From: Acidimicrobiia bacterium
GTDB lineage: Bacteria > Actinomycetota > Acidimicrobiia > Spongiisociales > UBA5794
Assembly: GCA_030066755.1 (NCBI GenBank)
Contig: JASJAX010000036.1
Location: forward strand, 1 to 38,195
Length of the DNA: 38,195 bases
Reading direction: 5' to 3'
The notes beneath the pieces were generated by a model. That model saw only the letters and a list, made by a program, of their open reading frames with translations, did not search any database and had not been told where the DNA came from. Positions within the stretch are counted from its first letter, which is position 1, and the number at the start of each line of letters is the position of its first letter. Shown here in pieces: positions 1-38,195 of this stretch. The position numbers and the translations under genes are program-made.

Positions 1-84
1 CACTACACCCGCACCACCAACGGCACCCACCACTTCACCAGCCCACTCGGCCACACCTACACCACCCAACCCCGAGCACCCTGA
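1..84 (+). CDS. C-terminal fragment of a probable DUF222/13E12-type HNH endonuclease (cut by window edge)
   Basis: Frame 1 reads HYTRTTNGTHHFTSPLGHTYTTQPRAP* ending TGA 82-84; resembles the conserved tail of 13E12-repeat HNH proteins. Not in the ORF track because it is truncated. Confidence 0.5.
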   Translation, partial: HYTRTTNGTHHFTSPLGHTYTTQPRAP

Positions 85-95
85 GGTTTGCGGGC

Positions 96-1037
96 CTACG
101 TCCCTGCCAGTCGAGCGACGACCGGCTCCATCTCATCGAGGCTGCGCGCCCCGAATCCGATGTAGGACAGTCCGTAACGCTCCCGTCGCTCCATGAGGGT
201 GTCGACGATCTGGTCGACGGTACCGATGAGCACGTGGGGCGACGCAGCGATGTCCGCCGGCGTAGCGCCGGTCTCGGCGGCGAGGCCGTTCACCGCGGCT
301 TCGCGATCGCCGGTCACCTCCACGTGCATGGCGACGATCGACAACTCCACGTCATCGAATCGAGCACCGGCGGCGTCGCGTATCCAGTCGATCTGCGCAG
401 CGATCCGATCCCCCGATGTGGCGAGGTCGGGGCCAAACCGGCCGAAATCGGTCGCGCCGAGCCTGAGTGGCGAGATACCGACGATGTCCGCCTCACGACC
501 GGCGAGTCGGAGCATCCGTGGACCGGCTCCGGCGATGAGGATCGGCGGGTGCGGGTCCTGGATCGGCGTCGGGCAGGTGACGCCGTCTACCCGGTAGTGG
601 TCGCCGGTGAACGTGAACGGGGCACCCGACCAGCAACCCTTGATGACCGCAATGGCCTCCTCCAGTCGACTCACCCGCACCCCGGGCGGGTCGTACGGAA
701 GACCGGCCTCCCGGTATTGCGGCTCGATCCAGCCGGTGCCGATTGCGAGCTCGAATCTGCCTTCGGTGAGGATGTCGATCGTCGCGGTGTCCTTCGCCAG
801 CATCACCGGATGGCGATAGTCGTTGGCGATCACCATCGGCGAGACCCGAATGGACGGTGCGATCTCGGCAGCGACGGTCAGCATCGGAAGTACTGCCGAT
901 GAGTGCGCACCCACGTGATCCGGACCGAAGACCGTCGAGAACCCCGCCGCATCTGCTCGCCGCACGAGCGGCACGAAGTCGCTGCGAGGCATGGCCGCCC
1001 CGATGCCGAGGCCGAATCGAAAGGCCCGAACCGTCAC
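96..1037 (-). CDS. LLM-class F420-dependent oxidoreductase (luciferase-like)
   Basis: Typical LLM motifs (GFSTVFGPDHVG, GRFELAIGTGW, PPILIAGAGPRMLRLAGREADIVGI). Confidence 0.88.
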   Translation of the reverse strand: MTVRAFRFGLGIGAAMPRSDFVPLVRRADAAGFSTVFGPDHVGAHSSAVLPMLTVAAEIAPSIRVSPMVIANDYRHPVMLAKDTATIDILTEGRFELAIGTGWIEPQYREAGLPYDPPGVRVSRLEEAIAVIKGCWSGAPFTFTGDHYRVDGVTCPTPIQDPHPPILIAGAGPRMLRLAGREADIVGISPLRLGATDFGRFGPDLATSGDRIAAQIDWIRDAAGARFDDVELSIVAMHVEVTGDREAAVNGLAAETGATPADIAASPHVLIGTVDQIVDTLMERRERYGLSYIGFGARSLDEMEPVVARLAGT

Positions 1038-1046
1038 CGGCCCAGG

Positions 1047-1655
1047 TTACGTGCGCAGGCCTTCGGCAACGAGGACGAGACCGCCGATGACGAGCAGAAT
1101 GCCGCCCGCAAGGATCAACGTGCGGCGCGACGTGTCCGACAGGCGATGACGGCCAACGGCGACGACGCCGGCAAGCGCGACCTTTGCTCCGATGAGCGCC
1201 AACCAGAAGCCGCCGACAAACGACAGCGCCCGCCACGGAGCGGCCTCCCACGCGCGGACGAACAACGGGGCACCGGCCACCACCCAAAAGACCCACGGAT
1301 GCGGGCTGAGCGCATTGACCGCGGCCCCCCGCCACAGGTCACCGACATCGCCAGCCGACGTCGCCTCGAGCGGTTCGAGCCGGTGGGATGCCGACCGCAA
1401 CTCCCAGAAACCGAACCCGATGACCACAACGCCACCGGCGATGCCCAGGCCCCGCACGAAGGCGTCCGGCAATGCTCCCACTGCGAGTACGGCGAGCGCC
1501 ACGATCGGCACGTCGGTGACCAACGGCGCCATTGCCACCCGCCACCCTGCGCCGAACCCCCGCTTCAGCGTGGAGGTGACGACCAGTGTCTGCAGGGGAC
1601 CCGGCGACACCCCGGCCGCAAGCCCGATCGACAACCCCGCCAGGAGTTCGACCAT
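1047..1655 (-). CDS. LysE-family translocator
   Basis: Multi-TM protein with N-terminal GLAAGVSPGPLQTLVVTSTLKRGF typical of LysE/RhtB. Confidence 0.85.
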   Translation of the reverse strand: MVELLAGLSIGLAAGVSPGPLQTLVVTSTLKRGFGAGWRVAMAPLVTDVPIVALAVLAVGALPDAFVRGLGIAGGVVVIGFGFWELRSASHRLEPLEATSAGDVGDLWRGAAVNALSPHPWVFWVVAGAPLFVRAWEAAPWRALSFVGGFWLALIGAKVALAGVVAVGRHRLSDTSRRTLILAGGILLVIGGLVLVAEGLRT

Positions 1656-1656
1656 T

Positions 1657-1701
1657 CAGCGCCTTCGGCGCTGGTACTGAGTACTGAGTACCGAGTACAG
1701 A
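1657..1701 (+). repeat. Hairpin plus heptad element A
   Basis: CAGCGCC-TTC-GGCGCTG (1657-1673), then GTACTGA GTACTGA GTACCGA GTACAGA (1674-1701). Confidence 0.85.
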
Positions 1702-1723
1702 GACCGTGCGTACACGGGTGCCG

Positions 1724-2647
1724 CTACCCCATCGCGTCGAGCATGGCTTGACCCATGTCGGTGGGCGTTGGAGCGACCACGACGCCGGCAGCGTTCAACG
1801 CAGCGATCTTGTCGGCGGCAGTGCCCTTGCCCCCGGAGATGATGGCCCCGGCGTGGCCCATCCGCTTGCCGGGAGGTGCCGTCGTTCCGGCGATGAATCC
1901 GGCCACCGGCTTGGTCATGTTCGCCGTGATCCACTCGGCAGCCTCCTCCTCTGCCGACCCCCCGATCTCGCCGATCATGATGACCCCCTCGGTGGCCGGA
2001 TCATCGTTGAACATGGACAGGCAGTCGATGAAGTTGGTTCCGTTGACGGGATCGCCCCCGATGCCGATGGCGGTCGTCTGACCGAGACCGTTGTTGGTCA
2101 ACTGGAACACGGCCTCGTAGGTCAGCGTGCCGGAGCGGCTGACGACGCCGATTCTCCCCGGTGAGTGGATGTAGCCCGGCATGATGCCGATCTTGCACTC
2201 GGCCGGTGTGATGACGCCGGGGCAGTTCGGCCCAACGAGGCGCGTGGCGTGGTCCTCCAGGTATCGCTTGACGACCACCATGTCGGCGACGGGAATCCCC
2301 TCGGTCACACAGATGATGAGCTCGAGCCCGGCCGCAGCGCCCTCCATGATGGCGTCGGCCGCAAACGGCGGCGGCACGTACACGACCGATGCGGTCGCTC
2401 CCGTTTCGGCGACGGCCTCGGCAACGGTTCGGAAGATCGGCAGCGTCACGTCGTACCGGTCGTCTCGACCCGGCACGCCGGAGTGATCGGTGTCACCTTC
2501 GTACCGTTCGGTCTCCCCCGCTCGGCTGGGATGCACTGCTCCCACCATTTGCGTGCCGTACGCAATGGCCTTGTCGGTGTGGAACGTTCCGGTCTTGCCC
2601 ATCCCCTGCACGAGGACCTTGGTGTGTTGGTTGATCAGCACCGACAT
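1724..2647 (-). CDS. sucD: Succinyl-CoA ligase subunit alpha
   Basis: CoA-binding and active-site motifs ([60 protein letters not shown]). Confidence 0.97.
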
Positions 2648-2650
2648 CGT

Positions 2651-3874
2651 CTACTCCCCCACCAGTTCGAGGATCTTCTGCGCACCGTCCTTCATGTCGG
2701 TGGCGCTGACCAGATCGAGCCCCGACTCGTCGAGCATGCGCTTGCCGATTTCGACGTTCGTGCCCTCGAGTCGAACCACCAACGGTACTTCGAGCCCGAC
2801 CTCCTGGACGGCTTCAATGACCCCGGCCGCGATCGTGTCGCACCGCATGATGCCCCCGAAGATGTTGACGAAGATGCCCTTCACGTTGGGGTCCTTCGTG
2901 ATGATCTTGAACGCGGCGGCGACCTTCTCCGCCGTCGCCCCTCCCCCGACGTCGAGGAAGTTGGCAGGCTCACCGCCGACGTACTTGATGATGTCCATCG
3001 TCGCCATGGCGAGCCCGGCACCGTTGACCATGCAACCAACGGTGCCATCGAGCTTGATGAAGCTGAGGTCGTACTCGCTCGCCTCGATCTCAGCGGGATC
3101 CTCCTCGGTGACGTCACGCATCTCAGCGACGTCCGGATGGCGGTAGAGCGCATTCGCCTCGAAGCTCATCTTGCCGTCGAGAGCCATCACCTGGCCGTCC
3201 TTGGTGACGACGAGCGGATTGATCTCGACGAGGTCCGCATCGAGCTCGACGGCCGCCTTGGCCAGGACCTTCAGGAACTTCACCCCGTTGGCGAACGCCG
3301 GGCCATCCAAGCCGAGGTCGTAGGCGAGTTGGCGAGCCTGGAAGTCGAGCAACCCGAACGCAGGATCGATCTCCGCCTTCAGGATCTTCTCCGGCGTCTC
3401 GGCGGCGACCTCTTCGATCTCCGTGCCGCCCTCGGTCGAAGCCATGACGATGTTGCGGCTCGTGGCCCGGTCCAGCAACACCGAGAGGTACAGCTCACGT
3501 TCGATGTCGATGCCCTGCTCGATGTAGAGCCGGTTGACCTGCTTGCCTTCGGGTCCGGTCTGCACCGTGACGAGGGTGGAGTGCAGCATCTTCTGGGCGA
3601 GCTCGCGAACCGTCTCCTCCGCAGCTTGAATCCCCTCGAGCCCCGAAGCGACCACGTTCACTCCGCCGACATCGGGATGCTCCTTGAATCGGCCTTTGCC
3701 CCGGCCGCCGGCGTGAATCTGCGACTTGACGACGACGATCGGGTTCCCGGTTTCCTCGATGAGCGGGCGAACCGCAGCAACCGCAGCGTCGACGCTGGTG
3801 GCAACCCGGCCGAGCGGCACCGGGATGCCCCGCGCCTTCATCAGCTCCTTGGCCTGATACTCGTGGACCTTCAA
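2651..3874 (-). CDS. sucC: Succinyl-CoA ligase subunit beta
   Basis: [25 protein letters not shown]-grasp; [28 protein letters not shown]. Confidence 0.97.
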
Positions 3875-3928
3875 CGTCGCACCCTCCTCAAGGGGTCGTG
3901 GTGGTACAGAACAGTGGCGTGGGTGAGG

Positions 3929-4318
3929 TCAGTCGCCGAACTCCGCGTCGACCCACTCCGTGATCTCTTGCAGTGGCGCACCGGGGGTGAAGATCTTCTT
4001 CAGCCCCTTCTCGTGCAAGATCGGAATGTCCTCGTCGGGAATGATGCCCCCGCCGAACACAATGATGTCATCGGCGCCCCGTTCGCCGAGCAGTTCGACC
4101 ACTCGCGGAAACAGCGTCATGTGGGCACCGGACAACACCGAGAGGCCAACTCCGTCGACGTCCTCCTGGATCGCGGTTTCGACGATCTGCTCGGGCGTTT
4201 GGTGGAGTCCGGAGTAGATCACCTCGCACCCGGCGTCGCGCAGCGCCCGGGCCACGACCTTGGCGCCGCGATCATGGCCATCGAGCCCGGGCTTGGCGAT
4301 GAGCACACGTGGTGGCAT
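3929..4318 (-). CDS. Cobalamin B12-binding subunit (methylmalonyl-CoA mutase C-terminal domain type)
   Basis: [35 protein letters not shown] (DxHxxG); start set at the internal ATG MPPRVL. Confidence 0.93.
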
Positions 4319-4328
4319 GAGCGCGAGG

Positions 4329-5633
4329 TTAGTCCGAGCCGCTTTGCGCCACGCCACAGGGTGTCGGCGCTCTCGCCTGCGTGGTTGTCGGTCGATAGTC
4401 CCCCGACCGGATTCCATCCAGGTCGTAGGCGAAGATCCGCTCCTCTGTGGAGAGGATCAGTTCGCCGTCGGCGATCACCGGAATCGTCACGCCGAACTCG
4501 GGCGCGACACGAAGAAGCATCCGCCCGTCGTCTGCGGAGTACGCAGCAACGAACGCGTCGGAGCCGATAACAACGAGATGCTCGCCGACGGTGATGGTCT
4601 CCGAGAACCGGACTGGGCCGAGCGGCGCCACCCACCGCTGGACTCCGGTGGCCGGGTCGATGCTCTCGATCTGCTCGGATGCTGTTGCGTAGATGCTGTC
4701 GCCCGATACGAGTGCTTGCAGATACCAGCATTCGTCCGTGGCGGGTATCTGCCAGGCCAGCGATCCGTCGCCGATCTCACGGGCGTGGAGCCCCGTCGAG
4801 TCGTAGGTCACCACGCGTGTTTCAGACACGCCGACGAGCGTCTGTGGGCCGCTGTCGACCGGTTTCCCGATGTTGACCCGCCATCGTTCAACTCCCGTTG
4901 CGAGCTCGAACGCAAGGATCTCGCCATCGGGATCAGCGACGAACCCGACGTCGCCGCGGAGGCCGATGCCCCCTGCGTAGTCATCCTGAGTGGGTTGGTC
5001 GGCAAACTCCAGCGCCCACCGTTCGGCGCCGTCGACGACATCAAGCGCAGTGAGCCGGCGTTGCGTCTTTGCCAGTATCAGGTCGGCCGTGACGAGATGC
5101 GCTTCCTCGAGGGCACCGCCGGGAGGGACCTTCTCCCACACGGTCTCTCCCGTCCGTGGCTCCAATGTCCGGACGATGGCCTCCGGGAACCCGAAGCCCT
5201 TCTCCAGAACGAGCAACCCCGCTGCCGTGAATGCGGCGCCCTCGAGAACGTCGACGTCCAGACCCCACAGCGTTGCTCCGGTCTCAGCGTCGAGCACCAC
5301 GATCCGATGCTCGGCGGCGTGCGCAACAACGACGTCATCGTTCACGATCGCAATCTCCGCCCGGCCCCCGACGTCCAACGAACGCGACCACTGCTGGGAA
5401 CGGTCGGTCCGGTCGTACGCTGAGTACTCAGTCCGATTCCGCCGGAAGAACGTGTTCACCACGATTGCGTTGTCGGTGACGACGATCGACGATCGGGCGT
5501 CGGCCATCGGAGCTGCGGCGAAGCCGCCGGTTTCGATCTCCCAGACTGCGTCGGGAGCCGTGTCGACGACGGTTGGCGAGCTACAGGCAGCGGCAGCCAG
5601 GCTGGCCACGACAAGGACGATGATCCACCGCAC
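4329..5633 (-). CDS. PQQ-binding-like beta-propeller repeat lipoprotein
   Basis: N-terminal lipoprotein signal (ASLAAAAC) and repeated GATLWGLDV / GAERWALEF / [10 protein letters not shown] / [10 protein letters not shown] blades. Confidence 0.85.
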
Positions 5634-5677
5634 GCCGCAAGCGTACTGTCGATGGGTCCGGCGCCGACGCAGGCCGC

Positions 5678-7855
5678 CTACACCCGCTCGAGCGGTGCCC
5701 AGGCAAGCAGCAACCGCTTCACGCCCTGGCTGTCGAAGCTGACGTAGGCCTCGGCGCGGTCTCCGTCACCGACGACCTGCGTGATGGTGCCGGTACCCCA
5801 GTGGGCGTGTTTCACTCGATCGCCGACCCCAATGTCGTTGCCGTCGACCGTTTCGGCGGGCGGCGAAACGGTGTCGGGCCGCCGACCCTTGCGGCTGGCC
5901 TTCTCGACGACGTGATTCGGAAGCTCCCCGAGGAACCGGCTCGGCGGGTTGTAGTTGTTCCCACCCCAGAGATTGCGGCTCCACGCCCGGGTGAGATAGA
6001 GCTGTTCCATCGCCCGCGTGATGCCGACGTAGGCGAGCCTCCGCTCCTCTTCGAGCTCGGCCGGTTCACCGAGCGAGCGCATGTGCGGAAAGACCCCGTC
6101 CTCCATACCGGTGATGAAGACGACGGGGAACTCGAGTCCCTTGGCGTTGTGGAGCGTCATGAGCGTGACCTGGTCGTCGTCGTCCATCGAGTCGACGTCG
6201 GTCACGAGGCTGATCGACTCGAGGAACAGCTCGATCTTGCGAAGCCCATCGAGCTCCTCCCAGTCCCCGGGTGCGAGCGTCGGCGGACCGGTTTCCTCGA
6301 AGTCGGCCGCCGCCGACACGAGCTCCTTGAGGTTCTCCTCGCGGCCCATGGCTTCGATCGAGCGCTCGGAACGGATCATGTCCATGTATCCGGACTCGGT
6401 CATGATCGCCTCGAGGGCCGCCTTCGGACCGAGGCTCGCCTGCAGGGTCAGATGATCCATCAGCCCCACGAACTCCTTGATCGCCCGCTGCGCTCGCGAC
6501 GACAACCGACCGTTGTCGTCGGCTCGGGTCAGCGCCTCGAAGAAGCCGATCCGTTCACCCTCGGCGAACCGATCAACGTGCCCAACCGACGTGTCGCCGA
6601 TGGCTCGTTTTGGCGTGTTCACGATTCGCTTCAGCGCGACTTCGTCGGCGGGGTTGACGAGGGCCCGGAGGTAGGCGAGCACGTCTTTGACCTCGCGCCG
6701 GTCGTAGTACTTGAGTCCGCCGACGACCTGGTACGGGATCCCGAACTTGACGAAGAGCTCCTCGATGACGCGGCTCTGGGCGTTCGTGCGGTAGAAGACG
6801 GCCACATCCTTGAGCTTCCGACCCGTCTTCTCGAGGGCTGCGATCTCCTGCGCCACAAAGGCCGCCTCATCGTGCTCGTCCTCGGCCTCGAAGGTCGCCA
6901 CTGGATCGCCGGTGCCGAGATCCGTCCAGAGCCGCTTGGGGCGCCGGCTGGGGTTGTTCGAAATGACCGCGTTGGCAGCTTCCAGGATCGTCTGCGTCGA
7001 GCGGTAGTTCTGCTCGAGCATCACGATCTTGGCGTCGGGATAGTCCCGCTCGAACCCGGAGATGTTGCGCAGATCGGCACCCCGGAAGGCGTAGATGCTC
7101 TGGTCGTGATCACCGACAACGCAGACGTTGTGGTGCGACTCGCCGAGAAGCTTCACCAGGACGTACTGGGCATGGTTCGTGTCCTGGTACTCGTCCACGA
7201 GGATGTAGCGGAACCGCTCCTGGTAGTGCTTCAGAACCTCGGGGAAGGCCTGCAGCAACTCGACGGTGACCATCAGCAGATCATCGAAGTCCATCGCCGA
7301 CGCCTCGACGAGCCGCTGCTGGTAGAGCCGGTACACGTCGGCGATCTTCTCGTGATAGAACCCGGTCCCCTGCGACGCAAACGTCTCGTAGTCGACGAGT
7401 TCGTTCTTGGCGTTGGAGATCGTTGCCCGGATGTTGCGAGGCGGGAACCGTTTCGGATCCATGTCGAGATCCCGCACGACCATCGTCACGAGCCGCAGCG
7501 AGTCCGCCGAGTCGTAGATCGAAAAGGCCGACCGATAGCCGAGACGATGCGCTTCACGACGCAAGATCCGGGCACACGCACTGTGGAACGTCGACACCCA
7601 CATGTCGTACGACACCGGCCCGACGAGCTCGGCGACTCGCTCCTTCATCTCGGTCGCCGCCTTGTTGGTGAAGGTGATCGCCAAGATCGAAAACGGCGAT
7701 ACCCCGTGATCCTTGATCAAGTGCGCCACCCGCCGAGTCAGCACGCGCGTCTTCCCCGAACCGGCACCGGCAACCACGAGCACAGGCCCCTCCGTCGCCG
7801 CCACCGCTTCACGTTGCACAGGATTCAGATCCTCGAGAAGCGAGTCGCCCACCAT
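5678..7855 (-). CDS. pcrA: UvrD/PcrA-type ATP-dependent DNA helicase
   Basis: LNPVQREAVAATEGPVLVVAGAGSGKTRVLTRRVAHL; YILVDEYQDTNHAQY; VVGDHDQSIYAFRGAD; C-terminal PcrA domain. Confidence 0.95.
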   Translation of the reverse strand: MVGDSLLEDLNPVQREAVAATEGPVLVVAGAGSGKTRVLTRRVAHLIKDHGVSPFSILAITFTNKAATEMKERVAELVGPVSYDMWVSTFHSACARILRREAHRLGYRSAFSIYDSADSLRLVTMVVRDLDMDPKRFPPRNIRATISNAKNELVDYETFASQGTGFYHEKIADVYRLYQQRLVEASAMDFDDLLMVTVELLQAFPEVLKHYQERFRYILVDEYQDTNHAQYVLVKLLGESHHNVCVVGDHDQSIYAFRGADLRNISGFERDYPDAKIVMLEQNYRSTQTILEAANAVISNNPSRRPKRLWTDLGTGDPVATFEAEDEHDEAAFVAQEIAALEKTGRKLKDVAVFYRTNAQSRVIEELFVKFGIPYQVVGGLKYYDRREVKDVLAYLRALVNPADEVALKRIVNTPKRAIGDTSVGHVDRFAEGERIGFFEALTRADDNGRLSSRAQRAIKEFVGLMDHLTLQASLGPKAALEAIMTESGYMDMIRSERSIEAMGREENLKELVSAAADFEETGPPTLAPGDWEELDGLRKIELFLESISLVTDVDSMDDDDQVTLMTLHNAKGLEFPVVFITGMEDGVFPHMRSLGEPAELEEERRLAYVGITRAMEQLYLTRAWSRNLWGGNNYNPPSRFLGELPNHVVEKASRKGRRPDTVSPPAETVDGNDIGVGDRVKHAHWGTGTITQVVGDGDRAEAYVSFDSQGVKRLLLAWAPLERV

Positions 7856-7889
7856 GGAGGTCGCAGTATACGGAGGTAGTTACACGTGT

Positions 7890-7953
7890 GTTCTTTGGCG
7901 GCCTCCGGCCGCCAAAGAACGTCGCCAGTCGCCAGTAGCCAGTCGCCAGTACC
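7890..7953 (+). repeat. Hairpin plus heptad element B
   Basis: GTTCTTTGGCGGCC-TCC-GGCCGCCAAAGAAC perfect 14-bp stem (7890-7920), then GTCGCCA GTCGCCA GTAGCCA GTCGCCA GTACC. Confidence 0.9.
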
Positions 7954-7973
7954 GGGCCTGCCGGCGGCGAAAC

Positions 7974-10280
7974 CTACCGCTGCTCCTGGAGCAGGCTCCA
8001 CAGCGTCTCTGCGAGGGCGCCTTCTCGGAAGTCGGCCTTGTCGAAGAATGCGTCGACGCCTGCGGCGGCGGCACGTTCGCGATCCGACTCGTCGGCAACG
8101 CCGGACAGCATCACGATCGGCAGGCGATCGGTGCGCTTGCGGACCGCCTCGACCAAGGCAACGCCGTCGGCGTTCGGCATGGCGTAGTCGACGACGAGCG
8201 CATCGACCTCGATCTGTTCGAGGACTTCGAGCGCCTCGGCGACGCTGCCGGCCACGCTGGTGGTGAACCCACTCGAGGCGAGCGAGCCGGAGACAACGGC
8301 CCGGGCACCCATCGAGTCGTCGACCACGAGCACCCGGGCGGCCGGGCGGTCGATGATCGCGCCGGCGCCCTGGCCGGCAACGAGCGAACCCGGATCGAGC
8401 ACGAGCACGACGTCGTCGCCGCCCATGAATGCAGCTCCGGTGACGTGCTGCGGTGCGGTGACCGACCCGGCGAGCGACTTCACTGCGACCTCGCGGACAC
8501 CGTCGACCCCGTTGACGGTGACGGCGGCATCTCCAAAGCGATGGCGCAGGACGACCACGTGGAGTTCTCCACCCCACTGGTCGGCTCCGACGATCTCACC
8601 GAGCGATCGCAGCGGGATGCGCTGACCATCCCAGACGATCGAGCGTTCCTCACCGGCCTCGTCCACTTCGATCTCGGCGATCGGCATGACCTCGTCGACC
8701 GCCGCCTCGGGAAAGCCCCAGCCCACACCACCTGCATCGACCACGAAGAGCCGTTGGAGCGACCGGAAGCCGGGGACCGTCATCTTGACCTCGGTGCCGT
8801 GCCCCAGCGTCGACTCCATGACGGCTCGGCCGTAGAGGCTCTCGACTGCCGTTGCGACAACGTCGAGACCGTTGCCACCGCCGAGTCCGCCATCGGCGGC
8901 GCGGGTGGTGAATCCTGCCTGGAAGAGCACACCGGGAAGGGCCTCGGGCGGGGCATCGGCGGCAAGCCGGTTCTCTTCGATGGCGATTGCGCGCACGAGG
9001 TCCCAGTCGACGCCGGCGCCGTCATCGGCCACCGTCACCTCGAGCATCCGCTCCCGCATGACCGCCGTTACGGAGATGACACCCTCAGGATCCTTCCCTG
9101 CGGCCTCACGGACATCGGGCGGCTCGATGCCATGGAACACGGAGTTGACCACGAGTTGACGAATGGCGTCCGCCAGTCGGTCGAGGACCTCACGGTCCGC
9201 GCTGAGCAACTCGTCGGCATGGAGCTCGAACCGAACGTTGCGCTGCATCTTGCCGGAGACGAACTTCACCAGCTGCGGCAACGGGCTGACGATCGCCTGG
9301 AACGGCACTGAGCCGAGACCGAGCGCATCGATCTGCAGTCGCTCGGCGGCGACACGAACGGCCCGGGCGTTCGCCCGCGCCAGTTGCCCGTCTTCATCCT
9401 GACCCTTGACGAGCTCATCAATCCGGGCCACGAGGCCGTGTGCCTCCACCCGCAGCTCCGCGATGTGGTTCATCATCTCGTAGAGCAGCGCGGCGTTGAC
9501 CATGGTGCTGTGGTCCCGAGCCCACCCTTCGACCGACTCGACGAGCGAACCCAGTGCTCCCGACGGGCGGGTGGTCGGGCGAACGCGGGGGCGGGCTGCG
9601 GCAACGTAGCCGTCTGGCATTGGCTCAGGCGAAGGATCGGTGACGGGCACCATCGGCACGGTTGCGTCGACCGGGACGGCCGCATCGGCGTCGATTGCCT
9701 GCAACGGTGCCGACGCGGCGTCGTCGGTCGCAGGCGGCTCGACGACGGGTTCTACATCGGCCTCGGGAACGTCCTTGACGAGTTCGAGCGTCGGGCGAGG
9801 GCGGTCCTCGTCGTCGGCCGGCTCCGACTCCGCCACGGGTTCGTCGGCTTCCACCGGGTCCTCGGCTTCCGTGGACGGCTGCAGGTCGGGAACGTCGGCG
9901 CCTGGCACCAGCTCCTTCAACCACGACACCGCTTCGACCAGGTCCTCACTCGCCGCGTTCGGGTCGCCGCGGCCGGCGTCCGGGATGGCTCGCGCCGCCA
10001 TCTCGAGTGCTCGCGAGAGCTCGATGCCGCCACCCATCTCGCCCTTGTGGAGGCTTCGCCAGACGATTTCGATCATCTGTCCGGCGACCGAGACCGCTTC
10101 GAAACCCATGACCTTGGCGGTGCCCTTGACCGTGTGCCCCTCACGCATCATGGCGCCTGCGACGTCACGGTCGACATCGTCGTTGCGTGCGGCTTGAGCG
10201 CCCTCCACGAGGCGAGCCGACCGCTCGTCTAGTTCGGACAGGAACATTTCCTGGAGCTCTGGATCAGCGCTCCAACTCAC
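7974..10280 (-). CDS. CheA-type hybrid histidine kinase (Hpt - HATPase - CheW - receiver)
   Basis: Hpt motif HTVKGTAKVMGFEAVS; N-box LVVNSVFHGIEPPDVRE; G1 VADDGAGVD; G2 GGGNGLDVV; CheW-like segment; C-terminal REC ARVLVVDDSMGARAV...ALVVDYAMPNADG...PIVMLSG. Confidence 0.9.
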   Translation of the reverse strand: MSWSADPELQEMFLSELDERSARLVEGAQAARNDDVDRDVAGAMMREGHTVKGTAKVMGFEAVSVAGQMIEIVWRSLHKGEMGGGIELSRALEMAARAIPDAGRGDPNAASEDLVEAVSWLKELVPGADVPDLQPSTEAEDPVEADEPVAESEPADDEDRPRPTLELVKDVPEADVEPVVEPPATDDAASAPLQAIDADAAVPVDATVPMVPVTDPSPEPMPDGYVAAARPRVRPTTRPSGALGSLVESVEGWARDHSTMVNAALLYEMMNHIAELRVEAHGLVARIDELVKGQDEDGQLARANARAVRVAAERLQIDALGLGSVPFQAIVSPLPQLVKFVSGKMQRNVRFELHADELLSADREVLDRLADAIRQLVVNSVFHGIEPPDVREAAGKDPEGVISVTAVMRERMLEVTVADDGAGVDWDLVRAIAIEENRLAADAPPEALPGVLFQAGFTTRAADGGLGGGNGLDVVATAVESLYGRAVMESTLGHGTEVKMTVPGFRSLQRLFVVDAGGVGWGFPEAAVDEVMPIAEIEVDEAGEERSIVWDGQRIPLRSLGEIVGADQWGGELHVVVLRHRFGDAAVTVNGVDGVREVAVKSLAGSVTAPQHVTGAAFMGGDDVVLVLDPGSLVAGQGAGAIIDRPAARVLVVDDSMGARAVVSGSLASSGFTTSVAGSVAEALEVLEQIEVDALVVDYAMPNADGVALVEAVRKRTDRLPIVMLSGVADESDRERAAAAGVDAFFDKADFREGALAETLWSLLQEQR

Positions 10281-10461
10281 CGGATCACCTCGTGTTCAGG
10301 TCGATGGCCCCTCTTCGCACGTATCGTCCGCCGACCGCAAGGGCTTGAGCGCTGAAAGCCGAGGAACCGCAGGAAATCGGTGGGATTCGAGGGGCCATGA
10401 CCAGAAACGCGTCGTGCAAATGCGGGGTGGAGATGCACTATGGAGTGAAGGGGAGATTCCG

Positions 10462-10941
10462 ATGGGGAAGAACCCGGATCGTCCATCGCCAGACCTGTTT
10501 CGACGGTTCGCTCGAGACGTCGAACGACCACTGCGATATGCGTTGGTCGCCGAGCTCGGCCCCGATCGAGGACGAGAGGCCGTACAGGATGCCCTGGTCT
10601 ATGCCTGGGAGCACTGGCAGCAGCTCGCGGCGGTGACCAATCGGCCGGGCTACCTCTATCGAATCGCCAAACGACGAGCGCTGCGGCACCGATTCCTGCC
10701 GGTGCGGGCGACCATCGAAACTCCCTACGTCGAGCGGTTCACGATCGAGCCGGGACTCGATGCCGCACTCGGCCGGCTCACCAGCCGGCAACGCGCCATC
10801 GTCTACCTCGTTGAAGGTCTCGGCATGACCCATCGAGAAGCCGCCGAGTTCCTTGGGATCTCGCGGTCGTCGATTCAGACCCATCTCGAACGGGGCTTGG
10901 GCACGCTGCGGACGGCATTGGGGGTGACGGATGTTGTCTGA
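10462..10941 (+). CDS. Sigma-70 family RNA polymerase sigma factor (ECF-like)
   Basis: Region 2-like DLFRRFARDVERPLRYALVAEL...AWEHW and region 4 LTSRQRAIVYLVEGLGMTHREAAEFLGISRSSIQTHLERGLGTL; start at ATG 10462 (MGKNPDRP). Confidence 0.85.
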   Translation: MGKNPDRPSPDLFRRFARDVERPLRYALVAELGPDRGREAVQDALVYAWEHWQQLAAVTNRPGYLYRIAKRRALRHRFLPVRATIETPYVERFTIEPGLDAALGRLTSRQRAIVYLVEGLGMTHREAAEFLGISRSSIQTHLERGLGTLRTALGVTDVV

Positions 10942-11812
10942 ACTCGGACGGCAGATTGCCGAGCACGTCGACACAACGGCGGCTCCCATCGACGTCGACT
11001 CGTTGATTCGAGGGCTGACGGCAGCCGCGCCACCGGGGCGGTCGCCTCGACCGGTCAGGGATCGGGCCCTCGCGTTCGCCGGTGCGCTCTCGGTAGCCGT
11101 GGTGACGATCGGCGGGGCGATTGCGCTCCTGTGGTGGGTCGGTCGGACCACACCTGGCCCGGTCGGCGGCACGGAGCCAGCGGACCCGGGGCTCACTGCC
11201 GATTCGTCGCTGTGGTGGCTCGTCGTGATCGCAGCCGCCGCCGTCGTGATCGCACTCGCCGAGGTCGCCAGGCGCAGCCGAACCACCCCACGTACCAAGG
11301 AGGACACCATGCAGACGCTGGAACGAGTCGACCCCGTGGTCGAGGAGCGAGATCAGCGGATCGCGACGCTCGAGCGACATCGACGACTGCTTGCCTGGCT
11401 GGCGGCAGTCGTTCTGCTCGCCGGCGCAGTTGTCGTCACTTGGCCCACGTCAGGGAGTTCGGAGCTCACCGAACGCCAGCAGACCATGGCGAACGTCATG
11501 GATGAGTATTGGCGGGCTGGGAATGAGGGCGACTTCGAAACGATGAGAGCCCTGTTCACGCCGAGCGCGTCGATCGAGGAAACCACGCTGGTCTTCGACG
11601 TCGACGGCTGGATCGGGAACCTGGAGTTCTGGCACTCATCCGGCACCGATGGAGTCGTCATCCCCGGGGACATACTGATCGGAGGGAAGTTCGTGGTGCA
11701 GCGAATCGTCGAGGAGTGGCCGACGGTCGCTCACGACGCCCTCGTCGTTGCTGAATTCGATCGGAATTCGAACCGAATCATGCGGCTCTCGATCTGGGCG
11801 GACGCTCCCTAG
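10931..11812 (+). CDS. Membrane protein with C-terminal SnoaL/NTF2-like domain, coupled to sigma factor
   Basis: Overlaps the sigma gene by 11 nt; three hydrophobic helices; EYWRAGNEGDFETMRALFTPSASIEE resembles SnoaL-like proteins. Confidence 0.7.
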   Translation: MLSELGRQIAEHVDTTAAPIDVDSLIRGLTAAAPPGRSPRPVRDRALAFAGALSVAVVTIGGAIALLWWVGRTTPGPVGGTEPADPGLTADSSLWWLVVIAAAAVVIALAEVARRSRTTPRTKEDTMQTLERVDPVVEERDQRIATLERHRRLLAWLAAVVLLAGAVVVTWPTSGSSELTERQQTMANVMDEYWRAGNEGDFETMRALFTPSASIEETTLVFDVDGWIGNLEFWHSSGTDGVVIPGDILIGGKFVVQRIVEEWPTVAHDALVVAEFDRNSNRIMRLSIWADAP

Positions 11813-11833
11813 CGTTTTGCAGCGGCCGTCGGA

Positions 11834-13396
11834 CTACTCCCACTCGATGGTGGCCGGCGGTTTGGATGAGATGTCGTAGGCGACCCGGTTGATCCCGGGA
11901 ACCTCGTTGATGACCCGAGACGAGATCCGCTCGAGCACGTCGTAGGGCAATCGAGCCCAGTCTGCGGTCATCGCATCCTCCGATGTGACGGCTCGGACGA
12001 TCAGCGGGTAGGCGTACGTGCGGCCGTCGCCCTGCACCCCAACGGAGCGGATCGCCGGGAGCACGCCGAACGTCTGCCAGAGGTCTCGATAGAGGCCGGC
12101 CCGGCGAACCTCTTCGAGCACGATGGCGTCCGCCTCACGAAGGATCTCGAGGCGTTCCCTGGTGATCTCACCGATGATGCGCACGGCAAGGCCGGGACCG
12201 GGGAATGGCTGTCGCCATACGATTTCCTCGGGGAGACCGAGTTCCTCACCAACGGCCCGGACTTCATCCTTGAACAGGTCCCGAAGGGGCTCGACGAGAT
12301 CGAACTGCATGTCCTCCGGGAGCCCCCCGACGTTGTGGTGGCTCTTGATCTTGGCGGCGTCCTTTGTGCCCGATTCGATGACATCCGGATACAGGGTTCC
12401 CTGCACCAGGAATCGGGCGTCGGGGATCTCGGCGGCTACCTCTTCGAAGACCCGAATGAACGTCTCGCCGATCGCCAGCCGCTTGTCCTCGGGGTCGGTG
12501 ACCCCGGCGAGACGGTCGAGGAACCGATCCTCCGCCTTCACGTGGATCAAGTTCATGTGGAAGTTCGACCGGAATGTCTCCTCGACCTGTTGGGCCTCAC
12601 CCTTGCGCAGGAGCCCGTGATCGACGAACACGCACACGAGCTGATCGCCTACAGCACGGTGGACCAATGCGGCGGCCACGGATGAGTCGACCCCGCCGGA
12701 GAGCCCGCAGATCACAGTGGCGTCGCCCACGGCGGTGCGCACCTCGTCGACGGCCTGCTCGATGATCCCGACGTGGGTCCACATGGGCCGGGCGTGGCAT
12801 GCCTCGTACAGGAAGTGTTTGAGCATCTCTTGCCCTCGAGGCGTGTGGGCGACCTCGGGGTGGAACTGCACGCCGTAGATGCCACGTTCACGGCTCTCCA
12901 TCGCCGCAACGGGCGAATCCGGTGTCGACGCGGTGACCGTGAACCCGTCCGGAGGCGCTGCCACCGCATCTCGATGGCTCATCCAGACGACTTGCTGCTC
13001 GGGGAGTTCATGGAAGATCAGCGACGAACCGGCCAGCTCGAGATCGGCACGACCGTATTCGGCGACGTCGTTGCGGCTCACGGTCCCGCCAAGTGTGTGG
13101 GCGATGACCTGGTGGCCGTAACAGATGCCGAGGACGGGGATCCCCAGGTCGAGGATCGCTGGGTCGATCTCGTACGCATCGTCGGCGTACACCGATGCCG
13201 GGCCGCCCGACAGGATGATGCCTGCGGGACGTCGCTCACGTACCTCGGCTGCAGTGATGTCTCGAGGCACGATTTCCGAGAAGACGTGCGCTTCGCGCAC
13301 CCGACGTGCGATCAACTGGGCGTATTGGGCTCCGAAGTCGAGGACGAGGACGCGGTCGAAATCCCCGACGGAGGCGTGACCTACCGCCGCCATCAA
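11834..13396 (-). CDS. guaA: GMP synthase (glutamine-hydrolysing)
   Basis: [58 protein letters not shown]-terminal KPPATIEWE. Confidence 0.98.
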
Positions 13397-14550
13397 CCCA
13401 TCCCGACCGACTGCGACTGCTGGAGCCGCTTGCCTTCGGTCTGCAGAGCCGGGGCGACCATCACTTCCGCCTTCTGGAACTCCTTGACGCTGGCGTGACC
13501 GGTGGTCGACATCGAGACACGGAGCGCCCCGAACAGGTTGCGCCGCCCGTCGTTCTCGTGAGCCGGCCCGAGGAGGATCTCGCGGATCGTGCCGAGTCGA
13601 CCGGTCTGGACCCTGGTGCCCCGTGGCAGGGTCGGATGGAACGTCGCCATCCCCCAGTGGTACCCCTGGGCCGGTGCTTCCTCGGCTGCCGTGATCGGCG
13701 ATCCCAACATGACGGCGTCGGCGCCACAGGCAATGGCCTTTGCTACGTCACCGCCGGTGCGCATCCCGCCGTCGGCGATGACGTGGACGTACCGGCCGGT
13801 CTCCTCGAGGTAACGCGTCCGGGCACCGGCGGCATCGGCAATTGCCGTGGCCTGCGGCACACCGATGCCGAGGACGCCTCGCGACGTGCAAGCGGCCCCG
13901 GGACCGACCCCGACGAGGACACCGGCAGCCCCGGTTCGCATCAGATGCAAAGCGCCCGAGTAGGAGGCGCAGCCCCCCACGATGACCGGGACGTCCATGG
14001 CGGCGATGAACTTGAAGAGGTCGAGCGGCTCCGTGCGCTCGGAGACATGCTCGGCGGACACAACCGTGCCCTGGATCACCAGGATGTCGAGGCCGCCGGC
14101 AAGGGCAAACGGATGCAGCTCCTCGACGTGCTGCGGCGTCAGGCTTGCTGCGGCCAGCACTCCCCCCGCCTTGATCTCGGCGACCCGTTGCGTGATGAGC
14201 TCCGGCTTGACGGGCTCCTGGTAGACCTTCTGGATCGTGCGGGTTGCCTCGTCGACCGGCGCCGCGGCGATCTCCGCGTAGATCGGCTTCGGGTCGGCGT
14301 ACCGAGTCCAGAGCCCTTCGAGGTTGAGCACCGCTTGACCGCCGAGCTTGCCGATCTCGATCGCCGTTGCCGGGCTGACGGCGGAGTCCATGGCGGACGC
14401 CATCATCGGCAGGTCGAACGTGAACGCGTCGATCTCCCATGAGAGGTCGACGAGCTCAGGGTCTCGCGTCCGCCGGGACGGAACGATGGCGATGTCGTCG
14501 AACCCCCACGCGCGACGACCTGACTTGGCGATCCCGATCTCGATCTCCAC
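13393..14550 (-). CDS. guaB3: GuaB3-family IMP dehydrogenase-related protein
   Basis: [43 protein letters not shown] is a GuaB3 N-terminus; GTG start at 14550 preferred over the track start at 14760. Confidence 0.93.
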
Positions 14551-14605
14551 GACCCACGACCCCTTCAACAGCGTTTGGCACCAGCGAAGGCGAAGAGTAC
14601 CAGGG

Positions 14606-14670
14606 CCTCGGTTCGGGTCGAGACCCGAACCGAGGAGTACAAAGTACCGAGTACCGAGTACCGAGAGCCC
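14606..14670 (+). repeat. Hairpin plus heptad element C
   Basis: CCTCGGTTCGGGTC-GA-GACCCGAACCGAGG (14606-14635), then AGTACAA AGTACCG AGTACCG AGTACCG AGAGCCC. Confidence 0.9.
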
Positions 14671-14701
14671 AATGCCACGGGTCGTCCTAGCCTGACAAAT
14701 C

Positions 14702-15895
14702 ATGCTTGCCGGCCGGGTGCTCTTCGTCTTGTCGCTCTTCGCCCTCGTCGGGGCGATCAATGCGTTGCGGGCGGCGAACGCCGACCGGCATCCGGCGCTG
14801 CGGCCATGGTGGTTTCCGGCCTTGCTGGCGGCGGAGGCAGTGCCCCTGCGGGTGACGATTCATGCAATCGTCGGCGCCCTCCTGATCTGGGCCGGTGCGC
14901 TCGAACACCGGATTGGGCGGATCGGACTCTGGCTCACCGTCGCGACGTGGGTCGGCTACGTCGTCATCCAATGGCGAGCGGCCCGAACGAAACACGTCGT
15001 CGCCGAGGCGTTGCGCAAGGCCGGCATCGACCCCGATGGGTTCGCCCACATCGAGTGGCGGCGCGTGTTCGCCGCGTACCCGTACCGGCTTCCACGTGAC
15101 ATCGAACGGATCGAGGACATCGAGTACGCCGACGGGGTCGCCGTGGACGTCTATCGCCGCCGTGACCTCGGACCGGGACCGCATCCTGCGCTGCTGCAGA
15201 TCCACGGTGGATCCTGGCGGGGTGGCAACCGCCGCCAGCAGGCGCGGCCATTGCTCCACCGAATGGCGCGTGCTGGATGGGTCTGTGTCGCTGCGTCGTA
15301 TCCCCTGGTCCCTGAGGCCGTCTTCCCCGACCAACTCGTGGGTCTCAAGCGAGCTGTGGCATGGATGCGGTCAGACGGCCGTCGGTACGGCATCGACCCG
15401 GGCTTCATCGCCGTGACCGGCGGATCCGCCGGCGGCCATCTGGCGGCGCTGCTGGCGCTGACGGCGAACCGACTCGAGTATCAACCCGGCTTCGAGGATT
15501 CAGACACGTCGATCCAGGCTGCCGTTCCGATCTACGGCATCTACGACTTCTTGAACCGCAACCAGACCCGCGACGAATGGCCGATCATCCCCCGAGGTGT
15601 CATGCGCGCGTCCCGGCGTGACGCGGAGCAGCGATACCGAGAAGCGTCGCCACTCGACCAGGCCCACGCAGGGGCGCCGCCGTTCTTCGTCATCCACGGC
15701 GCTGCAGACGCGGTCGTGCCGACGGCGGAAGCCGAACAGTTCGTCGATGCGCTCCGCTCGAATTCGGACTCACCCGTGGTGTACGCCGAAATCCCCGGTG
15801 CCAACCACGCCTTCGACGTCCTCGACTCCCTGAGAACCCACTACGTCATCAGCGGAATCCAGCGGTTCCTGGAAGACGTCGTCGGTCGTCAGTAG
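14702..15895 (+). CDS. Alpha/beta hydrolase (carboxylesterase/lipase type) with N-terminal TM segments
   Basis: LLQIHGGSWRGGNRRQQARPLLHRMA (HGG oxyanion), VTGGSAGGHLAALLAL (GxSxG), FFVIHGAADAVVP, PGANHAFD. Confidence 0.9.
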   Translation: MLAGRVLFVLSLFALVGAINALRAANADRHPALRPWWFPALLAAEAVPLRVTIHAIVGALLIWAGALEHRIGRIGLWLTVATWVGYVVIQWRAARTKHVVAEALRKAGIDPDGFAHIEWRRVFAAYPYRLPRDIERIEDIEYADGVAVDVYRRRDLGPGPHPALLQIHGGSWRGGNRRQQARPLLHRMARAGWVCVAASYPLVPEAVFPDQLVGLKRAVAWMRSDGRRYGIDPGFIAVTGGSAGGHLAALLALTANRLEYQPGFEDSDTSIQAAVPIYGIYDFLNRNQTRDEWPIIPRGVMRASRRDAEQRYREASPLDQAHAGAPPFFVIHGAADAVVPTAEAEQFVDALRSNSDSPVVYAEIPGANHAFDVLDSLRTHYVISGIQRFLEDVVGRQ

Positions 15896-15905
15896 TCAGT
15901 CGTCA
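15878..15905 (+). repeat. Heptad array D1
   Basis: GTCGTCG GTCGTCA GTAGTCA GTCGTCA; includes the stop codon of the upstream hydrolase (15893-15895). Confidence 0.75.
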
Positions 15906-15925
15906 GGCAAGACCACCCAGTCTCT

Positions 15926-15977
15926 GTACTCAGTACTCCGTACTCGGTACTCAGTACTCCGGCGACTCCGTCGCCGG
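15926..15977 (-). repeat. Hairpin plus heptad element D2
   Basis: Minus strand: CCGGCGAC-GGA-GTCGCCGG (15977-15959), then AGTACTG AGTACCG AGTACGG AGTACTG AGTACAG. Confidence 0.88.
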
Positions 15978-16967
15978 CTACAGCTTGTTCAGGCCGATGG
16001 CGGTGCGGACTTCTCGCATGTAGTGCTCGGCTTGGGCTTCGGCACGCTCCGCCCCGTCGGCGAGGACCTTCACGATGTCCCCGTCGTCGAGCTCGTTGTA
16101 GCGCTCACGGATCGGCGTGAGTAGGTCGACCAGCGCGTCGGCAACGGCGAGTTTGAAGGTGCCGTACCCGCTATCGCCGAACTCGGCAACGAGATCGTCG
16201 ATCGACCGTCCGGTGGCGGCGGACATGATCTCGAGCAGATTGGAGATCCCGGCCTTGTGCTCGGGGTCGTAGCGCACGGTCGGCTCGGAGTCGGTCATGG
16301 CCGATTTGATGCGCTTCACGACCACATCCGGCGGATCGACGATGCCCACGCGGCTCCGCACGTTCTCGTCGGACTTGGACATCTTGGAGGTCGGGTCAGC
16401 GAGCGACATCACTCGCGCCGCCGTCTCCGGGATGAGCGGTTCCGGGATCGGGAAGATGTCGCCGTACCGGTTGTTGAAGCGCTCGGCGAGATCGCGGGTC
16501 ATCTCGAGGTGCTGCTTCTGATCGTCGCCGACCGGAACCAGATTGGCGCGATGGATCAGGATGTCCGCAGCCATGAGGACCGGATACGAGAACAAGCCGA
16601 GGTTGGCGGCATGGCCTTGCGCCAACCGGTCCTTGTACTGCGTCATCCGATTGAGCACGCCCATGGGGGTCATCACTCCGAGGAGCCACGACAGCTCGGC
16701 ATGCTGCGGCACGTAGCTCTGTGCATAGACCAGCGCCCGCTCGGGGTCGATGCCCGTAGCGAGCAGCACCTTGGCCCCGGCGATGCGGTTGCGCCTCAGG
16801 TCATCGGGATCCTGGGGCAAGGTGATGGCGTGCTGATCGACGATGCAGTAGATCGTGTCGTACTCGTCCTGGAGACGTACCCAGTTGCGGAAGGCACCGA
16901 GGTAGGTACCGATGTGCATCTCCCCGGTGGGTTGCACTCCCGAGAAGACCCGTTGCTTCGTGCTCAA
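15978..16967 (-). CDS. trpS: Tryptophanyl-tRNA synthetase
   Basis: RVFSGVQPTGEMHIGTYLGAFRNWV; DPTSKMSKSDENVRSRVGIVD (KMSKS). Confidence 0.98.
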   Translation of the reverse strand: MSTKQRVFSGVQPTGEMHIGTYLGAFRNWVRLQDEYDTIYCIVDQHAITLPQDPDDLRRNRIAGAKVLLATGIDPERALVYAQSYVPQHAELSWLLGVMTPMGVLNRMTQYKDRLAQGHAANLGLFSYPVLMAADILIHRANLVPVGDDQKQHLEMTRDLAERFNNRYGDIFPIPEPLIPETAARVMSLADPTSKMSKSDENVRSRVGIVDPPDVVVKRIKSAMTDSEPTVRYDPEHKAGISNLLEIMSAATGRSIDDLVAEFGDSGYGTFKLAVADALVDLLTPIRERYNELDDGDIVKVLADGAERAEAQAEHYMREVRTAIGLNKL

Positions 16968-17026
16968 TGCTCCGTCCCTGTGTTCGATCGTGGTGTTCGT
17001 TGCTCAGATCTTGCGGTCACTCCGGA

Positions 17027-17064
17027 CACAAGAAACCGCCGGGGCTGCGAGGAGCCACCGGCGG
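17027..17064 (-). terminator. Intrinsic terminator (3:4 hairpin) of the trpS attenuator
   Basis: Minus strand CCGCCGG-T-GGCT-CCTCGC-AGCC-CCGGCGG followed by TTTCTTGTG. Confidence 0.8.
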
Positions 17065-17086
17065 CGTCACCGCGCGCGAGGTGGCC

Positions 17087-17125
17087 TCAGTTCGGCCAAA
17101 CCCAGCGATCGGTGCGTGCGTTCAT
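17087..17125 (-). CDS. trpS leader peptide MNARTDRWVWPN*
   Basis: ATG AAC GCA CGC ACC GAT CGC TGG GTT TGG CCG AAC TGA on minus strand; two Trp codons; followed by competing hairpins and a terminator. Confidence 0.85.
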   Translation of the reverse strand: MNARTDRWVWPN

Positions 17126-17131
17126 GGGGCG

Positions 17132-17160
17132 AGGTTACCGAGCCACCTGATCAGTGGCAA
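17132..17160 (-). promoter_or_regulatory. Candidate promoter for the trpS leader
   Basis: Minus strand TTGCCA (17160-17155) - 17 nt - TAACCT (17137-17132), 6 nt before the leader ATG. Confidence 0.5.
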
Positions 17161-17179
17161 CGCCGCACACCCCGAGAGA

Positions 17180-17208
17180 TTGACGGCCACCGACGCCCCC
17201 GGCATACT
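17180..17208 (+). promoter_or_regulatory. Candidate promoter for the cimA leader
   Basis: TTGACG (17180-17185) - 17 nt - CATACT (17203-17208), 7 nt before the leader ATG at 17216. Confidence 0.5.
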
Positions 17209-17215
17209 GCCCGCC

Positions 17216-17254
17216 ATGGTGAGTATCGCCGGCAACGGCATCGAGATTACGTAG
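17216..17254 (+). CDS. Candidate cimA leader peptide MVSIAGNGIEIT*
   Basis: ATG GTG AGT ATC GCC GGC AAC GGC ATC GAG ATT ACG TAG; three Ile codons and one Val in 12; precedes an isoleucine-pathway gene and a hairpin with a T-rich tail. Confidence 0.65.
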   Translation: MVSIAGNGIEIT

Positions 17255-17288
17255 GCGTACATGCCGCTCGAGCGGCGTGTACGCCGCT
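17254..17288 (+). promoter_or_regulatory. Alternative hairpins in the cimA leader
   Basis: 17254-17268 pairs with 17271-17285 (15 bp, one G-T wobble); 17271-17277 (AGCGGCG) can instead pair with 17282-17288 (CGCCGCT). Confidence 0.6.
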
Positions 17289-17291
17289 GCG

Positions 17292-17316
17292 ACCCTCCGG
17301 AGACGGAGGGTTTCTC
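17292..17316 (+). terminator. Candidate intrinsic terminator upstream of cimA
   Basis: ACCCTCCG-GAGA-CGGAGGGT followed by TTCTC. Confidence 0.65.
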
Positions 17317-17333
17317 ATTGCTCAGGACCACCC

Positions 17334-17368
17334 AGCCGCCAGCCGATACCACGTAGCCAGGAGCCAGC
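17334..17368 (+). repeat. Degenerate heptad array H abutting the cimA start codon
   Basis: AGCCGCC AGCCGAT ACCACGT AGCCAGG AGCCAGC, then C ATG (17370). Confidence 0.6.
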
Positions 17369-17369
17369 C

Positions 17370-18956
17370 ATGACGACCCCCCGAGTCGAGATCTACGACA
17401 CCACGTTGCGCGACGGGACCCAACAGGAAGGGATCTCGTTGACCGCAGGCGACAAGCTCGAAGTCGCGCGCCTGCTCGATCAGCTCGGGGTGGCCTACAT
17501 CGAAGGCGGCTGGCCGGGCGCCAACCCGAAGGACGACGAATTCTTCCGGCGCGCCCAAACCGAGCTGAAGCTCGAGACGTCGACGTTGGTCGCATTCGGA
17601 AGTACCCGCCGAGCCAACACCAATCCCGCCGACGACGAGCAGCTCGCAGCCCTCCTGGCCGCCGAGACGGACGTGATCTGCCTGGTCGGCAAGTCGTGGG
17701 ATTACCACGTCGAACACGCGCTCCGGACCTCACCGGCCGAGGCCGTTGCGATGGTGGCCGACTCGATCGAGTATCTCCGCAGTCAAGGTCGCCAGGTGTT
17801 CTTCGACGCAGAGCACTTCTTCGACGGCTACCGGGCCAACCCGGACTTCGCCGCAGCCGTGCTCCAGGCCGCCCACGAGTCCGGGGCCGAGCGTCTCGTC
17901 CTATGCGACACGAACGGTGGGTTCCTCGCCCACGAGGTCGAGCGGATCGTCGGCGAAATGACCGACCGGATCCCCGATGCAGTATTCGGGTGCCACTTCC
18001 ACAACGACTCGGGGATGGCAGTCGGCAATTCGCTGACTGCGGTCCGTACCGGCGTGTATCAGGTGCAGGGATGTATCAACGGCTACGGCGAACGCACCGG
18101 CAACGCCGACCTGTGCTCGGTGATCCCCAACCTCGCCCTCAAGATGGGCTACGAGGTCATCCCCGAAGGCCACCTGCCGCACCTCACCCGGGTTTCCCAT
18201 CACCTCTCGGAGATCGTGAACCTCACCCTCGATCCCCATCTCCCCTACGTCGGAGTGTCGGCGTTCACCCACAAGGCCGGGCTGCACACGTCGGCACTGG
18301 CCCGCCGGCCCGATGCCTACGAGCACCTCAACCCCGACTCGATCGGAAACGCCACCCGGGTCGTGGTGTCCGAGCTGGCCGGTCGGTCGACGGTGCTCGC
18401 CAAAGCCGAAGCCCAGGGTCTCGAACTCACCGCCGAGGATGCGCAAGCCGTTGTGGACCGCATCAAGGAGCTCGAGCACGACGGGTACCAGTTCGAGGCA
18501 GCCGATGGGTCGTTCGAGCTCCTCCTGCGCGAGGTGCAGGGATGGACTCAGCCCTTCTTCGAACTCGAGTCGTATCGGGTGTTCGTCGAGCAGCGAGCTG
18601 GTGAGGTCGTGGCCGAGGCCACGGTCAAGGTCCACGTCGCCGGAGAACGGATGGTCACCACGAAGGAGGGCGACGGCCCGGTGTCGGCGCTCGACCGGGC
18701 GCTCCGCGCTGCGTTGCGCACGGCGTACCCCCAGATCGACCGCATGCGGTTGGTCGACTACCGCGTGCGGGACCTCGACTCGTCGGATGGCACATCAGCG
18801 CGAGTCCGGGTTCTGATCGAGCACGCCGACGTGGGCGCGCAATGGGGCACCGTCGGTGTGCACGAGAACATCATCGATGCATCATGGAAGGCCCTCGCCG
18901 AAGGTGTGGTCATCGGTCTGCTGCGGTATGAAGAGCGAAACGGGAACTCGGCCTGA
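17370..18956 (+). CDS. cimA: Citramalate synthase
   Basis: VEIYDTTLRDGTQQEGISLTAGDKLEVARLLDQLGVAYIEGGWPGANPKD is a cimA hallmark; C-terminal LeuA allosteric domain; start at ATG 17370 rather than the track's 17277. Confidence 0.95.
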   Translation: MTTPRVEIYDTTLRDGTQQEGISLTAGDKLEVARLLDQLGVAYIEGGWPGANPKDDEFFRRAQTELKLETSTLVAFGSTRRANTNPADDEQLAALLAAETDVICLVGKSWDYHVEHALRTSPAEAVAMVADSIEYLRSQGRQVFFDAEHFFDGYRANPDFAAAVLQAAHESGAERLVLCDTNGGFLAHEVERIVGEMTDRIPDAVFGCHFHNDSGMAVGNSLTAVRTGVYQVQGCINGYGERTGNADLCSVIPNLALKMGYEVIPEGHLPHLTRVSHHLSEIVNLTLDPHLPYVGVSAFTHKAGLHTSALARRPDAYEHLNPDSIGNATRVVVSELAGRSTVLAKAEAQGLELTAEDAQAVVDRIKELEHDGYQFEAADGSFELLLREVQGWTQPFFELESYRVFVEQRAGEVVAEATVKVHVAGERMVTTKEGDGPVSALDRALRAALRTAYPQIDRMRLVDYRVRDLDSSDGTSARVRVLIEHADVGAQWGTVGVHENIIDASWKALAEGVVIGLLRYEERNGNSA

Positions 18957-18977
18957 TCCTGAGGGGTCCATAGGGAC

Positions 18978-19466
18978 GTGAAACACACCGCTCGCCCCGG
19001 GGGGACGATTCGGCGCCGGCGCTCGAGGCGAGTCATGGCGACGGCTCTCCTGCTCGCAGCCCTCGGTGCCTGCGGCGGGGATGATGCCGAGCCCCGAGCG
19101 ATCCCATGGAGCTTGGATCCGTGTGGCCTGGCGCCTCCCCAGGAGGTGTCGGCGGCGTTCGAGTCATCGGCCGTCCCCGAGACAGCTCCGACCGGCGACG
19201 AGTGCCGCTATCGGGTCGACGGCATCCTGCTTCGGGTGATCGTGTTGAGCGACTCAGACACGTGCGACGGGACGCAACGCTCGATCGTCGCCTTGGGCAA
19301 CTCGACCTCACCTGCAGTTGGAGGACCGAACGGCGTGTTCCTGGTCGAACCGAGCGGCGACGTGCTCGTCTGCGACCCGCAGGTCACGTACCTCTTGACG
19401 GCAGATGGACGCTCAGCCGAGCTGCTGTCACTCGGCGGGACGCTCCCATCCGACCGCAGCAACTGA
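18978..19466 (+). CDS. Putative lipoprotein of unknown function
   Basis: Lipobox-like LLLAALGAC and no recognisable domain; start may be the ATG at 19035. Confidence 0.6.
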   Translation: MKHTARPGGTIRRRRSRRVMATALLLAALGACGGDDAEPRAIPWSLDPCGLAPPQEVSAAFESSAVPETAPTGDECRYRVDGILLRVIVLSDSDTCDGTQRSIVALGNSTSPAVGGPNGVFLVEPSGDVLVCDPQVTYLLTADGRSAELLSLGGTLPSDRSN

Positions 19467-19495
19467 TCACCGGCGCCTCGCGGTACATTGGGTCT

Positions 19496-20614
19496 ATGGC
19501 AGACGTCACGGACCGTCCATCCGATCTCGACGCAGGGCGGGCCGCCGCAGTGAGTCGAGAACTGGTCGGGACGGCGTCCGGATACCTGACCGCTGATGTG
19601 GCGATGTCGCTGCCGTTCGAGGAGCTCGGCCCCTTCAAGGACCTGCTCAAGCAGTTCTTCTCACCATTGCCGTGGACGGACGATGACGCCGGTCGGCTCA
19701 GCGATCTCGTCGTGCCCCACCTCGACGCCGGGTGGTGGGACCACGACCTCGGCGCAGGCCTGACCCTGGCGCACGGGATCCGCAACGAGCGGTACGAGTT
19801 GTGGATCTCAGGTGGCGGTACCGAGGCTCCTTCGATCTTCGATCGAATCTTCGACGGGCCCGTGGTGCCCGAACCGACCCCACACCCGCGCAAGGTCAAG
19901 TTCTCGATCGGCGGTACCCCGGCGCCGGGGCGATGGTATCGCCGCACCGATGCCGACCTTCCCGATGACTCGAGGGTCCGACGACTCTTCGGAGAGCACG
20001 ATGTGACCGACGTCATGATCGCCGGCGACTTCCTGACGATCGGCATTGGTGCAGGCTCGTCGTGGGAGCTCCGCCTCGAACCCCTCCTGGGCTTGATCAC
20101 CGAGCTGTTCGCAAGCGGCGAGTCGGCCACTCATGTTGCGCCGGAACGAACCCGGGACGAGCTGCTCCACGAGGCCGGGGCTCTCCATCCCGGTGCAGCC
20201 GCCGACGAACTCCACCTCATGGATCCGGATGACGAGAACGACCGCACACGGTTGCGAGCGGCGCTCGAGTCTGACGACCCGAGACTTCGCAGGGTCGCCG
20301 TCGCGATTCTGATCGAAACCACCGATCCGGGCCTGCGCCACGAGATCGTGGCCCGAGGCCGCAAGGACACGTCACTGTTGGTCCGACGCACCGCGCTCGA
20401 TGCTGCCGCCGACACCGAGGACGAGTCACTCCGCAAGGTGTTCGAGACGGCGTTGGGTGACGCCGACGCGTGGACCCGATGGAAGGCGGTCCGTGCCCTC
20501 GCCGAGCTCGGCATCGGCCCCAGCCGGACGACGGTGGAACAGATCGCCGAGGATCCCGACTTCCAGGTGCAATTCGAGGTGGCAACCGCGTTACGACTCG
20601 CCGAGGACGGGTGA
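19496..20614 (+). CDS. HEAT-repeat-like domain protein
   Basis: C-terminal DDPRLRRVAVAILIETTDPGLRHEIVARGRKDTSLLVRRTALDAAADTEDESLRKVFETALGDADAWTRWKAVRALAELG; start MADVTDRP at 19496. Confidence 0.75.
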   Translation: MADVTDRPSDLDAGRAAAVSRELVGTASGYLTADVAMSLPFEELGPFKDLLKQFFSPLPWTDDDAGRLSDLVVPHLDAGWWDHDLGAGLTLAHGIRNERYELWISGGGTEAPSIFDRIFDGPVVPEPTPHPRKVKFSIGGTPAPGRWYRRTDADLPDDSRVRRLFGEHDVTDVMIAGDFLTIGIGAGSSWELRLEPLLGLITELFASGESATHVAPERTRDELLHEAGALHPGAAADELHLMDPDDENDRTRLRAALESDDPRLRRVAVAILIETTDPGLRHEIVARGRKDTSLLVRRTALDAAADTEDESLRKVFETALGDADAWTRWKAVRALAELGIGPSRTTVEQIAEDPDFQVQFEVATALRLAEDG

Positions 20615-21157
20615 CAGCTCATCGAGCTGCTCCCGGAGAAACCGACAGCACCGTTCGACCTCAGCGTCGAAGTCACCGTCATTCGGGAAGAGGTAGTCCG
20701 TTCGATCCTGTGCGTCGGAGATCCCGAGGAACGCCTGATACATGGCGGCGCCGGCCAGGTGATCGGCTTCCCTGGTCGCCCTGCGCTCGAGCCGAGCGAG
20801 GACCGTTGCCTCCGCAGCCACTACCTCGACGAGCAGAAGGCCATCCATGAGTTGCGCCGCCTCATCGAAGAACGTGTCGCGGATCGCCTTGCGATGGAAC
20901 GTCTCTTCGACAATGGCATGTGGATGCTCGCCCACCATTGAGGCGAGTCGCTTCACTGTCCGATCGAATGCTCGGGCGCGAAACCAATCGGGGAACGGCG
21001 TGCCACTCGACACCCACCCCTCGAACTCCGTGGTGGTCGCTCCCTCGGCACGTTTGTCGTCGTCGATCGACACCAGTGGAAGCCGGAGCTCGTTGGCGAT
21101 CGCTCGAGCGACGGTGGACTTGCCGGCTCCGATCGAGCCGGCGACGGCGATGAGCAT
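20591..21157 (-). CDS. P-loop AAA/kinase-like ATPase
   Basis: MLIAVAGSIGAGKSTVARAIANELRLPLVSIDDDKR (Walker A); start at 21157. Confidence 0.8.
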   Translation of the reverse strand: MLIAVAGSIGAGKSTVARAIANELRLPLVSIDDDKRAEGATTTEFEGWVSSGTPFPDWFRARAFDRTVKRLASMVGEHPHAIVEETFHRKAIRDTFFDEAAQLMDGLLLVEVVAAEATVLARLERRATREADHLAGAAMYQAFLGISDAQDRTDYLFPNDGDFDAEVERCCRFLREQLDELSPVLGES

Positions 21158-21270
21158 GCAGGCACCTCGTCGGACGCTCTCCGAATGATGCCAGACCAAC
21201 TCGGCGGGCGCCCGGTCGGGCGAGCGCGAGCCGCGGCGCATGTACGGTGTCATCACAAGCGACGGAGGAG

Positions 21271-21564
21271 ATGGCAGTGGCGGTCGGTCGAGCCGAACGT
21301 CGGGCGATTCGTCGCCCGCTGGTTGCGACGCGCTTTGCCAAGGACGACACCGAACGCGTCCTCGACCTCCTCGAGTTGGTCGAGCTCGCATGGCACGACT
21401 GCTACGACGAGGTGAGCCCGCCTGAGAAGGCCATCGACGACATCCTGTTGGTTTCGCAGTCCGAGTGGCCTCGTCTGATCGCTGCGGCGCGCCTCGCAGT
21501 CGTCGACCACAGGGACCTCAAACTCCAGGCCGATGCACTACGTCAGCGAGACGAATCGAGTTGA
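21271..21564 (+). CDS. Conserved small hypothetical protein
   Basis: Starts MAVAVGRAERRAIRRPLVATRF at ATG 21271 with purine-rich GGAGGAG directly upstream. Confidence 0.55.
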   Translation: MAVAVGRAERRAIRRPLVATRFAKDDTERVLDLLELVELAWHDCYDEVSPPEKAIDDILLVSQSEWPRLIAAARLAVVDHRDLKLQADALRQRDESS

Positions 21565-21565
21565 G

Positions 21566-22216
21566 TCACTCGAGACCGAGCGCCTCCGCGATCTGATCCA
21601 CTCTCGACCTGAGTTCTTCGACCTCGGCTCGCAGCTCGGCGACCGCATCCGGCTCGGCAGCGGCCGGAGGCGAGGGCATCGGGTCGGTCTCGCCGAATCC
21701 TCCGGCATCGTGGCTCACCATCGACGGTTCCTCATCGGTGAGGAGGTGCCGGTACCGGTGCTCCTTCTGGCCGGGTCTGCGGTCGAGCCGCTCGACGAGA
21801 GCCCGATCACGGTGACGCAGACCCTCGAGCGTCGTCTCGAGCTCCGGAAGCGATGCGAACTCGACGTACCGCTGCGTGCGTTGTCGCAGCTCACCTGGAG
21901 TCTGCGCTCCCCGGAGGAACAGCACGGCGAGCAGGGCGATCTCCTGTGCACCGACCTCCAGGTCGGCATCGAGCGCGTGGCGATACTTGACCACTCGATC
22001 GCCGGGACGATGCACCATCTTGGCAAGGCCACGATCGGCGAGCCCCCGCAAGATCAGTTCGACTTGAGCTTCGTCGTACGAAACGACCGGTTCGCGATTC
22101 GATACCTGGTTGCAGGCCGTGACGACCGCATTGAGCGACATCGGATAGTTGTCCGGGGTGGTCATGGCCTTCTCGACCATCGCACCGAGCACCCTGGCTT
22201 CTTCAGATGACAGCAT
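21566..22216 (-). CDS. YceH/DUF480 family protein
   Basis: MLSSEEARVLGAMVEKAMTTPDNYPMSLNAVVTACNQVSNREPVV is the DUF480 signature. Confidence 0.93.
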   Translation of the reverse strand: MLSSEEARVLGAMVEKAMTTPDNYPMSLNAVVTACNQVSNREPVVSYDEAQVELILRGLADRGLAKMVHRPGDRVVKYRHALDADLEVGAQEIALLAVLFLRGAQTPGELRQRTQRYVEFASLPELETTLEGLRHRDRALVERLDRRPGQKEHRYRHLLTDEEPSMVSHDAGGFGETDPMPSPPAAAEPDAVAELRAEVEELRSRVDQIAEALGLE

Positions 22217-22227
22217 GGCGCCTGAGG

Positions 22228-23016
22228 CTAGCCATCGTCCCGGACGATGAATCGATCCTGGAGGCGGCGCATCCCAACGAGCCAGCGGTCGTAGTCGGCC
22301 ACCTTCCGCCGCAGATACTCCGCGACCTCGGGGTGCGGCAGGATGAGGAACCGCTCGTCAGCCATCGCGTCGACAACATCGTCGGCAACGACCTCGGCCT
22401 CGAGCATCCCGTCGACCCCGGCGACCGCCAGCGGTGAATCGCCCGTCTCGATCCCCTCGGTCATCTTGGAGCGTACGGCCTGGGGTGCCAGCACGGATAC
22501 CCGAATACCGCGGTCGCCGTAGGTGATCGCCAGCCACTCCGCCAGAGCGACAACGGCGTGTTTCGTCACCGCGTATGGGGCAGAACCGAGCTGCGTCAGG
22601 AGTCCGGCGGCGGACGCCGTGTGCACCAGGTAGCCCTCCCCTCGTTCGAGCATGCCGGGGAGCACAGCACGCGCGGCATAGAGATGCGATCGGAAGTTGA
22701 CCGACAGCATGCGCTCCCATGAGCCATCGTCGAGGAAGACGTCGCCGGCAACTGCTATCCCGGCATTGGCGACGAACACATCGACCGGTCCGAGGCGTTC
22801 CTCGGCGAATGCCACAAGTGCACGATTGGCTGCCTCGTCCGTGACGTCGATTGGGTATGCGTACCCTGCGATCTCAGCGGCGATGCCTTCCGCACCGCCG
22901 GCGTCGATGTCGGCGACAACGACCCCGGCACCCTCCTCGGCGAAGCGACGACAGAGCGCGGCGCCGATGCCCGAGGCGCCACCGGTCACGATGCACGTTC
23001 TTCCTGCCAACTCCAT
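22228..23016 (-). CDS. SDR-family oxidoreductase
   Basis: MELAGRTCIVTGGASGIGAALCRRFAEEGAGVVVADID; YAVTKHAVVALAEWLA; start at 23016. Confidence 0.93.
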   Translation of the reverse strand: MELAGRTCIVTGGASGIGAALCRRFAEEGAGVVVADIDAGGAEGIAAEIAGYAYPIDVTDEAANRALVAFAEERLGPVDVFVANAGIAVAGDVFLDDGSWERMLSVNFRSHLYAARAVLPGMLERGEGYLVHTASAAGLLTQLGSAPYAVTKHAVVALAEWLAITYGDRGIRVSVLAPQAVRSKMTEGIETGDSPLAVAGVDGMLEAEVVADDVVDAMADERFLILPHPEVAEYLRRKVADYDRWLVGMRRLQDRFIVRDDG

Positions 23017-23074
23017 GGACAGAGCGTAGGACGTGGGCCTGCGGCCTACCCAGTGACGGCGATACCCTGGTCTC

Positions 23075-23443
23075 ATGAGCGAGTTCGCAGTCGTCGGCGC
23101 CTACGGGAGCGAGATGGAGGCGGATCTCGTCGTGCAGCGCCTCGCCGGTGCCGGGATCCGTGCAACGACGAGACGGGACACCGTCGGCGGGATGTTCCCT
23201 TCGATGGAGCTGGCGACCGGGGGTGTCGAAGTCCTCGTGCCCGAGGATCAGCTGCTCGCCGCCCGCCGGGAGCTCGACCAAACACCGCCGCCGCCCGCGC
23301 CCAGCCAACGGCGCCGAACACCGTCGGCCGAAACCGACCAGGCCCAGCCGATTCGCCGCCTTGCAACGGTGGGGTTCTTCATCATCCTGATCGTCATCGT
23401 CCTCGCCGCCATGCTGAGCTTCCTCGACTCGCCGATCCCGTGA
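23075..23443 (+). CDS. DUF2007-like protein with C-terminal TM helix
   Basis: SEMEADLVVQRLAGAGIRATTRRD...GGVEVLVPEDQLLAARREL; hydrophobic C-terminus. Confidence 0.75.
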   Translation: MSEFAVVGAYGSEMEADLVVQRLAGAGIRATTRRDTVGGMFPSMELATGGVEVLVPEDQLLAARRELDQTPPPPAPSQRRRTPSAETDQAQPIRRLATVGFFIILIVIVLAAMLSFLDSPIP

Positions 23444-23475
23444 CGACTGACGACTGACGACTGACGACTGAGAAC
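23441..23475 (-). repeat. Heptad array E
   Basis: TGACGAC x4 then TGAGAAC, starting on the stop codon of the upstream gene (minus-strand unit GTCGTCA). Confidence 0.9.
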
Positions 23476-23477
23476 TG

Positions 23478-24023
23478 CTACCTCAAGTACTCCAGGAACT
23501 CGCGCATCATGAACGCCGTCGCTCCCCAGAGCGTGCCTGCATCGAACTCGTAGAACCAGAGGGTGTGCCCCATCCAGTCACTGGTGACCCAGCGACCTTC
23601 ATCGAGCATCTCGCTGAGCGTCGGTTCGATGATGACGTCGACTTCCGAAGGATCCGGAATCAACTCCTCCGGCCGAGCGATTCGCGCAACGACGGGGACG
23701 ATGAGGTTGTTGCGGTTGCGCGTCGTGAGCGGTGTGAGCCCACCGAGGATGACCTCGACGTCGCCTTCTCGGATCCCCACCTCCTCGTGCGCTTCGCGGA
23801 TCGCAGCGGCAACCGGGCCTTCCCCGTTCTCCATACGGCCGCCCGGAAACACCACATCGCCCGGGTGGGTTCGCATGTCGTCGGGGCGTTTGGTGAGCAC
23901 GACCCGAACCTCGTCACCATCCACATAGAGCGGAACGAGGACTGCCGATCTCGCCTCGGCCGGATGAGCAACCGGCGGCAGAGCTTCGAGACGTTCCCAG
24001 ATGTCGTGCACGAGCGCCAGCAT
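23478..24023 (-). CDS. NUDIX hydrolase (CoA pyrophosphatase type)
   Basis: VVFPGGRMENGEGPVAAAIREAHEEVGI (Nudix box). Confidence 0.93.
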   Translation of the reverse strand: MLALVHDIWERLEALPPVAHPAEARSAVLVPLYVDGDEVRVVLTKRPDDMRTHPGDVVFPGGRMENGEGPVAAAIREAHEEVGIREGDVEVILGGLTPLTTRNRNNLIVPVVARIARPEELIPDPSEVDVIIEPTLSEMLDEGRWVTSDWMGHTLWFYEFDAGTLWGATAFMMREFLEYLR

Positions 24024-24103
24024 ACGAGACCTCCGGAGCCAGGATCACGGCCGCCGCTGCGACGATCCTGCCCTCGACGCAGCCAGGGCGATAGGCTCCG
24101 GGC

Positions 24104-24700
24104 ATGCCCCAACTCGACTCGGGACCCCGACACACGCCGCGGTTCACGTTGCGCCCATTCCGCCGGCGCGACACCGCCGCGGTCTACGACGCAGTCAAGG
24201 AATCCCTTCCCGAGTTGCGCAAGTGGTTGCCGTGGGCCGCAGGCAACTACACCCGTCCCACGGCACAGCACTACGTTCGGGACTCCATTTCCGCATGGAA
24301 TGAGGGCCGGGCATGGGACTTCGCCATCCGGCGACCAGAGGATCCCGGCCGCCATGTCGGCAATGTGTCGATTTGGTTCACTTCAACGCCGAACCTCGTC
24401 GGCGAGATCGGGTACTGGGTTCGGACGAGTGAGACCGGTCGCAGCGTCTGCACCGAGGCAACGGCACGAGCGCTCCAGATCGCTTTCGAAGAGCTACGAC
24501 TGCACCGAGTTGCGCTGCGGATTGCCGTCGGGAATCTCGGATCGGAGCGAGTCGCTGAGAAGCTCGGATTCCGATTCGAAGGCACCCTGCGCGAGGAAGT
24601 GAAGGTCGGACACGAGTGGCTCGACCACACGGTGTGGGGCCTGTTGGAGCGGGAGTGGTGGGTCGAGCGAGAGCGATACCGGGAGCAAGCGTGGGCATGA
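24104..24700 (+). CDS. GNAT-family N-acetyltransferase (RimJ/RimL-like)
   Basis: GEIGYWVRTSETGRSVCTEATARALQIAFEELRLHRVALRIAVGNLGSERVAEKLGFRFEGTLREE. Confidence 0.92.
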   Translation: MPQLDSGPRHTPRFTLRPFRRRDTAAVYDAVKESLPELRKWLPWAAGNYTRPTAQHYVRDSISAWNEGRAWDFAIRRPEDPGRHVGNVSIWFTSTPNLVGEIGYWVRTSETGRSVCTEATARALQIAFEELRLHRVALRIAVGNLGSERVAEKLGFRFEGTLREEVKVGHEWLDHTVWGLLEREWWVERERYREQAWA

Positions 24701-24755
24701 GCCGCCGTTGGGCCGGGAACCTCAGACGTCGTTTCAACCGTTGGAATCGTGGAGA

Positions 24756-25538
24756 ATGTCGATGACCACGAGACCCGGACCCAGCACCGAACGTATTCTC
24801 GAAGCCGTCCAGCACGTGCTCATCGCTGCCGTTTCGGTGGTGATCGCCGTCGTCATCGTCGTGGCATTCCTCCGCGTGCTCTCGTCCGACGAGACCGCCG
24901 CCAACGGAGACGGCACGCTCGCCTCTACGGAGACCCTGCCTGAGGGCGTGGTCACGCCGGGATCGACGACGGTCCCCGACATCGTCATCGTCGACCCGGG
25001 CACGCCGACGGTTGCACCGACAACGGTCGCACCGACGAGCTGCGATCGACGCCAGCCCACCGCCGACCGTGGACAGATGGTGCTGCGCATCTTCATGCCG
25101 TGCGGCAACCCGGATCTGCCGTCAAACGCCACCTACGTCTTCCGCACCGTCGACGAGAGCACTGCGCTCCTCACGAACACCATGGAGCAGATCGTCGCCG
25201 GCCCGACGGCCGAAGAGCGGGCGGACGGATTCACGTCGTTCTGGTCCGCCGGCACCGCCAATGCCGTCAACTCCGTCCAGCTGGCCGACGGAGCGGTACT
25301 CGTCAACTTCGGGACCCCGGTGAGCACACTCACCGGAATCAATCAGGAGCCGGCTCGATCGTTCTTCCTCGCCGACATCTACACCAGCCTCTTCCAATAC
25401 GAGCGCGTCACCTCGGTCGAGTTGCGGCTCGGGAGCGACTGCGAGGCGTTCTTCGCCCTCCTGGGCCAGAGCGGCTGCACCGTCGTCGATCGTGGCGGCT
25501 GGGAGGCGCAGCTCGACCAGTGGCGGGCTGATGGGTGA
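24756..25538 (+). CDS. GerMN-domain protein with N-terminal TM and Thr/Pro-rich linker
   Basis: TM VLIAAVSVVIAVVIVVAFLRVL; GerMN-like MEQIVAGPTAEERADGFTSFWS...VQLADGAVLVNF. Confidence 0.75.
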   Translation: MSMTTRPGPSTERILEAVQHVLIAAVSVVIAVVIVVAFLRVLSSDETAANGDGTLASTETLPEGVVTPGSTTVPDIVIVDPGTPTVAPTTVAPTSCDRRQPTADRGQMVLRIFMPCGNPDLPSNATYVFRTVDESTALLTNTMEQIVAGPTAEERADGFTSFWSAGTANAVNSVQLADGAVLVNFGTPVSTLTGINQEPARSFFLADIYTSLFQYERVTSVELRLGSDCEAFFALLGQSGCTVVDRGGWEAQLDQWRADG

Positions 25539-25587
25539 TACCGGAGGCATCACCCATCAGCTTTGAGTTTGGCAAGGCCCAAACTCA
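25528..25587 (+). terminator. Two tandem hairpins downstream of the GerMN gene
   Basis: CTGATGGGTGAT-N9-ATCACCCATCAG (25528-25560), then TGAGTTTGG-N6-CCAAACTCA (25564-25587). Confidence 0.65.
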
Positions 25588-25628
25588 GGCTTAGACCGCA
25601 ACACTCCGCGTGCTGCGAGGATGGCGGC

Positions 25629-26432
25629 GTGGAGGTTCACGATCGGTTCATCACGGTGCGCGGCACGCGCCATCACGTTCGGGAGATCGATGTCGCCAGC
25701 GACCGCGGCACCCGGCTCGTGTTGCTCCACGAAGGACTCGGCTCGATCCCGCAGTGGCGATCGTTCCCGGCACGCCTCGCCGATGCCGCCGGGCTGAACA
25801 CGATCGTCTATGAGCGCCGCAACCATGGCGCTTCCGATCCGCTTCCGGGACGGCGCGGTCCTCGCTACCACGCTGAGGAGGCGGAGATCTACGAGGAACT
25901 CCTCGACGAGCTCGGTATCGACCGGGTCGTCAGCTACGGGCACAGCGACGGAGCAACCATTGCGCTCCTCCACGCAGCGATCCACCCCAGTCGTGTTGCG
26001 GCGGTGGTGAGCGAGGCCGGCCATGTCATCGCCGAGGACATCGCCCGGAGGGGCATCGAACACGCCAGGGAGCGCTACCGAGCCGGCTTGAAGCAGGCCC
26101 TCGAACGACACCACGGTGCGCAGACCGATGCGATGTTCCATGCCTGGGCCGACACGTGGCTCGATCCCATGTTCGATGGTTGGGACATCACCGAGGAGCT
26201 CGCCACCGTGACCTCCCCGGTCCTCGCCCTGCAAGGCGAGCACGACGAATACGCAGTCGCCGAACACGTCGACTGGATCGCCAAAGCCGTCGGCGGCCCG
26301 GCCACAACCTGGATCCTCGACAACATCGCCCACGCGCCACACAGAGAAGCGGGAGACGCAGTGATCGCCCGGGTTGCGGAGTTTCTTCAGGAGTACGGAG
26401 TAGCGAGTAGCGAGTGCTCGCCTGAGACCTGA
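25629..26432 (+). CDS. Alpha/beta-fold hydrolase
   Basis: TRLVLLHEGLGSIPQWRSFPARLA, SYGHSDGATIALLHA (GHSDG), LALQGEHDEYA; GTG start at 25629 preferred. Confidence 0.88.
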   Translation: MEVHDRFITVRGTRHHVREIDVASDRGTRLVLLHEGLGSIPQWRSFPARLADAAGLNTIVYERRNHGASDPLPGRRGPRYHAEEAEIYEELLDELGIDRVVSYGHSDGATIALLHAAIHPSRVAAVVSEAGHVIAEDIARRGIEHARERYRAGLKQALERHHGAQTDAMFHAWADTWLDPMFDGWDITEELATVTSPVLALQGEHDEYAVAEHVDWIAKAVGGPATTWILDNIAHAPHREAGDAVIARVAEFLQEYGVASSECSPET

Positions 26433-26489
26433 GACCTGAGACTCGAGACTCGAGACTCGAGACGCCCGACCTCGGTGCGAAGCACCGAG
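26391..26489 (-). repeat. Hairpin plus heptad element F (12 heptads)
   Basis: + strand: GAGTACG GAGTAGC GAGTAGC GAGTGCT CGCCTGA GACCTGA GACCTGA GACTCGA GACTCGA GACTCGA GACGCCC GACCTCG, running into CTCGGTGC-GAA-GCACCGAG (26471-26489). Confidence 0.9.
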
Positions 26490-26490
26490 A

Positions 26491-26552
26491 ACGACGAGGG
26501 CCGCCCGAATGGCGGCCCTCGTCGTAGGTTGTGTGGCGCCAAGGCGCCGCAC
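26491..26552 (-). terminator. Two further hairpins downstream of groEL
   Basis: 15-bp perfect stem 26491-26505/26511-26525 and 10-bp stem with one wobble 26531-26540/26543-26552. Confidence 0.7.
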
Positions 26553-26562
26553 AAGCGTCGGG

Positions 26563-28499
<1,937 letters not shown>

Positions 28500-28529
28500 C
28501 GTCCGACTTCCTCCTTGTTGAAGAGCGGA

Positions 28530-28609
28530 TTAGCAGTCGATGCTTACCAGTGCCAGATCGTAGCACTCTCTGGTACGGACTGCTAGCAGAGCGTTCTCAC
28601 GAGTGCTAA
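28530..28609 (-). promoter_or_regulatory. Three CIRCE-like (HrcA operator) inverted repeats upstream of groES
   Basis: Minus strand: TTAGCACTC-N9-CTCTGCTAG (28609-28583), CTAGCAGTC-N9-GAGTGCTAC (28586-28560), CTGGCACTG-N9-GACTGCTAA (28556-28530) versus CIRCE TTAGCACTC-N9-GAGTGCTAA. Confidence 0.8.
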
Positions 28610-28755
28610 GCGACGGACCCGGGCCCCGTAGCCTCGATTCTTGCCGGCCTTTGTGCCGGCTAGCCGGGTCACAGCGACCTGTGCGGTGTGACCCGCAGAG
28701 AGTGCGGCCGGGAGGCCGCACCGCTACGAGACGAGCCGGAGGCGAGGCGAGAACT

Positions 28756-28777
28756 CGGCTGCAGCCTGCTGCAGCCG
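28756..28777 (-). terminator. Hairpin just downstream of the M50 protease gene
   Basis: CGGCTGCAGC-CT-GCTGCAGCCG, 10-bp stem. Confidence 0.55.
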
Positions 28778-28781
28778 AAAC

Positions 28782-29861
28782 TCACTCGAACAAATGCGCC
28801 AACTCTTCACCGGTGACGATGCCGACGACTCGGTTGTCGTCGGTGACGAGCACTCGGCGCGATGGCGATGCGTCGCGCGCGAGGAACTCGAGGAGCGGCT
28901 CGGACATGTCGACGACGTCGTGAGGCCCGATCTCGGTCATCACCTGGGCCACAGTCAGTGTTGCTCGGGCCTCGGGCGCCGTCGTCGTGATCTCCCGGTC
29001 GCCGATCACCCCTCGGACACGGCCGTCGATCGTGACCGGCACCGCGCGAAGGTGGTCGCCCCACCCGTAGTGCTCCAGCAGCGCAGCCACGGTCAACGAG
29101 CCGTCGGCCGACTCGAAGACGGGGCGCATCACTGCCCCAAGGGTGCCGTTTCCTGCCCGCTCGCGCAGCCGCTCGCGCACGAGCGATGCGGAGGCCGCCT
29201 GGTAGAGGAACCAACCGACGACAAGCAGCCAGATCCCTGCGAGGTCCCCCCACCCCACGACCAGAAAACCGCCGCCGGCCATCATCAGCACACCAAGTCC
29301 TCGCCCGACCGTGACGGCCGTCCTGGTTGCCCTCGTCCGGTCGCCACTGCGCTGCCAGATCGCCGCATGCAGCACCCGCCCGCCGTCGAGCGGGAGGCCG
29401 GGAAGGAGGTTGAACACTGCGAGAAGCAGGTTCATCAGGCCGAGCAGTCGCACCATTGACGCTGTGGCTCCGGAGAACGGCCAGGCGACGAGCAGGAGAA
29501 GCACACCGAGCGCGATCGAAGCTGCCGGCCCGGCGAAGGCGACCGCAAACTCCTCGCCCGGAGTCCGGGCATCCTCTTCGATCTCCGACACGCCGCCGAA
29601 GATGAAGAGCCGAATCCGGCGCACGCTCAGACCCCGGCGCCTGGCCACCACCGAGTGACTCAACTCGTGCACGAGGACGCTGCCCATGAAGAGAAGGCCG
29701 CCGCCGATCGAAAGCACGAGCAGCGTTCGGTTGGTGGTCGCCGGGAAGGCGATGTTGAAGCGAATGAACAGCGACCACGCCAGGATGAGCACGAGCACGA
29801 GCAACGAGGGGTCCACGAAGACCTCGATGCCGAGCACCCGCCCGGCACGCATACTGCGCAT
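28782..29861 (-). CDS. Site-2 protease family (M50) zinc metalloprotease with CBS domains
   Basis: GSVLVHELSHSVVARRRGLSVRRIRLFIFGGVSEI (HExxH), NLLPGLPLDGGRVL, C-terminal CBS pair. Confidence 0.93.
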   Translation of the reverse strand: MRSMRAGRVLGIEVFVDPSLLVLVLILAWSLFIRFNIAFPATTNRTLLVLSIGGGLLFMGSVLVHELSHSVVARRRGLSVRRIRLFIFGGVSEIEEDARTPGEEFAVAFAGPAASIALGVLLLLVAWPFSGATASMVRLLGLMNLLLAVFNLLPGLPLDGGRVLHAAIWQRSGDRTRATRTAVTVGRGLGVLMMAGGGFLVVGWGDLAGIWLLVVGWFLYQAASASLVRERLRERAGNGTLGAVMRPVFESADGSLTVAALLEHYGWGDHLRAVPVTIDGRVRGVIGDREITTTAPEARATLTVAQVMTEIGPHDVVDMSEPLLEFLARDASPSRRVLVTDDNRVVGIVTGEELAHLFE

Positions 29862-30868
29862 CAGGCGAGGCGGAGCGCCGGATTCACATCCGCCGGCCAG
29901 CTCGCCACGTCGCCCCGGCCAAGACGGAACGTCCCCGCCGACGCGATCATCGCGCCGTTGTCGGTGCAGAGGGCCGGTGACGGCAGATAGAGCGCAACGC
30001 CTCGCCGGTCGGCCTCTTCCTGGAGCCGCGCTCGCAGGCGACGGTTTGCGAGGACCCCGCCGCCACCCGCCACGGTGGTCACTTCGGCCGCCTCGACGGC
30101 GTTGAACGTCTTGGTGACCAGCACATCGACGATCGCCTCCTGGAGCGAGGCGGCAACATCAGCCAGCGGCGGAACCGACTTCTCGGCCTTGGCCTTCTCC
30201 AGGAACGTGACCACGCTGGTCTTCAGGCCGCTGAAGGAGAAGTCGTACGGTCGATCGGGCAAAGCCCGTGGGAAACGAACGGCGGTCGGATCACCGCCGT
30301 CGCTCGCTCGGTCGATCGCCGGTCCGCCGGGGAACCCGAGTCCCATGAATCGCGCCAGCTTGTCGAACGCTTCGCCGGCTGCGTCATCGATCGTCGCCCC
30401 CATCAATTCGTACCGGCCCCAGTCGTGGACGTGGACGATCTGGCTGTGCCCTCCCGAGGCGAGGAGAACGACTGCGGGCGGGGCGTAGGCACCGTGATCG
30501 AGCAATGGGGCAAACAGATGTCCCTCCATGTGATCGATCCCGAGGAATGGTTTCTCGAGACTCCAGGCAAGCGCTTTCCCGAACGAGAAGCCCACCATCA
30601 ATGCTCCGGCGAGCCCGGGACCCTGGGTAGCTGCGACTGCGTCGAGCTGGTCGGAATGCACTCCGGCGGTCGTGAGTGCTCGATGGACGAGAGGACGCAA
30701 CGCCTCAACGTGGGCCCTCGCAGCAACTTCCGGCACGACTCCCCCGAACCGCGCATGGAGGTCGGTCTGAGAAGCCAGGACGGACGACCGCACCGTCGAA
30801 CCTTCGACGACGGCGACGCCGGTTTCGTCGCAACTCGTCTCGATCCCGAGAATCAACGGGCCGCTCAC
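29861..30868 (-). CDS. tsaD: tRNA t6A threonylcarbamoyltransferase TsaD
   Basis: ILGIETSCDETGVAVVEG; GVVPEVAARAHVEAL; GTG start at 30868. Confidence 0.97.
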   Translation of the reverse strand: MSGPLILGIETSCDETGVAVVEGSTVRSSVLASQTDLHARFGGVVPEVAARAHVEALRPLVHRALTTAGVHSDQLDAVAATQGPGLAGALMVGFSFGKALAWSLEKPFLGIDHMEGHLFAPLLDHGAYAPPAVVLLASGGHSQIVHVHDWGRYELMGATIDDAAGEAFDKLARFMGLGFPGGPAIDRASDGGDPTAVRFPRALPDRPYDFSFSGLKTSVVTFLEKAKAEKSVPPLADVAASLQEAIVDVLVTKTFNAVEAAEVTTVAGGGGVLANRRLRARLQEEADRRGVALYLPSPALCTDNGAMIASAGTFRLGRGDVASWPADVNPALRLA

Positions 30869-31389
30869 GCTTGTTCCTCCAGCAGTTCGATGATCGATTC
30901 CATCCGGGCCTGATAACCCGCCTGGTCGATGTCGGTGGCCCACATGACCATCGCATCCTCGTTGCGGTAGTAGTTCTTCCTCAGACCGACCGGTGCGAAC
31001 CCGAATCGGCGATAGAGGGCTTGCGCCGCCTTGTTCGACACCCGGACTTCCAAGGTGAGATGACGCGCCCCTCGGGCGAGCGCAGCGGCGACGAGCGCAA
31101 CCATCAGATGGGTGCCGAGCCGACGCCCCCGGGCCGACTCACCGACGGCCAGCGTCGTGATGTGGGCGTCGTCTTCAACGAGAAGGAACCCCCCGTAGCC
31201 GAGCAACTCACCGGCGGCGAGCTCGGCTACGAGGTAGGTGCGGTTCGACAGCGCAAGCTCCTCCTCGAAGACGCGCATCGACCACGGCTGCGGATAGATG
31301 TCGCGTTCGAGTTCCACAACCGCCATGAGATCGTCGGGCGTCATCGCCCGAATCTCGAACTGCGGCGTGGTCGGCGCTGGCGGGGCCAT
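30865..31389 (-). CDS. rimI: Ribosomal protein S18-alanine N-acetyltransferase
   Basis: GNAT fold with WSMRVFEEELALSNRTYLVAE and NKAAQALYRRFGFAPVGLRKNYY; start at ATG 31389. Confidence 0.93.
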   Translation of the reverse strand: MAPPAPTTPQFEIRAMTPDDLMAVVELERDIYPQPWSMRVFEEELALSNRTYLVAELAAGELLGYGGFLLVEDDAHITTLAVGESARGRRLGTHLMVALVAAALARGARHLTLEVRVSNKAAQALYRRFGFAPVGLRKNYYRNEDAMVMWATDIDQAGYQARMESIIELLEEQA

Positions 31390-32105
31390 CACGAGGGCGC
31401 TCCCGGCCAAACTCCCTCCTCCCGGAAGTCGGTCCAATTGATGGCAGCATCGGGCTCTCGGAGATACAGCGGACGGATCTCCTCGGCACCGGCGAAGTCG
31501 TCGTTGGCGGCACGTAGGGCCGCAATCTCGAGTAGAACGTCGGCCGAGGGGTACCGGGGGCGACCGGTCTTGACCCGATGCAGGCCTCGCATGAGCCCCT
31601 CGGGGAGCACGTGCCACTCACCGACGAGCAGCGAGTCTTCCGGCTCCGCCGCCAGCATCGCCGCAAACTCCTCTGGTGTGACGATCTCCGGGCTCGTGTC
31701 GGCCACCACACCACCCGGGAGCGGCCGATATGACGCAACGGCGACCTGACCACGCCGCACGTCGATCACCGGCCAAATGCGCCGACGACCTGTCGCCGCA
31801 CGCAACGCCAGCGCAGTGAGCGAGCCGACCGTCACAATCGGAACCCCGACGGCAGCAGCGATTCCTTGGGCCGTGGCGATCCCGGCTCGCAGACCGGTGT
31901 AGGGACCGGGCCCGACGTCGACGGCGACCAACTCGAGGTCGCTGGGCTTCCAGCCCGCCCTGGCAAAGCAGAAGTCGATGGCAGACGCGAGGAACTCCAC
32001 ATGGCCGCGACGGTCGACATGGACGGACATCGCAACGAGCGTGTCGTCTTCGCCGAGCGCAACGGACGACGCCGGAGTGGACGTCTCGATCGCAAGGATC
32101 TTCAC
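31389..32105 (-). CDS. tsaB: tRNA t6A biosynthesis protein TsaB
   Basis: VKILAIETSTPASSVALGEDD; VDVGPGPYTGLRAGIATAQGIA; GTG start at 32105. Confidence 0.95.
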   Translation of the reverse strand: MKILAIETSTPASSVALGEDDTLVAMSVHVDRRGHVEFLASAIDFCFARAGWKPSDLELVAVDVGPGPYTGLRAGIATAQGIAAAVGVPIVTVGSLTALALRAATGRRRIWPVIDVRRGQVAVASYRPLPGGVVADTSPEIVTPEEFAAMLAAEPEDSLLVGEWHVLPEGLMRGLHRVKTGRPRYPSADVLLEIAALRAANDDFAGAEEIRPLYLREPDAAINWTDFREEGVWPGAPS

Positions 32106-32554
32106 GCGGTGATCTCCTCGAGCGGGCGGGTGTCCCATGTTCCCATGGGTGTCAGCTCGATGCGACGCTCCGTCTCGGACACGACGACGAGCTCGACCAT
32201 GAGGTGGTCCGGAGGGACGGATGAAGCGACCGCGTTGCCCCACTCCACGAGCAGCACACCGTCGTCGGCGGCCGAGGGCAGCTCCAAGTCGTCGAACTCG
32301 GCGCTCGATCCCAAGCGATAGACGTCGGCATGAATCACGGGAAGGAACCCCTGATGTTCGTGGACGAGCACGAATGTCGGGCTGGTGACCGGCTCATCCA
32401 CCCCGAGCCCATCTGCAACACCGGCAGCAAACACCGTCTTGCCGGATCCGAGCCGCCCCGCCAGGAGCACGATGTCGCCGGGACGGAGCAGTCCGGCCAG
32501 GCGGCGTCCCACGGCGCGAGTGGCTTCGGGAGATTCGGCGGCGATGGCGATCAT
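32102..32554 (-). CDS. tsaE: tRNA t6A biosynthesis ATPase TsaE
   Basis: GDIVLLAGRLGSGKTVFAAGVADGLGVDEPVTSPTFVLVHEH; start at ATG 32554. Confidence 0.95.
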   Translation of the reverse strand: MIAIAAESPEATRAVGRRLAGLLRPGDIVLLAGRLGSGKTVFAAGVADGLGVDEPVTSPTFVLVHEHQGFLPVIHADVYRLGSSAEFDDLELPSAADDGVLLVEWGNAVASSVPPDHLMVELVVVSETERRIELTPMGTWDTRPLEEITA

Positions 32555-33237
32555 GCGAACAGGTCCATTTGCGCAGGCGGATTGTCGTCGGGTCCGTCGG
32601 TGTCGGGCACCGGCGTGACCCCATTGTGGTCGGCTTCGGTGCTCGGTGGTGTCTCTCTCACGATTTCCCCCGAGATCACCTTGGCGAGCAGGGAGAAGTC
32701 GTGCCGCATCTCCTCGAGCACACGAGCACTCCCCCGCAACGCGGCCGCCGGATGGTAGGTCGGCACGAGGAAGCGGCCCCACCACGGGTAGGCCGTGCCG
32801 CGCAAGCGGGTGATGCCGGTCGTGGTCTTGAGCAGCAGTTTGGACGAGAAGTTCCCGAGCGTGAGGACGACCTTGGGGTCCACGAGACGGAGTTGCGTGC
32901 GCAGGTAGTCACCGCAGGCGTCGATCTCATCCGGTCGTGGATCGCGGTTACGCGGCGGCCGGCACTTCACGACGTTGCCGATGTAGACCTCACTACGGTC
33001 GAGCCCAATCTCGCCGAGCAACGTCTCGAGGAGCTTCCCAGACGGGCCGACGAAGGGAATGCCCTGCTCGTCCTCGCGCTGGCCCGGAGCCTCACCGACG
33101 ATCATCAGGTCGGCGTCCGCATCACCGGCCCCGAAGACAACCTGGGTTCGCCCTTCGGCGAGGCCGCAGGCAGTACACGCAAGGGCTACGCGCTCGAGCG
33201 CCGCCAGCTCCTCGGCGCGTGCCGCAGGGGTCGTCAC
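32551..33237 (-). CDS. Uracil-DNA glycosylase, family 4 type
   Basis: CTACGLAEGRTQVVFGAGDADADLMIVGEAPGQREDEQGIPFVGPSGKLLE; GTG start. Confidence 0.93.
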   Translation of the reverse strand: MTTPAARAEELAALERVALACTACGLAEGRTQVVFGAGDADADLMIVGEAPGQREDEQGIPFVGPSGKLLETLLGEIGLDRSEVYIGNVVKCRPPRNRDPRPDEIDACGDYLRTQLRLVDPKVVLTLGNFSSKLLLKTTTGITRLRGTAYPWWGRFLVPTYHPAAALRGSARVLEEMRHDFSLLAKVISGEIVRETPPSTEADHNGVTPVPDTDGPDDNPPAQMDLFA

Positions 33238-34157
33238 GGCACGGCCCGAATCGAAGGCACGCCGCCGAGCGAGTCCGCCAGGGTCACCGCCCGCTCAACC
33301 GACAGCCCGACGGCTGCAAACGCCGCCTCGCCGAGTGCATCGGGATCGCCACCGGCATCACCGCAGGACACCACGAACGCGATGTCGCCATCGTGGCGTG
33401 TATGGGCAGGACGCAGACACGCACCAAGAGCGTCGTGAGCCCGCACGGCGAGATGCATGAGCTCGGTCCGCTGCAGCGCCGCATTCGTCGCGATACAGAT
33501 GAGCACCGTCTGCTCGAGTGGCATCGTCGGCCGCGCCGGGTTGAGAGCGGGAACGTGCGGTCCACCCGTCAACGGTTCGCCCTCCAGCGTGAAGACGTCA
33601 CCAACGGCGTTCACGACGGCGAGCGCTCCTACAACCGCACCATCCACCTCGAGGGCCGCCGACCCCAAACCACCTTTACGGATCGCCTCGCGGCCGCGCC
33701 ACCCGGCCACCACCGCGCCGGTGCCCGCACCGATGGATCCCATGGGGACGGGGGAAGACGATCGGGCAGCGAAGGCGGCAGATCCGGCGTCCGGGTCCGG
33801 GCGCCGCGAGCCATCGCCGATCATCAGGTCGAAGATGATGGCGGCTGGGACGATCGGGACCTTGCCGGCCATGGTGACGTGACCTCGATCTGCCGCCTCG
33901 AGCGAAGCGACGACGCCGTCGGCCGCAGCGAGCCCGAAGGCTGAGCCACCAGCGAGGGTGATCGCTTGGATCATCTCGACCTTCTTGCCCGGCGCAAGCA
34001 GAGCCGTCTCTCGCGTCCCGGGGGCACCACCACGAACGTCGACGGCGGCCACGTTGGGCTCCGGGAGGTCGATCACCGTCACCCCGGTGGCCGCGTCGAG
34101 ATCGGTCCAGTGCCCGACCGTGACTCCCGGGACGGCAGTCAGCGTGTCATTGACCAT
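33234..34157 (-). CDS. P1 family peptidase (DmpA/S58-like)
   Basis: VPGVTVGHWTDLDAATGVTVIDLPEPNVAAVDVRGGAPGTRETALL; ITLAGGSAFGLAAADGVVASLE; start at ATG 34157. Confidence 0.92.
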   Translation of the reverse strand: MVNDTLTAVPGVTVGHWTDLDAATGVTVIDLPEPNVAAVDVRGGAPGTRETALLAPGKKVEMIQAITLAGGSAFGLAAADGVVASLEAADRGHVTMAGKVPIVPAAIIFDLMIGDGSRRPDPDAGSAAFAARSSSPVPMGSIGAGTGAVVAGWRGREAIRKGGLGSAALEVDGAVVGALAVVNAVGDVFTLEGEPLTGGPHVPALNPARPTMPLEQTVLICIATNAALQRTELMHLAVRAHDALGACLRPAHTRHDGDIAFVVSCGDAGGDPDALGEAAFAAVGLSVERAVTLADSLGGVPSIRAVP

Positions 34158-35262
34158 CGACGGCTCCCCGGTAGCGCCGCGGCAGGCGGGGGCCGAAGCC
34201 GCACACGATCTCGTAGTTGATCGTGTCGAGTTTCGATGCCCATTCGTCCGCCGTGATGCTCTCTTCACCTTGATCGCCCAGCAAAACCACCTCGTCGCCC
34301 ACGGCAACTTCGTCCTCGCCGATATCGACGACGATCTGATCCATGGTGATCGCCCCTGCCAAGGGATACCGCTTGCCGCGAATCAGAACCTCGCCGATGT
34401 CCGAGAGCCGCCGCGGGACACCGTCGGCGTACCCGATCGGCACCGTCGCGACCAGTGACCTGCCGCCGAGAGCTCGGCGGCGCCCGTACGAGGGACGCTC
34501 GCCGGCGGGCAACGTTCGCAGGAATGCCACTTGCGACACAACCCGCATTGCGGGTCGCAGCGGTTCCTCGGTCCCGACCTCGGGGCCGGGCCGCAACCCG
34601 TAGATCCCAAGACCGGCACGGACCATATCGAAGCGAGACTCTCCGAGGAGGAGCCCGCCGGCGGTGTTGGCGGCGTGCACGATCACGGGTTCGATCCCTT
34701 CGGCAGCGAGGGTCTCGCGAAACCGAAGCAGCGAGACCGTCTGACGCCGGGTGTACTCGACGTCCTCCTCGGCGACGGCAAAGTGGGTCCAGAGCCCCTC
34801 GAGTGTCAACCGAGGGTCTCCTGCGACCTTCCGAGCCAGCGAGAACGCATTCACAGGGTCGACACCGACTCGGTGCATCCCGGTGTTCAGCTTGAGGTGG
34901 ACCGGGTAGTCGGTCGAGGCTCCGACCGCCTCACCGAGGGCGTCAGCGAACTCCGGCGTGTAGACCGTGGGATGCAGGTTCCATCGCACGATCGATGCGG
35001 TATCGCCGTCGGCTGGTTCGGAGAGCAGCAGGATCGGCGCCTCGATGCCGGCCTCACGCAGGCGTACCCCTTCCTCGACCAGCGCAACGGCCAGCCAACT
35101 CGCCCCGCCGGCGAGGGCCGCCTCTGCGGACGGAACGTCGCCGTGCCCGTAGCCGTCGGCTTTCACCACCGCACACAAGGCAGCCGGGGCGATGGCTGCG
35201 CTCATGACACGAGCATTCGACTTGATCGCGTCGACGTCGATTTCGATCCAGGAAGGTCTCAC
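34147..35262 (-). CDS. alr: Alanine racemase
   Basis: PAALCAVVKADGYGHG (PLP Lys), HLKLNTGMHRVG, VPIGYADGVPRRLSD. Confidence 0.97.
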   Translation of the reverse strand: MRPSWIEIDVDAIKSNARVMSAAIAPAALCAVVKADGYGHGDVPSAEAALAGGASWLAVALVEEGVRLREAGIEAPILLLSEPADGDTASIVRWNLHPTVYTPEFADALGEAVGASTDYPVHLKLNTGMHRVGVDPVNAFSLARKVAGDPRLTLEGLWTHFAVAEEDVEYTRRQTVSLLRFRETLAAEGIEPVIVHAANTAGGLLLGESRFDMVRAGLGIYGLRPGPEVGTEEPLRPAMRVVSQVAFLRTLPAGERPSYGRRRALGGRSLVATVPIGYADGVPRRLSDIGEVLIRGKRYPLAGAITMDQIVVDIGEDEVAVGDEVVLLGDQGEESITADEWASKLDTINYEIVCGFGPRLPRRYRGAVDGQ

Positions 35263-35445
35263 CAGGCCATTCCGCGCTCGCCCATCACAGGCAGCAACCT
35301 ACTACCGCATCGCTCGTGAGCTACCCGATTCCGGGACTTTCGGCCCTGGGGACAGGGGCCGGTTGATGTTCAAGTGTCGGCGATCGGCCGGATAGAGTGC
35401 CCAGGTGGTCCAGCGCCACGCTTGGCAGGAGAGAGAGGAACGATC

Positions 35446-35853
35446 TTGAAGACCAGAGTCGCCGTCATCGTTGGGGTTCTCGCGCTCGTCATCGCTGCGT
35501 GCGGTGGCGACCGAACGGCGCCGACAGTGGCCGATGGAGGCGGAGGCGACGGGGGCGGCGGTGGAGGCAACGCAGTTGCGATCGCCGCCGGCAAGTCGCT
35601 CTATGACGGCTCATGTGTTGCCTGCCACGCCGAGGGTGGCGTCGGTATCGACGGTCTCGGGAAGCCTCTGGTCGGAAGCGAGTTCATCAACGGCCTCAAC
35701 GACGCGGACCTCGTGGAATTCCTCACGGTCGGGCGTGACACCTCCGACCCGGCCAACACCTCGGGCGTTGCCATGCCCGCCAAAGGTGGGAATCCAAGCC
35801 TGACAGAAGCCGACCTCCAGAACATCGTCGCCTACCTCCGGTCGATCAACTAG
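35446..35853 (+). CDS. Cytochrome c-type lipoprotein
   Basis: Lipobox LALVIAAC, Gly-rich linker, CVACH haem motif; TTG start at 35446 preferred, with purine-rich GGAGAGAGAGG upstream. Confidence 0.88.
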   Translation: MKTRVAVIVGVLALVIAACGGDRTAPTVADGGGGDGGGGGGNAVAIAAGKSLYDGSCVACHAEGGVGIDGLGKPLVGSEFINGLNDADLVEFLTVGRDTSDPANTSGVAMPAKGGNPSLTEADLQNIVAYLRSIN

Positions 35854-35915
35854 CGGTTTGCGAACAACGCACTGATTCGGGGCGCTCTCTCTCCCTCCTG
35901 CTCCGGATCGGTGCG

Positions 35916-35974
35916 TTGTTTGCTTTCTCCGGCTTCGCCGGAGAAAGCAAACAAGTCGCCAGCCGCCAGCCCCA
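35916..35974 (+). repeat. Hairpin plus heptad element G1
   Basis: 18-bp perfect stem TTGTTTGCTTTCTCCGGC-TTC-GCCGGAGAAAGCAAACAA (35916-35954), then GTCGCCA GCCGCCA GCCCCA. Confidence 0.85.
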
Positions 35975-36093
35975 ACGCCGCTTCGGGTGCGCCACCGCAC
36001 GCCGCAGACCTCAGAAAGACCGACGCAACGGTCAAGTCGCCAGTCCGAAGATCGCGAACCCGGCGTCGAGGACGCGCGACGTGTCGACCGGAT

Positions 36094-36128
36094 CAGGGCT
36101 GGAGGCTGGCAGCTGGAGGCTGGGGGCT
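36094..36128 (-). repeat. Heptad array G3
   Basis: CAGGGCT GGAGGCT GGCAGCT GGAGGCT GGGGGCT, ending at the nnrDE stop codon. Confidence 0.75.
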
Positions 36129-37543
36129 CAGGCCCAGGCGTACCGCCCCATCGCTGCAGCCAAGCGTTCCGCTGTGACGGTGCCGGCCGTGGCGAGCTTG
36201 GAGCCGGCGATGCCGTGCCAGTAGGCGCCGGAGCGGGCAGCTTCCTCGCCGCTCAACCCGCGACTCCAGAGTGCGGCCACGACACCGGCGAGCACATCGC
36301 CGGTCCCGATCGTGGCGAGCTCTGATCCACCACTGGTGACCGCCCACCGCTCGCTCCCCAACACGAACGTCGGGTTTCCCTTCAACACGACCACGACACC
36401 GGCATCATCCGGGAGGCGGGACACCGCATCGAGATCGCTACTGCCGATGAGCCGCCGCGCCTCACCTTCGTGGGGTGTCAGGATCGTCGGGCCGGACCGA
36501 TCCGCCAGAACCCCGAGGCCGGTCAACGCATTCAACCCGTCGGCATCGACGAGCAACCCGCCGGTCCACTGCGCCACGACGTCCTCGACGAACGCCGACT
36601 GATCGGGACCGAGGCCGGGTCCGAGCACCATCACGTCGAATCGATCGGCAGCGGCCAGCACTGCGTCAACGTCGCCGGGCGAGAACCGAGGTCCCTTCCC
36701 CACCCCGCGGGTCATGACCTGGCTGGATTGCGCCGCATAGGTCGGCTGGAGCGCAGCCGGACACACCAGCGCGACCGACCCGGCCCCCATTTCGAGTGCA
36801 GCACGAGCCGCCAGCATGGGGGCACCGGTGATCCCCGGCGACCCGCCGACAACGGCGACGGATCCGGCCGACCACTTGTGAGCTCGTCGATCACGAACCG
36901 GCCTGGGTGCGTCGCCGGCGTCGCACACCCGCAAGAAGGCTTCGCCACCCTCGAGGCCGATGCCGACCACCGATGTCGCTCCGCAGAGTTCGGGACCACT
37001 GCCGAGGAGATGGCCGGGCTTCAACGCATGGAACGTCACCGTCCGATCCGCCGCAAAGACGGGGCCGTCCGCTTCACCGGTCGCGGCATCGAGACCGCTG
37101 GGGACGTCGACGGCGAGAACCGCCGCCGAGTGCTCGAGCCACGGAACGACGGACTCCGGGAGGGTGCCCTTGAAGCCAACGCCGAACAGGGCGTCGATGA
37201 CGAGATCTGCCGGTTCGGGGGATCCCAGGGGAACGATCCGGACGTCCGCACTGCGGGCTCGCTGTGCCGCCGACGCTGCTGCCCCGGCGGGATCCTTGGG
37301 CTCGCCAAGCGCATACACGGTGACCTTCACCCCGCGGAGCGTCAGGAAACGTGCCGCGACGTAGCCGTCGCCACCGTTGTTGCCACGACCGGCGAGCACT
37401 GCGACGCGCGAGCCGTAGCCAATCCCCATGTCGGCGGCAGCGAGCGCCACGCCGAGCCCGGCGCGCTCCATGAGGACCTCGACCGGTTCGGTCGCCGCAC
37501 CATCGAGGCGACCCGACTCTTCGGGTGTGATGACCAGGCGCAT
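36128..37543 (-). CDS. nnr: Bifunctional NAD(P)H-hydrate epimerase / ADP-dependent dehydratase
   Basis: N-terminal YjeF_N (VAVLAGRGNNGGDGYVAARFL) and C-terminal carbohydrate-kinase-like domain (GSVAVVGGSPGITGAPMLAARAAL; TIGTGDVLAGVVAALWSRG). Confidence 0.95.
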   Translation of the reverse strand: MRLVITPEESGRLDGAATEPVEVLMERAGLGVALAAADMGIGYGSRVAVLAGRGNNGGDGYVAARFLTLRGVKVTVYALGEPKDPAGAAASAAQRARSADVRIVPLGSPEPADLVIDALFGVGFKGTLPESVVPWLEHSAAVLAVDVPSGLDAATGEADGPVFAADRTVTFHALKPGHLLGSGPELCGATSVVGIGLEGGEAFLRVCDAGDAPRPVRDRRAHKWSAGSVAVVGGSPGITGAPMLAARAALEMGAGSVALVCPAALQPTYAAQSSQVMTRGVGKGPRFSPGDVDAVLAAADRFDVMVLGPGLGPDQSAFVEDVVAQWTGGLLVDADGLNALTGLGVLADRSGPTILTPHEGEARRLIGSSDLDAVSRLPDDAGVVVVLKGNPTFVLGSERWAVTSGGSELATIGTGDVLAGVVAALWSRGLSGEEAARSGAYWHGIAGSKLATAGTVTAERLAAAMGRYAWA

Positions 37544-37662
37544 CAGCGGATTCTAAGGAGCTAGGGACAACGGCTGAGATCCGGCGATTGAGAGACCCCG
37601 AGCGGCTGACCGGCGCATCCTGAAGGCGGCCGAATCAGCGATCCGCGACCTAGGCTCGGACG

Positions 37663-38195
37663 GTGGACCGCACCGACCCTCGCATCGTTGCCACCGAACA
37701 GTGGTTTGTTCGTCGAGGAGTTCCGCACTTCACCGCCGGCTACTCGGCATCGGAAGACGTACTGACACGTGCACTGCCCGCCCTCATCCTTGCGTTCCTG
37801 GCAAGTGCAGTTGCGGCGATTGACCTCGACTGGCCGACCGTGGGAATCGTGCTCGCCATCATCGGTGGCTTCGGTGTACTGCTCGGCGGCTGGGCGCTCT
37901 TGAACCGCATGCGAGGACGGCGCCCGCTGGAGCCACCGGATCGAGTCGGTCCGATCGAGATCGGAGCCTTCCTGCTGATTCCAAGCGTCCTCCCGATCGT
38001 GTTCGGTGGAGAGTGGAGCGGTGCAGGGCTCACGTTCGTCGCCCAGGTCGTCGTGCTGGGTGTCATCTACGTGAGTACGAGCTACGGAGTGGTCGCGGTT
38101 GCCAAGTGGGGATTGGTTGCCGCTGTGTCGTCACTTCGCCAGACCGTTGCACTGTTGGCGCGCGGCCTCCCGCTGCTGCTTCTCGGTTTCATGTT
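37663..38195 (+). CDS. Integral membrane protein of unknown function (truncated by window end)
   Basis: GTG start at 37663 (VDRTDPRIVATEQWFVRRGVPHFTAGYSASEDVLTRALPALILAFLAS...) open to the window end; several hydrophobic segments. Absent from the supplied ORF track. Confidence 0.7.
   Translation, partial: MDRTDPRIVATEQWFVRRGVPHFTAGYSASEDVLTRALPALILAFLASAVAAIDLDWPTVGIVLAIIGGFGVLLGGWALLNRMRGRRPLEPPDRVGPIEIGAFLLIPSVLPIVFGGEWSGAGLTFVAQVVVLGVIYVSTSYGVVAVAKWGLVAAVSSLRQTVALLARGLPLLLLGFM

Follow-up and report, generated by a model that had tools for sequence, protein, structure and literature searches.

Does translation of a short tryptophan-containing leader peptide set the expression of trpS, the gene for tryptophanyl-tRNA synthetase, in an Acidimicrobiia bacterium? 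The question is raised by a 38,195-nt stretch of DNA (contig JASJAX010000036.1; "the window" is the whole of this stretch), for which an earlier note had proposed a ribosome-mediated attenuator on the minus strand upstream of trpS. From the sequence of the window and its relatives, we conclude that the element is very probably a ribosome-mediated transcription attenuator that would tune trpS to the supply of charged tRNA-Trp, a prediction that is solid because the switch is kept in relatives. The gene that it would regulate is a member of Trp metabolism (TIGR00233), and the source genome (91.7% complete) gave one match to it, so that this is the only copy found. The best match in the same genome to a chorismate-binding (trpE-like) protein is cut off where contig C142 ends.

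A tryptophan leader and its alternative pairings upstream of trpS

The features of the region, all on the minus strand, are as follows.

16967-15978, minus: trpS, tryptophanyl-tRNA synthetase, 329 aa; TTG start at 16967 behind GGAG; TIGR00233, 333.5 bits
17160-17155, minus: -35 box TTGCCA, 17 nt upstream of the -10 box (sequence)
17137-17132, minus: -10 box TAACCT, last base 6 nt before the leader ATG (sequence and relatives)
17125-17087, minus: leader peptide ORF MNARTDRWVWPN*, 12 codons, without a Shine-Dalgarno sequence (sequence and relatives)
17116-17094, minus: segment 1 (leader codons 4-11), pairing with segment 2 if the ribosome is absent (fold and relatives)
17086-17065, minus: segment 2, the GC-rich spacer just 3' of the leader stop (ribosome-position folding; spacer length conserved in relatives)
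17065-17053, minus: segment 3, the 5' arm of the terminator, pairing with segment 2 when the ribosome is stalled at Trp (folding)
17046-17027, minus: segment 4 (17046-17035) and the T-rich terminator tail (folding; terminator check in relatives)

The 12-codon reading frame described earlier is present, with Trp at codons 8 (17104-17102) and 10 (17098-17096), and lies 158 nt from the TTG start of trpS. The core of the proposed 1:2 pairing, GGCC at 17097-17094 with 17086-17083, is also there; its extent had been drawn too short, the full predicted hairpin (17116-17094 with 17086-17065) having 18 pairs. The 2:3 helix was found exactly where it had been placed (17085-17080 with 17059-17054), and the predicted fold adds inner helices at 17077-17071 with 17066-17061. 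The 3:4 terminator was recovered as a bulged hairpin spanning 17065-17035, made of helices 17065-17058:17042-17035 and 17056-17053:17046-17043 and followed by the tail TTCTTGTG. Its U tract is modest, being short and mixed, and a strict consensus promoter/terminator scan did not call the bulged terminator.

Taken by itself the leader of the window is just suggestive: the whole-length fold of the leader has z = -1.65 against shuffles, the 2:3 switching is matched by 8% of spacer shuffles and the 1:2 pairing by 24%. We therefore gathered trpS upstream regions from relatives. In full-length thermodynamic folds of the window's leader the terminator is favoured even when segment 2 is free, so the switch must be kinetic, like every classical attenuator.

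The promoter stops 6 nt short of the leader ATG, the canonical distance, which predicts that the transcript starts at the A of this codon and that the leader peptide is leaderless, the RNA beginning on the leader AUG. This spacing resembles that of S. lividans, where the -10 box lies on average 6.3 nt from the transcript start (PMC8079986). A consensus promoter scan did not find the trpS promoter; TAACCT matches three of the six consensus bases. A TANNNT box starts 10-17 nt before the leader in 33 of the first 34 relatives and occurs nowhere else within the upstream 60 nt, and these 34 members had been picked by the Trp ORF and hairpin alone, their -10 boxes not being considered.

The leader is conserved upstream of trpS in relatives

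Trp was not required when we screened 141 upstream regions of trpS from the class for short ORFs placed immediately behind a TANNNT box. Such an ORF was present in 49 of them; 48 contained Trp and 32 contained Trp-Trp, versus 7.5, 1.6 and 0, respectively, in shuffled regions. The trpS leader is thus not a product of chance. A first set of 61 regions had yielded recurrent leaders with WW or WWW (MRTNDLGWWRHDR, MALTRNWWRTTR, MITTSTQWWWSAV, MQTNRWWWPGER), as well as leaders with a single Trp (for example MNDDRRWRARSG and MQKRCVWRFERT).

The geometry is equally regular. In 46 curated members the leader has 11-14 codons, the last Trp always stands 2-5 codons ahead of the stop, the distance from stop to terminator is 20-32 nt, and a GC-rich terminator stem is followed by a T-rich tail. 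Trp accounts for 91 of the 510 leader codons after the start, and the leader is conserved although the trpS proteins are just 54-69% identical. Orthologous trpS leaders without conserved Trp codons and three-way pairing were what the earlier note had named as evidence against an attenuator, and the comparison came out in favour of one. Two short ORFs that passed the first filter (L026 and L030) were excluded, as they are without a proper terminator. Eleven of the 46 leaders (L010, L014, L020, L024, L028, L111, L115, L117, L122, L210 and L211) share the design with a single Trp codon, so that a tandem of Trp codons is perhaps dispensable.

When a sequence-only model built from 27 leaders was run against 296 genomes from the class, it gave 35 matches at E<=1.3e-4, all of them trpS leaders. 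Thirty-four stand immediately before a co-directional trpS, and the remaining one (G022 C29) is a second copy of the same leader, located where another contig ends. No fewer than nine of the genomes with matches had contributed nothing to the model; weaker matches were scattered. Many trpS genes of the same order have no leader, and the Trp leader was absent from 39 trpS upstream regions of other orders in the class, for which loss was considered. In a wider sample of the phylum it precedes trpS at 3 of the 27 loci examined, indicating a patchy distribution. These three (L294, L295 and L309), which come from a single family of the phylum that is not part of the class, are predicted leaderless Trp leaders ending RWWPL, RRWPL and RWWPLP.

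Predicted antiterminator pairing depends on the position of the ribosome

RNAalifold on a MAFFT alignment of the leaders returned just five terminator pairs and almost no covariation. Since the 1:2 and 2:3 positions are too variable for sequence alignment, we used a test made on each sequence separately: the RNA of each member was folded up to before the 3' arm of the terminator for three cases: a ribosome on the first Trp codon, a ribosome on the stop codon, and no ribosome. A 12-nt downstream ribosome shadow was assumed. The mean number of pairs between the 5' arm of the terminator and upstream sequence in the 46 members was 7.9 with the ribosome stalled at Trp, 4.1 at the stop and 5.1 without a ribosome, versus 5.8, 4.8 and 6.7 for shuffled spacers. 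Real spacers thus pair more at the Trp stall and less in the other two states, and in this model only a ribosome stalled at Trp favours the antiterminator. The leader of the window gave 9.8, 3.9 and 4.2. Uncorrected for shared ancestry, 26 of the 46 members exceed 90% of their own shuffles, and pairing between leader and spacer (1:2) in relatives exceeds that of spacer shuffles. The idea that a stalled ribosome frees segment 2, put forward earlier, gains support from this dependence on ribosome position in the window and the 46 members; the attenuator reading as a whole is backed by the conserved Trp codons, geometry and pairing, and by a location exclusive to trpS.

We propose the following course of events. 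RNA polymerase would start at, or a few bases from, the leader AUG, and a ribosome would load on this leaderless AUG and translate the 12 codons. With ample Trp-tRNA, the ribosome reaching the stop would cover segment 2, allowing 3:4 to form and transcription to end before trpS. When Trp-tRNA is scarce, the ribosome would stall at codon 8 or 10, disrupting 1:2, so that the emerging segment 2 could pair with segment 3; the terminator would then be blocked and trpS transcribed. Were the leader not translated, 1:2 would form and termination would follow by default. The switch should therefore raise trpS when charged tryptophan-tRNA is short.

Other readings of the region can be weighed against these data. 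The hairpin might be a constitutive terminator or a chance structure next to a chance short ORF, with no regulation and meaningless Trp codons; hairpins form easily in GC-rich DNA, and the fold of the window's leader is just 1.65 standard deviations below shuffles. We give this a very slight chance, as the excess of Trp in promoter-adjacent ORFs over shuffles already refutes it and the geometry is constant across the 46 members. Alternatively, the ribosome on the leader might alter access to the trpS start codon, a form of translational control suggested by the modest U tract of the window and by many relatives in which the hairpin ends just 14-20 nt before trpS. In the window, however, 67 nt separate the hairpin from the start, the hairpin excludes the trpS ribosome-binding site, and T-rich tails are found throughout the members, making this explanation very unlikely.

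T-box, TRAP and riboswitch elements control Trp genes in other bacteria, which is the reason to consider a Trp-sensing RNA or protein-bound element in place of a leader read by the ribosome. A covariance-model search of the window against Rfam (leader families, T-boxes and others), however, brought no family to its gathering threshold, and what is conserved is a reading frame with Trp codons beside its stop, leaving such an element scarcely any probability. The lone permissive Rfam match in the window, to a human lncRNA family (17.5 bits, E 0.58), was rejected as noise. Attenuation by a translated leader peptide is the reading that we retain for trpS.

A second leader on the opposite strand precedes cimA

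The gene divergent from trpS is cimA, encoding citramalate synthase (TIGR00977), and the plus strand carries the following features.

17180-17208, plus: cimA promoter TTGACG-17-CATACT (scan/sequence)
17216-17254, plus: predicted leaderless Ile leader peptide MVSIAGNGIEIT* of cimA, ATG at 17216 (conserved in relatives)
17252-17319, plus: hairpin P, from the stop codon, and terminator T (GACCCTCCGGAGACGGAGGGTT, T-rich tail) of the cimA leader (folding, relatives)

Positions 17180-17319 are thus predicted to form a second leaderless attenuator, for cimA. The earlier note did not contain it, nor did it mention the promoter and leaderless placement of the Trp leader or trpS as the sole genomic copy. 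The same plan recurs in each of the 34 upstream regions of cimA that were retained from the order, most of them with runs of Ile (for example MTDARNFTIIIT, MFQPTTIIIID and MEYRYSIIIR), with compensatory changes at 8 of 13 consensus pairs. Rfam gave no match to the cimA leader. A model of it matches 157 of the 296 genomes; in five genomes of the order, the window's own included, a second match was examined and lies before ilvB. These ilvB leaders (L283, at G000 C202:6950-9500, L284, L285, L289 and L290) have mixed Ile-Leu-Val codons: MTRNGIILVLT in the genome of the window, and MTTTSFVLILM, MKPTYTILVLP and MFATEILVLQ among the others. In three genomes of other orders (L286, L287 and L288) the match precedes a leuB-like/ilvE-like pair ahead of cimA, with leaders such as MTATSVAVIP and MRTSTAPVIVIE; ilvB, leuB and ilvE were named by reading their translations, without a family search. 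The known actinobacterial ilvB leaders (PMC1262725, PMC8079986) are likely kin of this family.

In the cimA leaders no antiterminator was predicted, the terminator arm being mostly free in every ribosome state; hairpin and terminator are consecutive and do not overlap. At least seven genomes (G000, G005, G016, G022, G245, G272 and G290) have the trpS and cimA leaders together in a single intergenic region. It is possible, if doubtful, that the region combines two divergent leaderless attenuators, responding to tRNA-Trp and tRNA-Ile and 90 bp apart, with a tandem-hairpin switch at cimA and ilvB, in which the terminator comes directly after a hairpin whose formation could be blocked only by a ribosome standing on the stop codon, with no classical antiterminator. 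As cimA and ilvB are both preceded by a conserved leader for branched-chain amino acids, attenuation through leaderless peptides seems to be a control layer of general use in the lineage. For trpS, the 46 natural variants, with one to three Trp codons and fixed geometry, are material for testing the minimal design of such a switch.

Comparison with known attenuators

The trp leader of Escherichia coli works by 1:2, 2:3 and 3:4 pairing with Trp codons in segment 1; it has a Shine-Dalgarno sequence and a 5' UTR and controls biosynthesis genes. The window leader shares the pairing logic and the placement of Trp in segment 1, but is without a Shine-Dalgarno sequence and stands before trpS; the Rfam search showed no sequence relation between the two. 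RNA-seq of Streptomyces lividans revealed leaderless trpL1 before trpE and leaderless trpL2 (MMTRTCTQLWRAA*), with a single Trp, before trpS (PMC8079986). The trpL2-trpS arrangement of strain TK24 is similar in having a leaderless Trp leader of similar length directly before trpS and followed by hairpins (PMC8079986). It differs in its one Trp codon and in that no U tract was reported, whereas the window family usually carries two or three Trp codons and its terminator is T-tailed, and S. lividans belongs to another class of the phylum. In Corynebacterium and Streptomyces, trp operons, and in S. avermitilis also trpS2, were predicted by Seliverstov et al. (2005) to have classical attenuators (PMC1262725). 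The trpS2 element resembles the window in its classical leader peptide with Trp codons, antiterminator, terminator and conserved complementary triple (PMC1262725). By its name, however, trpS2 is not a sole copy, whereas the window genome has a single trpS, and the genomes that the study lists include no Acidimicrobiia (PMC1262725). The rnTrpL RNA of Sinorhizobium meliloti starts at its AUG and is likewise a Trp attenuator that begins with the leader ORF, but trpL controls trpE(G) rather than trpS, and trans action is described for both its peptide and its RNA (PMC7298713). The mechanism, even in leaderless form at trpS, is therefore already known (PMC1262725, PMC8079986, PMC7298713). The new part is the order-wide set of trpS-leader members, absent from Rfam, through which leaderless Trp attenuation at a synthetase gene would reach an entire order of uncultured Acidimicrobiia and act there on the sole trpS.

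What the first reader, a model, noticed from the sequence alone, without database searches (positions are those of the whole stretch)
17087..17254. Two mirrored, apparently leaderless attenuator leaders share one divergent promoter region
Seen: trpS side TTGCCA-17-TAACCT then 6 nt then ATG; cimA side TTGACG-17-CATACT then 7 nt then ATG. The two -35-like boxes lie back to back, 19 bp apart (17161-17179 between them). Both leader ORFs are 39 nt including the stop, and both terminators end in TTTCT-type tails. The spacing puts +1 at or next to each ATG, implying leaderless translation of both peptides. Inference: one short spacer coordinates Trp charging and isoleucine synthesis. I know of no description of this paired arrangement.
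Basis: partly seen in the sequence, partly recalled or inferred. Interest (0 to 1): 0.75.

Follow-up and report, generated by a model that had tools for sequence, protein, structure and literature searches.

The report
Divergent Trp and Ile leader-peptide attenuators
Two neighbouring genes that face away from each other, one for charging tryptophan tRNA and one for making isoleucine, each carry a tiny start-at-the-tip leader peptide plus an RNA stop signal; both switches look real and conserved in relatives, but they work separately and by different RNA designs, and how the isoleucine one flips is not explained by the textbook model.

Summary
Comparison shows that both leaders are real. The Ile leader precedes cimA in 67 of 70 loci, 66 with TTGAC-N16/17-NANACT-like promoters 6-11 nt from ATG/GTG, so leaderless or nearly so. 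Trp leaders precede trpS in 43 of 83 relatives. Divergent trpS-cimA order is old (61 of 64 same-contig genomes), but only 29 of 84 pairs are immediate neighbours. The spacing varies, and many adjacent pairs lack a Trp leader, so a shared spacer coordinating the two pathways is not supported. The leaders are not mechanistic mirrors. trpS carries a classical attenuator, with an antiterminator sharing bases with the terminator. cimA does not: a covarying hairpin starts at the leader stop codon and lies 0-6 nt before the terminator, usually with no shared base. A covariance model trained on cimA finds just one other strong site in this genome, before ilvB (E=6e-10), with the same layout, and 57 of 299 genomes across the phylum. 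The trpS part is a known kind, with leaderless TSSs mapped in Streptomyces. The cimA target and the non-overlapping design look undescribed in the literature searched. Regulation itself is inferred, not shown.

The parts
15978..16967 (-). trpS, tryptophanyl-tRNA synthetase (TTG start; SD-like GGACGGAG just upstream)
   Evidence: TIGR00233 above cut-off; sequence
17029..17068 (-). intrinsic terminator of the trpS leader (stem GCCGCCGG..CCGGCGG, tail TTTCTTG)
   Evidence: conserved ACGCCGG..CCGGCGTTTT in relatives
17054..17085 (-). antiterminator of the trpS leader, GCCACC (17085-17080) pairing GGTGGC (17059-17054); its 3' arm shares 6 of 6 bases with the terminator 5' arm
   Evidence: 40 of 43 relatives have such a helix, 32 different 5' arm sequences
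17087..17125 (-). Trp leader ORF MNARTDRWVWPN*
   Evidence: WW/WWW leaders upstream of trpS in relatives
17132..17160 (-). promoter of the trpS leader: TTGCCA-17-TAACCT, ending 6 nt before the ATG
   Evidence: -10 4-11 nt (mostly 6-9) before the leader start in relatives
17180..17208 (+). promoter of the cimA leader: TTGACG-17-CATACT, ending 7 nt before the ATG
   Evidence: TTGAC plus NANACT-like -10, spacer 16-17, in 66 of 67 loci
17216..17254 (+). Ile leader ORF MVSIAGNGIEIT*
   Evidence: Ile leaders before cimA in 67 of 70 loci
17254..17285 (+). hairpin A, starting at the last base of the leader stop codon
   Evidence: covariation
17291..17320 (+). hairpin B, intrinsic terminator (GACCCTCCG GAGA CGGAGGGTT plus tail TCTCATTG)
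17359..17363 (+). AGGAG, Shine-Dalgarno-like sequence of cimA
17370..18956 (+). cimA, citramalate synthase (first step of the threonine-independent isoleucine route)
   Evidence: TIGR00977 above cut-off

Best explanation
Two independent ribosome-sensing leaders on divergent genes, each transcribed from its own promoter that starts at or within about 5 nt of a leader start codon (leaderless). trpS side: a ribosome slowed at the Trp codons leaves the sequence right after the stop codon free, so GCCACC:GGTGGC forms and takes the 5' arm of the terminator (readthrough, trpS on); a ribosome at the stop codon covers GCCACC, the terminator forms and trpS is off. cimA side: the same ribosome positions decide whether hairpin A, which begins at the stop codon, can form (free when stalled at Ile, covered at the stop), and the terminator B follows within 0-6 nt. 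Presumably Ile shortage raises readthrough into cimA and, through the same element, into ilvB. How A opposes B without sharing its bases is unknown; likely candidates are a pausing or steric action of A on RNA polymerase. Shown by sequence: anatomy, conservation, covariation, promoter distance, presence or absence of base sharing. Inferred: transcription start sites, direction of response, role of A.
For: Anatomy and folds. Ile leaders in 67 of 70 cimA loci: 58 ATG and 9 GTG starts, TTGAC-16/17-NANACT-like promoter 6-11 nt upstream, the last Ile codon one residue before the stop in 61 of 67. Trp leaders in 43 of 83 trpS upstreams. Before the terminator 3' arm is made, its 5' arm and loop are paired upstream 0.68 when the ribosome is stalled, against 0.51 in shuffles and 0.34 at the stop (trpS), but 0.08, 0.35 and 0.27 for cimA and 0.08, 0.32 and 0.27 for ilvB. 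Antiterminator helices in 40 of 43 trpS leaders with 32 different 5' arms. A and B covary: score 0.301 against 0.201 shuffled, 0 of 500; 7 of 9 A pairs changed on both sides. The cimA-trained model R1 finds only cimA (1.3e-11) and ilvB (5.8e-10) in the own genome, next 0.75; 54 of 60 relatives; 57 of 299 phylum genomes. Precedents: leaderless trpL2 before trpS, TSS-mapped in S. lividans (PMC8079986); BCAA codons of the M. tuberculosis ilvB1 uORF needed for induction (PMC13236596).
Against: No expression data. In the complete transcripts terminator B is predicted to form whatever the ribosome position (about 0.9), so the cimA switch is not explained by equilibrium folding. The full trpS terminator is also usually the more stable state, so that side relies on co-transcriptional timing. 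In this species the Ile codons are spaced (I....I.I) and not in a run, so sensing may be weaker.
Confidence: 0.75

Rival explanations
1. The short spacer is a coordination device: the two promoters are kept back to back so that RNA polymerase or a regulator at one side controls the other, linking Trp charging to Ile synthesis.
For: -35 boxes 19 bp apart, so polymerase footprints would overlap; divergent order is old; short ATG-ATG distances (73-196 nt) in 9 of the loci that keep both leaders.
Against: Spacing is not conserved (73 to 2163 nt between leader ATGs); genes 5.4 kb apart in the closest CimA relatives; nine adjacent pairs lack the Trp leader.
Confidence: 0.07
2. Hairpin A of cimA is a conventional antiterminator that overlaps the base of the terminator, as proposed for the three-nucleotide overlap in C. 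glutamicum ilvBNC.
For: Same position relative to stop codon and terminator; that mutational study supports a three-hairpin model (PMC11857589); 7 of 67 A hairpins can extend 1-4 nt into B.
Against: 60 of 67 have no overlap when A is free to extend; terminator 5' arm pairing upstream is 0.08, below shuffled 0.35.
Confidence: 0.2
3. Hairpin A is a DNA operator palindrome or a plain stabilising hairpin, and cimA is regulated otherwise.
For: A is an inverted repeat whose stem often reads GCGCAYACG..CGTRTGCGC.
Against: A starts within -3 to 0 nt of the leader stop codon in 67 of 67 and B follows at 1-6 nt; compensatory changes in 7 of 9 pairs; same layout at ilvB behind a BCAA leader.
Confidence: 0.08
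4. The leaders are not leaderless; transcription starts further upstream.
For: No mapped start sites; the ilvB leader of this same genome has its -10 about 26 nt before the ATG.
Against: TTGAC plus NANACT-like boxes at constant distance in 66 of 67 cimA loci, only ATG/GTG starts, and no space for a Shine-Dalgarno between -10 and ATG.
Confidence: 0.12

Closest known systems
trpS attenuators of Streptomyces (S. avermitilis trpS2; S. lividans trpL2, leaderless by RNA-seq)
   Same: Trp-codon leader peptide, hairpins before trpS, leaderless leader (PMC1262725; PMC8079986)
   Different: Other class of Actinomycetota; here a clear U-tract terminator and usually WW/WWW; divergent to cimA
Corynebacterium ilvBNC leader / ilvB-II motif
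   Same: BCAA leader peptide, near-leaderless start, two or three stem-loops before ilvB (PMC11857589; PMC10272879)
   Different: There an antiterminator that overlaps the terminator or pairs with part of its stem is proposed; here A and B share no bases in most loci, and cimA (Ile-only codons) is also a target
M. tuberculosis ilvB1 uORF attenuator
   Same: LVVI regulatory codons, ribosome at the stop blocks the upstream hairpin (PMC13236596)
   Different: Described as mutually exclusive terminator and antiterminator; 166-nt leader; not cimA
Leaderless poly-Cys short ORFs of mycobacteria (Canestrari 2020, known here only from the reference list of PMC13236596)
   Same: Leaderless regulatory leader peptide in Actinomycetota
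   Different: Cys and translational control (per PMC13236596)
E. coli trp/his leaders (own knowledge)
   Same: trpS side works like the trp attenuator
   Different: Leader there has a Shine-Dalgarno; cimA side lacks the 2:3 antiterminator

Membership tests
Classical (trp-type) transcription attenuator: trpS leader | short ORF with codons for the sensed amino acid | tested here: met
   WVW here; Trp leaders in 43 of 83 trpS upstreams
Classical (trp-type) transcription attenuator: trpS leader | intrinsic terminator between leader and gene | tested here: met
   (sequence and fold only)
Classical (trp-type) transcription attenuator: trpS leader | antiterminator sharing bases with the terminator, free on stalling, covered at the stop | tested here: met
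Classical (trp-type) transcription attenuator: trpS leader | readthrough rises on Trp starvation | not testable with these tools
   no expression data
Classical (trp-type) transcription attenuator: cimA leader | leader ORF with Ile codons and intrinsic terminator | tested here: met
Classical (trp-type) transcription attenuator: cimA leader | antiterminator sharing bases with the terminator | tested here: not met
   0.08 against 0.35 shuffled; no overlap in 60 of 67; B forms in all ribosome states
Leaderless leader peptide | -10 box 6-7 nt before ATG/GTG, no Shine-Dalgarno | tested here: met
   6 and 7 nt here; 6-11 nt in relatives
Leaderless leader peptide | mapped transcription start at the start codon | not testable with these tools
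   no dRNA-seq for these organisms found
Known Rfam RNA families | match above gathering score | tested here: not met
Coupled divergent control region | conserved short spacing with both leaders | tested here: not met

The most novel reading that the evidence does not exclude
A widespread actinobacterial leader-peptide switch (cimA, ilvB, and leuB-like genes) in which a ribosome-gated hairpin starting at the leader stop codon prevents intrinsic termination 0-6 nt downstream without sharing bases with the terminator, i.e. by acting on RNA polymerase (pausing or steric antitermination), not by competing base pairing. A pause-type YG dinucleotide is enriched exactly 11/12 nt after hairpin A (40% of loci against 4-28% at neighbouring offsets).
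Probability: 0.3. Interest if true: 0.75.

Novelty: new variant of a known kind. Interest (0 to 1): 0.5.

Why it matters
It extends leader-peptide attenuation to citramalate synthase in an uncultured Acidimicrobiia order and supplies 67 cimA and 29 ilvB natural variants in which the terminator and the ribosome-gated hairpin mostly do not overlap. If regulation is confirmed, the rule that attenuation needs two mutually exclusive hairpins would not hold for this element, and older puzzles in actinobacterial ilvB leaders (regulatory codons without a clear antiterminator, noted in PMC1262725) would become directly testable.

Tried and rejected
Rfam matches: none credible. Equilibrium folding with ribosome masks as a test of switching: uninformative for both leaders, replaced by folding of the transcript before the terminator 3' arm. 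A wider set of named genomes: Ile-run leaders appear only in the same order and in Candidatus Actinomarina by the III-run criterion. leuA in the own genome shows no convincing leader and trpE is fragmentary. pyrBI-type coupling (ribosome at the stop blocking the terminator) considered and rejected: stop-to-terminator distance is 25-37 nt, where repression is largely gone in E. coli (PMC4824070), and the sign would be wrong.

Full report
OBSERVATION. All base-level statements are right: two 39-nt ORFs, MNARTDRWVWPN on the minus strand (17125-17087) and MVSIAGNGIEIT on the plus strand (17216-17254), promoters TTGCCA-17-TAACCT-6-ATG and TTGACG-17-CATACT-7-ATG, -35 boxes 19 bp apart, and TTTCT-type tails. 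The genes are trpS and citramalate synthase cimA. The cimA leader folds far better than shuffles (z -6.2), the trpS leader moderately (z -2.1). No Rfam family matches.

WHERE. The window is contig 132 of a 211-contig genome assembly. Contigs of its relatives are identical in length to GenBank MAG records titled Acidimicrobiia or Actinomycetes, so this is an uncultured order of Acidimicrobiia; some titles, such as Armatimonadetes for L143, disagree. The class is inferred from those titles.

CONSERVATION OF THE ILE LEADER. Of 70 cimA loci (window plus relatives from the family, the order and two from the wider class), 67 carry an Ile leader such as MSASIIIIA, MTDSTTTTIIIT or MFTPATTIIID. Start codons are only ATG (58) or GTG (9). 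66 of 67 have a TTGAC -35 and a NANACT-like -10 with a 16-17 nt spacer, 6-11 nt before the start codon. That places +1 on or within about five bases of the start codon and leaves no room for a Shine-Dalgarno, the signature of leaderless translation. The last Ile codon sits one residue before the stop in 61 of 67. The window's own leader is degenerate (three spaced Ile codons).

CONSERVATION OF THE TRP LEADER AND SYNTENY. Trp leaders with terminators precede trpS in 43 of 83 distinct upstream regions. In 84 genomes with both genes placed, 61 of the 64 same-contig pairs are divergent and within 12 kb: 29 under 500 bp, 17 at 0.5-3 kb, 15 at 3-12 kb. Thirteen loci have both leaders within 3 kb, with 73 to 2163 nt between the leader ATGs; nine adjacent pairs have the Ile leader but not the Trp leader. 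Some of those have trpS itself directly behind a -10 box (for example L029, L038). The pairing is an old neighbourhood, not a fixed regulatory unit.

TWO DIFFERENT DESIGNS. I folded each transcript as it would be when the terminator 3' arm is not yet made, with the ribosome stalled at the first regulatory codon or sitting at the stop. For trpS the terminator 5' arm and loop are paired to upstream sequence 0.68 when stalled, 0.51 in shuffles (p 3e-9) and 0.34 at the stop (p 8e-12): a classical antiterminator. It is present as a helix of at least 4 bp in 40 of 43 leaders with 32 different 5' arm sequences, and it shares a median of 5 bases with the terminator. For cimA the same number is 0.08 stalled, against 0.35 shuffled (p 2e-12): competition with the terminator is avoided. 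Instead a hairpin A starts -3 to 0 nt from the end of the stop codon in 67 of 67 and the terminator B follows 1-6 nt later (that count forced A to end before B). When A may extend freely, 60 of 67 still do not overlap B, and 7 overlap by 1-4 nt. Both helices covary (0.301 against 0.201, 0 of 500 shuffles; 7 of 9 pairs of A with changes on both sides). The sequences are related, so the shuffle count is not a probability. With full transcripts B forms at about 0.9 whatever the ribosome position.

THE SAME ELEMENT AT ilvB. In the own genome ilvB is preceded by MTRNGIILVLT, hairpin A at the stop and terminator B, although there the -10 is about 26 nt before the ATG, so it is not leaderless. In relatives 29 of 30 ilvB loci show the layout with ILVL-type codons, and the thirtieth (L247) has a model hit. 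A covariance model built from cimA leaders only finds cimA at 1.3e-11 and ilvB at 5.8e-10 in the own genome and nothing else below 0.75. It hits 54 of 60 relatives, 43 of them with two or more sites, and 57 of 299 genomes drawn from the phylum. Downstream genes read there include ilvB, cimA and a leuB-like dehydrogenase behind IIIE or VIIR leaders. Candidatus Actinomarina has MKKIIIII followed by similar hairpins before cimA.

MECHANISM. trpS: classical attenuation, with high confidence as an inference from anatomy. cimA: an Ile-sensing leader with a terminator. By geometry A forms when the ribosome waits at Ile codons and is covered when it reaches the stop, which is exactly the position of an antiterminator, but A takes no bases from B. 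Either A acts on polymerase (pause or steric antitermination; a YG step is enriched 11/12 nt after A, weakly suggestive), or a small overlap at the junction matters as argued for C. glutamicum, or regulation is at another level. The direction of response (Ile shortage turns cimA on) is assumed from pathway logic and from the M. tuberculosis ilvB1 experiments.

COMPARISON WITH WHAT IS KNOWN. Attenuators before trpS in Streptomyces, and leaderless ones with mapped starts, are described. ilvB leaders of Actinobacteria were described with codons and terminators but unclear mechanism. I found no description of a cimA leader or of this gene pair in the searches made; the library holds open-access papers only.

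Noticed in passing
L223 (own genome C202, leader at about 7.2 kb): ilvB carries the same leader-stop-hairpin-terminator element as cimA, leader MTRNGIILVLT, but with a roughly 20-nt 5' UTR.
   Followed up: yes
L181/L182 2917-2995 (Candidatus Actinomarina): cimA preceded by MKKIIIII plus two hairpins and a long U-tract, -10 TAATAT 7 nt before the ATG.
   Followed up: partly
L299, L302, L303, L315: leuB-like dehydrogenase genes in other Acidimicrobiia carry the element with Ile-rich leaders; L314 has it before a prephenate-dehydratase-like ORF.
   Followed up: partly
L029, L038: In several relatives without a Trp leader, trpS itself lies directly behind a TATGCT -10 (probably leaderless trpS).
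   Followed up: no
window 15920-15970; L228 upstream of leuA: Short imperfect intergenic repeats (GTACTC-type; GGTCACA-type) that resemble repeats near trpS in relatives.
   Followed up: no
G035:C187:27223-27294: A third hit of the cimA-trained model, not assigned to cimA or ilvB.
   Followed up: no

Follow-up and report, generated by a model that had tools for sequence, protein, structure and literature searches.

What kind of signal lies ahead of cimA where this gene stands back to back with trpS in an Acidimicrobiia genome? We addressed this in one contig of 38,195 nucleotides (the window; JASJAX010000036.1), in which the divergent pair trpS (minus strand, 15978-16967; tryptophan--tRNA ligase) and cimA (plus strand, 17370..18956) flanks a leader whose parts follow in plus-strand order: a promoter, a mini-ORF, a hairpin (A), a terminator hairpin (T) and an AGGAG (17359..17363, plus strand), six bases 5' of cimA and likely its Shine-Dalgarno sequence. 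A first-pass annotation of the same DNA had proposed a branched-chain attenuator at this site that responds to Ile or Val. Its identification of the putative controlled gene is borne out, as the cimA product, an enzyme at the entry to isoleucine synthesis, scores 681 bits against the citramalate synthase model of NCBIfam (TIGR00977; cut-off 450). Upstream of the cimA start, the same frame stays open through T back to a GTG at 17277 (17277-17369; the extended ORF has 559 aa), and an automatic gene caller could therefore set the start too early and hide the leader.

A scan for sigma-70-like sites found one in 1.2 kb, where 0.1 would be expected. It consists of a -35 TTGACG, a 17-nt spacer and a -10 CATACT (17180..17208, plus strand), and is a feature missing from the first-pass annotation. 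The leader-peptide ORF, MVSIAGNGIEIT (17216..17254, plus strand), begins with an ATG eight bases 3' of the -10. From this promoter position, transcription would start at the ATG or a few bases off, and the ORF is thus apparently leaderless. Among 47 cimA leaders, the -10 CATACT is found in 37, a -35 with at least five of six matches in 44, and a spacing of 17 in 42. The start codon of cimA leaders mostly lies 6-11 nt past the -10, and an SD-like motif precedes the leader ORF in only 2 of 49. Because the start codon is close to the -10 and SD-like motifs are rare, the cimA leader ORFs are probably leaderless or nearly so.

The mini-ORF itself is present as first described, with three Ile codons and one Val codon; its control codons are ATC, ATC and ATT, and its stop is the TAG at 17252-17254. 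Finding at least three Ile in 11 codons has a chance of ~0.01 at an assumed Ile content of 4.2%, uncorrected for other short ORFs, and the Ile content of this single sequence is a modest case when taken alone. The leader in the window is a weak member of its family, with I, I-E-I in place of I-I-I-I and an interrupted T tail.

The whole leader folds at -71.6 kcal/mol (z -4.45), with 0 of 200 shuffles as good. RNAfold places hairpin A at 17254..17285 (plus strand), with a 14-bp stem and a 4-nt loop; a hairpin had been reported at this position with 15 bp, and its location stands while its length does not. In the first pair of A, one partner is the G of the UAG stop codon, and stop-codon position 3 provides the first pair in 107 of 145 elements. 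An alternative hairpin at 17271-17288, also reported earlier, exists in the window (AGCGGCG-UGUA-CGCCGCU), but across 145 elements this arm has no conserved tendency to fold on itself (z 0.17), and we rejected the idea that the A 3' arm refolds on itself once its 5' arm is masked. A spacer of 5 nt (17286..17290, plus strand) separates A from T; it is short in relatives too, and across 145 elements from three gene families it measures 0-7 nt (mean 2.85, sd 1.57). T and its U-rich tail occupy 17291..17320 (plus strand). The hairpin is GACCCTCCG-gaga-CGGAGGGTT (17291-17312), and the tail, TTTCTCATT, has 6 U in 9, against a mean of 5.9 U in 9 nt in 49 related leaders. A simple terminator scan of the window did not flag T; its folding, its U-rich tail and its covariation in relatives confirm the terminator-like GC hairpin that had been read before cimA. 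The distance from T to cimA is variable (14 to 74 nt).

If these parts form one regulatory element, they should be conserved together. cimA is present in 51 of 60 related genomes. A DNA search with the leader reached only a handful of relatives and was too weak on its own; we gathered 80 named cimA loci, mostly from Acidimicrobiia MAGs. A set of 49 non-redundant cimA leaders has identical parts in identical order, with an Ile-rich mini-ORF at the same place, and the attempt to refute the attenuator by finding orthologous leaders that lack an Ile/Val/Leu mini-ORF therefore failed. The peptides of these relatives, such as MRTTPSTIIIIA, MSATIIIIA, MHTITASEIIIP, MTETATTIIIM and MSVATTAIIIID, usually end I-I-I-X-stop; about one third have four consecutive Ile ending exactly one codon before the stop, and nearly all have at least two. 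At the cimA loci without a leader, cimA lies directly 3' of another gene, whose end resembles ilvE.

Both hairpins covary in cimA leaders. In the alignment of 49 sequences, which was not fitted to the structure, 85.6% of cells pair and 17 of 21 pairs have changed on both sides, with 81 double-change cells against 24 in shuffles; no shuffle reached the observed covariation score. In 96 class-wide matches, which have this layout too and whose alignment, being a fit to the structure, is biased in its favour, 91.9% of cells pair, 20 of 21 pairs have changed on both sides, double-change cells number 363 against 104 in shuffles, and the score is 0.588 against 0.200, with 0 of 500 shuffles as high. 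Relatedness inflates these counts, yet slid-partner controls, which keep the relatedness, are far lower. One position of the T 5' arm (17295-17296 region of the window; columns 72/91 of the class-wide alignment) holds a U that faces G as often as A. The pairs there are U-G 44, U-A 31, G-C 10 and C-G 7 class-wide, and U-A 27, U-G 21 and C-G 1 in the 49-leader alignment. Since a C-G pair would be stronger, the retention of the U hints at a further constraint on this arm.

The element is not confined to cimA. A covariance model built from cimA leaders (R1) has matches in 195 of the 296 genomes that represent the class, mostly two per genome, and 95 R1 loci could be sorted by their downstream protein into cimA, leuB or ilvB. 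Elements ahead of leuB stand before a leuB-ilvE-cimA operon in the cases examined (L163, L169, L170). With a second model (R2), the element was located in 68 of 399 genomes across the phylum; the genes that follow it in the matches examined from other classes are ilvB, leuA, leuS, leuB-like and cimA genes. The source genome has three copies, one before cimA (Ile), one before ilvB (C202:7191-7270, L155; leader MTRNGIILVLT) and one before leuS (C91:4553-4630, L323; leader MLQSTNTRLLLT). We rejected a third, weak R1 match in this genome, where a tRNA gene is followed by a terminator (C137), and weak R3 matches on C203, C193, C192 and C200 that are without a control-codon leader; strong matches in the source genome are thus confined to branched-chain amino acid (BCAA) genes. 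In one family of another class (L284, L289, L304, L305, L308), the leaders end VLVLIT or LVLIT, and in L284, L289 and L308 the downstream ORF comprises a small protein (98 aa in L289) that bears the motif GTAEWQ(G/A)PG and has no Pfam match.

The identity of the control codons changes with the downstream gene. Taking positions -5 to -2 before the stop as control positions in the class-wide set, we counted 97 Ile, 2 Val and 0 Leu at 116 positions of cimA leaders; 63 Ile, 39 Val and 1 Leu at 112 positions of leuB leaders; and 39 Val, 38 Leu and 26 Ile at 104 positions of ilvB leaders. Leaders of leuA and leuS have LLLL or LLL runs. The predicted control codons thus match the gene: Ile for cimA, Ile and Val for leuB-ilvE-cimA, Ile, Val and Leu for ilvB, and Leu for leuS and leuA. 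The search model cannot have introduced the Val and Leu codons of the other groups, since its training set consisted of Ile-run leaders alone. ATT, GTA, CTC and CTT are frequent among the control codons, and GTG and CTG are rare, a choice that, judged by the high GC content of these genomes alone, may reflect a preference for rarer codons. Of the Ile/Val sensing proposed at first, the branched-chain part stands; the cimA sensor would be Ile, not Ile/Val.

These comparisons uphold the branched-chain attenuator, with the mini-ORF recurring in orthologous leaders and the codons tracking the gene in three gene families. A predicted short leader ORF carries pathway-matched control codons, and a predicted intrinsic terminator, a covarying GC hairpin with a U-rich tail, lies between this ORF and the first gene. 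We therefore consider it highly probable that the cimA leader is an Ile-sensing, ribosome-mediated transcription attenuator, a judgement that concerns attenuation as such and not the way in which the switch is thrown.

How, then, might a ribosome on the leader ORF control termination? The leading edge of the ribosome footprint lies 10 nt past the A-site codon, and we used this edge to model the masking of A in 145 elements. Predicted masking is 0% with the A site at -6 to -4, 20% at -3, 49% at -2 and 97% at the stop. When the ribosome's share was masked during folding, A formed at 0.97 with the ribosome stalled and at 0.002 with the ribosome at the stop. Thus, given where the control codons, the one spacer residue and the hairpin lie, a stall early in the control run is predicted to free A, and a ribosome at the stop to remove it, which amounts to a ribosome-position-dependent RNA fold ahead of the terminator. 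In the same folding, T formed at 0.975 when the ribosome was stalled (A folded) and at 0.92 when it was released (A masked). As T is predicted equally well in both ribosome states, equilibrium base-pairing does not explain the switch.

A classical attenuator would solve this problem with an antiterminator and a terminator that have one arm in common. We compared duplex energies with those of shuffles and between-species swaps for 18 region pairs in cimA leaders and, class-wide, for 8 region pairs in each of three sets. Neither arm of T had complementarity above shuffles or swaps to the leader ORF, the A 5' arm, loop or 3' arm, or the spacer in cimA, leuB or ilvB leaders; the only two pairs to exceed these controls are A5xA3 and T5xT3 (z near -4). 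A shared-arm antiterminator was accordingly not found, with A x T and ORF x T at shuffle level. The first-pass annotation had found no partner for the terminator 5' arm, and this proves to be a property of the whole family rather than an oversight. One candidate, an A loop that mimics the T 5' arm in the style of ilvB-II, was suggestive in single species and was rejected at z about 0 overall (A-loop x T3: z -0.09, +0.13, +0.26 and -0.16 in four sets).

The neighbouring trpS leader (window 17036-17125, minus strand) looks different. On the minus strand, it has a promoter-like TTGCCA-N17-TAACCT (17160-17132), a leaderless ORF with two Trp codons (MNARTDRWVWPN; 17125-17087) and a terminator hairpin with a U-rich tail (17064-17036); peptides in relatives include MELVGSWWWRQR, MNDLRWWRHDR, MRTNDLGWWRHDR and others. 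Its post-stop segment can pair with the inner half of the terminator 5' arm at -13.9 to -18.9 kcal/mol, with sequences that change across species, whereas the same windows in cimA leaders have a mean of -5.1 kcal/mol. The shuffle z is a poor control for the GC-only trpS segments (mean z -0.56), and we therefore base this contrast on the helix energies and on the sequence changes between species. The trpS antiterminator is apparently classical, and a Trp and an Ile attenuator apparently lie back to back in one intergenic region.

Collectively, our comparisons indicate that the cimA element very probably works like a ribosome-mediated attenuator but without the textbook shared-arm antiterminator. 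An assignment of parts in which the Ile codons would be the sensor, A the gate and T the terminator is well supported by the alignments. We infer that the leader is transcribed and translated, that transcription terminates at T and that A weakens T. In the model that we propose, transcription would begin at the ATG or beside it, with a ribosome then loading directly onto the leaderless ORF. With ample Ile-tRNA, the ribosome would reach the UAG and cover the A 5' arm, T would form, and transcription would stop before cimA; with Ile-tRNA short, the ribosome would stall on the Ile codons, A would fold, T would fail and cimA would be transcribed. The last step may be steric, in that a folded A abutting the base of T would keep the last T pairs open by its bulk. 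Intrinsic termination requires a terminator hairpin to pair down to its base within the RNA exit channel of the polymerase, and an A duplex only a few bases upstream would have to be drawn into this channel and could so block T. We hold this steric hindrance, our best guess for the step and one whose direct support is the short, invariant A-T spacing, only tentatively, as a possibility somewhat short of probable. That Actinomycetota have a whole family of attenuators that switch without competing base pairs, with the stop-codon hairpin as a steric antiterminator, is conceivable and on the doubtful side.

Other readings assign A a different role. It might be a pause or synchronisation hairpin, as trp 1:2 is, with T decided by ribosome-polymerase coupling, NusA/NusG or Rho. 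The geometry of the leader places A where it would hold the polymerase inside the T 5' arm, and a pause would be useful, given how little time is available with a leaderless start and only ~40 nt of leader. However, pausing by itself gives no reason for T to fail during a stall, and models of the Rho type have no need of a T hairpin and a U tail, both of which are strictly conserved; we regard a pausing role as rather unlikely. The attenuator might also be classical after all, its antiterminator having been missed, for instance as a pseudoknot or as a non-canonical or very short helix that joins A or the leader to T. In the descriptions of all well-studied relatives the folds exclude one another (PMC13236596, PMC10272879), the neighbouring trpS leader appears classical, and the U of the T 5' arm pairs with G as often as with A, as if doubly constrained. 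Set against these points, the T arms have no complementarity above shuffles or swaps in the cimA, leuB and ilvB sets, and the cimA helix, at a mean of -5.1 kcal/mol, falls far from the -13.9 to -18.9 kcal/mol of the trpS leaders, which makes a missed antiterminator distinctly unlikely.

A could also bind a regulatory protein or a small molecule, with the leader peptide secondary, and across many families its outer stem does keep both sequence and pairing (GCGCACACG type). Between orders, though, the sequence varies (GGGGCC.. type) while the pairing is kept, and a match of codons to pathway needs translation. Nor did a strict Rfam search of the window at gathering score, with T-box, riboswitch and leader families included, return any match, and a lax search gave chance-level matches only. 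We judge this role of A very improbable. Least credible, to the point that we hardly entertain it, is an absence of regulation, in which a chance mini-ORF happens to precede an ordinary terminator that ends leader or antisense transcripts. The window sequence alone is indeed only moderately unusual, but comparison with relatives decides against chance: class-wide conservation, covariation and the match of codons to pathway already refute this view for the family.

Leader-peptide attenuators of actinobacterial BCAA genes are already known (PMC10272879, PMC13236596, PMC1262725); in the open-access literature searched, we found no report of an attenuator of cimA or citramalate synthase. A close parallel is ilvB1NC of M. 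tuberculosis, where BCAA codons (LVVI) lie near the uORF stop, a ribosome at the stop masks an antitermination hairpin, and an intrinsic terminator precedes the gene (PMC13236596). In that system the folds are described as mutually exclusive and the leader is 166 nt long (PMC13236596), whereas the present element precedes cimA, has an apparently leaderless ORF and has A and T side by side without overlap. Changing LVVI to AAAA in M. tuberculosis ilvB1 abolished regulation and led to low, dose-independent reporter expression (PMC13236596), an experimental precedent for an actinobacterial BCAA attenuator. Codon changes in the Streptomyces coelicolor ilvB leader were reportedly without effect (as cited in PMC1262725), which counts against the attenuator reading. 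Corynebacterium ilvB-II likewise has a BCAA-rich uORF and two stems, P1 and P2, ahead of a BCAA gene, with P2 as the terminator; there, the uORF spans P1, and the P1 loop can pair with the right shoulder of P2 (PMC10272879). In the cimA element, A starts at the stop codon and its loop pairs with T at shuffle level only. For the same phylum, Seliverstov et al. 2005 (PMC1262725) describe candidate actinobacterial ilvB leaders and Streptomyces leuS attenuators in which Ile/Val/Leu or Leu leader peptides are followed by terminators, and leuS is in common with our source genome. Their leuS leaders are described with antiterminators and with no separate stop-codon hairpin, and the text consulted makes no mention of cimA or leuB.

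Further afield, the E. coli trp, his and ilv attenuators also combine control codons, a decision by ribosome position, a post-stop segment that senses it and an intrinsic terminator. Their segment 3 is common to antiterminator and terminator, whereas the hairpins of the cimA element are separate and compatible. The mycobacterial polycysteine uORFs (Canestrari 2020, as cited in PMC13236596) resemble the element in having a leaderless short ORF with a control-codon run ahead of a biosynthetic operon; they differ in being described as acting by translational attenuation, and no terminator for them was found in PMC1262725. In the LEU element, a leuA pseudoknot, the codon run pairs with the Shine-Dalgarno sequence of the gene, whereas in the cimA element a terminator lies between the ORF and that sequence.

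If our reading is correct, a little-studied class of bacteria, together with parts of other classes, would have a coherent BCAA regulon that acts at the RNA level and whose sensor codons can be read from the sequence. The missing antiterminator raises the question of whether a hairpin that merely abuts a terminator can control termination. The cimA/trpS intergenic region would offer a natural side-by-side comparison of this non-pairing design with an apparently classical one.
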